Of a stretch of DNA of 55,077 nucleotides, positions 1-55,077 are shown in pieces. This stretch comes from Akkermansia muciniphila. Its GTDB lineage: Bacteria > Verrucomicrobiota > Verrucomicrobiia > Limisphaerales > SIAT01. The translations under genes and the position numbers were made by a program. Below the pieces are notes generated by a model, which had not been told where the DNA came from, searched no databases, and saw only the letters and a program-made list of their open reading frames with translations. The first letter of the stretch is position 1. Each line of letters starts with the position of its first letter. The DNA lies in contig CAMASG010000006.1 in the NCBI GenBank assembly GCA_945860945.1, positions 1-55,077 on the forward strand, read 5' to 3'.

Positions 1-324
1 CATCCTTCGCCACGCCTTGGCCAGTGCGATACATGAACCCGAGGTCGGACTGCGCGGGGGCAACGCCTTGATCTGCGGCTTTGCGATACCACTTCACGGC
101 CTCAACCTCATCCTTCGTCACGCCTTGGCCATTGGCATACATAAACCCGAGGTTGAACTGCGCGCCGGCATTGCCTTGATCTGCGGCTTTGCGATACCAC
201 TTCACGGCCTCCACCTCATCCTTCGCCACGCCTTGGCCATTGGCATACATCAGCCCGAGGAAGTACTGCGCGGAGACCTCACCTTTTTCGGCTCGGCCAC
301 GCAATTCGGCTAACGCCTTCGCAT
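1..324 (-). repeat. 108-bp tandem repeat encoding 36-aa Sel1 units
   Basis: catccttcg(c/t)cacgccttggcc recurs at 1, 109 and 217, spacing exactly 108 bp. Confidence 0.85.
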
Positions 325-468
325 CGCCCTCACTCGCTTTTAGCGTCAGCCTGGTCGTCGATACAGTGGGTGCGGCAGGGGTCTTCTCCTGTGCCAGCAG
401 TGCTCCGCAGCCAAGCAATGTGGCGGCCAAAACCAGACTGGGAACGAACAGGCGGGGAATCTTCATGC
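1..468 (-). CDS. Sel1-repeat (TPR-like) secreted protein, C-terminus cut by window edge
   Basis: Reverse strand reads MKIPRLFVPSLVLAATLLGCGALLAQEK...AEKGEVSAQYFLGLMYANGQGVAKDEVEAVKWYRKAADQGNAGAQFNLGFMYANGQGV...; 36-aa Sel1 repeats; signal peptide; absent from ORF track because it is open at the window edge. Confidence 0.9.
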
Positions 469-542
469 GTTCACCTTACTCAACCCTCGTCCGCACGCAA
501 GTGCTTCGTCACCCGTTCACCTCTTCCTTCTCTCTTCTCTCC

Positions 543-574
543 CTTGGCGTCTTGGCACCTTGGCGTCTTGGCGG
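543..574. repeat. 4 tandem copies of 8-bp CTTGGCRN
   Basis: cttggcgt-cttggcac-cttggcgt-cttggcgg read directly. Confidence 0.85.
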
Positions 575-636
575 TTTAGCTCCCTTCCGCCTCTCTTTTC
601 GCCTGTTTCCTCTAAAAATCACCTTTCCAGCGTGTC

Positions 637-916
637 GGAACGACTTTCCAAAGCTCTGGAACGTCGTGCCGGAGGGTTGGAACGCTGCGCCAACGTATCG
701 GAACGCCTGGCCAAGGTGTTGGATTGACGTTCCATCGCATTGGATTGCCTAGCCGGAGGGTTGGAACGGCGTGCCGACGCTCTGGAACGTCGTGCCGGAG
801 GGTTGGAACGCTGCGCCAAGGCATCGGAACGCCTCGCCAACGTGTTGGATTGACGTTCCATCGCATTGGATTGCCTGGCCGGAGGTCGGGAACGGCGTGC
901 CGATGGATTGGAAAGG
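637..916. repeat. 21-bp tandem array with partial dyad symmetry (13 full units plus partial), organised as a 126-bp higher-order repeat
   Basis: Units start at 637,658,679,...,889; all keep GG at positions 1-2 and CC at 12-13; 658-783 and 784-909 are near-duplicate 6-unit blocks. Confidence 0.92.
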
Positions 917-1083
917 TCCAAATCACGGATGGAGAGAGAAGAAAGAGGGTGGAAAATTCGTGTTCATCGGTGTTTCATCCGTGGCTGATAATGGGCTGAG
1001 CTGGTAACGGGGGCTGATTTTCGCAAGTCACGGCTGGACTTTGATGTCGAATAGGGCAGTGTCGTGGGCGTCCAACCAAGCCG

Positions 1084-2457
1084 ATGCTCCGAATCCAAAA
1101 AGGCCCGCTTTCTGCTAATTGCCAAGGTTCTTCTCGCCGCACGGCGTTGAAGGCGGGCTTTCTCGGTCTGCTCGGTCTTTCCTCGGCGGAATTGCTGCGT
1201 CTGCAAGCGGCGGGCGTGGCGAAGCGCACGGGCAAATCGGTCATCCTGCTCTGGCTCGATGGCGGGCCGAGCCACTTGGAGAGCTACGACCCGAAGCCGG
1301 ATGCGCCGAGCGAGTATCGGGGGCCGTGGGGCGCGATCCGCACGAACGTCCCCGGCATCCACCTGAGCGAGCAACTGCCGCGACACGCGAAGTTGGCGGA
1401 CAAGATGGTTTTCCTGCGCTCGCTGCATCACGACAACGGCGATCATTTCGCGGCGGCGCACTGGATGCTCACGGGCCGCTTCGGCTCGCACTCGACGGAT
1501 CAGGCGCAGAAGTTCCCATCGGTCGGTTCCTACGTCTCGCGCATCCAAGGCGCGAACGCGCCTGGTCTGCCGGCGTATGTCGGATTGCCCGCGGCGGAGA
1601 GCGTTTATCTTTATCCCGGTTACCAAGGCGCGGCGTATCTCGGGCGCGCTTACAATCCGTTCGATGTGCAGACGCAGCAGAAGTATCTCGCGGCGAGCCA
1701 CACGGGCGTCATCACGCCGCCGCAGTGTCTGGAGAACTTCGGCGGAGACACGGGGCGCATCCGTGGCCGTCTCGATTTGCTTGGCTCGATTGACCACCTT
1801 CGCCGCGACCTCGACAGGTCCGGTGTAATGGAGGCGATGGACCGGCATCAGCAACACGCGGTGGATATGGTGGTGGGCGGCAACGCGCGTGAGGCGCTCG
1901 ACATCACGAAGGAAAGCGACAAGACGCGCGAGCGCTACGGCCGCAACGCGTGGGGCCACTACACGCTGATGGCGCGGCGGCTCGTGGAGTCGGGTGTGAG
2001 CTTCGTGACGGTGGACATGCCGCACTGGGACGACCATTCGAGCATCGAGAAGAGCCACGGCTACAAGCTGCCGGTGCTCGACCGCGCGGCGTCGTCGCTC
2101 ATCGAGGATCTTTCTGAGCGCGGGATGTTGAAGGACGTGCTCGTGGTGGTGATGGGCGAGTTCGGCCGCACGCCGAAGATCAACACCGGCCAGCCGGGGA
2201 TCCCCGTGCCGGGCCGCGATCACTGGGGCAATGCCTTCAGTGTGATGATGGCGGGCGGCGGATTGAAGGGCGGCCAAGTCGTCGGCGCGACGAACGACAA
2301 GGGCGAGCATCCCATCGAACGTCCGCTCATGCCGTCCGATGTGTTGGCGACGATCTACCACGTGCTCGGCATCGATCCGGACCAGACGTTCATCGACCAC
2401 GCGGGGCGGCCGGTGCCGATTCTCGATTCGGGCAGACCGATCTCAGAAATCATTTAG
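1084..2457 (+). CDS. DUF1501 domain-containing protein (Tat-like N-terminus)
   Basis: SRRTALKAGFLGLLGLSS; VILLWLDGGPSHLESYDPKPDAP; GEFGRTPKIN...GRDHWGNAFSVMMAGGGLKGGQVVGATND. Confidence 0.9.
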   Translation: MLRIQKGPLSANCQGSSRRTALKAGFLGLLGLSSAELLRLQAAGVAKRTGKSVILLWLDGGPSHLESYDPKPDAPSEYRGPWGAIRTNVPGIHLSEQLPRHAKLADKMVFLRSLHHDNGDHFAAAHWMLTGRFGSHSTDQAQKFPSVGSYVSRIQGANAPGLPAYVGLPAAESVYLYPGYQGAAYLGRAYNPFDVQTQQKYLAASHTGVITPPQCLENFGGDTGRIRGRLDLLGSIDHLRRDLDRSGVMEAMDRHQQHAVDMVVGGNAREALDITKESDKTRERYGRNAWGHYTLMARRLVESGVSFVTVDMPHWDDHSSIEKSHGYKLPVLDRAASSLIEDLSERGMLKDVLVVVMGEFGRTPKINTGQPGIPVPGRDHWGNAFSVMMAGGGLKGGQVVGATNDKGEHPIERPLMPSDVLATIYHVLGIDPDQTFIDHAGRPVPILDSGRPISEII

Positions 2458-2478
2458 AGAAAGAAAACGGAGGAACCT

Positions 2479-3867
2479 ATGCTGCGCTTACATCCAAACG
2501 GCCTGAACCGGAGATCCTTCCTGAACGTCGGCTCGCTCGCGCTGGGCGGCCTCTCGCTCTCCGGTCTGTTGCAGGCGCGCGCCGTCGCGTCTGCCGCCGG
2601 AAAGCTGGTGAAGGACAAGTCGGTCATCTTCCTATTCCAACACGGCGGGCCATCGCAGACGGAGACGTTCGATCCGAAGATGGACGCGCCGGTCGGCATC
2701 CGTAGCGTGACCGGCGAAGTGGCGACGACGTTGCCCGGCGTGACCTTTGGCGCGACGTTCCCGAAGCTCGCGCGGTTGGCGCACAAGCTCGCGATCGTGC
2801 GCTCTTTCGCGACGGGCAACGGCAACCACGACATCAAGCCGCTGGTCTCGAAGGAGACTTTCGGCGCGGGTCTCGGCGCGATTTACGGACGCGTCGCCGG
2901 CACGAGTCATCCGGTCACGGGGATGCCGCGCAACCTCGCGCTCTTCCCGCGCGCGGTGGATCCATCCACGCAACCGGCGGTGCGCCAGTTCGGCGATTTC
3001 GCTTCCACGGGTTCTCTCGGTGCGGCCTACGCGCCTTTCGAACCCGGCGGCAAAGGGAAGCTGCAGGAAGATCTGCAACTGGCGATTTCGCCCGATCGCC
3101 TCGCCGATCGACGCGCGCTGTTGCAGAGCGTCGACCGGCTCAAATATCAGGTCGATGCCACGGGCGCACTCGAGGGCTTGGACCGTTTCCGCGAGCAGGC
3201 GTTCTCGACGATTCTCGGCGGTGTCACCGATGCGTTTGATCTTTCCAAGGAAGATCCGCGCGTGGTCGCCGCGTACGACACCGCGCCGCTCGTGCCGGCG
3301 CACCGCATCAGCAAGCGTTGGAATAACCACAAGAACTACGCGGACAACGCGCAGACGCTCGGGCGACTGCTGCTGCTCGCGCGGCGCGTCTGCGAGCGTG
3401 GCGCGGGCTTCGTGACCGTGACGACCAATTTCGTCTGGGACATGCACGCGGACTCGAACAACGCGACCATCGAGGAAGGGATGGGCTACGTCGGCACGCC
3501 GTTCGACCACGCCGTGGCCGCGTTCATCGAGGACTGCGAAGCGCGCGGGTTGCGCGACAAGATTCTGCTCGTCGCCTGCGGCGAGATGGGCCGCACGCCG
3601 CGCGTAAACAAGAACGGCGGGCGCGACCACTGGGGCAACCTCTCGCCGCTGCTGATTTATGGCGGCGGGCTGAAGATGGGGCAGGTGATCGGCGAATCCT
3701 CTCGCGACGGCGGTGAACCGGCGGACAACCCCGTCTCGAACAGCGACCTCATCGCCACCGTGTTTCAGACCTTGCTCGACACGGGCGAACTGCGCTCCGC
3801 CTCGGGCATCCCGCGCGAAGTGCTCTCGGCCGTGAACGATGGTCGGCCGATCCGCCAGCTCTTCTGA
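2479..3867 (+). CDS. DUF1501 domain-containing protein
   Basis: NRRSFLNVGSLALGGLSLSGLL; FLFQHGGPSQTETFDPK; CGEMGRTPRVNKNGGRDHWGNLSPLLIYGGGLKMGQVIGES. Confidence 0.9.
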   Translation: MLRLHPNGLNRRSFLNVGSLALGGLSLSGLLQARAVASAAGKLVKDKSVIFLFQHGGPSQTETFDPKMDAPVGIRSVTGEVATTLPGVTFGATFPKLARLAHKLAIVRSFATGNGNHDIKPLVSKETFGAGLGAIYGRVAGTSHPVTGMPRNLALFPRAVDPSTQPAVRQFGDFASTGSLGAAYAPFEPGGKGKLQEDLQLAISPDRLADRRALLQSVDRLKYQVDATGALEGLDRFREQAFSTILGGVTDAFDLSKEDPRVVAAYDTAPLVPAHRISKRWNNHKNYADNAQTLGRLLLLARRVCERGAGFVTVTTNFVWDMHADSNNATIEEGMGYVGTPFDHAVAAFIEDCEARGLRDKILLVACGEMGRTPRVNKNGGRDHWGNLSPLLIYGGGLKMGQVIGESSRDGGEPADNPVSNSDLIATVFQTLLDTGELRSASGIPREVLSAVNDGRPIRQLF

Positions 3868-3974
3868 GTTTCATCGGCGCGTCATCGTCGCGGATTGATT
3901 CGGAGTATGCCCGCTTGGCTGCGCGTCCTGATTCCTTCTGGATTTCCCATCGCGTGTCTGTTATTTTTGGCGCG

Positions 3975-5435
3975 ATGAATTCCTTTCCGCCGATGAAACA
4001 GTTTGCGTTACTCATCTTCACGCTGCTCCTCGCGCACGTTTCCATCGTCGCCGCTGCTGACAAGGCCGCCAAGATTACCCCACGGCCGAACATCATCTTC
4101 CTCCTCGCGGACGATATGCGCGCCGATACCATCGCCGCGCTCGGCAACCCGAATATCCAGACGCCGAACCTCGATCGCCTCGTGGCGCGTGGCACGAGCT
4201 TCACGCGTGCGTATATCATGGGCGGACTGCAGGGCGCGGTCTGCGTGCCGTCGCGCGCGATGATGCTGAGCGGCCGGCCGCTCTTCCGGATTTCCGAACA
4301 ACTCAAGGACACGACGACGTGGCCGATGGTTCTCCGCGCTGGCGGCTACGAGACCTTCGGCTGTGGTAAATGGCACAACGGTCCGGCTTCGTATGCGGCG
4401 AGCTTTCCGAATGGAAAAAGCGTGTTTCTCGGCGGCATGAATAATCACTTCCGCGTTCCCGTGCGGGATGTGATGCCGGACGGAAAACTCACGCCGCCGC
4501 GGACGAGCGAGCTTCATTCGAGCGAGCTTTTCGCCAATCAAGCCATCGAGTTCCTGCGCGCGCAGAAGAGCGGCACAAATTCCTTCGCACTCTACGTCGC
4601 CTTCACCGCGCCGCACGATCCGCGGCAGGCACCGAAGGAATACCACGATCGGTACGATGCCGCGAAGCTGCCGTTGCCGAAGAACTTCCTTCCGAAACAT
4701 CCTTTCAACAACGGCGAGCTGACGGTGCGCGACGAGCAGTTGCTGCCGTGGCCGCGCACCGAGATGGCCGTGCGCCGCGAGTTGGCGGATTACTACGCGA
4801 TCATCACGCATCTCGACGCGCAGATCGGCCGTGTGCTCGAGGCGCTGCGCGAGACCGGGCGGGCGGAGGAAACGATTGTCGTGTTCGCCGCGGACAACGG
4901 CCTCGCCATCGGCAGCCACGGCCTGCTCGGAAAGCAGAATGTTTACGAGCACTCGATGCGCGTGCCGCTCATCATCGGCGGGCCGGGCCTGCCAGCGGGC
5001 CGTCGCACGGATGCGATGTGCTACTCGTTCGATCTCTTCCCGACGTTCTGTGAATGGGTCGGACTGGCTACGCCCAAAAGCGTGGAAGGGCGCAGTCTCG
5101 CGCCGATGCTGAAGGCCGGACGCGACCAGCATCGCGACGAGATCTTGACCGCCTATCGTCATTTTCAACGCGCGGTAAACGACGGCCGTTTCAAACTCAT
5201 CCGCTACCCGCACATCAATAAATCACAGCTCTTCGATTTGAAGAACGACCCGGACGAGCTGCGCGATTTGTCTGAGGACGCGGCATCGAAACCGAAGCTC
5301 GAGGAGTTGATGACGCGACTGGCGTCGTTGCAAAAAGAGTTCGGCGACACGCTGCCGCTTTCGACCAATGAGCCTGCGCCCATGGAAATCCCGTTGCCGC
5401 CGGCGTCTGCGAAAGGTAAAAAAGCCAAGCTTTAA
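3975..5435 (+). CDS. Type I (Cys-type) sulfatase
   Basis: PNIIFLLADDMRADTIAALGNPNIQTPNLDRL; CVPSR active-site motif; start chosen at MNSFPPMKQ with signal peptide. Confidence 0.9.
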   Translation: MNSFPPMKQFALLIFTLLLAHVSIVAAADKAAKITPRPNIIFLLADDMRADTIAALGNPNIQTPNLDRLVARGTSFTRAYIMGGLQGAVCVPSRAMMLSGRPLFRISEQLKDTTTWPMVLRAGGYETFGCGKWHNGPASYAASFPNGKSVFLGGMNNHFRVPVRDVMPDGKLTPPRTSELHSSELFANQAIEFLRAQKSGTNSFALYVAFTAPHDPRQAPKEYHDRYDAAKLPLPKNFLPKHPFNNGELTVRDEQLLPWPRTEMAVRRELADYYAIITHLDAQIGRVLEALRETGRAEETIVVFAADNGLAIGSHGLLGKQNVYEHSMRVPLIIGGPGLPAGRRTDAMCYSFDLFPTFCEWVGLATPKSVEGRSLAPMLKAGRDQHRDEILTAYRHFQRAVNDGRFKLIRYPHINKSQLFDLKNDPDELRDLSEDAASKPKLEELMTRLASLQKEFGDTLPLSTNEPAPMEIPLPPASAKGKKAKL

Positions 5436-5441
5436 TCGGGG

Positions 5442-6164
5442 ATGAACATCGAAATCAAAAATAAACAGGGCGAACGGCTGGACTACACCTTCCACGCCGG
5501 CGACGCGAAATCGAAGGATCTGCTCGTGATCGGTCACGGTGTGACCGGCAACAAAGATCGGCCGTTCATCGTGACGCTCGCCACGGCGCTCCCCGCGGCC
5601 GGCTTCAACGTGTTGCGTTTCTCCTTTTCCGGAAACGGCGCGTCGGACGGAAAGTTCGCGGACTCGACCATATCGAAAGAGGTCGAGGATCTCGGTGCGG
5701 TGCTGGACGCGCTCACTGCCTGGAACATCACTTATGCGGGCCACAGCATGGGCGGCGCGGTCGGCGTGCTACGCGCCGCGCAGGACACGCGCATCCATCG
5801 GCTCATCTCGCTCGCCGGCATGGTGCACACGCGCGATTTTGCGCAGCGCGAGTTCGGCGAGGTGAAGCCGGGGCAAGGCTCCATGTGGGACAACGAGGCG
5901 TGCCCGCTTTCGCAGGCTTACATGGATGACCTCGGCCGCATCGGCGATGTGCTCGCGTGCGCGCCGCATATCAAAGTGCCGTGGCTGCTCATTCATGGCA
6001 CCGAAGACGACGTGGTGCCGATCAAAGATTCGCGCGACATTCTTGCGCGCGCGAACAAGGCATCCACGCAACTCGTCGAGGTGGTCGGCAGCAACCACAT
6101 TTTCACCGGCGAACCGACCATCGAGATCGTGAAGATCGCGAGCCACTGGCTGCTGCGCCACTAA
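5442..6164 (+). CDS. alpha/beta hydrolase
   Basis: VIGHGVTGNKDRPFI; AGHSMGGAVGVL nucleophile elbow; HGTEDDVVP; SNHIF. Confidence 0.88.
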   Translation: MNIEIKNKQGERLDYTFHAGDAKSKDLLVIGHGVTGNKDRPFIVTLATALPAAGFNVLRFSFSGNGASDGKFADSTISKEVEDLGAVLDALTAWNITYAGHSMGGAVGVLRAAQDTRIHRLISLAGMVHTRDFAQREFGEVKPGQGSMWDNEACPLSQAYMDDLGRIGDVLACAPHIKVPWLLIHGTEDDVVPIKDSRDILARANKASTQLVEVVGSNHIFTGEPTIEIVKIASHWLLRH

Positions 6165-6169
6165 AGTTT

Positions 6170-6478
6170 ATGATTCACGTCATCGCTACCATTGAATTGA
6201 ACGCCGGCAAGCGCGGGGATTTCCTCGCCGAGTTTCGTCGCCTGATGCCGCTGGTCCAAGCCGAGAACGGCTGCATCGAATACGGTCCGGCGGTGGACGT
6301 GCCGACCGGTCTGCCGCTGCAGGACGCGATTCGTCCCGACGCTGTGGTGGTAATCGAGAAGTGGGCTGACCTGCCGGCGCTCCACGCGCATCTGCAGGCG
6401 CCGCACATGCTCGACTACCGGGGTCGCGTGAAGAATTTCGTGCTCGGCGTGCGGCTTCAGATTCTTCAGCCGGACTGA
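6170..6478 (+). CDS. antibiotic biosynthesis monooxygenase-type (ABM fold) small protein
   Basis: MIHVIATIELNAGKRGDFLAEFRRLMPLVQAENGCIEYGP...VVIEKWADLPALHAHLQAPHM. Confidence 0.85.
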   Translation: MIHVIATIELNAGKRGDFLAEFRRLMPLVQAENGCIEYGPAVDVPTGLPLQDAIRPDAVVVIEKWADLPALHAHLQAPHMLDYRGRVKNFVLGVRLQILQPD

Positions 6479-6540
6479 GCGTTTCCATTCCGCGACAACG
6501 CGGTGCGGACGTCTTTGAGTTTGCCTTCGCAGGTGCAGCC

Positions 6541-7389
6541 GTGTTGCATCGCGGCATGAAATCGCTTCTTCAAAAACTCCTTTTTCTGTGCGCGCTCGGC
6601 GTGGCGTCCGTGGCCGTGGCCGCGCCGTTCAATTTCTCGGTGATGGGCGACGTGCCATACGGCGAGCAGGAGTTGGCGTTGCTGGTGCGGCAGGTGGACG
6701 AACTGCCGCGCACAAGCGCGTTCGTGATCCATCTCGGCGACATCAAGGAGGGCACGACGCCGTGCGACGAAGCGGTCTATGCGCGCGTGTCGGGTGTGCT
6801 GCGCCGCTCCGTTCAGCCGACCTTCATCATCCCCGGCGACAACGAGTGGAACGACTGCGACAGGCCGAAGCAGGCGTGGCGGTTCTGGACGAAACATTTT
6901 CTCAAGCTCGACGAGCATTGGAAACACACCTTCACCGTGACGCGGCAGAAATCGCGTCCGGAGAATTTCGCCTTCACACACGAGGGCGCATTGTTCGTCG
7001 GCATCACGATGGTTGGTGGCGCGGTGCACGACAAAAGCGAATGGAAAGATTTTCTCAAGGACGGCTCCGAGTGGGTGGAGAAACAATTCAAGAATGAAGG
7101 AGAGAAGGTGAAGTGCGCGGTGGTCTTCGCGCACGCGTTCCCGACGGAGAAACATCACGGGATTTTTGCCGATCGGTTTCCGACCGCTGCGCGGAAGTTC
7201 GGCAAGCCGGTGCTCTATTTGCAGGGCGACGGCCACGTGTGGCTGCGCGACCAACCGTTTGAGAACGCGACGAACGTGACGCGTGTGCAGGTGGATCAGG
7301 GCGGCAAAGCGCCGCCGATTGTCGTGACGGTGACGGGCGATACGAAGGAGTCGTTCCGCTTTGACCGACGTTTGAATCCGGCCCGCTGA
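6541..7389 (+). CDS. secreted metallophosphoesterase (calcineurin-like)
   Basis: FNFSVMGDVPYGE; FVIHLGDIKEG; PTFIIPGDNEWNDCDR; YLQGDGHVW; signal peptide at MKSLLQKLLFLCALG. Confidence 0.8.
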   Translation: MLHRGMKSLLQKLLFLCALGVASVAVAAPFNFSVMGDVPYGEQELALLVRQVDELPRTSAFVIHLGDIKEGTTPCDEAVYARVSGVLRRSVQPTFIIPGDNEWNDCDRPKQAWRFWTKHFLKLDEHWKHTFTVTRQKSRPENFAFTHEGALFVGITMVGGAVHDKSEWKDFLKDGSEWVEKQFKNEGEKVKCAVVFAHAFPTEKHHGIFADRFPTAARKFGKPVLYLQGDGHVWLRDQPFENATNVTRVQVDQGGKAPPIVVTVTGDTKESFRFDRRLNPAR

Positions 7390-7416
7390 TTCGTCCGCTG
7401 AATTTCCGCAGCGCGG

Positions 7417-9498
7417 TCAGAGCGCTTTTTTCGGCGGCTGCGAATCCGCTGGCAGCGGCAACGGCGGCGGAGTTAAAGGAGGCACGGGCGCTGTCTTCGC
7501 GCTGGTCTTTACGCTGCCATCGCCGTGGAGCGTGTGGTTGTGGATGGGGCATCGCGCGACGATGCTGGCCGGCGTGAGTTTGCCGGTGACAGGCATCAGT
7601 TGGTAGGTGGCGTTGAGCGGAGTGAATGCTGTCCAGTTCGCGGCGGATTGGCGCTGTTTGTCATCGGGGCAGACGAGGGCTGTGGGCGAGGGGAGTTCGG
7701 CGGAGACATCCTTCCACGACGTCGGCATCTTCTGATTGTCCTCTTGGTAAATCAGCACGGCGAGACCGGCTTGTTTCAGATTAGTCTGGCACTCGGTCCC
7801 TTCGGTTGAGCCGCGGGCTTTGGAGACGGCGGGCAGGATGAATCCGGCGGCGATGGCGGCGGGCAGCACGCCTGCCTGCAGAGCGAGGCTTTGGGGTCCG
7901 CTCGTGGTGGCGAGGCTGTCGAGTTGGATGCCTTCGCTGGTGACCTTCAGTACGCCGAAGTGGGAGAAGGGCGGTGCCTTCGGATCGTTGAAGAAGCTCA
8001 TCATCTCGTTGATCTCCGGCGGCGCATCCTTGGCGGCGGATTGCTGGAGTTGCTGGAGAGTCTGACCCATGCGGGCGCTGACGAACTGGAACTGGTTGCC
8101 GTCTAGAGCGGTGCCTTTCGAGAGCTTCTGGAATTCCTCGCTGGCGACCAAGCCGGGTGTCTCGCCACTTTTAATGGCAACGATTTCCTTCGCCAACGCG
8201 AGAGTGCTGCAGACGACCACGTAGCCGTCGGCCTTGAACATCGTGACCTGTAGCGGCACGGGCAACGGCAGCGGCATCATGGCCGTCAGCTCGTTGGTGC
8301 CAACGGCGATTTTCTGCGGCTTGATGGGGCCGAGAGCGAGGAACGGTTCGATGGCTTGCGCGACCTTGTCGTCTTTCGCCTTGAGCAGAACGATGATGCC
8401 CGGCTCAGGGAATTCCATCACCTTATCGCCCACGGGGAACGGGATTTTCTTCGCGTCATTGAGAGTGATGGCGATGCCCACCTCGCTGACGGAAGCGAGC
8501 AGGCCTTCGATCATCGGGCCGGTCTGCGGGTTGGCCGAAATCTGGTTGAACATCTCGATGAGCGCTTTATCGCCGGACTGCTGGACGAGCGTCTTGATCC
8601 AGTCCCACGCGAGCTTGGCGTCGAGGTCGGTGTGGTAGGCGAAGGCGGTACTGGGGGGGAGCAGCTTGATCGCGGCGAGCTCGGGCGGATTGGCTCTGAA
8701 GAGTTTCCAAAGTTTGCCGTCGCTCTTGTCGGGGTAATGGTGCGCGGCGAGGCGATTGCGATAGAGACCTTTCTCGACGGCGAAGCTGCTGAGCCCCACG
8801 CCGCTGACATCCATCAAGCCGCTTTCCCGATAAGCTTGGCGAAGAAGCTTGAGGCCGGTGTTTGCATCGGGTCCTGTGGCCGGTCCCGTACCGCTCGGCG
8901 GTTGCGCCTTCTCGGCGATTTTTGAAAAACCTTCGAAGAGCTGATCGGCCTGCGCGCCGAGCTGCTCGGTGCTTAGATACATGAAGAGCTGGCCGTGTGT
9001 GTCGAGGTGCTTGGCGACCTCCGCGTAGCTGGATTTCTCGGCGGAAACTTTAGCGGGCGCGCCGGACTTCTTGGACTTTTTAACCATCGCCATGGCCGGC
9101 GTGGGCGCCGCTTCCGGATTCAACAGGCCAGGCAGGAACCAACCGGCGGCGAGGCCGATGCACAAAGCGAGCCCGACGACGCTGATGACAAGTGCTCGGT
9201 TACCTTTCTTCGGCGCGCCGGCGGCGGTTACGACAGGGGCGGTCTCTGCCTTTGCAGTTTTGCCCGGGGTCTTCGGTGCTGCGGCTTTGAGGAGCTGGCT
9301 TTTCGGTGACGCGGCGGCCATTTCGAGCGTGGCAAAGTCGGCAGCGAATTCGATGAAGTCGGAGAGCGGCACCCAGTCCTCGAGGCCTTCCTTGAAGGCG
9401 AGCGTCGTGCCGAGCACTCGCCCTTCGCGGATCCAACTGCGTAGTTCCTGCTCTTCAATGGGACCGTACTCCTGGCCGTCGTCGTAGATTTTGTACAT
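7417..9498 (-). CDS. GYF_2-domain protein with central DUF3352-like region and pseudopilin (DUF1559-like) C-terminal region
   Basis: MYKIYDDGQEYGPIEEQELRSWIREGRV (GYF_2); one TM helix; C-terminus ILPAVSKARGSTEGTECQTNLKQAGLAVLIYQEDN...CPDD...GDGSVK. Confidence 0.75.
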   Translation of the reverse strand: MYKIYDDGQEYGPIEEQELRSWIREGRVLGTTLAFKEGLEDWVPLSDFIEFAADFATLEMAAASPKSQLLKAAAPKTPGKTAKAETAPVVTAAGAPKKGNRALVISVVGLALCIGLAAGWFLPGLLNPEAAPTPAMAMVKKSKKSGAPAKVSAEKSSYAEVAKHLDTHGQLFMYLSTEQLGAQADQLFEGFSKIAEKAQPPSGTGPATGPDANTGLKLLRQAYRESGLMDVSGVGLSSFAVEKGLYRNRLAAHHYPDKSDGKLWKLFRANPPELAAIKLLPPSTAFAYHTDLDAKLAWDWIKTLVQQSGDKALIEMFNQISANPQTGPMIEGLLASVSEVGIAITLNDAKKIPFPVGDKVMEFPEPGIIVLLKAKDDKVAQAIEPFLALGPIKPQKIAVGTNELTAMMPLPLPVPLQVTMFKADGYVVVCSTLALAKEIVAIKSGETPGLVASEEFQKLSKGTALDGNQFQFVSARMGQTLQQLQQSAAKDAPPEINEMMSFFNDPKAPPFSHFGVLKVTSEGIQLDSLATTSGPQSLALQAGVLPAAIAAGFILPAVSKARGSTEGTECQTNLKQAGLAVLIYQEDNQKMPTSWKDVSAELPSPTALVCPDDKQRQSAANWTAFTPLNATYQLMPVTGKLTPASIVARCPIHNHTLHGDGSVKTSAKTAPVPPLTPPPLPLPADSQPPKKAL

Positions 9499-9631
9499 AG
9501 CTGCCTCGTGTCGCTGGGTGGGGCGGACTTCTGCGCCGAGCTTAACGAAGAGCTTGAAGCGGCTCAACTAAAACGTTGGAACAAACAACGTGCGGTAGCA
9601 TTGGCACCGTGGCCGTATGTTTTGCGGCCGT

Positions 9632-10582
9632 TTACGGGTTCACCACGTTCTGCGGCCGGTCGGCGAGGAAGGCTTTCAGATTCGCCACGGCCGTTTCCAT
9701 CAAGCGCGCGCGGGCGGCGCGTGTGGCCCAAGCGATGTGCGGGGTGATGAGGCAATTGCGCGCGGTGAAGAGCGGGTGATTGGCTGCTGGCGGTTCGACG
9801 GAAAGGACATCCAGCGCCGCGCCAGCGATACGGCCGCTGTTCAACGCGTCCGCCAACGCCGGTTCATCCACGAGCGGACCGCGCGCGGTGTTGACGAGGA
9901 ACGCCGTCGGCTTCATCAGCGCGAGGCGCGAAGCGTTCACGAGGCCCTTGTTCTCCGGCGTGAGCGGGCAGTGCAAGCTGATGATGTCTGCTTCGCGAAA
10001 GAGCGTTTCGAGTTCGACAAACGTCACGCCGTCCACCTTCTTCGGCGCACGGGATTGAGCGATGATTTTCATCCCGAACGCGCGCGCCACATTCGCGACC
10101 GCCTCGCCGATGCGCCCGTAGCCGACGATGCCGAGCGTGAGGCTGTCGAGCTCGATGAGCGGATGATCCCAGTAGCAGAAATCGGGGCTCTGGCTCCAGC
10201 GGCCGTCGCGCACGGTCTGGCCGTGATGGCCGGTGCGGTGCGCCAGTTCGAGGATGAGCGCCATCACCATTTGCGCGACGGACTTCGTGCCGTACCCAGG
10301 CACGTTGCACACCGCCACGCCGCGCTCGCGGGCGGCTGCGGCGTCCACCACATTGAAGCCCGTGGCGAGCACACCGATGAAACGCAGCTTCGGTAGTTGC
10401 AAAAGCGTGTCGCGGCTGAGAACGGTTTTGTTCGTGAAGAGAATCTCGGCGTCGCGCGCGTGCGCTACGATTTGGTCGGTCGGAGTGCGGTCGTGGATGG
10501 TGCAGGTGCCGAGCGTGCGAAGGGCGTCCCAGCTCAAGTCGCCGGGGTTCAAAGTGTGGCCATCGAGGACAACGATATTCAT
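9632..10582 (-). CDS. D-2-hydroxyacid dehydrogenase (glycerate/hydroxypyruvate reductase-like)
   Basis: LGIVGYGRIGEAVANVARAFGMKI; TAFLVNTARGPLVDEPALADAL; AALDVLSVEPP; start at MNIVVLDGHTLNPGDLSWD. Confidence 0.92.
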   Translation of the reverse strand: MNIVVLDGHTLNPGDLSWDALRTLGTCTIHDRTPTDQIVAHARDAEILFTNKTVLSRDTLLQLPKLRFIGVLATGFNVVDAAAARERGVAVCNVPGYGTKSVAQMVMALILELAHRTGHHGQTVRDGRWSQSPDFCYWDHPLIELDSLTLGIVGYGRIGEAVANVARAFGMKIIAQSRAPKKVDGVTFVELETLFREADIISLHCPLTPENKGLVNASRLALMKPTAFLVNTARGPLVDEPALADALNSGRIAGAALDVLSVEPPAANHPLFTARNCLITPHIAWATRAARARLMETAVANLKAFLADRPQNVVNP

Positions 10583-10668
10583 CTCCGCGAGTATGCTTCG
10601 AGGGTTGCGCCAAGGCGAGCGCACTGTGCGATGTTGAAAACGAAATCGGCGACCGCTATTGTCCGAGC

Positions 10669-10899
10669 ATGCCGATTTACGAGTTTCATTGTGGCAAGTG
10701 CGAGAAAGAGAGCGAACTGCTGGTGCGCTCGGCGAATTGGGAGGGAACACCCTGCCCGCACTGCGGTTCAACGCCGCTGGAGAAGAAGCTTTCCGTGTTC
10801 GCCTCGAAGGTGGAAGGAGGCGCGGGCGAAGCGCCGGCTTGCTCGAGCGTGCCGAGTTCCTGCGGCCGCTGCGGAACCGGTGTGCCGCATTCGCACTGA
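10669..10899 (+). CDS. FmdB-family zinc ribbon protein
   Basis: MPIYEFHCGKCEKESELLVR...CPHCGSTPLEKKLSVFA. Confidence 0.88.
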   Translation: MPIYEFHCGKCEKESELLVRSANWEGTPCPHCGSTPLEKKLSVFASKVEGGAGEAPACSSVPSSCGRCGTGVPHSH

Positions 10900-10960
10900 G
10901 ATCCGCCATCGCGGCAAATTAATGCTCGCCCGCCACGCGCGGCTGCGTTAACGAAGAGGG

Positions 10961-12178
10961 ATGAGCACCCCGTCTTCAAATTCACTTCTGGGCCGTCGCG
11001 AGTTTTTGACCGCTGCCAGCACGACTGCTGCCGCGTGGGCTTTATTGCAGGACGCCGCGGGCGCGGAGAATCCCGCTGCCAACGTCACGGACAAAACCTC
11101 CACCATTCGTATCACCGGCCTGCGCACGTATTGGGTCGGGCCGATTGTGTTTCTGCGAGTGGAGACCAATCACGGCGTCGTCGGCTGGGGCGAAGTGAAG
11201 GGTGTGGATCCGCGCGTTTCGAAGCCGCTGGCCGAATCGCTCTTCGAGCTGTTGATCGGCGAGAACCCCACACGTATCGAGCATCTATGGCAGAAGCTGT
11301 ATCGTGCGCACCGCGACATTCGCGGCGGCGCGTTTCTCGTTCACACACTGGCTGGCTTCGACATGGCGCTGTGGGACATCACCGGCAAGCTCTGGGGCGT
11401 GCCGGTTTACCGGATGCTCGGCGGGCCGACGCGCGACCGCATCCGCGTCTATCACACGGCAAAGGCAGTGAAGGTTCCGCCGCACGGCGTCTACGAACAT
11501 TCCGGCACGCCCGCGGACATCGACCGGATGGTGAACGCCATCAAGGCCGCGCGCGAGAAGGTCGGGCCCGACGGCGCGGTGATGTTCGACGCGCACAGCG
11601 CCGTGCCGCCTGCCACGCTTATCCAGCTCGCCGCCGCCATCAAGCCGTACGATGTGCTGTTCATCGAGGAGCCTGCTGTGCCCGGAAACATCGAGGTTTT
11701 CAAGCGGCTGAAACAATCCATCAACATCCCGTTGGCAACCGGCGAGCGCGACCGGACGATCTGGGAATTTGTCGCGTATCTGCACGAGCGCTGCATCGAC
11801 ATCGTGCAGCCTGACTGCTGCCACACCGGCGGCATCACCTCGATGAAGAAGATCGCCACGCTAGCCGAGGCGTATCACGTGCCGCTCGCGCCGCATTGCA
11901 CGGCGAACTTCCTCGGCATCGCCGCCAGTCTGCACGTCACCGCGTCGATCCCGCTCTTCCTCATCCACGAGTTTTATCCGGACAACCACGGCTTCAATCT
12001 CAAGGGCATCACGCGGATGGACTTCGAGGTGGACAAGGACGGCTACGTCTCGCTGCCGCCGGGACCGGGCCTCGGCGTGGAGGTGGATGAGAAATTTCTG
12101 GAGACGGCTGCCAAACAGCCGCAGACGTACAAATGGCCCGGCGCGAAATTGCGCGACGGCTCGGTCGCCGATTATTGA
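10961..12178 (+). CDS. mandelate racemase/muconate lactonizing enzyme family (galactonate dehydratase-like), Tat-type N-terminus
   Basis: GRREFLTAASTTAAAWA; VETNHGVVGWGE; GFDMALWDITGKLWGVPVYRMLGG; DAHS...IEEP...ATGER...PDCCHTGGIT...APHCT. Confidence 0.88.
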   Translation: MSTPSSNSLLGRREFLTAASTTAAAWALLQDAAGAENPAANVTDKTSTIRITGLRTYWVGPIVFLRVETNHGVVGWGEVKGVDPRVSKPLAESLFELLIGENPTRIEHLWQKLYRAHRDIRGGAFLVHTLAGFDMALWDITGKLWGVPVYRMLGGPTRDRIRVYHTAKAVKVPPHGVYEHSGTPADIDRMVNAIKAAREKVGPDGAVMFDAHSAVPPATLIQLAAAIKPYDVLFIEEPAVPGNIEVFKRLKQSINIPLATGERDRTIWEFVAYLHERCIDIVQPDCCHTGGITSMKKIATLAEAYHVPLAPHCTANFLGIAASLHVTASIPLFLIHEFYPDNHGFNLKGITRMDFEVDKDGYVSLPPGPGLGVEVDEKFLETAAKQPQTYKWPGAKLRDGSVADY

Positions 12179-12196
12179 ACGGAATCGCCCCGTTCT

Positions 12197-13327
12197 TCAA
12201 TCGAACCGGATCACTTGCCGCACCGCTTCACCGCGCGCGAGGGCATCGAAGCCTTCGTTGATCTCTTCCAACCGCAACGTCCGCGTGATGAGCCGGTCCA
12301 CCGGCAGTCGCCCCGTCTGGTGCAATTCGATGAAGCGCGGGATGTCGCGTCGCGGCACGCACGAGCCCATGTAACTGCCGCGTACCACCCGTTCCTCCAC
12401 GCTGAGCGTGACGGCTGGCACACTGAAAAGCCGCTTCGCATCCGGCAGGCTGATCGTCACCGTGTTGCCGCCCGGCCGCGTCGCATAAAATGCCTGCGCC
12501 ATACCGCACTCATTGCCCGTCGCCTCAATCGCGTGATTCACTCCGCCGCTGGACAGCTCGCGCACCTGCGCCACCGCGTCAGCGGCGGAGGAGTTCACCG
12601 TGTGCGTGGCGCCGAGTTCCTTTGCCAACGCGAGTTTATGCTCGAGCAAATCCACGGCGATGATTGGTGAAGCGCCCGCCGCAACTGCGCCCATCACCGC
12701 ACTCAACCCAACGCCGCCGAGCCCGAACACCGCCACGCTTTCGCCCGGCCGCACGCTCGCGGTATTGAAAACCGCGCCCGCGCCAGTGACCACCGCGCAA
12801 CCGAAGAGCGCCGCAGTGGCGAGCGGAAGGCGTCGATCGATCTTCACCAACGATTCGGCGACGGCGATGGTGTGGTGCGAAAAAGCCGCGATACCGCAGT
12901 GGTGATGCACCGGTTGGCCGCGCGAATTGATGAACCGCCGCGCGCCGTTCAGCAGCGTGCCGGCGAGATTGGCGCGGTTGCCGTTGACGCAGAGCGCTGG
13001 CTTGCCGGCCTTGCAATAAACGCAATGTCCGCAGGTCGGGATGAAGCTGAACACGACGTGGTCGTCCGGCGCGAAACCCGTCACGCCGGCGCCGATTTCG
13101 CGCACGATGCCGCTCGCCTCGTGGCCGAGCACGATGGGCAGCGGCCGCGGCCGCGAGCCGTTCATCACGGAGAGATCGGAGTGGCAGAGACCGGCGGCAG
13201 CGATTTCGACGAGCACCTCGCCGGGGCCGGGCGGGGCGAGTTCCAATTCCTCGATCACCAGCGGTCGTGTGACGGCGTAAGGCGCCGACTGGCCTGTTTC
13301 GTAGAGAACAGCGGCGGTGGTTTTCAT
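12197..13327 (-). CDS. zinc-dependent alcohol dehydrogenase
   Basis: AAGLCHSDLSVMNGSRPRPLPIVLGHEASGIV; CGHCVYCKAGKPALC; GLGGVGLSAVMGAVAAGA; start at MKTTAAVLYE. Confidence 0.92.
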   Translation of the reverse strand: MKTTAAVLYETGQSAPYAVTRPLVIEELELAPPGPGEVLVEIAAAGLCHSDLSVMNGSRPRPLPIVLGHEASGIVREIGAGVTGFAPDDHVVFSFIPTCGHCVYCKAGKPALCVNGNRANLAGTLLNGARRFINSRGQPVHHHCGIAAFSHHTIAVAESLVKIDRRLPLATAALFGCAVVTGAGAVFNTASVRPGESVAVFGLGGVGLSAVMGAVAAGASPIIAVDLLEHKLALAKELGATHTVNSSAADAVAQVRELSSGGVNHAIEATGNECGMAQAFYATRPGGNTVTISLPDAKRLFSVPAVTLSVEERVVRGSYMGSCVPRRDIPRFIELHQTGRLPVDRLITRTLRLEEINEGFDALARGEAVRQVIRFD

Positions 13328-13418
13328 CGTGCGTGCCTGAAGATGAGCCAAGTGCGCGATGAAGGCAAATGCGCATTGCCGTTGAACCGCGCCGTGGCGG
13401 TGCATTAACTTCCATGCG

Positions 13419-13850
13419 ATGACGCTCGTGGAAAAGCAACAGACGCTCGTCGCGGAATTTTCGTCCATCCGCGATGCACAGGCGCGACTGACTCACGTGA
13501 TTGAGCGCGGCCGGAAGCATCCATCGCTCGCCGAAGCGCAGCGCACCGAGGCGAATCGCGTCGAAGGCTGCCTCGCGCGGCTTTGGCTCGCGTGCGAGAT
13601 TCGCGAGAGTGATTGCCATTTCGTGTGCGACTCCGATTCCGCCGTCGTCAAAGGCATCGCCGCCTTGCTGTGCGAGTTTTACAGCGATCAGGGGGCGGAT
13701 GAGATTGTGTCAGTGGAGCCAGATTTTCTCTCCGAGATCGGACTTTCTCGTCAACTCACCGGCAACCGGCGCAACGCGTTGACGCGTGTACGCGAGACGA
13801 TTCGCGCCTTCGCGCAGCGGCAGTTGAAAACGCCAAATCAACCGAGATGA
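13419..13850 (+). CDS. sufE: SufE family protein
   Basis: EANRVEGCLARLWLACEI; GIAALLCEFYSDQ; IGLSRQLTGNRRNALTRVRETIRAFA. Confidence 0.85.
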   Translation: MTLVEKQQTLVAEFSSIRDAQARLTHVIERGRKHPSLAEAQRTEANRVEGCLARLWLACEIRESDCHFVCDSDSAVVKGIAALLCEFYSDQGADEIVSVEPDFLSEIGLSRQLTGNRRNALTRVRETIRAFAQRQLKTPNQPR

Positions 13851-14653
13851 GTCCCCGTTTTTACGACGCGCACAATCATCTGCAAGATGGCCGGTTCGGA
13901 CCGGACACGGACGCGATTGTGGCGACGACGGCCCGCGCGGGCGTGGCGCGAATGGTGGTGAATGGTTCGTGCGAAGAAGATTGGTCAGCCGTGCTCGAGT
14001 TGGCGCGGCGGCATCCGTGCGTGCTGCCGAGCTTCGGTTATCATCCGTGGTACGCGCATGAACGCACGCCGCGCTGGCGCGAAGAGTTGGAACGGTTTCT
14101 CGCCTCCGCGCCCTCGGCCATCGGCGAGATTGGCCTCGACCGCTGGATTGAAAACTCCGACCTCGCGGCGCAGGAGGAGACGTTCGTCTGGCAACTCCGT
14201 CTCGCGGCCGATCGGAATCTGCCCGCGAGTATTCACTGTCTCAAGGCGTGGGGCTGGCTGTACGATTTGCTGCGCGCGAACCCCCGGCCGGCGCGTGGAT
14301 TTCTGCTTCATTCTTACGGCGGCCCGCGCGAGATGATCGAGCCGCTCGCGCGTCTCGGCGCGTATTTTTCGCTGCCCGGCTATTTCGCTCACGCGCGGAA
14401 GGAACGTCAGCGCGAGGTGTTTCGTCAGGTGCCGCTTGATCGTTTGCTCATCGAGACCGATGCGCCGGATCAGTCATTGCCGGACGAACTCAATCGCCAT
14501 CCACTCAATAATCCTCAGACGGGCAAGCCGGTGAACCATCCGGCGAACATTGTCGCCGTGTATGATTTCGCAGCCGGCTTGCTCGGCGAACCGGTCGAGA
14601 ATCTTGCTGCGCGAGTGGAAGAGAATTTCGTGCGACTTTTCGGCGCGTCGTGA
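13847..14653 (+). CDS. TatD family hydrolase
   Basis: MSPRFYDAHNHLQDGRF; AIGEIGLDRW; SIHCLKAWGWL; LLIETDAPDQSLPDE. Confidence 0.92.
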   Translation: MSPRFYDAHNHLQDGRFGPDTDAIVATTARAGVARMVVNGSCEEDWSAVLELARRHPCVLPSFGYHPWYAHERTPRWREELERFLASAPSAIGEIGLDRWIENSDLAAQEETFVWQLRLAADRNLPASIHCLKAWGWLYDLLRANPRPARGFLLHSYGGPREMIEPLARLGAYFSLPGYFAHARKERQREVFRQVPLDRLLIETDAPDQSLPDELNRHPLNNPQTGKPVNHPANIVAVYDFAAGLLGEPVENLAARVEENFVRLFGAS

Positions 14654-14665
14654 ATCGTTGCTGGC

Positions 14666-15445
14666 TCACGAATGCGGCGAAGTCAGCTTCGCTACCACGC
14701 ACGCGGTAGCGGCGAAACCAATCGCGCCGCTGACGAACGTGGCCGTGCCGAAGCCGATTTCGCAGTCGAGTTTCAGATCGCTCCCTGGTTCGCGATCGGC
14801 GCAGACCGTGCCGTCTCGCCACGGGAAAACCGGCGGTTCCACTGAGAAGACCGCTTCAACTCCAAACTTTTCCTCCGGCTGACGCGGGAATCCGTGTTCA
14901 GCGCGCAGGCGTTTGCGGGTCTGCTGGAGAAGTCGGTCATGCGAGGCTAAAGCGAGATCGGCGACGCGAATAGCGGTCGGGTCGCGCCGGCCACCCGCGC
15001 CGCCGCAGGTGACGAGCGGAATGCTCCGCGAACAGCATTCGGTGATGAGCAGACACTTGTTTCCAAGATGATCGATGGCATCGAGCACGCAGTCGAATTT
15101 GACGTGGAGCAGTCGCTCGGCGTTCTCGGCTGAAAAGAATTCTGTGACGGTGTGGATTTCAATGGATGGATTAATCGCGCGCGCGCGTCGCGCCATCACC
15201 TCGACTTTTGGCTGGCCAATTTCGCCGTCGAGCGCGTGGAGTTGGCGGTTCACGTTGCTCACGCAGACATCATCGAGATCCACCAGCGTGAGGCGGCCGA
15301 CACCGGTGCGAGCCAGCGCTTCCACGGCCCACGAACCGACGCCGCCGATGCCCACCACGCAGACGTGCGCGCGGGAAAGGCGCGCGAGGCCGTCGGCGCC
15401 GTACAGACGCCGGATGCCGCCGAAGCGCAGCTCATGATCGCTCAT
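14666..15445 (-). CDS. tcdA: tRNA threonylcarbamoyladenosine dehydratase (ThiF/HesA family)
   Basis: MSDHELRFGGIRRLYGADGLARLSRAHVCVVGIGGVGSWAVEALARTGVGRLTLVDLDDVCVSNVNRQLHAL. Confidence 0.9.
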   Translation of the reverse strand: MSDHELRFGGIRRLYGADGLARLSRAHVCVVGIGGVGSWAVEALARTGVGRLTLVDLDDVCVSNVNRQLHALDGEIGQPKVEVMARRARAINPSIEIHTVTEFFSAENAERLLHVKFDCVLDAIDHLGNKCLLITECCSRSIPLVTCGGAGGRRDPTAIRVADLALASHDRLLQQTRKRLRAEHGFPRQPEEKFGVEAVFSVEPPVFPWRDGTVCADREPGSDLKLDCEIGFGTATFVSGAIGFAATACVVAKLTSPHS

Positions 15446-15542
15446 CGCACAAGCTAACACTGTGTCGTGGGCCGTTGCCAAGTTCGTTAAGTCGGGCTTT
15501 CCGCCATTGAAGAGCGCCCCCGCGCCGCTTACGTTTGTCGCC

Positions 15543-16118
15543 GTGAGTGAAACGAATTCAACCGCGAAGATTTTGGTCCTGTACGATTCCTCCTCCGGAA
15601 ACACGGCGAAGATGGCGCAGCTCGTCGTCGAAGGCGCGCAGCGCATCCCCGGCACCGAGGTGCGGTTGCGCAGCGTGGACGAAGCGAGCGCGGCGGATGT
15701 CGTTTGGTGCGACGGCATCGCTGTGGGCAGCCCGACGAACATGGGCATTCTTTCGTGGAAGATGAAACGGTTCTGGGACGAGACGATGCGGCCGCACTGG
15801 ATGAAGATCGATGGGCGCATCAGTTGTGCGTTCAGCTCCGCTGGTGGCTGGGGCGGCGGGATGGAGCTGGCCTGCCAATCGATCCTGACCGTGTTGATGA
15901 ATTTCGGTTTCCTCACGTTCGGCGTGACCGATTACGCGACGAAGATGCACACGCTCCATTACGGTGCGGTGGCGGCCAAAGAGCCGCGTGGCGAAGAGGC
16001 GCAGGTTGCGTGTCGTTTGCTCGGCCAGCGGCTTGCCGAATGGACGGCGGTGCTCGTGCACGGCCGGAAAGAGTTGCACCCGCAGCTCAAGCTCGCTGAG
16101 CGAATGTCTCCAGGCTGA
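15543..16118 (+). CDS. flavodoxin family protein (WrbA-like)
   Basis: KILVLYDSSSGNTAKMAQLVVEGA; GIAVGSPTNMGILSWKMKRFWDET; probable GTG start. Confidence 0.82.
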   Translation: MSETNSTAKILVLYDSSSGNTAKMAQLVVEGAQRIPGTEVRLRSVDEASAADVVWCDGIAVGSPTNMGILSWKMKRFWDETMRPHWMKIDGRISCAFSSAGGWGGGMELACQSILTVLMNFGFLTFGVTDYATKMHTLHYGAVAAKEPRGEEAQVACRLLGQRLAEWTAVLVHGRKELHPQLKLAERMSPG

Positions 16119-16155
16119 GTGGTTCACAAGAGAAGCGTGATAAGATGCTGCTGCG

Positions 16156-17238
16156 ATGAACCTGGAGCAATCGAGAATCATGCGCGATTTTGGAAACAGA
16201 TGTCTGTGGCGTCCGCTTGTGGTCTTGTTCGCGGCTTTCTTCGGCTTCGGCGTCGACGCGGTTGAACCCACAAACTCCGCCAACTCGATGGAGTCGCTGC
16301 GAGGCTTCACGATGGGTGCGGGTTGGTCGCTGAAGTATATCGCGCCGGCGAAGGCGCCCGTGAAAACTGAAGTCCACCGCGCCCTGCAGTCGCTGCTCGA
16401 TCGTCTCGAAGGCCAGATGTCCACGTGGCGCGATGACACGGACCTCGCGCGTTTCAATGCCTCGCGCCGCACGGACTTATTTCTCGTGCCACGTGAGACG
16501 GCGTTCGTCGTGATTGAGGCGCAACGCATCAGCAAACTTACCGGTGGCGCGTTTGACGTGACGATCGAACCGCTCGTGCGGTTGTGGGGTTTTGGCCCGC
16601 GCGGCCGGCCCGGCCTGGTGCCGTCCGCCAAGTTGATTGAGGAAACGCAGGCGAAGATCGGCTGGCGACATTTGGATGCGCGGCTCGATTTGCCGGTGCT
16701 GAAGAAGGCGATTCCGACATTATCAGTGGATTTGTCCGCGCTCGCGCCCGGCTTCGCTGCGGACGAAATTGGTCGTTGGCTGGAGTTGCGCGGCGTCACA
16801 AATTATCTCGCTGAGGTCGGCGGCGAACTGCGTGCACGCGGTCACGATTCGCGCGGCCGGCCGTGGCGCGTCGGCATTGAGCGGCCGGTCGATGACAATC
16901 GAGAAATTGCGCGCGTGGTGGCGCTCGACAACTTGAGCCTCGCGACCTCGGGTGATTACCGAAACTTTTTCATCAAGGACGGCCGGCGTTATGCGCACAT
17001 CGTCGATCCGCGCACGGGTCGGCCGACGGAGCACGTGGCGGCAGTGAGCATCGCGCATCCGTCGGCGATGACGGCGGACGCGCTGGCCACGGCGCTGATG
17101 GTGCTCGGGCCGGAGCAGGGGATGAAGCTCGCGCGCGAACAAGCCTGGCCGGTGCAGTTCGTCGTGCGCGAGGGAAACGTTTTGAGGACCACGGCCACGC
17201 CGCAGTTTGAGCGGCTCGTGGTGGAGCCGGCGAAATAG
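16156..17238 (+). CDS. apbE: FAD:protein FMN transferase (ApbE family)
   Basis: MESLRGFTMGAGWSLKY; FDVTIEPLVRLWGFGPRG; ATSGDYRNFF...RYAHIVDPRTGRP; SAMTADALATALMVLGPEQG. Confidence 0.92.
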   Translation: MNLEQSRIMRDFGNRCLWRPLVVLFAAFFGFGVDAVEPTNSANSMESLRGFTMGAGWSLKYIAPAKAPVKTEVHRALQSLLDRLEGQMSTWRDDTDLARFNASRRTDLFLVPRETAFVVIEAQRISKLTGGAFDVTIEPLVRLWGFGPRGRPGLVPSAKLIEETQAKIGWRHLDARLDLPVLKKAIPTLSVDLSALAPGFAADEIGRWLELRGVTNYLAEVGGELRARGHDSRGRPWRVGIERPVDDNREIARVVALDNLSLATSGDYRNFFIKDGRRYAHIVDPRTGRPTEHVAAVSIAHPSAMTADALATALMVLGPEQGMKLAREQAWPVQFVVREGNVLRTTATPQFERLVVEPAK

Positions 17239-17239
17239 T

Positions 17240-17629
17240 TCAGGGCAACGGCTTCTTCCAAATCGGCACCGTACGCTTCATCTCGTCGATGAGGAACTGG
17301 CCGGCGGCGAAGGCTTCACCGCGGTGCGGTGCGACGACTTCCAACCAGAGCGACGGTTCGTTCACTTTCACCACGCCGAGTCGGTGCACGATACGGAGGC
17401 TTTCGATGGGCCAGCGCTTTTCAATCTGGTCGAAGATGAGATGGAACTGCCGCTCGACCATCTGCGCGAAGGCCGTGTATTCGATGGCCGAGATGGTTTG
17501 ATCTTCCTCGCTGCCGCGCACGACACCGGAGAAATAGACGGCGGCGCCCATGCCGGCGGACATCTGGCGCGCCGCGATGAGCGCGGGTTCGTCAATCGCC
17601 CCGGGGGTGAGCGTGAGTTGGTGTTTCAT
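17240..17629 (-). CDS. moaE: molybdopterin synthase catalytic subunit
   Basis: GAAVYFSGVVRGSEEDQTISAIEYTAFAQMVERQ; HRLGVVKVNEPSLWLEVVAPHRGEAFAA; DEMKRTVPIWKK. Confidence 0.93.
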   Translation of the reverse strand: MKHQLTLTPGAIDEPALIAARQMSAGMGAAVYFSGVVRGSEEDQTISAIEYTAFAQMVERQFHLIFDQIEKRWPIESLRIVHRLGVVKVNEPSLWLEVVAPHRGEAFAAGQFLIDEMKRTVPIWKKPLP

Positions 17630-17642
17630 CGCGCGCGCATTT

Positions 17643-17888
17643 TCAACCGCCTTGCACGGGTGGAAAGAGAGAGACTTCGTCGCCGTCGCGGAGCACGTGG
17701 CTGCGGCCTTGGTAATCCACGCCGACGGCGATGAGTGTTGAGTTTTGCATCGCAGCGAGTTTGGGATGATGTGCGTGAAGGCGCTTGAGCAAGTCGTGCA
17801 CTGTGCTGCCTTCGGGCAGTTCCTCCGTGAGGTCGGCGCAGCCGGTCAGATCCTTGAAGTAGGACCAGAATTGGACTCGAATGGTCAT
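17643..17888 (-). CDS. moaD: molybdopterin synthase sulfur carrier subunit
   Basis: 81-aa ubiquitin-like protein ending DGDEVSLFPPVQGG. Confidence 0.92.
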   Translation of the reverse strand: MTIRVQFWSYFKDLTGCADLTEELPEGSTVHDLLKRLHAHHPKLAAMQNSTLIAVGVDYQGRSHVLRDGDEVSLFPPVQGG

Positions 17889-18469
17889 GGCACTTCGTAA
17901 ACCTCGGGTCGAAGCACGCCGAGAAATGGCAGGTGACGATAGCGTTCGGCGAAGTCGAGACCGTAGCCGACGACGAACTTGTCGGGAATCTCGAAGCCGA
18001 CGTAATCGGCGCGCACAGATTCCGTGCGGCGCGCTTTCTTCTCGAGCAGCACGCAGACTTTGATGCGGCGCGGTCGCAGCGGGCGGAGTTTCGCGAGCAC
18101 TTTGGTGAGCGTCTTGCCGGTGTCGAGGATGTCGTCCACGAGCAGCACGTCGCGCCCGCGCACGTCGAGTCGCAGCTCCTTGGTGAAGACGAGCGCGCCC
18201 GACTCGGTGCCGCTGCCATAGCTGGAGACGCCGATGAAGTCGAGCCGCAGCGGGAGTGAAAGGTGGCGGATGAGATCGGCGAGGAACATCACCGTGCCGT
18301 TCAACAGCGAGATGATCACGAGGTCGCGACCGGTGAAGTCGCGATTGATTTGTCGCGCCAGAGTTTTCACGCGGCGTGCGATGCGTTCCTCGGTGAGGAG
18401 CACCTCGGTGAGCTCACGTCGCCAGCGGACGGGCACGGTCGCGGCGCGGGTTGGCGGACGGCGAGCCAC
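17885..18469 (-). CDS. hpt: hypoxanthine phosphoribosyltransferase
   Basis: VLLTEERIARRVKTLARQINRDFTGRDLVIISLLNGTVMFLADLIR; DVLLVDDILDTGKTLTKV; VVGYGLDFAERYRHLPFLGVL. Confidence 0.94.
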   Translation of the reverse strand: MARRPPTRAATVPVRWRRELTEVLLTEERIARRVKTLARQINRDFTGRDLVIISLLNGTVMFLADLIRHLSLPLRLDFIGVSSYGSGTESGALVFTKELRLDVRGRDVLLVDDILDTGKTLTKVLAKLRPLRPRRIKVCVLLEKKARRTESVRADYVGFEIPDKFVVGYGLDFAERYRHLPFLGVLRPEVYEVP

Positions 18470-18472
18470 GCG

Positions 18473-18853
18473 TCAGATGTGTTTAGAGTCAGTGTGGTCT
18501 TTGGTGGTGTAGCCGGACTCTTGGCGCTGGAAATTAACCTCGTTCTTTTTCACGTAAGCGGCGAAGACATCATCGGCGCTCATGCCGAGCACTTGCGCCA
18601 TCGAGATCAGGAAGTGGAACAGATCCACCACTTCCACGCGGGCGTTCTGCTCGTCGAACTTCTGGTACTTGGCCCACCATTTCCACGGCACGCTGTCGGT
18701 CAGTTCGGCCATCTCCTGCTGCATGGCGCGGGTGTAGTTAAGGAGCCATTTTGTTTTCTCTTCCTCCGTCATGGCGTCGGTGTGCACGCCGATCCGCTCG
18801 TTCAGGGCTTTCTGCATCCGGAAGAGTTCGCGAAGTTGATCAGAGTTTTCCAT
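18473..18853 (-). CDS. dUTP diphosphatase, all-alpha (dUTPase_2-like)
   Basis: LFRMQKALNERIG; QQEMAELTDSVPWKWWAK; VEVVDLFHFLISMAQVLGMSADDVFAAYVKKNEVNFQRQESGY. Confidence 0.85.
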   Translation of the reverse strand: MENSDQLRELFRMQKALNERIGVHTDAMTEEEKTKWLLNYTRAMQQEMAELTDSVPWKWWAKYQKFDEQNARVEVVDLFHFLISMAQVLGMSADDVFAAYVKKNEVNFQRQESGYTTKDHTDSKHI

Positions 18854-18970
18854 ACCGAGTGAGGATGCCGTTCGCGCGCGGTCGTTTGAAGTGAAAAGTA
18901 TTCACGGCCGAGGAAAAGGAGCGCGAGTTTGAACTTTGAACCGCGCCTATACGTCCGCTATAATGGGAGG

Positions 18971-19597
18971 ATGACGCCGACATTGTTATTCAAGGGCGGG
19001 CCGATAGTGTGGCTGTTGCTGCTCGCGAGCGCGGGGGCCATCGCCATTTTCGTGGAGCGGCTGCTCCATTATCACCGCGCCCAAATCAACACCACCGAGT
19101 TTCTCTTCGGCCTGCGGAACGTGCTTCGCCAGAAAAATGTGATCGAAGCCCTCTCCATCTGCGACGCTGCGCCAGGGCCGGTGGCGCGCCTCGTGAAGAC
19201 CGCTTTGCTTAATCGCGAAAAGAGCCGTGCGGAAATCAAAGAGGCGATGGAACAGGCCGGCGCGCTCGAGGTGGCGCGACTCGAAGAGCGGCTCAACTTG
19301 CTCGCCACCATCGCGCAACTCGCGCCGTTGCTCGGCTTGCTCGGCACTGTGCTCGGGTTTGTGGACATCTTTCAAGTGCTGCAGAAAGAAGGCCTTTACG
19401 CGCACGCGGCGCTGCTTTCCGGCGGCGTGTGGAAGGCGCTCATCTCCTCCGGCGTCGGTCTCGCGGTGGCGATTCCTGCTTACGCCGGCCACAATTATCT
19501 CGTGGGCGAAGTGAGCGCGCTCGCGCTCGATATGGAGAAAACCTCCATTGATGCGCTCAACCTCCTCAGCGAACTCGGCGCACCTGCCAAGTCATGA
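18971..19597 (+). CDS. exbB: MotA/TolQ/ExbB proton channel family protein
   Basis: LLATIAQLAPLLGLLGTVLGFVDIFQVLQ; LSGGVWKALISSGVGLAVAIPAYAGHNYL. Confidence 0.93.
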   Translation: MTPTLLFKGGPIVWLLLLASAGAIAIFVERLLHYHRAQINTTEFLFGLRNVLRQKNVIEALSICDAAPGPVARLVKTALLNREKSRAEIKEAMEQAGALEVARLEERLNLLATIAQLAPLLGLLGTVLGFVDIFQVLQKEGLYAHAALLSGGVWKALISSGVGLAVAIPAYAGHNYLVGEVSALALDMEKTSIDALNLLSELGAPAKS

Positions 19598-20022
19598 AAC
19601 TTCCCCGCCGCGCCAAAATCCTGTGCGGGCTGCCGGATGCTGCTGCGTTGGCGTGCGTGGTTTTTCTCACGGTTATCCTGCTGATGCTCACCTCGTCACT
19701 CGTCTACACGCCCGGCGTGCGCGTCGAATTGCCGCCCGCCACCGCGCCGTTGCCCGGGGCACAGCATCCCTCCGTGATTGTCGCGCTCGATCGTAGCGGC
19801 CAGCTTTATTATCAGAACCAACTGCTCGACGAGGAGGTGTTAAAAGAGCGCCTCGCCGCCGAAGTGAAGCGTGCGCGCACCGGTCTCACGCTGGTTTTGC
19901 AGGCGGACAAAGCGGTGGCCTATGAAGTCATCGTCCGCGTGGCACAACTCGCGCGCGACGCCGGCATCAAAGAAACCTTCCTCGCCACTCGCCCCTCAAC
20001 CTTCAACGGCAAAGCGCCATGA
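19594..20022 (+). CDS. exbD: ExbD/TolR biopolymer transport protein
   Basis: N-terminal TM, VRVELPPATAPLPGAQHPSVIVALDRSGQLYYQNQLL; LQADKAVAYEVIVRVAQLARDAGI; 4-bp overlap with exbB. Confidence 0.9.
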   Translation: MKLPRRAKILCGLPDAAALACVVFLTVILLMLTSSLVYTPGVRVELPPATAPLPGAQHPSVIVALDRSGQLYYQNQLLDEEVLKERLAAEVKRARTGLTLVLQADKAVAYEVIVRVAQLARDAGIKETFLATRPSTFNGKAP

Positions 20023-20786
20023 CCGTACCCATCCCTACGCAGGCGGAGTGGACGTGGCGCCGCTGGGTGGCGGTCCTCGTCATGCTTTTCGCCGCGCAGG
20101 TCGGTTTGATTTATTTGCTTTCCGCGTCGCCGGCCACGCCGCGGTCCATTGCGCACGAGCCCGTGGTGAAAGTGCTGGTGGACCGCCACGCCAACGAGCG
20201 TCTGCTCGATTCGCTCGCCGCGAGCGATCCCGCACTTTTCGCGATCGGCTCGTCGCGCGGTTTCTCGGGCGCGTGGATTGGTTTCACGCCCAGCACGCCG
20301 CGTACGCCAGAGTGGTCTGAGCCGGATCGCTATCTTGGATTGGACACCAATGCGCTCGGCAACGCTTTCCGCCAGTTTGTGCAGGAGGATTCTGCTAAGC
20401 CGCGCGTGCGACCGGAGAAGCCCGCGCCGGCGCTTGTCGCGCCACAAACGCCGAGCGCGACGTTCGCCGGCGAATCATCGCTCGCGGTGACCGGCGAACT
20501 CGCCCGACGCACTCTCTCTGCGCCGCTCAAACTTCCTGCATGGCCGCACACGGAGTTGCTCGCGCCCACGGCGGTGCAGGTTTTGGTGAATGCGGACGGG
20601 ATGGTGCTGAGCGCGCGGTTGCTCCAATCGAGCGGGCTGAACATCGCAGACCGCCTTGCCTTGGAGCTGTCGCGCAACGCGCAGTTCCAGCCCGCCGCGG
20701 ATAGGCGGCTTGCTTCCGGCGATCTTCTCTTCAATTGGAAAACCGTGGTGCCGGCGACGAACAGCGCGGTCGCGCCCAAGAAGTGA
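20019..20786 (+). CDS. TonB-family energy transducer
   Basis: N-terminal TM; C-terminal VQVLVNADGMVLSARLLQSSGLNIADRLALELSRNAQFQP; operon position after exbBD. Confidence 0.78.
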   Translation: MTVPIPTQAEWTWRRWVAVLVMLFAAQVGLIYLLSASPATPRSIAHEPVVKVLVDRHANERLLDSLAASDPALFAIGSSRGFSGAWIGFTPSTPRTPEWSEPDRYLGLDTNALGNAFRQFVQEDSAKPRVRPEKPAPALVAPQTPSATFAGESSLAVTGELARRTLSAPLKLPAWPHTELLAPTAVQVLVNADGMVLSARLLQSSGLNIADRLALELSRNAQFQPAADRRLASGDLLFNWKTVVPATNSAVAPKK

Positions 20787-20787
20787 G

Positions 20788-21012
20788 ATGACGCCGGACG
20801 CGCTCATTCTCGCGTTTGTGCTCGCGCTACTAGCGGCGCTGGCGGTAATTGCTTTCTACTCCCATCGGCGGCAGCAGCGGTTCAAGCCGACGCAGAGCCG
20901 CGATCACATCTTTCGCTGTACCAAGTGCGACTATGTTTATACGGACGACGAGGACGTGGAGTTGTCGCGCTGTCCGCAGTGCGGCACGATGAACGAGGAG
21001 ATGGAGTTTTAA
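20788..21012 (+). CDS. small membrane-anchored zinc-ribbon protein
   Basis: TM helix ALILAFVLALLAALAVIAFY then CTKCDYVYTDDEDVELSRCPQCGTMNEEMEF. Confidence 0.75.
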   Translation: MTPDALILAFVLALLAALAVIAFYSHRRQQRFKPTQSRDHIFRCTKCDYVYTDDEDVELSRCPQCGTMNEEMEF

Positions 21013-21052
21013 CGGTGGGCGCGCGTGGCGTGCCAGCGGCGGATTTCTTCGT

Positions 21053-22615
21053 TCAATTTGCGCCGGTCTTCAGCTCGACGATATCGTGCGGTGCGGCTTC
21101 GCGCATGCCCGCCGCACTGACACGGATGTAACGGGCCTTCTGCCGGAGCAGAGCAAGATTCTTCGCGCCGAGATAACCCATTCCAGATTGGATGCCGCCG
21201 ATGAGTTGGCTGAGGACGTTCTCGACGGGACCGGTCGCTTCCTTGAGCGCTTCAACACCCTCGGCGGCGACCTTCCGCGTCGCATCTTTTATGTGACCGT
21301 ACCGGCTTGCGGAGCCGGATTTCATGGCCGAGAGACTGCCCATTCCGCGGTATTGTTTGTAGAGTTTGCCGCCGATTTCCATGATCTGTCCGGGAGCTTC
21401 AGCGCAGCCAGCGAGGATGCCGCCGCAGATAACGGCGTGCGAAAGTGTGAGCGCCTTCACGATGTCCCCGGACTTGGTGATGCCGCCATCGGCGAGGATC
21501 GAGACGTGTTTTTTGGCGGCGGCTTTTGAACAGACGTAAAGGGCGGTGAGCTGCGGAATGCCGACGCCGGCGACGATGCGTGTGGTGCAGATGGAGCCGG
21601 GACCTTGGCCGACCTTGATGATGTTCGCGCCGCAGTCGGCGAGATATTCGACACCGGCGGCGCTGGTGACGTTGCCGGCGATGAGGGGCAGTTTCGGGAA
21701 GGCTTCGCGGATGGCGCGCACGGTTTCGCCCACGCCCTTCGTGTGGCCGTGCGCAGTGGAGACGGCCACGACATCGACACCGCGTTCGACGAGTGAGGTG
21801 ACGTGGCGGTGGATGCGGTCGCGGTCGAGTTCGCCGAAAGCGTTGCGCGTGGCGGAGACGGCCGCGCCGCAGATGAGCCGGAACTTCGCGTCGCGTGCGG
21901 GCTTGAACTGCAGCTTGCGTTCGTGCGCGATGCGCTCGACGTCACTCATCGCGAACATGCCGCGCAGATGATCATGCTCATCGACGACGAGCAGTTTGTG
22001 GATGCCGGGATGATCAGTGAAAAAGCGGTCTGCCTTCGCGATGGGGTCGGTGCCGAGCTCTTTTTGCGGGATGGTGTGAACCTGCGCGCGTGGGATAATC
22101 GCCTCGGCCACTTTGCGTTTGGCGAAGCGCGGCTTGATCACGTTGCCCGAGAGCAGGCCGACGAGTTTGCCCGCGGCATCCACAACGGGAAAGGTGCTGA
22201 AGGCGTATTTCTGCTTCTCGATCATCTCGAGCACGTCGCCGATGAGTTGGTCGGGCGTGACCTTGATTGGGTCTTGGATGAGTCCGTGCACGTGATTCTT
22301 CACGCGGTTCACCTCGGCGAGTTGTTCCTTCTCCGACATGTTGTAATGGATCAGACCGAGGCCACCATTGAGCGCCATGGCGATTGCCATGCGCGACTCG
22401 GTGACGGTATCCATGTCGGACGAGATGACGGGGATGCTCAGGTGAAGGCCTTCGGCCAGCGCGGTGTCGAGTTGCGTGTCGCGCGGGAGCACCTCGGAGT
22501 AGAGCGTGGCCAGCGTGACGTCGTCGTATGTCAGCGCGAGGTGGCGGTGGCTCAGGAAGAAGTCATCAGCCGTGTGGTAGAACTGGGCGTCGGTGGCGTT
22601 CGGCTCGTGTGCCAT
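21053..22615 (-). CDS. guaB: inosine-5'-monophosphate dehydrogenase
   Basis: [26 protein letters not shown] domains; [42 protein letters not shown]. Confidence 0.96.
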
Positions 22616-22688
22616 AGCCGAAGATGCCAAGCGGCCCGCGTGGTTGACAAGCGGGAAGTGAAACGAGATCTGCGCGCCGCAGCGCAAT

Positions 22689-23114
22689 TCAACGATTCGG
22701 CGGCGTGCGTCCCGGTGGGAACGGCGGCGGAACCGGAGCGGCTTCAATGCCCACACCGCCGGGCGCGCCGCCGGGGAATCCGAGGCGCGGGCGCGGCAGG
22801 TTGTCCTGCACTTCCACGAAGCGGAGCGCTGGTTTTCCGGGTATGAAGTTGGGCATGGCTTCAAGCATCCAGACTTTCCCAGTGGCCGTGTCGAGCCGCA
22901 GCACGACGGAGCGTTCCTTGCCCTCAATGGTGATTTGCGCGGTGACGAGTTGGTAACGGCCGGGGCCGAAGAACTCCTCGATAATCGGCGACTCCTCGGG
23001 CGCTGGTTCGCCGGGAACGATGCCCGGAGCAGTCTCGGGAGGCAGTGGGCGAGCGTTTTGAGCGTCGGCAGTTGCGGCAGCGAAGCAGAGGAGAAGGGCG
23101 AAGATTGTCTTCAT
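22689..23114 (-). CDS. hypothetical secreted protein, proline-rich C-terminus
   Basis: [19 protein letters not shown] signal peptide; [34 protein letters not shown]. Confidence 0.7.
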
Positions 23115-23182
23115 GTTCGTGGAACGTAGCGGAGGTTCTCAGTTTAGCAAGATGGCGACGATGGCTGCGCCGCCGGCAGTTT

Positions 23183-23704
23183 TCAGAGCTTGGTTATTTT
23201 CTCGATGAGAGCGGACGTGGATTTGCCGGGGACGTGGCCGAGCACCACGATGCGGCCGCCGCATTGGGTGATGACATCGCGCTCCTCCTGGGGGAGTTGC
23301 TCGACGCTGTAGTCGCCTCCTTTGACATAAATATCGGGGCGAACGAGCGTGAGAAGGCGGGTCGCGCGCAGGTCGTCGAAGACGCAGACGGCATCCACGG
23401 ATTGCAACGCGGCGAGCACGAGGGCGCGGTCGGACTCCGCGTTCACGGGGCGTCCGGCTCCTTTGAGTTGGCGGATGGAGGCATCCGAATTAACGCCAAC
23501 GAGGAGTACGTCGGCCTGCGCCCGTGCAGCGGCGAGATAATTCACATGGCCGAGGTGGAGGATGTCGAAGCAACCATTGGTGACGGCGAGTTTCTTTCGC
23601 TCGGCACGGAGTTGTTCGCGCCACACGGGGAGCGTCTCGAGCGTGAAAATCTTGGCGCGGAAATCCATCGGCGCGATGATGCCGCAGACCGGTACGTCGG
23701 GCAA
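23183..23704 (-). CDS. rfaE2: cytidylyltransferase family, heptose-1-phosphate adenylyltransferase-like (RfaE domain II)
   Basis: LAVTNGCFDILHLGHVNYLAAARAQADVLLVGVNSDASIRQLKG; PDIYVKGGDYSVEQLP; PGKSTSALIEKI. Confidence 0.92.
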   Translation of the reverse strand: MPDVPVCGIIAPMDFRAKIFTLETLPVWREQLRAERKKLAVTNGCFDILHLGHVNYLAAARAQADVLLVGVNSDASIRQLKGAGRPVNAESDRALVLAALQSVDAVCVFDDLRATRLLTLVRPDIYVKGGDYSVEQLPQEERDVITQCGGRIVVLGHVPGKSTSALIEKITKL

Positions 23705-23784
23705 CGGTCAATTCGCCGCAGTCTCGCCGCGAATCGCGCGGGGCTTGTGTCCCGTTGGATGAAGCCCTAGAGTTGCTTTGCGAA

Positions 23785-24252
23785 ATGAAGAAGGAAGTTG
23801 TGCCAGTCCAGATCCGCGGCATCCTGCCGGCGAACAGCGGCGCGGCCATCTTTCTCGGCAATGACGACAAGGTCTTCGTCATCCAAGTCGAGGCGGCGAT
23901 GGCCACTGTGATTGGGATGTTTCTGCGCGATGCGCCGAAGGAACGCCCTCTCACGCACGATCTCATCAACAGCGTTTTCAAAGGGCTCGATGTGAAGGTC
24001 GAGCGCGTCGTCATCACCGAATTGAAGAACGCGACCTACTTTGCGCGGCTCATTCTCCAGCAGGAAAATGAGCTGGGTCGAAAAATCGTGGAGGTAGACG
24101 CCCGGCCGAGCGATTGCCTCGCGCTTGCTTCCGCGCACAAGGCGCCCATCTACGTTTCCGCGGTGCTCTTCGAGCAGGTCGAGGATATGTCCGCGTATCT
24201 CGACGGTATCAACGAAGGCGGCAGCGAGAGCAGCGAAGAATCCGAGACCTGA
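23785..24252 (+). CDS. bifunctional nuclease (BFN/DUF151) family protein
   Basis: KKEVVPVQIRGILPANSGAAIFLGNDDKVFVIQVEAAMATVIGM; RPLTHDLINSVFKGL; IVEVDARPSDCLALA. Confidence 0.9.
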   Translation: MKKEVVPVQIRGILPANSGAAIFLGNDDKVFVIQVEAAMATVIGMFLRDAPKERPLTHDLINSVFKGLDVKVERVVITELKNATYFARLILQQENELGRKIVEVDARPSDCLALASAHKAPIYVSAVLFEQVEDMSAYLDGINEGGSESSEESET

Positions 24253-24255
24253 CCG

Positions 24256-25404
24256 ATGCCTCCCAGCGCCGCTCAACCCGCCGGCCCTGTCGTCCTCATC
24301 TGCGGCGACGATGATTTCGGCGTGAGCCAGCGTGCGCGGCAGCTTTATCAATCGTGGTGCGCCGAAATCGGCGGGATGGATCACGAGACGATTGACGCGG
24401 CGTCGGGCAATTCCGGTGAAGCGCTCAAATCCATCGGGCGTTTGCGCGAGGCGCTCAACACACTTCCTTTCTTCGGCGGCGGCAAAGCCGTCTGGTTCAA
24501 GGACTGCACTTTCCTCGGTGACGACCGCACCGCGTCCGCCTCGGCCGTCACCGAAACGCTCGGCGAGTTGGCGCAGGAGCTGAAGGCCTTCCGTTGGGAA
24601 GGCGTTCGGTTGCTCATCAGCGCCGGCAAAGTGGACAAGCGGAAGACGTTTTACAAAACCATCGAGAAGCTCGGCGCGGTGGAAAGTTTCGTCGCGCTTT
24701 CGATTGATGACCGTGACTGGGCCGCGCGCGCCGAGGAGATTGTTCTGAAAAAGTTTCGCGCGCTGAAACGTTCCATCACCGACGAGGCTCTGGCTGAGAT
24801 CGTGCAGGCCGTCGGTCCGAACGCCCGCCAACTCGAGAGCGAGGTGGAGAAGGTGACGCTTTACGCCGCCGACCGCGCCGAGGTGGGAGTGGACGACGTG
24901 CTGGCGGTCGTCTCGCGCAACAAGCAAGCGCGCGCTTTCGCGCTGGGCGACGCTCTCGGTGACCGCGATTTGCCGCGCTTGCTCCGCTGTCTCGACGAGG
25001 AGTTGTGGGAAATGGAGACCGATCGGCAGAAGTCCGAAATCGGGTTGCTTTACGGATTGATCACCAAAGTTCGAGCGCTGCTTTTTCTGAAAGAGATGCT
25101 CGCCTCGGGCTGGCTGAAAGAGGAGCGCGATTACAACCGGTTCAAAGCCCAGATCGAGCGCGTACCGACGGAAGGGCTGCCCACGGATCGGCGCATCAAT
25201 CCGCTGGCGCTCAATCCCTACGTGCTTTTCAAGGCGCTACCGCAGGCGCGGCGTTGGCCTTCAGGCGATCTCGTGCGCGCGCTTGATTTGCTGCTGCAGT
25301 GCAACCGCCGGCTCGTCTCCAGGGGCCTCGACACGGAGCTGGTGCTGCAACAGACCTTGACGCAGATTCTCCGCGCCGACACATTGGCAGTGACAGGACG
25401 TTGA
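24256..25404 (+). CDS. holA: DNA polymerase III subunit delta
   Basis: VVLICGDDDFGVSQRARQLY; FFGGGKAVWFKDCTFL; QAVGPNARQLESEVEKVTLYA; ARAFALGDALGDRDLPRLLRCLDE. Confidence 0.88.
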   Translation: MPPSAAQPAGPVVLICGDDDFGVSQRARQLYQSWCAEIGGMDHETIDAASGNSGEALKSIGRLREALNTLPFFGGGKAVWFKDCTFLGDDRTASASAVTETLGELAQELKAFRWEGVRLLISAGKVDKRKTFYKTIEKLGAVESFVALSIDDRDWAARAEEIVLKKFRALKRSITDEALAEIVQAVGPNARQLESEVEKVTLYAADRAEVGVDDVLAVVSRNKQARAFALGDALGDRDLPRLLRCLDEELWEMETDRQKSEIGLLYGLITKVRALLFLKEMLASGWLKEERDYNRFKAQIERVPTEGLPTDRRINPLALNPYVLFKALPQARRWPSGDLVRALDLLLQCNRRLVSRGLDTELVLQQTLTQILRADTLAVTGR

Positions 25405-25434
25405 TCCCGTCGAGGAGTCGTAACCAACGCTTCA

Positions 25435-25956
25435 ATGCCCAACCCCCCCGCCAGTTTGATGGTCGCCGTCGTCGGTCCCGCCGTCTGTGTGAAGATTTCC
25501 GGCCGAGCGAGCTTCGCTTCCAGTGTGGATTTCAAAACGCTGGTGAACGAGTTGGCCCAGCGCGGCCACCGGCGTTTCGTGCTCGACCTCGCCGATTGCT
25601 TGGTGATGGACAGCACTTTCCTCGGCGTACTGGCGAGCCTCGCCATCAAGGCCAGCAAAGTGCCTGAGACCGCCGCCGGTCTTTTTGAGTTGCTCAACCC
25701 CAACGCGCGCGTGAGCGATTTGCTGGAGAGCCTCGGTGTGGCGCACCTTTTCAAATTCATCACCGGTGATAACCCTGTGATTGCGGACTACAAACCGGTG
25801 GCCGCCGGCACCGCCACACGCGCGGAGATGACCGGGACCTCGATTGAGGCGCACCAGACGCTGATGCAGGTCAACCCTCAGAACGTCGCCAAGTTCAAGG
25901 ACGTCGTCCAGTTTCTCGCCGAGGATCTCAAGCGTCAGGAAACGGCCGCGCTCTGA
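25435..25956 (+). CDS. STAS-domain (anti-sigma factor antagonist-like) protein
   Basis: VCVKISGRASFASSVDFKTLVNELAQRGHRRFVLDLADCLVMDSTFLGVLASLA. Confidence 0.85.
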   Translation: MPNPPASLMVAVVGPAVCVKISGRASFASSVDFKTLVNELAQRGHRRFVLDLADCLVMDSTFLGVLASLAIKASKVPETAAGLFELLNPNARVSDLLESLGVAHLFKFITGDNPVIADYKPVAAGTATRAEMTGTSIEAHQTLMQVNPQNVAKFKDVVQFLAEDLKRQETAAL

Positions 25957-26052
25957 CCGGTTGCGCCCGATTTGGGGCGTTTTTCACCTGTCGAAAACTT
26001 TTCCCGTCGGCCGCTTGCTTTCGCCCGTTCGCGTCCTAAACTCCGCGCGCTG

Positions 26053-28077
26053 ATGGTAGATTTGGACGTGTTGAATCGGGAGCAACGGGCCGCCGCTGAG
26101 CAGATTCGCGGCCCGGTGCTCATCCTTGCCGGCGCCGGCACGGGCAAGACCAAGACAGTCACCCACCGCATCGCTTACATGATTGGCCGTGGCGTCGCGC
26201 CCGGGAACATTCTCGCCGTCACTTTCACCAACAAAGCCGCGCGCGAGATGTTTGACCGCGTGAACCAGCTCCTGCCGCGCCGTCGGTCCGAGAATGGCGA
26301 GAAGCCCGACCGGCCGACTCTCTGCACCTTTCACTCGCTTTGCGTGCGCATCCTCCGTCAGCACATCGAGAAGCTCGGCTACAAGCGCAACTTCGTCATC
26401 TACGACGAGTCGGAGCAGTTGTCGGCGGTGAAGAAAATCCTCAGCCACATTTCGGCGAAGGGCGAGAAGACCGATCCGAAAGCGATTCTCTCGCTTCTCA
26501 GCCGTTACAAGAACGGCGGCACGCAGGCCGCGGCGTTCGCCGACGAGAGCGTTCGCGCGATGGCCGAACATATCCGCAAACGTTACGAGTCCGCTTTGCG
26601 TGCCTGCAACGCGGTGGATTTCGATGATCTCATTCTGCTCACGCTGCGCCTTTTCAAAGAGCATCCGGACGCGCTGGAGGCCTGTCGCGCCAAGTATCGC
26701 TACGTGATGGTGGATGAGTATCAGGACACCAACGCGGCGCAGTTCGAGTTGATCCACTCGCTCACCGTCGAGCATCGCAACCTCTGCGTGGTGGGCGACG
26801 ATGATCAATCCATCTACGGCTGGCGCGGCGCGGAGGTCGCGAACCTACTCGAACTCGAGAAGCATTTTCCCGAGGTGAAGGTGATCAAGCTCGAGCAGAA
26901 CTATCGCTCGACGAACACGATTCTCGCCGCGGCGAACGCGGTCATCAAAAACAATCCGCGCCGTCGGCCGAAGCAGCTTTGGTCGAGCAAAGGGCAGGGG
27001 AACAAAATCCGTCTCGCCGCTTTCGTTGACGACGAGGAGGAGGCTCGCGTGGTGGTCGAGGAGATCGAGGCTGATCGTCTGATGTATCGCGTGCCGTGGC
27101 GCGAGCAGGCGATTCTCTTCCGCACGAACCAGCAGTCGCGCTCTCTCGAGACTGCTCTGCGCAAGAGCAGCGTGCGTTATCATCTCGTCGGCGGGCAGAG
27201 CTTTTTCGACCGGCGCGAGATACGTGACTTCCTCGCTTACCTCAAACTTTTCATCAATCCGCACGACGACGTGAGCCTGCTGCGCATTGCCAACGTCCCC
27301 GCGCGCGGCTTGAGTGATGTGACGATGGAACGTCTGCTCGCCGCGAGTCAGGAGCGTTCCTGTTCCGTCTTTAGCGCGATGCGCCACACCGATGTTCAGG
27401 CGCAATTCCTGCCGAAGGCGCGCGAGGCCATCGCTGCGTTCATCGTCTTTGTCGAGGAGACGCGCGCGCCACTGGGCGCGGAGGAAAGTTTTTCGCTGCC
27501 CGCGTGGGCAGAGCGTTTTCTCGCCGAGACCGGTTATATCGATGAGCTGCGCCATTCCGAGAAGAACCCCGATACGGCTGAGAACCGCGTACGCAATTTG
27601 AAGGAACTCGTCGTCACGCTCGACGGCAAAGAGCCTGAATTGCGGCCGGCTGAGCGTCTGCAGAACTTTCTCGAGGCACTCACGCTCGACGCCGACCGCA
27701 AAGACGAGAAAGAGACTGCGGCCGATGCCGTCACGCTCATCACGATGCACTCGTGCAAAGGGCTCGAGTATCCGCGCGTGCACATCGTGGGGTTGGAGGA
27801 TGGCCTGCTACCGCACTCGCGATCGAAGGTCGAGGGCACGATGGATGAGGAGCGTCGGCTTTTTTACGTGGCCATCACGCGCGCGAAAGAGGCGCTCACC
27901 ATCAGCCACTGCGGCGGGCGCAAGAAGTATGGCCAGTTGCTGCCGTGCCATCCCTCGCCTTTTCTCAAAGAGCTGCCGGCCGAGTTGATCGAGGACGTGG
28001 ATGAGGTGGGCAAACAACCGGTCAGCGTGGAAGCGGGCAAGAACATGTTCGCCGCTTTGCGGGCCGCGCTGGAATGA
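26053..28077 (+). CDS. UvrD/PcrA/Rep family ATP-dependent DNA helicase
   Basis: LNREQRAAAEQIRGPVLILAGAGTGKTKTVTHRIAYMI; VDEYQDTNAAQFEL; VVGDDDQSIYGWRGAE; LITMHSCKGLEYPRVHIVGLEDGLLPH; start at MVDLDVLNREQ. Confidence 0.94.
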   Translation: MVDLDVLNREQRAAAEQIRGPVLILAGAGTGKTKTVTHRIAYMIGRGVAPGNILAVTFTNKAAREMFDRVNQLLPRRRSENGEKPDRPTLCTFHSLCVRILRQHIEKLGYKRNFVIYDESEQLSAVKKILSHISAKGEKTDPKAILSLLSRYKNGGTQAAAFADESVRAMAEHIRKRYESALRACNAVDFDDLILLTLRLFKEHPDALEACRAKYRYVMVDEYQDTNAAQFELIHSLTVEHRNLCVVGDDDQSIYGWRGAEVANLLELEKHFPEVKVIKLEQNYRSTNTILAAANAVIKNNPRRRPKQLWSSKGQGNKIRLAAFVDDEEEARVVVEEIEADRLMYRVPWREQAILFRTNQQSRSLETALRKSSVRYHLVGGQSFFDRREIRDFLAYLKLFINPHDDVSLLRIANVPARGLSDVTMERLLAASQERSCSVFSAMRHTDVQAQFLPKAREAIAAFIVFVEETRAPLGAEESFSLPAWAERFLAETGYIDELRHSEKNPDTAENRVRNLKELVVTLDGKEPELRPAERLQNFLEALTLDADRKDEKETAADAVTLITMHSCKGLEYPRVHIVGLEDGLLPHSRSKVEGTMDEERRLFYVAITRAKEALTISHCGGRKKYGQLLPCHPSPFLKELPAELIEDVDEVGKQPVSVEAGKNMFAALRAALE

Positions 28078-28114
28078 TTTGAAGGCGCGGTTTTCAGCAT
28101 CGATCGAAAAAGAA

Positions 28115-28145
28115 AAGGGCCGGCATGAAGCCGGCCCTTCTTGTT
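28115..28145. terminator. Rho-independent bidirectional terminator between convergent genes
   Basis: 10-bp perfect stem aagggccggc-atgaa-gccggccctt followed by cttgttt; A-rich on the other flank. Confidence 0.9.
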
Positions 28146-28161
28146 TAAGATAGAGAGGTTG

Positions 28162-29379
28162 TTAATTCCCCTTCACGTCGTAGGCGAACAGCGCGTCTTG
28201 ATCGCGCAGGTAGAGCCGGCCGTTGGCGATGACGGGGTGCGCCCATGAATTTTCCTTCCCGCGCTCGGGTTGGTCGAAGCGGCCCTTCTCGACGTAGCCC
28301 TTTGTCGTCGCCTCGATGAGCGCCGTGGTGCCTTTGCCGCCTTCGCTGCGAATCACGAAATGGCCGTCCGCATAAGCGATGGAGCCTTTGCCCACGCCTT
28401 TGTCGCTCCAGACGATTTCGCCGGTCTTTAGATTCTGGCAGACCCAACCTTTGCCGTCGGAAAAGCCGAACAGGTGGCCGTCCTTGAGAATCACGCCGCC
28501 GTGGTGGTTCGCCATGTTCTTGTTCGCATACATTTCTTCAGGCGAAGCGGAGCTGCCGACTTTGAAGGCATTGCAGCCGACGCCGTAGCCGCTGGTGACA
28601 TACACAATACCGTCGCTGAAAATCGGCGTCGGAATCACCGCAGTCTGGCCTTTGCGCGGCGCACGCCAGAGCAAGGCACCGGTGGCGGCGTCCACGCTGG
28701 CCACGCTTTCAGCGGTGAACTGCACGTACTGGCGCTTGCCGCTGTAGTTGACGGGAACGATGGAGGAGTAATGCGCCCCGTCGGTGAACTCCTTGCTTTG
28801 CCAGATGGCCGCGCCGGTCTTCTTGTCGAGCGCGACGATCGCGCCGTTCTTGCCGCCGGGCGTGACGAGCACTTTATTGCCGTCCACGAGCGGCGACTCG
28901 GTGTATTGCCAACCGGAGAAGCGTCCGCCGAAATCGGTCACCAGATTCTTGCGCCAGACTTCCTTGCCGTCCTTCGCCTGCAGGCAGACGAAGTCGCCGA
29001 ACTGCCCGAGCGCGTAAACGAGGTCGCCATCCACCGTCGGCGTGCAGCGCGTGCCTTTGTAACTGCCGCCCGGCTTGCCGACCGGCGCGGAGACCCAGAG
29101 CGGCTTGCCATCCTTCTCATTGTAAGCGCGGACGAGGCTGGCGTCCGGACCATCGCCCATCGTGAAGATGCTGCCATTGGCGACCGACAGGCTCGAATAA
29201 CCGACACCCATATCGGTGGCTTTCCACGCGAGCGTCGGTCCGCCGGCGGGCCATTGTTTGAGCAGGCCGGTCTCGGTGGAGAGACCGTCGCGGTTCGGTC
29301 CGCGCCACGTCGGCCAGTCGGTGGCGTGGAGGGAGGAAGCGATTGCAGTGGCGAGAAGAAGTGTGGTTGTGAAACGCAT
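28162..29379 (-). CDS. secreted PQQ-binding-like beta-propeller repeat protein
   Basis: MRFTTTLLLATAIASSLHATDWPTWRGPNRDGLSTETGLLKQWPAGGPTLAWK; repeated VYALGQFGDFVCLQAKDGKEVW, IVALDKKTGAAIWQS, VASVDAATGALLWR. Confidence 0.9.
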   Translation of the reverse strand: MRFTTTLLLATAIASSLHATDWPTWRGPNRDGLSTETGLLKQWPAGGPTLAWKATDMGVGYSSLSVANGSIFTMGDGPDASLVRAYNEKDGKPLWVSAPVGKPGGSYKGTRCTPTVDGDLVYALGQFGDFVCLQAKDGKEVWRKNLVTDFGGRFSGWQYTESPLVDGNKVLVTPGGKNGAIVALDKKTGAAIWQSKEFTDGAHYSSIVPVNYSGKRQYVQFTAESVASVDAATGALLWRAPRKGQTAVIPTPIFSDGIVYVTSGYGVGCNAFKVGSSASPEEMYANKNMANHHGGVILKDGHLFGFSDGKGWVCQNLKTGEIVWSDKGVGKGSIAYADGHFVIRSEGGKGTTALIEATTKGYVEKGRFDQPERGKENSWAHPVIANGRLYLRDQDALFAYDVKGN

Positions 29380-29571
29380 AGGCGGGTTTGACGAGTTAAA
29401 TTGACTGCGCCTTCGATACGCTTTCGGCTCGTGTGTGGCAACCCATTTCTGGCGGCAAAACATTGCTGAAGTTGAGACAAGTTGGTTTACAGCGCGCCGC
29501 GAAATTAATCCTAAGTTCGTGCGTTTTTTTGCCGACCTATAGTTTCGGGTTCGTTTCTTAATTAAACTATC

Positions 29572-29787
29572 ATGGACGGGATCCAAAGTGACCGCGCGGC
29601 CGCGCCACGGATGGAATTATTTTCCAACGCCGACCAGTTCCGTCGTGAAATCGCACGATTGAATCAAGGCGCCTTCTCTTTGGTCGATGCGGAGAATTCC
29701 CCGCGCGGCATCATCATCACGCAGGGCGCTTCCGGAATCGTCGGTCCCACCCCAAAAGCCGGTTTCATCCTGAACGCCTACGCCTGA
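29572..29787 (+). CDS. small hypothetical protein (71 aa)
   Basis: ATG ORF in the divergent gap upstream of A2M: MDGIQSDRAAAPRMELFSNADQFRREIARLNQGAFSLVDAENSPRGIIITQGASGIVGPTPKAGFILNAYA. Confidence 0.45.
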   Translation: MDGIQSDRAAAPRMELFSNADQFRREIARLNQGAFSLVDAENSPRGIIITQGASGIVGPTPKAGFILNAYA

Positions 29788-29911
29788 TTTGGCGTTCGGC
29801 ATTCCCTTTCGCCCGCTCCTTCCTCTTGGTGAATAACGGGTGAACAACTTCACCTCGCCCGAGGGTTTCGGCACGCGTACCGTCGCTGCTGCCCCAACCG
29901 GCAATCGAGGG

Positions 29912-32900
29912 ATGAACATGTTTTCAATTCAAGCGCGTGCTCAACAGCAGCGTCCGTTTTTTTGGTTTCTCGCACCGCGCTTTTTCGCGTTTCTTCTGCT
30001 GCTGGGATTGGCCGCGTGCGGCGGTGCCGGAAAACGCGTGGAGCAAGGCGCTCGGCTGATGCTCGCGCATGATGAACTGGGGCCGACCAGCACCTTCGAG
30101 GTGCGTTTTGATGATGAGGTCGTGGCTGGCGATTCCGTCGGCTTGCCCGCCACCGAATCGCCGCTGATTTTTGAACCGCCGTTGACGGGGCAATTCGTCT
30201 GGCTCAGCCGCCGCAGCGGTGTCTTCACGCCGAGCGAACCGTTCAAGCTCGACCAAACCTACCGCGTGCGCCTTCGCCACGAGTTGAAGAACGCGGACGG
30301 TCGTCCACTGGTTGCGCGCATCGATCGCGCCTTCACCACGCCGGCATTGACGGTGGTCGGCCGTTTGCAAGGGAGCTGGGAAGGTGGCGACACTTTTGGG
30401 AGCGTGGCGCTGACTTTCAACGCTGCCGTGCTGGCGGAGAAAGCCGAGCGATTTCTCGAGTTCCGCGACAAAAACAATCGCAGCGTGCCCGCGGCGGTCG
30501 TGCAGATGCCACGCGCGGTCGGTTCATTGGAATGGGATGGCAACGAGCCGATGCCGACGTGGGACGCCCGTTTCCATGCCGCACGAAAGAAACCTGCGGC
30601 GGCCGCGCAGATGTCGCGTTTGCGTGGGGCGGAAAATAAAAACGAGCCGAGAAACGAACCGGTCGCCAACCGCATCGTCGTCACTCCTGCGCGGCCGTTG
30701 CCCGAAGGCGAAGGCTGGCGGTTGGTCGCGCGTGCGGGATTGCCAAGCGCGTCGGGGGTTCTTCGTTCGCGCAAAGCGGCCGAAATCGTTGTGGGCGACG
30801 TGAAGCCGTTTTCCGTGACGGTGGTGACGCCGGAGAACGAGGTGGGCCGCGGCCGCTGGTTGGCTATTCAGTTTTCCAGAAACCTCGAGCCGGAGACGGA
30901 TACTGAGCTTTTGCTGAAGCGGGTTTCTATCACGCCTCGCCCCGTTGACTTGAACGCCACGGTGTATGGCAACTTCATCCATTTCACCGGCGCGTTCGAG
31001 TTAGGGAAACCGTATGCGATCGCGCTTCCGGCCGGTTTGAAATCCGCCACCGGCCACGCGATGAAACAGGCGCACAGCGAGAGCGTGACGTTCCGGCCGA
31101 TCGAGCCACGCGTGCAACTCGCGAGTTTCTCCGCCTCGCAGTTCGCCACCGGTCAGCGGCGCTTCGAACTCGTGAGCGTCAACAACACCTCGCTCCACGT
31201 TCGCGCCAAACGGCTCGGCCGCGACACGCTCATCCACGCGCTGCGCGGCTACCAGCGATACGCCGGAGATTTTCACAGCAGATTCTCCGACGACGCCGAG
31301 CGCGCTCGGCCGCTCGATTACAACCTGATGGCCGGCCAAACGATCTTCAATCGGACTTTGGATCCCAATGCGCCTGTCGATACCGCGAAGAAGATGGAGC
31401 TGCCTTTGAATGAACTTCTCGGCGAGGCGAAGGTCGGCGCGATTTTCGTCTCGGTGGATGGAGCGAACCAGCAAAGTGGCACTCGCAATCGGCTGGCGGT
31501 TCAGACGCAGACGTTGTTGCAGGTCACCGACCTCGGCTTGGTCTGGAAACGCGCCGGTGAAAAGCTGTTCGTCCACGTTTTCTCGCTCGCGACCGGTCAG
31601 CCGGTGGCGAAGGCGGATGTCCGGATTTTCAACGACGAGAACATCGAGCTCAACACCGCGCAGACGGACGAGAATGGCGTGGCGCAGCTCGCCTCCGAGA
31701 AGCGCGCGGTCTGGCTGATGGCCGAGCACGGGGATGATTTGCACGCGCTGCGGTTGCAGAGCTGGGATACGACGTTTCCGTTGCACCGCTTCAATCTACC
31801 GATGGATTGGAGCGGCGATTCTGCGGATGCCAATAAGCTGCTGATCTTCACCGATCGGCCGGTTTATCGCCCCGGCGAGATGGTTCATCTGAAGGGCGTC
31901 GCGCGGCGTTTCCAACAAGGCGGTCTCGTCGCGCCGAGCAAATTACGCGGCCAACTGAAATGCTTCGATGCGCGCAATCATCCGTTCTTCGAGACCAACG
32001 TCGTTTTCACCGCTCATGGTTCCGTGGATGCCGACATCGCATTGCCGCAAGGCGTGCTCGGGCATTATCGCGTCGAGATTTCTGCCAGCGGGTTCAACGC
32101 GTCGCATTCTTTCGCCGTGCAGGAATTTAAGCCGAACGCGTTTCAAATCACGCTGCCAACGAAGCATCAGTTTGCGCCCGACGAACCGATCCGCCTGCCG
32201 CTGAAGGCGGCCTATTACTTCGGCAAACCGCTCGCCAAAGCGGAGGTGCGCTGGTCGCTCGACGCCACGGAAGATGAACCGTGGCTTCACAATGTCGACG
32301 GCTTTGCGTTCTTCGATCAGGCCGGTCGCATTGATAATGAACAGGGCCCCGCGCCGCTCGTGATCACCGGATCAGGCCGCCTCGATGAGCGCGGCGGAAT
32401 CACGCTCGATCCTGAATTGCCGGCGAACGCGCACACACCGCGGCCGCTCTCAGTGGAGCTGCTCGTCGAAGTCACGGACGTGAACCAGCAGACCCTTTCC
32501 GCCAGCGGCCGTTACACGCGCCACAGCTCGTCGCATTATCTCGGTCTTCGTTTGCCGCACGAAGTGCTGCGCGTCGGCGAACCGTTGAAGATGGAGATGA
32601 TCGGCGTCGGTACGGATGGGTCGCCATTGTCGGCGGCGACCGATGTTGAAGTCACGCTTTCCAAGGTTGAGTGGCATTCGCTCCGTCAGAAAGGCGCGGG
32701 CGGCGCCATGATTTACAAAAACGAACGGCGCGTGGAAAAAGTCGCTGCGCAAAATCTGAGCACGCAGGTCGCGCGCCATGAGGGGAACGGCGAGTGGACA
32801 ACCCGCGGCGCGGTGGTCACGAAATTGATTCCGCCCGGCCCTGGCGAATATGTGGTCGAGGCGCGCGGCGTGGATGGCGCGGGCCGTCCGGTGTTCACTG

Positions 32901-35620
32901 CGGTCGGGTTGCACGTCGCCGGCGAATCGAAGCCGCTCGCGTGGGATTATCACAACGAGGCGACCATCGCGTTGGTGCCCGACCGCCGCGAGTATCAGCC
33001 GGGCGACAAGGCGCTCATTCTCGTGAAGACGCCGATTCAAGGGCCTGCGTTGGTGACGATTGAGCGCGAGAATGTCCGCCGCTCTTTCGTCGTCACACTC
33101 AGCGGCAACGCGCCCTCGATCGAAGTGCCGCTGCTCGTGGAGGACGCGCCGAACATTTTCGTTTCCGTGCTGCTTCTGCGGGGCGCGCAGCAGAGTTCGC
33201 GGCAGGTGAAGACGGCCGAGTTCCGCCTCGGCTATTGCCAACTCAATGTCACGCGTCCGGAATCGAAACTCGCTGTAAACGTCGCGCTCGAACGCGCCGA
33301 TTACCAACCCGCGCAGAACGTCGCCGTCGCCGTTGATGTGAAGGATTTCCGAGGCCAACCGGCGGCGGATGCCGAGGTCACGCTTTACGCGGTAGATGAC
33401 GGCGTGCTCAGTCTCGCCGGTTATCAGCGGCCTGATTTGCATGGTTTCTTTTTTGCGCCGCGCCCGCTTTCCGTGACCACTTCCACGAGCTTCCCGCAAA
33501 TGCTCACGGAAGATCCGAGCCGCGTTGCGTTCGGCAACAAAGGTCACATCGTCGGCGGCGGTGGCGACGAAGGCGGCGAGGTGCGCGTGCGGAAGAACTT
33601 TCTCGCGTGCGCATTCTGGAATGCGCGGCTTGTCACTGACGCCGCGGGGCGTGTGACGGCGAGTTTCGCCGCGCCGGACGGTCTCACGCGCTATCGCGTT
33701 TTCGCCGTCGCTCACACGCGACAAAGCCAGTTCGGCAGCGCGGAGTCCGCTTTTCACATTCACAAACCGCTGATGATTGAGCCGGCCTTGGCGCGTTTCG
33801 CGAACATCGGCGACCGATTGCTCGCGCGTGCCGTCGTTCACAATCAGACCGACGCGGCTGGCGAAGTCGAAGTGACATTGCAACTCGACGACAAAGCCGT
33901 GCTCGCCGCCGGCGAAGCCACACGACGGATCACGATTCCGGAGAAAGGCACGGCGACGTTGGACGTGCCGGTTGAGTTCAAGCAATCGGGCGAGGCGGTT
34001 TGGTCGTGGCGCGCGCGTTTCACCGACACGGCGCGCGGCGCGTTTGCCGACGCGGTGCAGAGCCGATTGAACGTCGGTCACGTCGCGCCGTTGCTGAAGG
34101 AGATTCACCTTGCGCGGATCGAGTCGGGCGAAACGAATCTGCTCGGGCTCGCCAATCCGCAGTTGCGCGAAGGTGACGGCACGCTCTCGTTGACGCTCGC
34201 GGACACGCGACTGGCTGAACTGCGCGAAGCAGCGGATTACTTGCGCGGTTATCCGTACGGTTGCGTTGAGCAGACTGCCTCGGGTCTGCTGCCGTGGGTG
34301 TTGCTGCGCGAGTTCCGCGAGGTGTTGCCGGGTTTCAACCGCAGCGATAACGAGGTCCGCGATGTTGTTGCGAAGGGCATCAACCGCCTGATCTCGATGC
34401 AGACTGAATCAGGTGGGTTGGCTTATTGGCCCGGTGGGCGCGAGGCGATGTTGTGGGGCAGTGCTTACGGCGGACTCGTGCTCGCGCTCGCGAAGGAGCG
34501 TGGTCACGCCGTGCCCGAAGAATCGTTGAATCGGCTTGCCGATTATCTGCGCCAACAACTTCGCGTAACTGCGCCGAGTGAACAATGTCTCGCTCTCTAC
34601 ACGCTCGCGTTGCTCGGTCGAGCTGAGTCCGCGTACATTGAAAAAGCTTTTCAAGCGCGTGAGACGCTTGGCGAAGAAGACCGCGCCCTGCTCGCGTTGG
34701 CTGTGCTGACCGGTAAAGGCAAACCTGCGATGGCTGAGGAGCTGCTTGCCGGCAAACCGGCGTCCCGTGCCAGCGAACGGGATTGGTTCGGCTCGCCTTC
34801 GCGCGTGCTGGCTATCCGCTTGCTCGCATGGGCTCGTCTGCGTCCGCAGGATCCGGCGGTGGATCGGTTGGTGACCGAGTTGCTCGCTGCGCGTCGCAAC
34901 GGTCATTGGCTCACCACGCAGGGCAACGCGTGGCCGCTGCTCGCGCTCATCGAGTATGCGCGGCGTGTGGAGACAATCGCAAAACCCTCGTCGGGCGTTG
35001 TCGAGTGGGATGGTCAGAGCCACACCTTCGAACTCGGCACGGGCAAACGAACGTTCCACCTCGTGCTGCCGCATCGTGCCGCATTGCGCACCGCGCCGTT
35101 GCGAGTCTCCCTCTTGCAGCCCGGCCGGATTTTCACGCAGGTGAAAATCGAGACGCGCTCGCTCGTTGGAGAAACGCCACGGCAGGACAGTGGGTTCTCC
35201 GTTCGTCGCAGTTACGACCGCGTGGCGGATGATGGCGCGTCGTTGACGATTGACGAAGCGCGCGTGGGCGACCTCGTCCGTGTGACCTTGGAAATCGAGG
35301 CCAGCCAACCGGCGCATTATGTGGTGGTGGACGATCCGTTGCCGGCGATTTTCGAAGCCATCAATCCGGAGTTTCGCACGCAACGCACGCGCGTGAAGGC
35401 GGAGGAGAGTTGGTTCAGCGACTTCCGCGAACTGCGTACGGACCGCGCGCTGTTCTTCCGCGACCATCTCGCGCCGGGTCGTTACACGATTCAGTATCTC
35501 GCTCGCGTGCGTGCCGCCGGTGCCGCCACCGCCCCTGCGGCGAAGGTCGAGGCGATGTATCAGCCCGAGCGATTTGGTCTCTCCGGCACGAGCAAGGTTT
35601 CGGGTCAGACAATCCGATGA
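29912..35620 (+). CDS. alpha-2-macroglobulin family lipoprotein with intact thioester motif
   Basis: Lipobox LLGLAAC-GG; FTDRPVYRPGEMVHLKGVARRF; DGLTRYRVFAVAHT; thioester region YPYGCVEQTASGLLPW. Start uncertain: ORF track begins at 29840. Confidence 0.93.
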   Translation: MNMFSIQARAQQQRPFFWFLAPRFFAFLLLLGLAACGGAGKRVEQGARLMLAHDELGPTSTFEVRFDDEVVAGDSVGLPATESPLIFEPPLTGQFVWLSRRSGVFTPSEPFKLDQTYRVRLRHELKNADGRPLVARIDRAFTTPALTVVGRLQGSWEGGDTFGSVALTFNAAVLAEKAERFLEFRDKNNRSVPAAVVQMPRAVGSLEWDGNEPMPTWDARFHAARKKPAAAAQMSRLRGAENKNEPRNEPVANRIVVTPARPLPEGEGWRLVARAGLPSASGVLRSRKAAEIVVGDVKPFSVTVVTPENEVGRGRWLAIQFSRNLEPETDTELLLKRVSITPRPVDLNATVYGNFIHFTGAFELGKPYAIALPAGLKSATGHAMKQAHSESVTFRPIEPRVQLASFSASQFATGQRRFELVSVNNTSLHVRAKRLGRDTLIHALRGYQRYAGDFHSRFSDDAERARPLDYNLMAGQTIFNRTLDPNAPVDTAKKMELPLNELLGEAKVGAIFVSVDGANQQSGTRNRLAVQTQTLLQVTDLGLVWKRAGEKLFVHVFSLATGQPVAKADVRIFNDENIELNTAQTDENGVAQLASEKRAVWLMAEHGDDLHALRLQSWDTTFPLHRFNLPMDWSGDSADANKLLIFTDRPVYRPGEMVHLKGVARRFQQGGLVAPSKLRGQLKCFDARNHPFFETNVVFTAHGSVDADIALPQGVLGHYRVEISASGFNASHSFAVQEFKPNAFQITLPTKHQFAPDEPIRLPLKAAYYFGKPLAKAEVRWSLDATEDEPWLHNVDGFAFFDQAGRIDNEQGPAPLVITGSGRLDERGGITLDPELPANAHTPRPLSVELLVEVTDVNQQTLSASGRYTRHSSSHYLGLRLPHEVLRVGEPLKMEMIGVGTDGSPLSAATDVEVTLSKVEWHSLRQKGAGGAMIYKNERRVEKVAAQNLSTQVARHEGNGEWTTRGAVVTKLIPPGPGEYVVEARGVDGAGRPVFTAVGLHVAGESKPLAWDYHNEATIALVPDRREYQPGDKALILVKTPIQGPALVTIERENVRRSFVVTLSGNAPSIEVPLLVEDAPNIFVSVLLLRGAQQSSRQVKTAEFRLGYCQLNVTRPESKLAVNVALERADYQPAQNVAVAVDVKDFRGQPAADAEVTLYAVDDGVLSLAGYQRPDLHGFFFAPRPLSVTTSTSFPQMLTEDPSRVAFGNKGHIVGGGGDEGGEVRVRKNFLACAFWNARLVTDAAGRVTASFAAPDGLTRYRVFAVAHTRQSQFGSAESAFHIHKPLMIEPALARFANIGDRLLARAVVHNQTDAAGEVEVTLQLDDKAVLAAGEATRRITIPEKGTATLDVPVEFKQSGEAVWSWRARFTDTARGAFADAVQSRLNVGHVAPLLKEIHLARIESGETNLLGLANPQLREGDGTLSLTLADTRLAELREAADYLRGYPYGCVEQTASGLLPWVLLREFREVLPGFNRSDNEVRDVVAKGINRLISMQTESGGLAYWPGGREAMLWGSAYGGLVLALAKERGHAVPEESLNRLADYLRQQLRVTAPSEQCLALYTLALLGRAESAYIEKAFQARETLGEEDRALLALAVLTGKGKPAMAEELLAGKPASRASERDWFGSPSRVLAIRLLAWARLRPQDPAVDRLVTELLAARRNGHWLTTQGNAWPLLALIEYARRVETIAKPSSGVVEWDGQSHTFELGTGKRTFHLVLPHRAALRTAPLRVSLLQPGRIFTQVKIETRSLVGETPRQDSGFSVRRSYDRVADDGASLTIDEARVGDLVRVTLEIEASQPAHYVVVDDPLPAIFEAINPEFRTQRTRVKAEESWFSDFRELRTDRALFFRDHLAPGRYTIQYLARVRAAGAATAPAAKVEAMYQPERFGLSGTSKVSGQTIR

Positions 35621-35627
35621 ACAGCCG

Positions 35628-37901
35628 ATGACCGCCGCGGCAAAAAAAACAAACCGGCGCGTGCACCTCGTACGACTCAGCCGCGCTGCGCTGGTTTTGC
35701 TGGCGCTATTTGTCGTCGGACAATTCGCGTTACGGTTCGTGCCATTGCCAGCGGGGCTTTTTGCTTCGCCATCAGCGAGCCTCGAGTTAACCGACCGTCA
35801 CGGTCAACCGCTCCGCGCTGTGCCCGATGAGGAACGTCGCTTCCACGGACGTTTCATAATTGATGAGGCCCCCGACATTTTCGTACAGGCGACACTCGCG
35901 GCCGAGGACAAGCGGTTCTGGCGGCACGGGGGCGTCGATTGGTTTGCGTCCTGCCGCGCGGCGAAAGATTGGATGGCTCGCGGCCGCGTTGTTTCCGGCG
36001 CTTCGACCATCACGCAACAGCTCATCAAAAATGCCGCGCCGCGACCGCGCACGCTTTGGACGAAGCTGGTCGAGGCCGCGCAAGCGCTGCGACTGGAGCA
36101 GGTGTGGGGCAAGCAGCAGATTCTCGAAGAATATCTGAACCGCATTGATTACGGAAATCTCTGCCACGGTGCGGAGACCGCGGCGCGTTTCTATTTCGCA
36201 AAGCCGCTCGGCGATCTCAGCCCTGCCGAGGCCGCTTTGCTTGCCGCGCTGCCGAACGGTCCGGCGCGATTGAATCCCTTTCGTCATCCCGAGCGGTCGC
36301 GTCAGCGTCAGCGACTCGTGCTCGAACGGATGCGCAGCAACGGTTGGCTGACGGCGGCGGAGTTCGAGCGCGCCGTTGCTGAGCCGATTCGTTTGAATGG
36401 CGCCCGCCGCGCGTTCGCCGCACCGCATTTTGCGGACATGGTTCTGGCGCAAAACGATTTCACCGCCCGCCACGGACCGGTGGCGACGACGCTCGATCTT
36501 GAGTTGAACCGTTTCGTGGAACGCGCGCTGCGCGATCAGATCGAACGGTTGCGTGAGCGGCGCGTGAACCACGCCGCAGCTGTCGTGTTTGATAATCGGA
36601 CGGGCGATGTGCTGGCGCTGGTCGGCTCGGGCGATTTCTTCGCGCCGGATGCGGGGCAGGTGAACGGCGCGTGGGCGCCGCGTTCGGCGGGATCCACTTT
36701 CAAACCATTCACCTATCTGCTCGCGTTGGAACGCGGCGATACGCCGGCGACCGTCGTGGCGGATGTGCCGGTCGAGTTCGCCACGCCGACGGGCGTGTTT
36801 CGGCCGGAGAATTATCATCGCCGTTTTCACGGGCCGGTGCGTTACCGTATCGCGCTGGCAAATTCATTGAACGTCGCCGCTGTGCGCGTGCTGGAGCGGG
36901 CGGGCGGTCCGGCGCCGCTGTTGCGAGCATTGCGCGACTGCGGACTGACGACACTCGAACGTGATTCCGAGCACTACGGACTCGGCCTCACCATCGGCAA
37001 CGCCGAGGCGCGCTTGCTCGAATTGGCAAACGCCTACGCCTGCCTCGCGCGGTTGGGCGAACATCGCCCGTTCCGCCTGCTGGCGAATGAGCCGATTGCG
37101 CCCGCGCGTCGCGTGTTCGATTCCGACGCGGCGTTTTTGATGGCGGATATTCTCAGCGACAATCTCGCGCGCACGGCGGCCTTCGGCGCGGATTCAAGTT
37201 TGCGCTTCGATTTTTCCGTCGCGTGCAAAACGGGTACGAGTTCGGATTTCCGCGACAACTGGGCCTTTGGCTACACGCCCGAGTTCACCGTGGGCGTGTG
37301 GGTCGGCAATTTCGATGGCGCGCCGATGGAGCGCGTTTCCGGCGTGACCGGTGCCGCGCCGTTGCTTCACGAGATTTTCATTCACCTGCGCGAGCGCCGC
37401 GGCACGTCGTGGTACGCGACGCCGGCGGAAGTGGTTGAGCGAACAATTCATCCGCTCACGGGAAAGCTCATCGCGGATAATCGGTGCGATGGCGTGCGGG
37501 AAAAGTTCCTCTCGCGGGCGTTGCCCGAGAAGGAGCGCGCGGAGGATTACGATGATGCCAGCCGAGTGAAGCTGCCCGTAGAATACGCTCGATGGCTTGC
37601 CAGTCGCGATAACTGGCTGGGCGACCGCGCGGTGTTGGCGGAATTGCCCGCTGCGGAATTGCGCCTACTCTCGCCGCTGCCCGGCAGCGTCTTTTATCTC
37701 GATCCCGACTTGCCGTCATTGAGCCAGCGTCTGCCGCTGCGGATCGTCGGCGTCGCGGCGCGTTGGGAAAGTTCCACGTTGCGCATTGAGAGCGAGAGCG
37801 GCGGATCGTTCGTGCGGCTTGCGCCCGGCCGCCACACGTTGCGTGTCACCGCGCCGGACGGCCGCGCGCAGGAGACGTGGTTCGATGTGCGGGCTCTCTG
37901 A
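35628..37901 (+). CDS. pbpC: penicillin-binding protein 1C (transglycosylase/transpeptidase)
   Basis: ATLAAEDKRFWRHGGVDWFAS...GASTITQQLIKN; NPFRHPERSRQRQ; GSTFKPFTYLLALERGDTPATVVADVPVEF; CKTGTSSDFRDNWAFGYTPEFTVGVWVGN. Confidence 0.94.
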   Translation: MTAAAKKTNRRVHLVRLSRAALVLLALFVVGQFALRFVPLPAGLFASPSASLELTDRHGQPLRAVPDEERRFHGRFIIDEAPDIFVQATLAAEDKRFWRHGGVDWFASCRAAKDWMARGRVVSGASTITQQLIKNAAPRPRTLWTKLVEAAQALRLEQVWGKQQILEEYLNRIDYGNLCHGAETAARFYFAKPLGDLSPAEAALLAALPNGPARLNPFRHPERSRQRQRLVLERMRSNGWLTAAEFERAVAEPIRLNGARRAFAAPHFADMVLAQNDFTARHGPVATTLDLELNRFVERALRDQIERLRERRVNHAAAVVFDNRTGDVLALVGSGDFFAPDAGQVNGAWAPRSAGSTFKPFTYLLALERGDTPATVVADVPVEFATPTGVFRPENYHRRFHGPVRYRIALANSLNVAAVRVLERAGGPAPLLRALRDCGLTTLERDSEHYGLGLTIGNAEARLLELANAYACLARLGEHRPFRLLANEPIAPARRVFDSDAAFLMADILSDNLARTAAFGADSSLRFDFSVACKTGTSSDFRDNWAFGYTPEFTVGVWVGNFDGAPMERVSGVTGAAPLLHEIFIHLRERRGTSWYATPAEVVERTIHPLTGKLIADNRCDGVREKFLSRALPEKERAEDYDDASRVKLPVEYARWLASRDNWLGDRAVLAELPAAELRLLSPLPGSVFYLDPDLPSLSQRLPLRIVGVAARWESSTLRIESESGGSFVRLAPGRHTLRVTAPDGRAQETWFDVRAL

Positions 37902-37969
37902 ACGAGCGTGAAGGGGCGCATTCGCCGCTTCCGTCGGCAAGCCGCTTCAGCTAGTCTCCCATTGGTTTT

Positions 37970-39523
37970 ATGGCACAAGTGAAGTTTGAAGATGTGGCGC
38001 TGAGGTTGCGCGGCGAGGACGATGTGGCGGTGGCGAAGCAGACGCTCAAGGCCGGCACGGAGCTGGTGAATGACGCGCTGCGGCTCACGCTCAGCCGGAC
38101 CGTGCCCGCCGGGCACAAGCTCGCGCTGCGGCCGATCGCCGACGGCGCGGCGGTGCGGAAATACGGGCAGACCATCGGCTTCGCGCAGGGCAACATCGCG
38201 GCCGGCGACCACGTTCATACGCACAACCTCGTGCTGCGCGACTTCACGCGCGATTATCAATTCTGCGCTGACGTGCGGCCGGTCGCGTTTCATCCATCGG
38301 AACAGACGCGCACGTTTGAAGGCTTCGCGCGGCCCGGCGGCAAGGTCGGCACGCGCAATTATCTCGCCGTCATTTCCACGGTGAACTGCTCGGCGAGCGT
38401 CTCGAAATATGTGGCCGAGCGTTTCAAGGGGCCGGAGTTCAAACGCGATTTTCCGAATGTGGATGGCGTGATTGCTTTCACGCACAAGGTTGGCTGCGGC
38501 GTCCAGCCCGGCGAACCGCACAAGCTGCTGCAGCGTGTGGCGGCGGGCATTGCGCGGCATCCGAACATCGCCGGTTACGTGATGATCGGCCTCGGTTGCG
38601 AGGTGAACCAAGTGCACCAGATTCGCGAGGCGCACCAACTCGATCAGCTTAAGCCGGGCGAAGCCGCGCCCACGTTCCTCACGATTCAGAACAGCGGCGG
38701 CATCCGCAAAACGATCGAGGCTGCGACGGTGGCGATGGCGAAGTTATTACCGCAGGCCAACGCGCTGCGTCGCACATCGCAGCCGGTGAGCAAGTTGATC
38801 CTCGCGGAGAACTGCGGTGGCTCCGATGGCAATAGCGGCATCACCGCGAACCCCGCGCTCGGTGTGGCGTCGGACGAACTCGTGCGCTACGGCGGCACAG
38901 CGGTGCTGGCGGAGACGCCGGAGATTTATGGCGCGGAACATTTGCTGACGCGTCGCGCTGTCACGCCGGCGGTCGGTCAGAAGATTGTGGACCTGATCCA
39001 TTGGTGGGAGGAATACGCGCGCGCCAACGGCGGCACCATCGACAACAATCCGAGCTACGGCAACAAAGAGGGCGGCCTCACGACCATCGTCGAGAAGAGT
39101 CTCGGCGCGGTGGCGAAGGGCGGTCAGGCGCCGCTCACGGCTGTGTATCAATACGCCGAGGAGATTTCCGCGTCCGGTTTCTGTTTCATGGACACGCCCG
39201 GTTACGATCCAGTGAGCATGACCGGCCTCGTTGCTGGCGGTTGCAACGTCGGCGTGTTCACCACCGGCCGCGGCAGCGTGTATGGTTGCAAACCGTCGCC
39301 GTGCATCAAGGTCGCCACCAACAGCACGCTTTATCGTTGGATGGAGGAGGACATGGATCTCAACGCCGGAACCATCCTCGACGGCACCGAGACGGTGGAG
39401 CAGGTCGGGATGCGCATCTTCGAGGAGATCATCGCGGTGTCCAGCGGCAAGAAGACGAAGAGCGAGTTGGCCGGTCTCGGCGACGAAGAGTTCGCGCCGT
39501 GGCTGCTCGGCGCGCAGTTCTGA
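37970..39523 (+). CDS. altronate dehydratase family protein (UxaA)
   Basis: SAF-type N-terminus AAGDHVHTHNL; FARPGGKVGTRNYLAVISTVNCSASVS; HKVGCGVQ; LAENCGGSDGNSGITANPALG; VSMTGLVAGGCNVGVFTTGRGSVYGCKPSPCIKVATN. Confidence 0.9.
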   Translation: MAQVKFEDVALRLRGEDDVAVAKQTLKAGTELVNDALRLTLSRTVPAGHKLALRPIADGAAVRKYGQTIGFAQGNIAAGDHVHTHNLVLRDFTRDYQFCADVRPVAFHPSEQTRTFEGFARPGGKVGTRNYLAVISTVNCSASVSKYVAERFKGPEFKRDFPNVDGVIAFTHKVGCGVQPGEPHKLLQRVAAGIARHPNIAGYVMIGLGCEVNQVHQIREAHQLDQLKPGEAAPTFLTIQNSGGIRKTIEAATVAMAKLLPQANALRRTSQPVSKLILAENCGGSDGNSGITANPALGVASDELVRYGGTAVLAETPEIYGAEHLLTRRAVTPAVGQKIVDLIHWWEEYARANGGTIDNNPSYGNKEGGLTTIVEKSLGAVAKGGQAPLTAVYQYAEEISASGFCFMDTPGYDPVSMTGLVAGGCNVGVFTTGRGSVYGCKPSPCIKVATNSTLYRWMEEDMDLNAGTILDGTETVEQVGMRIFEEIIAVSSGKKTKSELAGLGDEEFAPWLLGAQF

Positions 39524-39528
39524 TTTCC

Positions 39529-40338
39529 CTACACGACGGCTTTTCGCCGCGGCGCCACGCGTAACGTGAGCCGGCCGTCTTGCTTTCCGAGCGCGACTTT
39601 CGAGCCGAACGCCGTCGAGAGCAGTGGCGCGTTCAACACCTCTCTCTTCGGTCCCGCCGCGAGCACGCGACCTTCGCGGAGAATCAAGCCGTGCGTGAAG
39701 ACGGGCATGATCTCTTCCACGTGGTGCGTGACGAGCACGAGCGTGGGCGCGTTCCGTTGCTTGCCGAGGCGCTGGAGAAATTGGAGGAAATGTTCGCGCG
39801 CGACGGGGTCGAGTCCCGCGCACGGTTCGTCGAGGATGAGCAACTTCGGCTTTGCCATCAACGCGCGGCCGATGAGCACGCGCTGGCGTTCGCCTTGCGA
39901 GAGGTAGAGCCACGGACGGTCGGAGAGGTGCGCGCACTCGATTTGCCGGAGCAGGCGCAGCGCGTTCCGTTTGTCGGCGGCGGTGTAGCTTTCCCACAGA
40001 TCGATCATCGCGAACTTGCCGCTGATGACGGTCTCGAGCGCCGGTTCCTCGGGCGCCATCAACTGGCGGATAGCGGAGCTGACGATGCCGATGTGCAGGC
40101 GCAGCGCGCGCCAATCGGCTTCACCGAAACGTTCACCGAGCAGTTCCAGTTCACCCTCGGTCGGCGTGAGATAACCGGTGAGCGCGGCGAGCAGGGAGGT
40201 TTTTCCAGAGCCGTTCGAGCCAAGAATGAACCAATGCTGGCCGCGTTCGACGCGCCAGGTGACGCCGTCGAGGATGCGCGTGTTGCCGCGTTGGATACCG
40301 AGGTCGCGCACGTCGAGAATGGCTGCCGTTCGTTTCAT
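39529..40338 (-). CDS. ABC transporter ATP-binding protein (single ATPase domain)
   Basis: FILGSNGSGKTSLLAALTGYL; YLSQGERQRVLIGRALMAKPKLLILDEPCAGLDP; LVTHHVEEI; start at MKRTAAILDVRDL. Confidence 0.92.
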   Translation of the reverse strand: MKRTAAILDVRDLGIQRGNTRILDGVTWRVERGQHWFILGSNGSGKTSLLAALTGYLTPTEGELELLGERFGEADWRALRLHIGIVSSAIRQLMAPEEPALETVISGKFAMIDLWESYTAADKRNALRLLRQIECAHLSDRPWLYLSQGERQRVLIGRALMAKPKLLILDEPCAGLDPVAREHFLQFLQRLGKQRNAPTLVLVTHHVEEIMPVFTHGLILREGRVLAAGPKREVLNAPLLSTAFGSKVALGKQDGRLTLRVAPRRKAVV

Positions 40339-40426
40339 TTTGTGCGCGCGGACAATAGCGGAATCGTCTCGTCGCGCCCAGCCGTTTTCTTGACTTTTCC
40401 CGCCGCTGACGAAGACTCGCCGTTCT

Positions 40427-40756
40427 ATGACGAACATTCCGACCCAGTTCAGCGACGTGACCGCGGTGGCCAAAGCCAATGTTTATTTCGACGGCAAAGT
40501 GGTGAGCCACACCATCCTCTTTCCGGACGACAGCAAGAAAACGCTCGGGTTGATTTATGCCGGGAAGTTCCACTTCGGCACCGACAAAGCTGAGCGGATG
40601 GAGATCGTCGCCGGCCACTGCACCGTGACGCTCGATGGCCAGACCGCCACGGCGAACTACGGCGCGGGACAACACTTCGATGTACCGGCCAAGAGCGGTT
40701 TCGACATCGCGGTGTCGGACGGCATCTGCGAATACATCTGCTCCTTCCTCGATTAA
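40427..40756 (+). CDS. ppnP: pyrimidine/purine nucleoside phosphorylase (DUF1255/PpnP family)
   Basis: NVYFDGKVVSHTILFPDDSKKTLGLIYAGKFHFGTDKAERMEIVAGHCTVTLDG; YGAGQHFDVPAKSGFDIAVSDGICEYICSF. Confidence 0.93.
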   Translation: MTNIPTQFSDVTAVAKANVYFDGKVVSHTILFPDDSKKTLGLIYAGKFHFGTDKAERMEIVAGHCTVTLDGQTATANYGAGQHFDVPAKSGFDIAVSDGICEYICSFLD

Positions 40757-40821
40757 CTTTGGCGTTGCGCGCGAGGCTGAAACCGCCGAATCTGCGCGCC
40801 GTTACACATCAAAAACAACCT

Positions 40822-41610
40822 ATGAAACGACTCACGCAACTGTTCCTCGCCGCCGCCTGCTCGGTGGCTTTCTCGCTCCCGGCCGCTGATGCCAAGAAAT
40901 CGCCCGGCTACGATGACACGCCGGTGATTCCTGGCCAGACTTGGAAGGTGCACGACAGCAAGCGCCCGCATCCGCCCATTGTGAAGCCCGACGTTTCGCC
41001 CACGCTCGGCGCCAAGCCGCCCGCCGGCGCAGTGGTTCTCTTCGACGGCACGGACCTTTCGAAATGGAAGTCCGCCAAAGGCGACGCCCCGTGGAAGGTC
41101 GAGAGCGGTTACATGGAAGTGAACGGCAAAGGCCAAGTCACTACCAAGCAGAGCTTCGGCAGCATGAAGGTGCACCTCGAGTTCGCCTCGCCCAAAGAGG
41201 TCAAAGGCGAGAGCCAAGGCCGCGGCAACTCCGGCGTGTTTCTTATGGGCATGTATGAAGTGCAGGTGCTGGACTCCTACGAGAACGTCACCTACGCCGA
41301 CGGCCAGTGCGCCTCGCTCTACGGCCAGTGGCCGCCCGACAAGAACGTCTGCCTGCCCCCCGGCGAATGGCAGACCTACGACATCACCTTCGAAGCGCCG
41401 AAGTTCGCGGACGGCAAGCTCGTCGAGCCCGGTTACGTCACCGTGGTCCACAACGGCGTGAAGGTTCACGACCGCCGCAAGCTCAACGGCCCGAGCGGCC
41501 ATCGCAACGTCGTGGCCTACAAGGCGCACGCCGACAAGCTGCCCATCAGCCTGCAGGACCACGGTAACCCCGTACGCTTCCGCAACTTTTGGGTGGAAGA
41601 GCTGAAGTAG
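40822..41610 (+). CDS. DUF1080 (3-keto-disaccharide hydrolase-like) secreted protein
   Basis: Signal peptide; VVLFDGTDLSKWKSAKGDAPWKVESGYMEVNGKGQVTTKQSFGSMKVHLEFASP; GNSGVFLMGMYEVQVLDSYENVTYADGQCASLYG. Confidence 0.92.
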   Translation: MKRLTQLFLAAACSVAFSLPAADAKKSPGYDDTPVIPGQTWKVHDSKRPHPPIVKPDVSPTLGAKPPAGAVVLFDGTDLSKWKSAKGDAPWKVESGYMEVNGKGQVTTKQSFGSMKVHLEFASPKEVKGESQGRGNSGVFLMGMYEVQVLDSYENVTYADGQCASLYGQWPPDKNVCLPPGEWQTYDITFEAPKFADGKLVEPGYVTVVHNGVKVHDRRKLNGPSGHRNVVAYKAHADKLPISLQDHGNPVRFRNFWVEELK

Positions 41611-41651
41611 CCCGCTGCGCGGCGAATCCGCCGCGGTAAGCTTTCAAAATC

Positions 41652-41684
41652 AAAGGCCGGACGAGATTCGTCCGGCCTTTTGCT
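41652..41684 (+). terminator. Rho-independent terminator after DUF1080 gene
   Basis: 13-bp perfect stem aaaggccggacga-gat-tcgtccggccttt followed by tttgctttgg. Confidence 0.9.
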
Positions 41685-41715
41685 TTGGTTTGACGGGGAT
41701 ATTCTTTAAAAAGGC

Positions 41716-41742
41716 CATTTGAAGGGCTAAACACATCAAATG
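41716..41742. repeat. 7-bp inverted repeat catttga-N13-tcaaatg
   Basis: Direct read of catttgaagggctaaacacatcaaatg. Confidence 0.65.
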
Positions 41743-41758
41743 CGGCGTTTTGACTTTT

Positions 41759-41865
41759 GGTACAAGGTTTGTGCCAGTGCGGTACACGGTCTGTACCGGA
41801 CGGGTACACGGTTTGTCCTGCCGGTGCAGAAGTTTGTACCGCCAGTCCCGTGGACTGTACCGAAG
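41759..41865. repeat. Tandem array of 5 degenerate 20-22 bp palindromic units, consensus GGTACA-CGGTT-TGTACC
   Basis: Units at 41759 (ggtacaaggtttgtgcc), 41781 (ggtacacggtctgtacc), 41803 (ggtacacggtttgtcct), 41823 (ggtgcagaagtttgtacc), 41844 (agtcccgtggactgtacc). Confidence 0.85.
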
Positions 41866-41926
41866 GGGCTGTCGCACGCGACAAGCGGGTTGAACGGCGT
41901 GGGGGCGTCGGCTATGGTGACGGCTC

Positions 41927-42724
41927 GTGAAGCTTCTGTTCATTGGCGATATCGTGGGCGAGCCGGGCCGGCGCGCGGTCACGCAGCTTGTGCCGGTCCT
42001 GCGGCAGCGTCACGGGATTGATGTCGTCATCGCCAATGGCGAAAACTCGGCCGGCGGATCAGGCATCACGCCGGACACCGCCGCGGACATCTTCGCCGCG
42101 GGGGTGGACATCATCACGAGCGGCGATCATCTCTGGGACCAGAAGGAGGTCGCGCAATTGCTCGATGGCGAACCGCGCTTCGTGCGTCCTTTGAACTACC
42201 CGGCCGGCACGGCGGGGCAGGGTAGCACGGTGTTGCAGAAGGAGGGATTGCCTGCGGTAGCGGTCATTAATCTGCAGGGGCGCACCTTCATGCAGCCGCC
42301 GCTCGAGAATCCATTCATCGCTGCGCAGGCGGAGGTGCGGAAGCTGCGGTCGCTGGCGACGATCATCTTTGTGGACATGCACGCTGAGGCGACGAGCGAG
42401 AAGATCGCCATGGCGCGGATGCTCGATGGCCACGTGAGTGCGGTGGTCGGCACGCACACGCATGTGCAGACGGCGGACGAGCAGATCTTTCCTGGCGGCA
42501 CGGCGTTCCTATGCGACGCGGGTTTCACGGGGCCGCATGAGAGCTGTCTCGGGCGCGAGTTCGAGCCGGTCATCCGCCGTTTTCTCACCGGCACGCCGCA
42601 ACGGTTCGGCGTGGCCAAAGGCCGCGTGCTGCTGCAAGGCGCGCTGATCGAGATTGATCCGATGAGCGGCCGTGCTCTCTCCATCCAGCGCATCTCCGAA
42701 TCGCTGCCCGAGAAGCAGAGTTAA
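41927..42724 (+). CDS. TIGR00282/YmdB-family metallophosphoesterase
   Basis: GTG start; KLLFIGDIVGEPGRRAVTQLVP; VIANGENSAGGSGITPDTAADIFAAGVDIITSGDHLWD; GTHTHVQTADEQIFPGGTAFLCDAGFTGPHES. Confidence 0.93.
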   Translation: MKLLFIGDIVGEPGRRAVTQLVPVLRQRHGIDVVIANGENSAGGSGITPDTAADIFAAGVDIITSGDHLWDQKEVAQLLDGEPRFVRPLNYPAGTAGQGSTVLQKEGLPAVAVINLQGRTFMQPPLENPFIAAQAEVRKLRSLATIIFVDMHAEATSEKIAMARMLDGHVSAVVGTHTHVQTADEQIFPGGTAFLCDAGFTGPHESCLGREFEPVIRRFLTGTPQRFGVAKGRVLLQGALIEIDPMSGRALSIQRISESLPEKQS

Positions 42725-42794
42725 CGGCAAGCCCGTGTGGTGGGTGCTTTCCGGCTTCCCTTGCGGGCCGATTTTCGCGTATTATCTAAGAATT

Positions 42795-43673
42795 ATGAAG
42801 TCAATGACCGGATGTGGGCGTGGCGAGTGTGCCCAGGACGGCTTCAAGCTGACCGTCGAAATCAGCTCGGTGAACCGCAAGCAGGCGGAGATCGCCCTCG
42901 GCTTGCCGCGCGACCTCGAGCCGCTCGAGCCGCGCATGCGTGACGAGATTAACCGGCACGTCTCCCGCGGTCGGCTCAATGTGCGCGTGGCGTTGCAGGC
43001 CGCGACGGGGCGCGCGAAGGGCACGGCGCGGTTCGATCTCGATGTGGCCAAAGCTTACGGCCGCGAGTTCACGCGTTTGGCCAAGGCGCTCAAACTTTCT
43101 GATGCCGTTACGCTGGACCTCGTCGCGCGCGCGCCGGGTGTGATGCTGACGGCGGAGCCGGAGCTGGACGCCGAGGCGCTCTGGCCGGTGGTGGAGAAGG
43201 CGTTGAAACAGGCGCTGGCCGGATTGGTGAAGATGCGTGAACGCGAGGGATCTCATCTGAAGAAGGATTTGCAGTCGCGCATCAAGACGATTCGCAAGGC
43301 GGTGACGGCGGTGGCGGACCACGCGCCGGAATCGCAGCGGCGTTACCGCGAGCAATTGATCGAGCGCATAAAAGCCGCGGGGCTGAACCTGCCGGTCGAT
43401 GACGAGCGCCTGCTCAAAGAGGTCGTGCTCTTCGCCGACCGCTCCGATATCTCCGAGGAGATGACGCGTTTACAGAGCCATTTCCAGCAGTTCGAGGATT
43501 GCGCGAAATCCACTGAACCGGTCGGGCGCACGCTCGATTTCCTTACGCAGGAAATGAACCGCGAGGTGAACACCATCGGCTCGAAAGCGAACGACGCGGC
43601 CATCTCGCGCGAGGTGGTGATGATGAAGACGGAGTTGGAGAAGTTTCGCGAACAAGTGCAGAACGTCGAGTGA
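42795..43673 (+). CDS. yicC: YicC family protein
   Basis: MKSMTGCGRGECAQDGFKLTVEISSVNRKQAEIALGLPRDLEPLEPRMRDEINRHVSRGRLNVRV; QEMNREVNTIGSKANDAAISREVVMMKTELEKFREQVQNVE. Confidence 0.94.
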   Translation: MKSMTGCGRGECAQDGFKLTVEISSVNRKQAEIALGLPRDLEPLEPRMRDEINRHVSRGRLNVRVALQAATGRAKGTARFDLDVAKAYGREFTRLAKALKLSDAVTLDLVARAPGVMLTAEPELDAEALWPVVEKALKQALAGLVKMREREGSHLKKDLQSRIKTIRKAVTAVADHAPESQRRYREQLIERIKAAGLNLPVDDERLLKEVVLFADRSDISEEMTRLQSHFQQFEDCAKSTEPVGRTLDFLTQEMNREVNTIGSKANDAAISREVVMMKTELEKFREQVQNVE

Positions 43674-44293
43674 ACCCCGCCGCGAACAACGTACTACTCA
43701 TCGTGCTTTCCGCTCCTTCGGGCGGTGGAAAGACCACGTTGTGCCAGCAACTTCTTGCGGCGAACGCCAACGTAGCCCGAGTGGTCACTTGCACCACGCG
43801 CGCCCCGCGCGGCGGCGAGCGTGAGGGTGCGGATTACTTTTTCCTCACGAAGGAAGTTTTTCAACAGAAGGTCGCGACGAACCAGTTTCTCGAGCACGCG
43901 AATGTGTACGGGAATTTTTACGGCACACTGAAGGCCGAGGTGCTGACGAAGCTGCGCGCGGGCCGCGATGTGTTGCTCGCTATCGACGTGCAAGGCGCGG
44001 CGAGCGTCCGCGCCATTGCGCAGCAGGATGAAGAATTACGTCGTTCGTTGATGACTGTCTTTCTCACGCCCGAGAGCGCCGCGGTGCTCGAGCAGCGACT
44101 GCGGAACCGCGGCGAGGACGAGCCCGAGGTGGTCCAGAAGCGGCTCGCGGTTGCGCGGCAGGAGGTCGCGCAGTGGGCGCATTTTGATTATCTGATTTAC
44201 AGCACGAGCGTGGCGGAAGACCTGCGGCGGATGCAGGCGGTGCTCGATGCAGAGAAGATGCGTCGCGCGCGCGTCATGCCGCCGAACTTTTGA
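43670..44293 (+). CDS. gmk: guanylate kinase
   Basis: LLIVLSAPSGGGKTTLCQQLL; VTCTTRAPRGGEREGADYFFLTKEVFQQKV; VLLAIDVQGAASVRAI; GTG start overlapping yicC stop. Confidence 0.94.
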   Translation: MNPAANNVLLIVLSAPSGGGKTTLCQQLLAANANVARVVTCTTRAPRGGEREGADYFFLTKEVFQQKVATNQFLEHANVYGNFYGTLKAEVLTKLRAGRDVLLAIDVQGAASVRAIAQQDEELRRSLMTVFLTPESAAVLEQRLRNRGEDEPEVVQKRLAVARQEVAQWAHFDYLIYSTSVAEDLRRMQAVLDAEKMRRARVMPPNF

Positions 44294-44297
44294 ACCT

Positions 44298-44864
44298 GTG
44301 GCCAAGAAAGTGAACATTGTCCTCGGAGTGACCGGCTCGATCGCCGCGCACAAGGCGGCCGATCTGGCGAGTCAACTTGCCAAGTCCGGCGCCAACGTGA
44401 GCGTGGTGATGACCGCCGACGCGCAGCGGTTCATCACGCCGCTCCCTTTCAAAACGCTCACGCGCAATCCCGTCGTGACCGGCCTTTACGATGAAGAGGA
44501 AGGTTGGCAGCCGGCTCACATTCGGTTGGCGGACGAGGCGGATTTGCTGCTGATCGCGCCGGCGACGGCGAACACACTCGCCAAACTCGCGCTTGGTCTG
44601 GCGGACGATGCGTTGACGTGCATCGCGCTGGCGCTGAATCCGAAGGCGAAGTTGCTCATCGCGCCCGCGATGAACGGAAAGATGTGGCAGCACGCGGCGA
44701 CGCAGGCGCACGTGGCTATATTGAAGGCGCGCGGCGCGGAATTCATCGGGCCCGACCAGGGTGTGCTCGCTTGCGGCTACGAAGGCCTCGGCCGGCTTTG
44801 GCCGGTGGAGGCGATTGCAGCGCGAGCCTTGCGGGTGTTGCGTGTGGTCGAGCGAAAGAAATAA
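44298..44864 (+). CDS. coaC: phosphopantothenoylcysteine decarboxylase / flavoprotein (CoaC domain only)
   Basis: KVNIVLGVTGSIAAHKAADLASQLAKSGANVSVVMTADAQRFITPLPFKTLTRNPVVTGLYDE; LLIAPATANTLAKLALGLADDALT; APAMNGKMWQ. Confidence 0.88.
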   Translation: MAKKVNIVLGVTGSIAAHKAADLASQLAKSGANVSVVMTADAQRFITPLPFKTLTRNPVVTGLYDEEEGWQPAHIRLADEADLLLIAPATANTLAKLALGLADDALTCIALALNPKAKLLIAPAMNGKMWQHAATQAHVAILKARGAEFIGPDQGVLACGYEGLGRLWPVEAIAARALRVLRVVERKK

Positions 44865-44867
44865 GCG

Positions 44868-46286
44868 ATGCTCCACTCGCAGAGTTTCAGACGTTTCTTC
44901 CGGCTGATGATGAGGTCAGCCGTGGACGCGGATCATCGCCGCGAGCGGTTGCGGTTCATGGAGCTGAACCTTGGCGTGCCGACGAAGATTGCGGTGTTGG
45001 GGATGCTCGGCTATCTGCTCTTCCTCTCCGACTGGTTCCGCGGATTGTCGGTCATCGGCGACGTGGCGTTGCCGACGGTGAAGACGTTCTTCATCGCCTA
45101 TCTGATCATCAACACCCTCGCGATTGCCTTCTGTCTGTTCATCACGCGCTGGCCGTTGGCGTTGGCGCAGACTGTCACATTGATGGTTGCGGCGGTGGAC
45201 ACGTTGTTCGTCTCGGCGATGGTGGTGGTGACGGGCGGCATCGAGAGCGTCATGTATTGGATTTTCATCGGGCTGATTGTGCGCAATGCCATTAGCAATC
45301 CGATACCGGTGGTGCAGATTTCGATGAACCTGCTGGCGATCGCCAGCTACCTCGGGGCCGTCAGAGTCCACCGCATTCTGGTGGCGCTCGATCCGCGGGC
45401 GCCGGAGTTTCTCGACCTCGAGCAGTTGATGTCGGAGGAGATTTTGAGCCGGCAGGCGGATGAATTGCTCTTTGTGCGCGCGTCGTTCCTGCTGTTAATG
45501 TCCGTCTGCTGTTACGGCGTGCAGGTGTTGTTCGATCGCGACCGGTTGGCGGAGCTTGAATCGCGCGAGTTTGTGCTGCGTCAGGAGCAGTTGCGCTCGG
45601 CCGGCCGTCTCGCGGCGGAAATCGCGCATCAGCTCAAGAATCCGCTGGCCATCATCAACAACGCCGCGTGGTCGCTCCAGCGACAGGCGGAGAAGAGCGG
45701 GAACACCACGATCACACAACCGCTCCAAATCATCCGAGACGAGGTGGACCGGTCCGATCATATTTTGACGGAACTGATGGGCTACGCGCGCCTTTCCGAA
45801 GGGCGCGTTGAGAAGCTCGACATGTCCACCGAGTTGGACGAGGCGATCAGGCAGGCTTTCCCTCCGGAAGCTGATTTCAAAGTGAAGGTGCAGGTCGAGG
45901 TGACGCGCGGTCTGCCGGCGCTGTTGATGCAGCGGGTGCATCTGCGCGAGGTGCTGGTGAACCTGCTGGTCAACGCTCGGGACGCGGCCCTCGCCAATCA
46001 CAAGAACGAGAAAGGCGGTCACGTGTGGATTGAGGCGAAGCTGGACGCTGCCGACCGTTCAGTGATGTTCACGGTGCGCGACGATGGCGCGGGGATTCCA
46101 GCCGATCAGCTGGAGCGCGTGTTCGAACCGTATTTCAGCACGAAGGTAAAAGGGACAGGCCTCGGTCTCGCCATCGTGAAGCACAACGCCGAGCTGTACG
46201 GCGGCTCGGTGCGCGCGGAATCGGAGCTTGGAAAGGGCGCGATTTTCATCGTAGGGTTTTCCTCGCGAGCACTGTTAACCGAATGA
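44868..46286 (+). CDS. membrane sensor histidine kinase
   Basis: Multiple TM helices; H-box LAAEIAHQLKNPLAIINNAAW; N-box LVNLLVNARDAALA; VRDDGAGIPADQLERVFEPYFSTKVKGTGLGLAIVKH. Confidence 0.93.
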   Translation: MLHSQSFRRFFRLMMRSAVDADHRRERLRFMELNLGVPTKIAVLGMLGYLLFLSDWFRGLSVIGDVALPTVKTFFIAYLIINTLAIAFCLFITRWPLALAQTVTLMVAAVDTLFVSAMVVVTGGIESVMYWIFIGLIVRNAISNPIPVVQISMNLLAIASYLGAVRVHRILVALDPRAPEFLDLEQLMSEEILSRQADELLFVRASFLLLMSVCCYGVQVLFDRDRLAELESREFVLRQEQLRSAGRLAAEIAHQLKNPLAIINNAAWSLQRQAEKSGNTTITQPLQIIRDEVDRSDHILTELMGYARLSEGRVEKLDMSTELDEAIRQAFPPEADFKVKVQVEVTRGLPALLMQRVHLREVLVNLLVNARDAALANHKNEKGGHVWIEAKLDAADRSVMFTVRDDGAGIPADQLERVFEPYFSTKVKGTGLGLAIVKHNAELYGGSVRAESELGKGAIFIVGFSSRALLTE

Positions 46287-47695
46287 GTACTCCGCTTTTG
46301 CCACCCATTCTGGTCGTGGACGACGAGCCGAACATGCGCGTCACCGTCCGCACCATTCTCACGAGCGAAGATTACCGCGTGGACCTCGCGGAGTCGGCCG
46401 AGCAGGCGCTCGCGATGTTGCCGAACAAGAATTACCTGCTGGTGGTCACCGATGCGCGCCTCGGCGGGATGACCGGCTACGAATTCCTGCGCCAGATGAA
46501 ACAGCTCTATCCGACGCTGCCGACGCTGATGATCACGGCCTTTGCCACGCCCAAGCTCGCGGTCGAGGCGCTGCAGGCTGGCGCGATGGATTATCTTTCC
46601 AAGCCGTTCGCGCCCGAAGAACTGCTCCATGCCGTGGGCCGCTGTGTCGAACGCTTCCAACTCCTGCGCGAGAACGCCACGCTCAAGTCCCGTTCCAGCG
46701 AGATTTATCAGATCGATCAAATTATTGGCGATTGCCCGAAGCTCAAGGAGATGCGGCAGTTCATCGCCACCGTCGCGCCCACCACGGCCACCGTGCTCAT
46801 CCTCGGCGAGAGCGGCACCGGCAAGGAATTGATCGCCGGCTCGATCCATTCGAGCAGCCAACGGCGCGAGAAGAATTACGTCCGCATCAACTGCGCGGCC
46901 ATTCCCGAAGCGCTGCTCGAGAGCGAACTGTTCGGTCACGAGAAGGGAGCTTTCACCGGCGCGCTTCGCCAGAAGATGGGCCGCGTCGAAGAGGCCGACG
47001 GCGGCAGCATCTTCCTCGACGAGATTGGCGAGATGAGCCGGCCGCTGCAGGCTAAGCTGCTTCGTTTTCTTGAGGACGGCTCCTTCTCCCGCGTCGGTGG
47101 TAACGAGGAACTGCGCGTGAACGTACGCATCATCGCTGCCACCAACCGCGACATCGTGAAGGCGATCCACGAAAATGAGTTTCGCGAGGATCTTTTCCAT
47201 CGTCTGAACGTGATGCAGTTCCGTCCGCCCGCGTTGCGCGAGCGCGGCGCCGATATTTTGCTTCTCGCCGAACATTTCCTGAAGCACTTCAGCAAATCGC
47301 TCGGCCGCTCTATCAAGGGATTCTCGCCTGCCGCGGAGCAAAAGCTGCTCGGTCACCGCTGGCCCGGCAACGTCCGCGAGCTGCGCAACGTCATCGAGCG
47401 CGCTGTCATCCTCGAGACCACCAACACCATTCAGCCGGTGAGCCTGCCTGATTTCCATGTGGAGACGCGCCTTCGTCCCGCCGATGATATTGATCCGCTC
47501 GCCGCCGGCCGCGGACTCGATCAGCTCATGACCGATTACGAAAAGCGGATCGTTACCACCGCTCTCGACCGCAACGAGCAGAGTATTCAGCGGACAGCCG
47601 AGTTGCTCAAGATGACCCGTCACGCGCTTCGTTACCGCATGCAGCGGCTCAACATGATCGCCGACGACGGCGCCGCGGCGGACGAGAAGGAATAG
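46283..47695 (+). CDS. sigma-54-dependent response regulator (NtrC family)
   Basis: Receiver ILVVDDEPNMRVTV...VTDARLGGMTGYEFL; AAA+ GESGTGKELIA and ELFGHEKGAFTGA; Fis-type HTH C-terminus. Confidence 0.95.
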   Translation: MSTPLLPPILVVDDEPNMRVTVRTILTSEDYRVDLAESAEQALAMLPNKNYLLVVTDARLGGMTGYEFLRQMKQLYPTLPTLMITAFATPKLAVEALQAGAMDYLSKPFAPEELLHAVGRCVERFQLLRENATLKSRSSEIYQIDQIIGDCPKLKEMRQFIATVAPTTATVLILGESGTGKELIAGSIHSSSQRREKNYVRINCAAIPEALLESELFGHEKGAFTGALRQKMGRVEEADGGSIFLDEIGEMSRPLQAKLLRFLEDGSFSRVGGNEELRVNVRIIAATNRDIVKAIHENEFREDLFHRLNVMQFRPPALRERGADILLLAEHFLKHFSKSLGRSIKGFSPAAEQKLLGHRWPGNVRELRNVIERAVILETTNTIQPVSLPDFHVETRLRPADDIDPLAAGRGLDQLMTDYEKRIVTTALDRNEQSIQRTAELLKMTRHALRYRMQRLNMIADDGAAADEKE

Positions 47696-47713
47696 CTCCC
47701 GCTCGCCCGCGCC

Positions 47714-48583
47714 ATGCAAGCCAGCGAGACCATCACCCGCAAGAGCGCCTCGAATCTCGCGCTGGCCTTCTGCCTGTTGCCCCGTGAAAAGCGGCTCGCG
47801 ATGTCCGCGCTTTACGCCTTCTGCCGCGAGGTGGATGACGTGGCCGACGAAGAGACGCGTTCCGTTGACGAACGTCGTGCGGCTCTCGCCGAGTGGCGTG
47901 CAGATGTCCGCGCCGCGTGCGATGGCGGCGCGCCGAAGTTCATCGTGAACCGTGAACTGCAACCGGTCATCCGCCGCTGCGGGTTGCGCTTCGAGTTGTT
48001 CGATGAGCTGATTCGCGGTTGCGAGAGCGACCTCGACACCTTTCGTTACGCCAGTCACGAGCAACTCGATCTCTACTGTTACCGCGTTGCCTCCGCCGTC
48101 GGTCTGCTCAGCATCGAGATTTTTGGCCACACCGATTCACGCTGCCGTGATTACGCGATTCACCTCGGCAAAGCGCTTCAGCTCACGAACATTTTGCGTG
48201 ACGTCTGGAATGACGCCGAGCGCGGACGAATCTATCTACCGCAGGACGCGCTCGCTCTGCACGGCGTGAAAGAGGAGGAGATTCTGCGCGGCGAATACAC
48301 GCCTCGCTTTCGCGCGCTGGCCGAGGGCGTTGCCGCCCGTGCTCGCGGCCATTACGCGCAAGCTCGCGAGCTGTTGCCTTCGGCAGATCGGCGATCGATG
48401 GTCGCCGCCGAGTTGATGGGCTCAGTCTATTGGCGGCTGCTGTGCAAGCTGGAGGAGCAGCGCTTCGATGTTTTCGGACCGCAGCTCACCCGTTTGAGCA
48501 AAGCGCAAAAAATCCTTCTCATCGCTCGCACGTGGTTCCGCCTCACGGTCGGCGTTTCCACGCCGAACTATGGCGTCGCCTGA
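47714..48583 (+). CDS. hpnD: squalene/phytoene synthase family (presqualene diphosphate synthase-like)
   Basis: SALYAFCREVDDVADEE; YCYRVASAVGLLSIEIFG; HLGKALQLTNILRDVWNDAERGRIYLPQD. Confidence 0.88.
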   Translation: MQASETITRKSASNLALAFCLLPREKRLAMSALYAFCREVDDVADEETRSVDERRAALAEWRADVRAACDGGAPKFIVNRELQPVIRRCGLRFELFDELIRGCESDLDTFRYASHEQLDLYCYRVASAVGLLSIEIFGHTDSRCRDYAIHLGKALQLTNILRDVWNDAERGRIYLPQDALALHGVKEEEILRGEYTPRFRALAEGVAARARGHYAQARELLPSADRRSMVAAELMGSVYWRLLCKLEEQRFDVFGPQLTRLSKAQKILLIARTWFRLTVGVSTPNYGVA

Positions 48584-48606
48584 CACGCGGCGACGGCATT
48601 CGAGTG

Positions 48607-49017
48607 TCACGTTTCGGGAGGAGTCTCGCGGCGAGCGCGGATATCGTCGCGCAGTTCGATGCAGACACTAGCGACGCCGAGCGGCAGCAGCGCCACCGCT
48701 ACGCCACCCAGCACGTTCGCGGCATCCGCCATCCAGCGAAACACGGAAGGCAACGTGAATGCATTGTCTATCCATTTTCCATCCTCAAGCCGGGAGATGT
48801 TTTGAGGGATGGGCGCGCCAGTGATTTTCGTGTTCGCGTTCGGCTGATAGGTGAAGTGAAATCCAAACCACAAACCGAGCGCAAGTCCGGCGACGCAGAG
48901 CGTGACGAAGAGGCGCCACCACTGGCGGCCGGCACGGACGAGGCGAAGGCGGCGATAAGTGCCGACGAGGACCGCGATAGCGATTGCGGTGACGGGCAAG
49001 ATGAAGAGAAGACCCAT
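48607..49017 (-). CDS. hypothetical membrane protein
   Basis: TM segments LLFILPVTAIAIAVLVGTY, LFVTLCVAGLALGLWFGFHF, VLGGVAVALLPLGVASVCI; convergent with hpnD. Confidence 0.65.
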   Translation of the reverse strand: MGLLFILPVTAIAIAVLVGTYRRLRLVRAGRQWWRLFVTLCVAGLALGLWFGFHFTYQPNANTKITGAPIPQNISRLEDGKWIDNAFTLPSVFRWMADAANVLGGVAVALLPLGVASVCIELRDDIRARRETPPET

Positions 49018-49206
49018 GAATGGAGAATGAATGAGCGAGCGGCGGCGATTGTGATGAGGTTCGGTCTGGCGTGGGAACGGTCTCAGACACGCGGCTAATA
49101 AAGCCGAGGGGCGTTCGTGCTGTAAAGTCGTTTAATAAACTACGTCACGCTGTGCCGCCCACTTTCCCCTTTGAACTTCGCTGCGCCGCCGCTATTTTCT
49201 TGGGTT

Positions 49207-50016
49207 ATGACGTTGCAGTTTGTGAAGATGAACGGGGCGGGGAACGACTTCGTCCTGCTCGACAACCGCGCGGGCAACCTTCGGTTGACGCGCGAACAGG
49301 TCGTGCAGCTCTGCCATCGCCATCGCGGCGTGGGCGCAGATGGCCTCATGCTTCTCGTGCCGTGCGCCTCGGGCAAGGCCGATTGGTCTTGGGATTTCTA
49401 CAACAGCGACGGCTCGACGGCCGAGATGTGTGGCAACGGCGCGCGTTGCTTCGCCCGCTACGTCCAGCGAGTGACCGGAGCGAGTGAGCGGTTGACCTTC
49501 GAAACGTTGGCGGGTGTCATCAGCGCCGAATTCAAGGGGGAGCGCGTGGCCATCGGTCTCACGGCGCCGCATAGCTTGCGGCTCAACGAGCAGGTGTCGC
49601 TCTCCGGCGGCGTGCAGACGATTCACTCGCTTAACACCGGCGTGCCGCACGCGGTGCTGTTCGTCGAGGACGCCGACGTGGCGATGGTACAGCCGCTCGG
49701 GAACGAGATTCGGTTCCACAAGCATTTCGCCCCAAAGGGGACGAATGTGAACTTCGCGCAACTGCTCGGCGCCGGCCGTCTCCGCGTGCGCACTTACGAG
49801 CGCGGCGTGGAAGGCGAGACGCTCGCCTGTGGCACGGGCGTGACCGCTTCGGCACTCATCGCGGCGCGGCTCCACGGACTTGCCTCGCCCGTGCAGGTGC
49901 AGGTGCAGGGTGGCGATTTGATGGAGGTAAGTTTCCGGCGCGAGGGCGATGGCTTCGCCGACGTGCGACTCACTGGCCCGGCGGACTTCGCTTTCGAAGG
50001 GCAGATTTCACTTTAA
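49207..50016 (+). CDS. dapF: diaminopimelate epimerase
   Basis: MTLQFVKMNGAGNDFVLLDNRAGNL; YNSDGSTAEMCGNGARCFARYV; TYERGVEGETLACGTGVTASALIA. Confidence 0.96.
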   Translation: MTLQFVKMNGAGNDFVLLDNRAGNLRLTREQVVQLCHRHRGVGADGLMLLVPCASGKADWSWDFYNSDGSTAEMCGNGARCFARYVQRVTGASERLTFETLAGVISAEFKGERVAIGLTAPHSLRLNEQVSLSGGVQTIHSLNTGVPHAVLFVEDADVAMVQPLGNEIRFHKHFAPKGTNVNFAQLLGAGRLRVRTYERGVEGETLACGTGVTASALIAARLHGLASPVQVQVQGGDLMEVSFRREGDGFADVRLTGPADFAFEGQISL

Positions 50017-50065
50017 AAACAGGCTGGTCAAACCCGCGCGTTTCCTAGATTTTAACCCAGATTTT

Positions 50066-50944
50066 ATGTTCACAGGAACCTACACCGCCATCGTCACGCC
50101 GTTCAAAAACGGCAAGCTCGACGAGGCCGCGCTCGAGCGGGTCATCAAGCTGCAGATCAAAGGCGGCGTGGACGGCATCGTGCCGGTCGGCACGACGGGC
50201 GAGTCGCCGACGCTCGATTACGAGGAGCACATCCGCGTGATTGAGTTGGCGGTGAAGTTCGCCGCCGGCAAGGTGAAGGTACTCGCCGGCACCGGTGGCA
50301 ATTCCACCAGCGAGGCGATGCTTCTTACCAAAGCCGCCGAGGAGGCTGGCGCCGACGGTTCGCTGCAGGTCGCACCTTATTACAACAAGCCGACGCAGGA
50401 AGGGCTCTTCCAGCATTTCCACGCAATCGCTCGCGCGACGAGGCTGCCGCTCGTGCTCTACAGCATCCCCGGCCGCTGCGGCATCGAGATCAGCGTGGAC
50501 ACGGTGAACCGCCTCGCGCACGACAGCGTGAACATCGTCGGCATCAAGGAAGCCGGCGGCAACGCCGACCGCGTGAGCCAGCTTCGCGCCGTGCTCGGGC
50601 CGAAGTTCAATATCCTTTCCGGCGACGACTCGCTCACGCTGCCGTTCATGAGCGTCGGTGCGGACGGCGTGATTAGCGTCGCGTCGAACATCATCCCGAA
50701 AGAGGTCAGCCACATGGTCCGCGCCTTCGCGATGGGCAAGCCCGACATCGCGCTCAAGCTGCACGCCAAGTTCTATCCGATTTTCAAAGATCTTTTCATC
50801 GAGACGAATCCCGTCCCGGTGAAGGGCGCGCTCGCGATGATGGGCGTCATCGAAGAGAGCTATCGCCTGCCGCTCGTGCCGATGGCCTCGAAGAACCGCG
50901 AGGCGCTCAAGAAGACGCTGAAGGCCTGCGGCGTGCTGAAGTGA
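50066..50944 (+). CDS. dapA: 4-hydroxy-tetrahydrodipicolinate synthase
   Basis: MFTGTYTAIVTPFKNGKLDEAALERVIKLQIKGGVDGIVPVGTTGESPTLDYEEH; YYNKPTQEGLFQHF; LYSIPGRCGIEIS; GIKEAGGN. Confidence 0.96.
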   Translation: MFTGTYTAIVTPFKNGKLDEAALERVIKLQIKGGVDGIVPVGTTGESPTLDYEEHIRVIELAVKFAAGKVKVLAGTGGNSTSEAMLLTKAAEEAGADGSLQVAPYYNKPTQEGLFQHFHAIARATRLPLVLYSIPGRCGIEISVDTVNRLAHDSVNIVGIKEAGGNADRVSQLRAVLGPKFNILSGDDSLTLPFMSVGADGVISVASNIIPKEVSHMVRAFAMGKPDIALKLHAKFYPIFKDLFIETNPVPVKGALAMMGVIEESYRLPLVPMASKNREALKKTLKACGVLK

Positions 50945-51023
50945 TTTTCGCTGCGAGGTCGCGAAGCTGCGAAGAGTGAACCCGCGCCACATTTTTGCGG
51001 CTCAGTGGCGAGTCTGAATTCTT

Positions 51024-51758
51024 ATGACAAAAGTCATCATCACCGGCTCGAAGGGCCGCATGGGGCAGGCGCTCATCGCCTGCGCCGCGCATATCCCCGG
51101 GCTTGAAATCGTCGGCCAAGTGGACCAAGGCGACGCGCTCGCCGACGTCATCGGCAAGGGCGACGTCGTTATCGACTTCAGCTTTCACGCCGCCACCGCC
51201 GGCGTCGCCGAGCTTTGCGTGAAGCACGGCAAGGCGCTCGTCATCGGCACCACCGGCCACAAGGATGAGGAGAAGGCCGCTATCCGCGCGCACGCCGCGC
51301 GCATCCCGACGGTCTGGGCCTCGAATTACTCGACTGGCGTGAACACGCTTTTCTGGCTCACGCGCAAAGCGGCGGAGATTCTCGGCCCCGACTTCGACCT
51401 CGAAGTCCTCGAGATGCATCATCGCTTGAAGAAAGACGCGCCCAGCGGCACCGCGACCACGCTGCTCGAAATCCTTGGCGACGCGCGCAAGTTGCAACTC
51501 AAAGAAGCCCTGCGCCACGGGCGCGAAGGCATCGTGGGCGAGCGCACGAATTCCGAGATCGGCATCCACGCCATCCGAGGTGGCGACGTGGTGGGCGATC
51601 ACACGGTCATCTTCGCCGCCAACGGCGAGCGCGTGGAACTCACCCACAAAGCCAGCAGCCGCGATACTTTCGCCAACGGCGCTCTCCGCGCCGCGCAGTG
51701 GGTCGTGAAACAAAAGCCCGGCCTCTACGACATGCAGGACGTGCTGGGGCTGAAGTGA
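51024..51758 (+). CDS. dapB: 4-hydroxy-tetrahydrodipicolinate reductase
   Basis: KVIITGSKGRMGQALIACA; VIDFSFHAATAGVAELC; VIGTTGH; EMHHRLKKDAPSGTATTLLE; IHAIRGGDVVGDHTVIFA. Confidence 0.95.
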   Translation: MTKVIITGSKGRMGQALIACAAHIPGLEIVGQVDQGDALADVIGKGDVVIDFSFHAATAGVAELCVKHGKALVIGTTGHKDEEKAAIRAHAARIPTVWASNYSTGVNTLFWLTRKAAEILGPDFDLEVLEMHHRLKKDAPSGTATTLLEILGDARKLQLKEALRHGREGIVGERTNSEIGIHAIRGGDVVGDHTVIFAANGERVELTHKASSRDTFANGALRAAQWVVKQKPGLYDMQDVLGLK

Positions 51759-52282
51759 ACTCGGACTCCAAAGTTCCGGATTCAGCGTCGCCCAACTTGG
51801 CCGTCATCGCTCTCGGTTCGAACCTCGGCGACTCCGGGCAACTCCTCCACGCCGCGATGGATCGGCTGCAGGCGTTCTCGGAAAAGCCGCTGCGTTGCTC
51901 CTCGCTTTGGCAGACCGCGCCGGTGGATTGCCCGCCCGGCTCGCCGGCGTTCGTGAACGCGGTTGTGGCCCTCGTGCCGCGTGAAGGCGAGACGCCGGAA
52001 TCGTTGCTCGCAGAATTACAGATGTTGGAGAAGGAGTTCGGTCGCTCGCCGAAGTTGGTGTTCAACGCGCCGCGTCCGCTCGACCTCGACATCATCGCGT
52101 TCGGTAACGAAGTGCGCGCCACACCGTCGCTCACGCTGCCGCATCCACGCGCGCATCTGCGCCGGTTCGTTCTTGCGCCGCTCGCGGAGGTTGCACCCGA
52201 TTTTGTTTTGCTCGGTCAAACGCAGACGGTCGCAGAGTTGCTGGCCGTATTGCCGAGCGAAGAGTCGGCGCGCCGTCTTTAG
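51755..52282 (+). CDS. folK: 2-amino-4-hydroxy-6-hydroxymethyldihydropteridine diphosphokinase
   Basis: VIALGSNLGDSGQLLHAAMDRL; SSLWQTAPVDCPPGSPAFVNAVV; NAPRPLDLDIIAFG; LPHPRAHLRRFVLAPLAEVAPD; GTG start overlapping dapB stop. Confidence 0.93.
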   Translation: MNSDSKVPDSASPNLAVIALGSNLGDSGQLLHAAMDRLQAFSEKPLRCSSLWQTAPVDCPPGSPAFVNAVVALVPREGETPESLLAELQMLEKEFGRSPKLVFNAPRPLDLDIIAFGNEVRATPSLTLPHPRAHLRRFVLAPLAEVAPDFVLLGQTQTVAELLAVLPSEESARRL

Positions 52283-52301
52283 TTGGCGCGGTCGAGTCGC
52301 G

Positions 52302-53225
52302 TCACAGCAGGTTCTGATACGACAGCCAGATGGAGCGGAAGTATTTCATCACGCGCACGGAGTCGGTGCTGGGTGGGATTTCGGCGAAGCAATAGCCGGT
52401 GAAGCCGGTTTCGTTCAGGCGCGCGAAGAGTTTGCGGAAGGGATAATCTTCGAGGTAGAGGTCGCGCAGGTGGACGGTGAAAATCTTATCCTTCACGAGA
52501 TTGAAGTTCGCGTCGAAGCCGTCGCCATCGAGGTCGGTGGGGTTGGAATTCCAGCAGACGCCGACTTGCTTGTGGTTCGCGATATCCATCATGCGCTTGA
52601 TGTACGGCAGCGATGACGTCCCCGGCCCGTGCACTTCGACGCGGATCTGCTGGCCGAGGCCGTCGCCGAACTCGCCGAGCTCGCGCAGCGAGCGGCCGAT
52701 TTGCTCGAGCGTCTTTTCCACCGTCACCTCTTTCGGCAAACCATTCGGGCGCACCTTCACGCCGGTGGCGCCGACGTCGTGGGCGAGCGTCATGTATTCC
52801 TTGGTAGCGGCGATGTCTTTCTTGAGCTTGGCCTGATCGATGGTGTGATAATCAAACGCGCTGCCGAGGCTCACGAGTTTCACCGGCGAATCGGCGAATC
52901 GCTTCTTCACCTCGGCGCGCTGATCTTTGCTCAACGTGACCTCGACGCCGTGCTTGTGCGTGGTGCGGAGCTCGACGCCTTCGAACTTCGCCTCCGTGCA
53001 ATTCTTGATGATGGTCGCGATATCCCAATCCATCGCGAGATTGTAAGTCACCGTGCCGAGATGCATCCGTGATGGCTTGCTGAGAATCGGCAGCGGGGTG
53101 GGCTTCGCCGGACCGGTGGCTTTTGGTTTTGGATCGGCGGCGAATACGGCGGACGATGCGACGGCGCCGGCGGCGAGCGCGGCGGTGTGGAGAAACTGTC
53201 GGCGGGTGGCGTGGTTGCTGTTCAT
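52302..53225 (-). CDS. sugar phosphate isomerase/epimerase (TIM barrel), Tat-type signal
   Basis: ATRRQFLHTAALAAGAVASSAVFA; FEGVELRTTHKHGVEV; VEVHGPGTSSLPYIKRMMDIANHKQVGVCWNSNPTDLDGDGF. Confidence 0.88.
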   Translation of the reverse strand: MNSNHATRRQFLHTAALAAGAVASSAVFAADPKPKATGPAKPTPLPILSKPSRMHLGTVTYNLAMDWDIATIIKNCTEAKFEGVELRTTHKHGVEVTLSKDQRAEVKKRFADSPVKLVSLGSAFDYHTIDQAKLKKDIAATKEYMTLAHDVGATGVKVRPNGLPKEVTVEKTLEQIGRSLRELGEFGDGLGQQIRVEVHGPGTSSLPYIKRMMDIANHKQVGVCWNSNPTDLDGDGFDANFNLVKDKIFTVHLRDLYLEDYPFRKLFARLNETGFTGYCFAEIPPSTDSVRVMKYFRSIWLSYQNLL

Positions 53226-53297
53226 GGCTGCACGCTACCAAAGTCGCTGGCGCGTGGAAGCCATTTCGTTTGACCCTCCACTGGTTTCCCGTTAGCA

Positions 53298-54815
53298 ATG
53301 CCGCCCATGACAGACAACTCCGCGAGTCGGCCACGCCGCCAGATTCTCACCCTCACGGCGGCCTTTCTCGACTGGCTTTTCGACGGGTTCGAGATGGGGC
53401 TTTTTCCTCTCATCGGTCAGCCTGCGTTGAAGGAATTGCTCGGTGCAGACGCGGCGGCGGGCGACATCACGAAATGGTTCGGCGCAATCATCGCGGTGTT
53501 TCTCGTTGGCGCGGCGACCGGCGGTGTGATCTTCGGCTGGCTCGGAGACAAGATTGGCCGCGTGCGCGCGATGTCGCTGAGCATCTTCACCTACGCCATC
53601 TTCACCGGCTTGTGCGGTTTCGCGACCGAGGCATGGCACGTCGCGGCGCTGCGGTTCGTGGCCTCGCTCGGGATGGGCGGTGAATGGGCGCTCGGCGTGG
53701 CACTGGTGAACGAAGTTTGGCCGGGCAAATCCCGTGCGCTCATCGCCGGCCTCATCGGCGCGGCGGCGAACATCGGCTATCTCCTTGTGGCGCTTCTCAG
53801 CATGGTTTTGCTCAGCTTCATCGCCACCGCAAAAGGACTTTTTCTCGACCTCGGCCTCTCACAGGAATTGACGGCGCGCCTGCTCGACAATTCTGCGTGG
53901 CGCCTACTGATGATCAGTGGCGCGTTTCCGGCGCTGCTTATTTTCTTCATCCGCAGCTTCGTCCCAGAGTCGGAGAAGTGGGAGGACGAGAAGGCCAAGG
54001 GCAGCACCTCGCACTGGAGCAGTTCCGACCTCGTGGGCGTGCTCATCGGCTGCGTCGGGGCACTCGCCATCATCTGGGCGTGGTCGCCGATCGGCGTCGC
54101 GCCGTTGCCCGCGATCGGCGTCACGTTCGCCGGGCTTGCCATGGCGTTGTTCGGTTATCTGTACCCCGTGCGGCAATATCTGCATCGCGCGGAAGCCGCT
54201 GGCTCGCTCAAGCCCGGTCACGGGAAGGACATCGTGCGCAAGATGCTCTTTGGCGCGGGTCTCGCTTCGGTCGCGCTGCTCGGCACATGGGGTTCGACGC
54301 AGTGGGCCCCGCGCTGGGTTGTTGATCAGTTCAAGCCCGACCCCGCGCTGCACGCGAAAGAGTGGACGCTCTTCTGGCTTTCGGCGGGCGCAATCGTGGG
54401 GACGATGGTCGCCGCGCTTTCGGCTGGCCGGTTCGGCCGGCGCATCACGTACACCGCGCTCTGCATCGCCTCTATCGGCGGCGCGCTGCTGCTCTACCAA
54501 TGCAACCAAGGTTACTCGCCGTTCTTCCTCTTCTCCGCGTTTGTCGCGGGCGCGGCCACGGCGTCGTTCTACGGATTCTTCCCGCTCTATTTCCCAGAAC
54601 TGTTCCCCACGGCGGTGCGCGCCACGGGGCAGGGGTTCGCCTTCAACTTCGGCCGCATCATCGCGGCCATCGGCGGGCTCCAGACCGCCACGTTGATGGG
54701 CTTCTTCAACGGCAGCTTCGCGATGGCCGGTTCGGTGATGGCCTCCATCTATCTCGTCGGCATCGGCCTCATCTGGCTTGGTCCGGAGACGAAGGGCAAA
54801 GAATTGCCCGAGTAG
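53298..54815 (+). CDS. MFS transporter (sugar/acid symporter-like)
   Basis: [114 protein letters not shown]. Confidence 0.93.
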
Positions 54816-54859
54816 ATTCGCGCTTGGCGGCAGGGGCTTTCTCGGAGGATGATTCCAAC

Positions 54860-55077
54860 GTGACGCCGAGTAAGATCACCGCCGGAATGATTTGCCAGAT
54901 GAAGGGTCGCGAGAAAATCGCGGCGCTGACGGCGTATGATTTTCCGCTGACGCGACTGCTCGATGAATGCGGCGTGCCGCTCATCCTCGTCGGCGATTCG
55001 CTCGGCATGGTCGTGCTCGGTTATCCGGACACGACGCACGTGACGATGGAGGAGATGCTCCACCACGTCCGCGCCGC
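54860..55077 (+). CDS. panB: 3-methyl-2-oxobutanoate hydroxymethyltransferase, N-terminal fragment cut by window edge
   Basis: GTG-start [72 protein letters not shown]; not in ORF track because it runs off the edge. Confidence 0.92.

Follow-up and report, generated by a model that had tools for sequence, protein, structure and literature searches.

A dispersed intergenic element built of tandem dyads at two-helical-turn spacing in a Verrucomicrobiota genome

Positions 637-909 of the window (here the whole 55,077-bp stretch of DNA that was analysed) hold 13 tandem units of exactly 21 bp, which start at 637, 658 and so on up to 889 and which without exception carry GG at positions 1-2 and CC at positions 12-13. 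We put at about even odds (roughly 50%) the reading that this array makes up the body of a small element, dispersed, intergenic and non-coding, which is composed of a leader, tandem dyads and terminal half-sites and whose dyads bind a dimeric protein. The element itself is composite, dispersed, intergenic and non-coding, with units phased at two helical turns and with constrained arms, and the class found in this genome has a period fixed at two helical turns but a palindrome that varies from element to element. We infer that a dimeric protein binds on one face of the DNA. The array is a variant of published and unexplained 20-21-nt repeats; the anatomy of the unit and the bounded copies are newly described here. 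A first-pass annotation of this DNA had stated that no feature class accounts for the array, which does not hold, since non-coding tandem repeats of 20-21 nt were already in the literature (PMC8161180).

The same annotation had described 13 consecutive units of exactly 21 bp and a 126-bp block duplicated once, with about 12 mismatches counted by eye. Both descriptions are borne out: precisely that number of positions differs between the two blocks, with linkers changed far more often than dyads (p=0.001; Table 1), and the proposed block duplication is supported. The longest run of GG-N9-CC at 21-bp steps is 13 in the window, while none of 100 local shuffles exceeded 3, and TRF returned periods of 21, 42 and 126 for the 637-909 stretch. 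When the whole window was scanned by autocorrelation, only this array and a second one further along (Table 1) stood clearly above the shuffled background, with two borderline stretches slightly above it. The description of the unit as approximately the palindrome GGAACG-N-CGTTCC is right as regards the dyads, but most units of the family are asymmetric, a full GGAACG arm being paired with a weaker partner that ends in CC; exactly one arm is full in 39 of 59 distinct units, and both are full in 12 of the 59.

The array is intergenic, lying between a Sel1-repeat gene that reads leftward (start 466) and a DUF1501 gene that reads rightward (start 1084). Half-sites of the forms CCYTTCC and GGAARGG close most of the other verrucomicrobial GGAACG arrays as well. 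A 7-bp direct repeat (AAATCAC) that flanks the array is probably due to chance, because the shared leader extends beyond it. The Sel1-repeat paralogs at window positions 1-466 and at C22:34272 (L359) contain direct repeats of 108 bp, and the C22 copy is without an upstream array.

Table 1. Positions of the array, its parts and related features (window coordinates unless a contig is named).
Feature	Location	Strand	Description
13 tandem 21-bp units	637..909	+	13-bp dyad GGAACG-N-CGTTCC (degenerate), then 8-bp linker
First 126-bp block, 6 units	658..783	+	
Second 126-bp block	784..909	+	Against first block: 12 differences, 10/48 in linkers, 2/78 in dyads
Left terminal half-site CCTTTCC (replaces CGTTCC)	622..628	+	
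Right terminal half-site GGAAAGG (replaces GGAACG)	910..916	+	
Leader flank	555..636	+	Homologous to C62 array flank; starts inside CTTGGCGTCTTGGCGG, contains CTGTTTCCTCTAAAAA (603-618)
CTTGGCGTCTTGGCGG or close variant	Window 541-574; C62 (L022:4911-4926); C10 near 15868		
Second window array, GGTACA-N5-TGTACC + 5-bp linker	41759..41868	+	22-bp period, ~5 degenerating units, intergenic; of the class of the 637-909 array but with another sequence
Period-21 arrays	C4:24385-24657 (L425); C7:17026-17277 (L407); C24 start (L444)		Unrelated sequences
Period-11 array; period-10 array	C1:39459 (L422); C17:3981 (L417)		Unrelated sequences
Right ends of elements	C3; C10		C3 = GAGACAAAACGGCTCAG; C10 = GAGACAGTATGGCTCAG

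The genome (G000) holds three GGAACG-N-CGTTCC arrays. In addition to that of the window, one lies at C62:5646-5868, located 16 bp past a sulfatase gene's stop codon, and one at about C20:36087-36287, upstream of an HI0933-like gene. Window positions 555-712, which span flank and array, match C62 at 90%, and therefore flank and array were copied together; only one flank is common to the window (C6) and C62 arrays. The asymmetric units of the C62 array switch direction part-way. With linkers of 3-13 bp allowed in four array-bearing genomes, the linker was 8 bp in all matches but one. Three array elements have, beyond their leader, a short direct repeat that reads CTTGGCGTCTTGGCGG or closely resembles it (Table 1).

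Relatives were searched with a strict pattern and with a 55-position sequence model. Other genera within the window's order of Verrucomicrobiota carry the family: it is present in G074 and in two genomes of a single genus (G185 and G211). A weak match is found in G007, which shares its genus with the window. Uniqueness in the genome together with absence from relatives, which the first-pass annotation had named as telling against its reading, is thus not what was found. The G185 and G211 arrays are orthologous, lying between a BPD_transp_2 permease gene and a PSCyt1/DUF1549/DUF1553 gene, and number 13 versus 7 units. In comparisons with empty sites, synteny around the G185 array was found to be broken within its genus, and the G007 contig appears to end where homology ends. 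The spread of the arrays is patchy (2 of 11 genomes in genus g26), and plasmid and phage records contained no similar DNA.

The wider class in this genome was surveyed by a tandem-period scan covering 1.24 Mb of the 2.63 Mb, in which coding status was assigned by ORF length and not by a gene caller. Intergenic arrays with periods of 21 or 42 were found on C3, C32, C4, C7, C10, C19, C24, C20 and C62 and in the window, the other intergenic periods being 22 (window), 10 (C17) and 11 (C1). In long ORFs, most arrays had periods of 12, 15, 30, 45 and similar. The further intergenic arrays are unrelated in sequence to that of the window, and several are palindromic with palindromes of other sequence. 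One sequence-specific protein therefore cannot explain the whole class; the differing palindromes fit families of elements with a separate reader for each, or else a reader that recognises the spacing. The C24 array lies at a contig start and is unsure in coding status, as is a 16-bp array on C21.

Two of these elements occur as bounded copies. A 232-bp element at C3:4505-4736 (L404) recurs at about C32:5000-5240 (L452), and a 376-bp element at C10:15903-16278 (L410) recurs at the end of C19 (L442); each pair is 97% identical with abrupt ends, and the copies include the array flanks, with no similarity beyond. The C3/C32 element contains a 21-bp array of TTTGACTC..GAGTCAAA, and the C10/C19 element holds a 21-bp array of the GTGAACGCGTTC / GGTC type. 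The leader core CTGTTTCCTCTAAAAA is found in the window, in C62 (L022) and in C3 (L404), although the units of C3 differ. Terminal inverted repeats beyond the half-sites CCYTTCC/GGAARGG and target-site duplications, as sought by eye in a test for BOX- or MITE-like elements, were nowhere clear, and the C10/C19 element has no obvious terminal inverted repeats.

Conservation of the arms over the linkers was found in two independent comparisons, one being that of the window blocks. The other concerns orthologous arrays of 11 units each from two termite-gut Verrucomicrobiales (L149 and L199; 75.5% identity over 531 bp), in which the dyads are 88% and the linkers 67% identical (p=0.00016), the left flank is 74.5% identical, and GGAA shows no change and TTCC a single one across the 11 units. 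Such constraint speaks against a functionless satellite that arose on a chance seed by slippage and unequal exchange, as do the presence of the GGAACG family in several genera, the clustering of intergenic periods at 10-11 and 20-22 bp, and the copying of elements together with leader and trailer. We regard a neutral satellite as unlikely, even though it would accommodate the difference in copy number (13 versus 7), the block duplications, the patchy distribution and the occurrence, in this genome, of perfect arrays with periods of 10 and 11 bp. A coding origin is barely credible: 21 is a multiple of 3 and some frames are open, so that heptad repeats of seven codons (for example ERRSDAL or WNDVPTR) can be written, yet dN/dS in six frames of 18 arrays is consistently low in none, differences between orthologous arrays fall 17/16/13 on the three codon positions, and Pfam recognised the flanking genes but no domain in ORFs spanning the arrays. 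The translated repeat that the first-pass annotation had named as a contrary outcome accordingly left no coding signal in these tests. Also very improbable is an iterated operator for one transcription factor of the IclR type. IclR group 2 sites (TGRAACA-N1-2-TGTTYCA) often stand in tandem at 18-22 bp (PMC8222616), and the likeness extends to GRAAC..GTTYC dyads at that distance; unit and spacing are similar, and the units of a further verrucomicrobial array (L197) read GGAACATTGTTCC. These operators are rejected because the regulator is absent: IclR_C (PF01614) is lacking in G000, G185 and G074, all of which bear arrays. Moreover, the arrays are long, with 7-19 sites and not two, and adjoin unrelated genes at unrelated loci.

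The main rival to dyads bound by a dimeric protein is a hairpin function in RNA or single-stranded DNA, in which the self-complementary array would form a long hairpin that stabilises or attenuates a transcript, acts like a terminator or serves as substrate for a single-strand transposase; roles of this kind have been proposed for BOX- or RUP-like elements. Every array tested folds well as RNA, with z-scores of -2.5 to -6.4 in this genome, -3.4 to -5.5 for GGAACG arrays, -10.6 for L197, and -11.8 and -16 for L149 and L199; strong folding, however, is what any array of palindromes would give. A column-permutation test, which measures palindromy beyond that expected of a tandem array, gave p values of 0.01-0.02 for C3, C10 and C19 and marginal ones of 0.07-0.10 for the window, C20, C4 and the second window array, with no excess in C7, C1, C17, C24 or the tested C62 stretch. 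The restriction of this excess to some arrays counts against the protein-binding reading, as does the good folding of every array tested. Elements differ in their arms, yet the arms are self-complementary, and several arrays lie just past a stop codon, that of C62 among them. Against pairing stands the behaviour of the arms. Co-variation, proposed as a check by the first-pass annotation, was sought among the 59 distinct GGAACG-family units and none was seen: mismatches fall on one arm or the other and are not compensated, and Watson-Crick pairing at positions 3/11 is below that of shuffles. In the orthologous L149/L199 arrays, 18 of 111 pairs are broken versus 5 double changes. Recognition of half-sites is therefore favoured over pairing within the unit. 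Furthermore, the rigid 21-bp period matches two B-DNA turns, and hairpins in RNA do not require it; the arrays stand in varying settings with respect to genes (divergent, tandem, convergent), and Rfam gave no match above the gathering score. We consider a hairpin element possible but doubtful. The iterated protein-binding array originally proposed is compatible with the dyad units, the exact two-turn phasing, the block duplication, the intergenic site, the occurrence of related arrays in this and other genomes and the conservation of arms over linkers; the arm co-variation named in that annotation is absent.

Among known systems, the repeats of 20-21 nt described by Subirana & Messeguer are constant in size and variable in sequence, form several families per genome, are non-coding and unexplained in function, and have been proposed to be the site of a protein that polymerises on DNA (PMC8161180). 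The present arrays share their hallmarks, with at least four tandem copies (13 units of 21 bp), non-coding location and several families per genome. They differ in having dyads, constraint on arms over linkers, half-sites, shared leaders and bounded copies, and in coming from Verrucomicrobiota and others; the GGAACG family also spans several genera of its order, whereas the published families are mostly species-specific, a tendency with stated exceptions and not part of the definition. The BOX element of Streptococcus (boxA-boxBn-boxC) is intergenic and composite, has a variable tandem middle and strong predicted folding, and occurs in copies spread within a genome (PMC3049150). The sister elements C3/C32 and C10/C19 resemble it in their dispersed bounded copies, constant ends and variable tandem middle. 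Whereas boxB is one sequence family, the tandem units described here vary from element to element, with a phasing of two helical turns.

REP/BIME sequences with RAYT (PMC3733652) are likewise extragenic palindromes with several families per genome. They were rejected on the layout of the units, which are GG-N9-CC plus an 8-bp linker without a GTAG- or CGTC-tagged stem-loop, and on the genome's one Y1 gene, which has inverted ends of its own and no 21-bp units around it. This RAYT-like Y1_Tnp of ~312 aa lies at C32:24793-25128 (L366); the pair of inverted sequences at its flanks (GGTTCTTGATATTG / CAATATCAAGAAC-like) is imperfect. CRISPR was set aside as well, the 8-bp linkers recurring between units in place of unique spacers of ~30 bp.

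Under the preferred reading of a protein-bound element, each dyad would be the site of a dimeric DNA-binding protein (transposase-like or nucleoid-type), and such proteins would load next to each other along a single face of the DNA. Arrays may grow and shrink through duplication of multi-unit blocks, and elements may occasionally move to new intergenic sites. The two-turn constraint is hereby described in another phylum, together with further anatomy: the units are dyads with constrained arms and free linkers, the arrays have terminal half-sites, elements with different units share leader motifs, and two elements have recent copies. An oddity thus becomes a question open to test, namely what it is that reads dyads spaced two turns apart, and defined probes for it are supplied. 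On the practical side, array elements may break assemblies and may be mis-annotated as hypothetical proteins.

Similar arrays are found in public genomes. A first, stricter pattern gave 0 matches; the query used contained the seed arm GGAACG and left out the opposite TTCC arm. Among the matches listed, 21-bp GGAA-N5-TTCC-like arrays occur in other Verrucomicrobiota (L102, L149, L197, L199), in Spirochaetes (L091, L179, L185), in Bacteroidota (L093, L139) and in one Deltaproteobacterium (L090). Period and outer arms are common to these arrays and the linkers are different; any common descent among them is putative. Many matches in Polyangium and Streptomyces were set aside as non-palindromic or due to chance, and a search of the phylum for GGAA-N5-TTCC at free spacing returned mostly chance matches in coding DNA. 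It would be a long shot to propose that bacteria of several phyla carry mobile elements with a body rebuilt into a two-turn palindrome array, with family-specific half-sites and common leader and trailer motifs, and read by a spacing-sensing protein; if true, such mobile palindrome-array elements would represent a new kind of DNA element and a chromosome-binding system.

Two of the spirochaete arrays (L091 and L179) come from one Spirochaetaceae MAG, Po218_bin20, and share their flank on one side only, which resembles the arrangement of the window and C62 arrays. Tandem GGAA-N5-TTCC palindromes are also present in many of the viral contigs L235-L352, with spacings clustered at 21-23 bp, and about half of the contigs with these palindromes appear to be one related prophage family.
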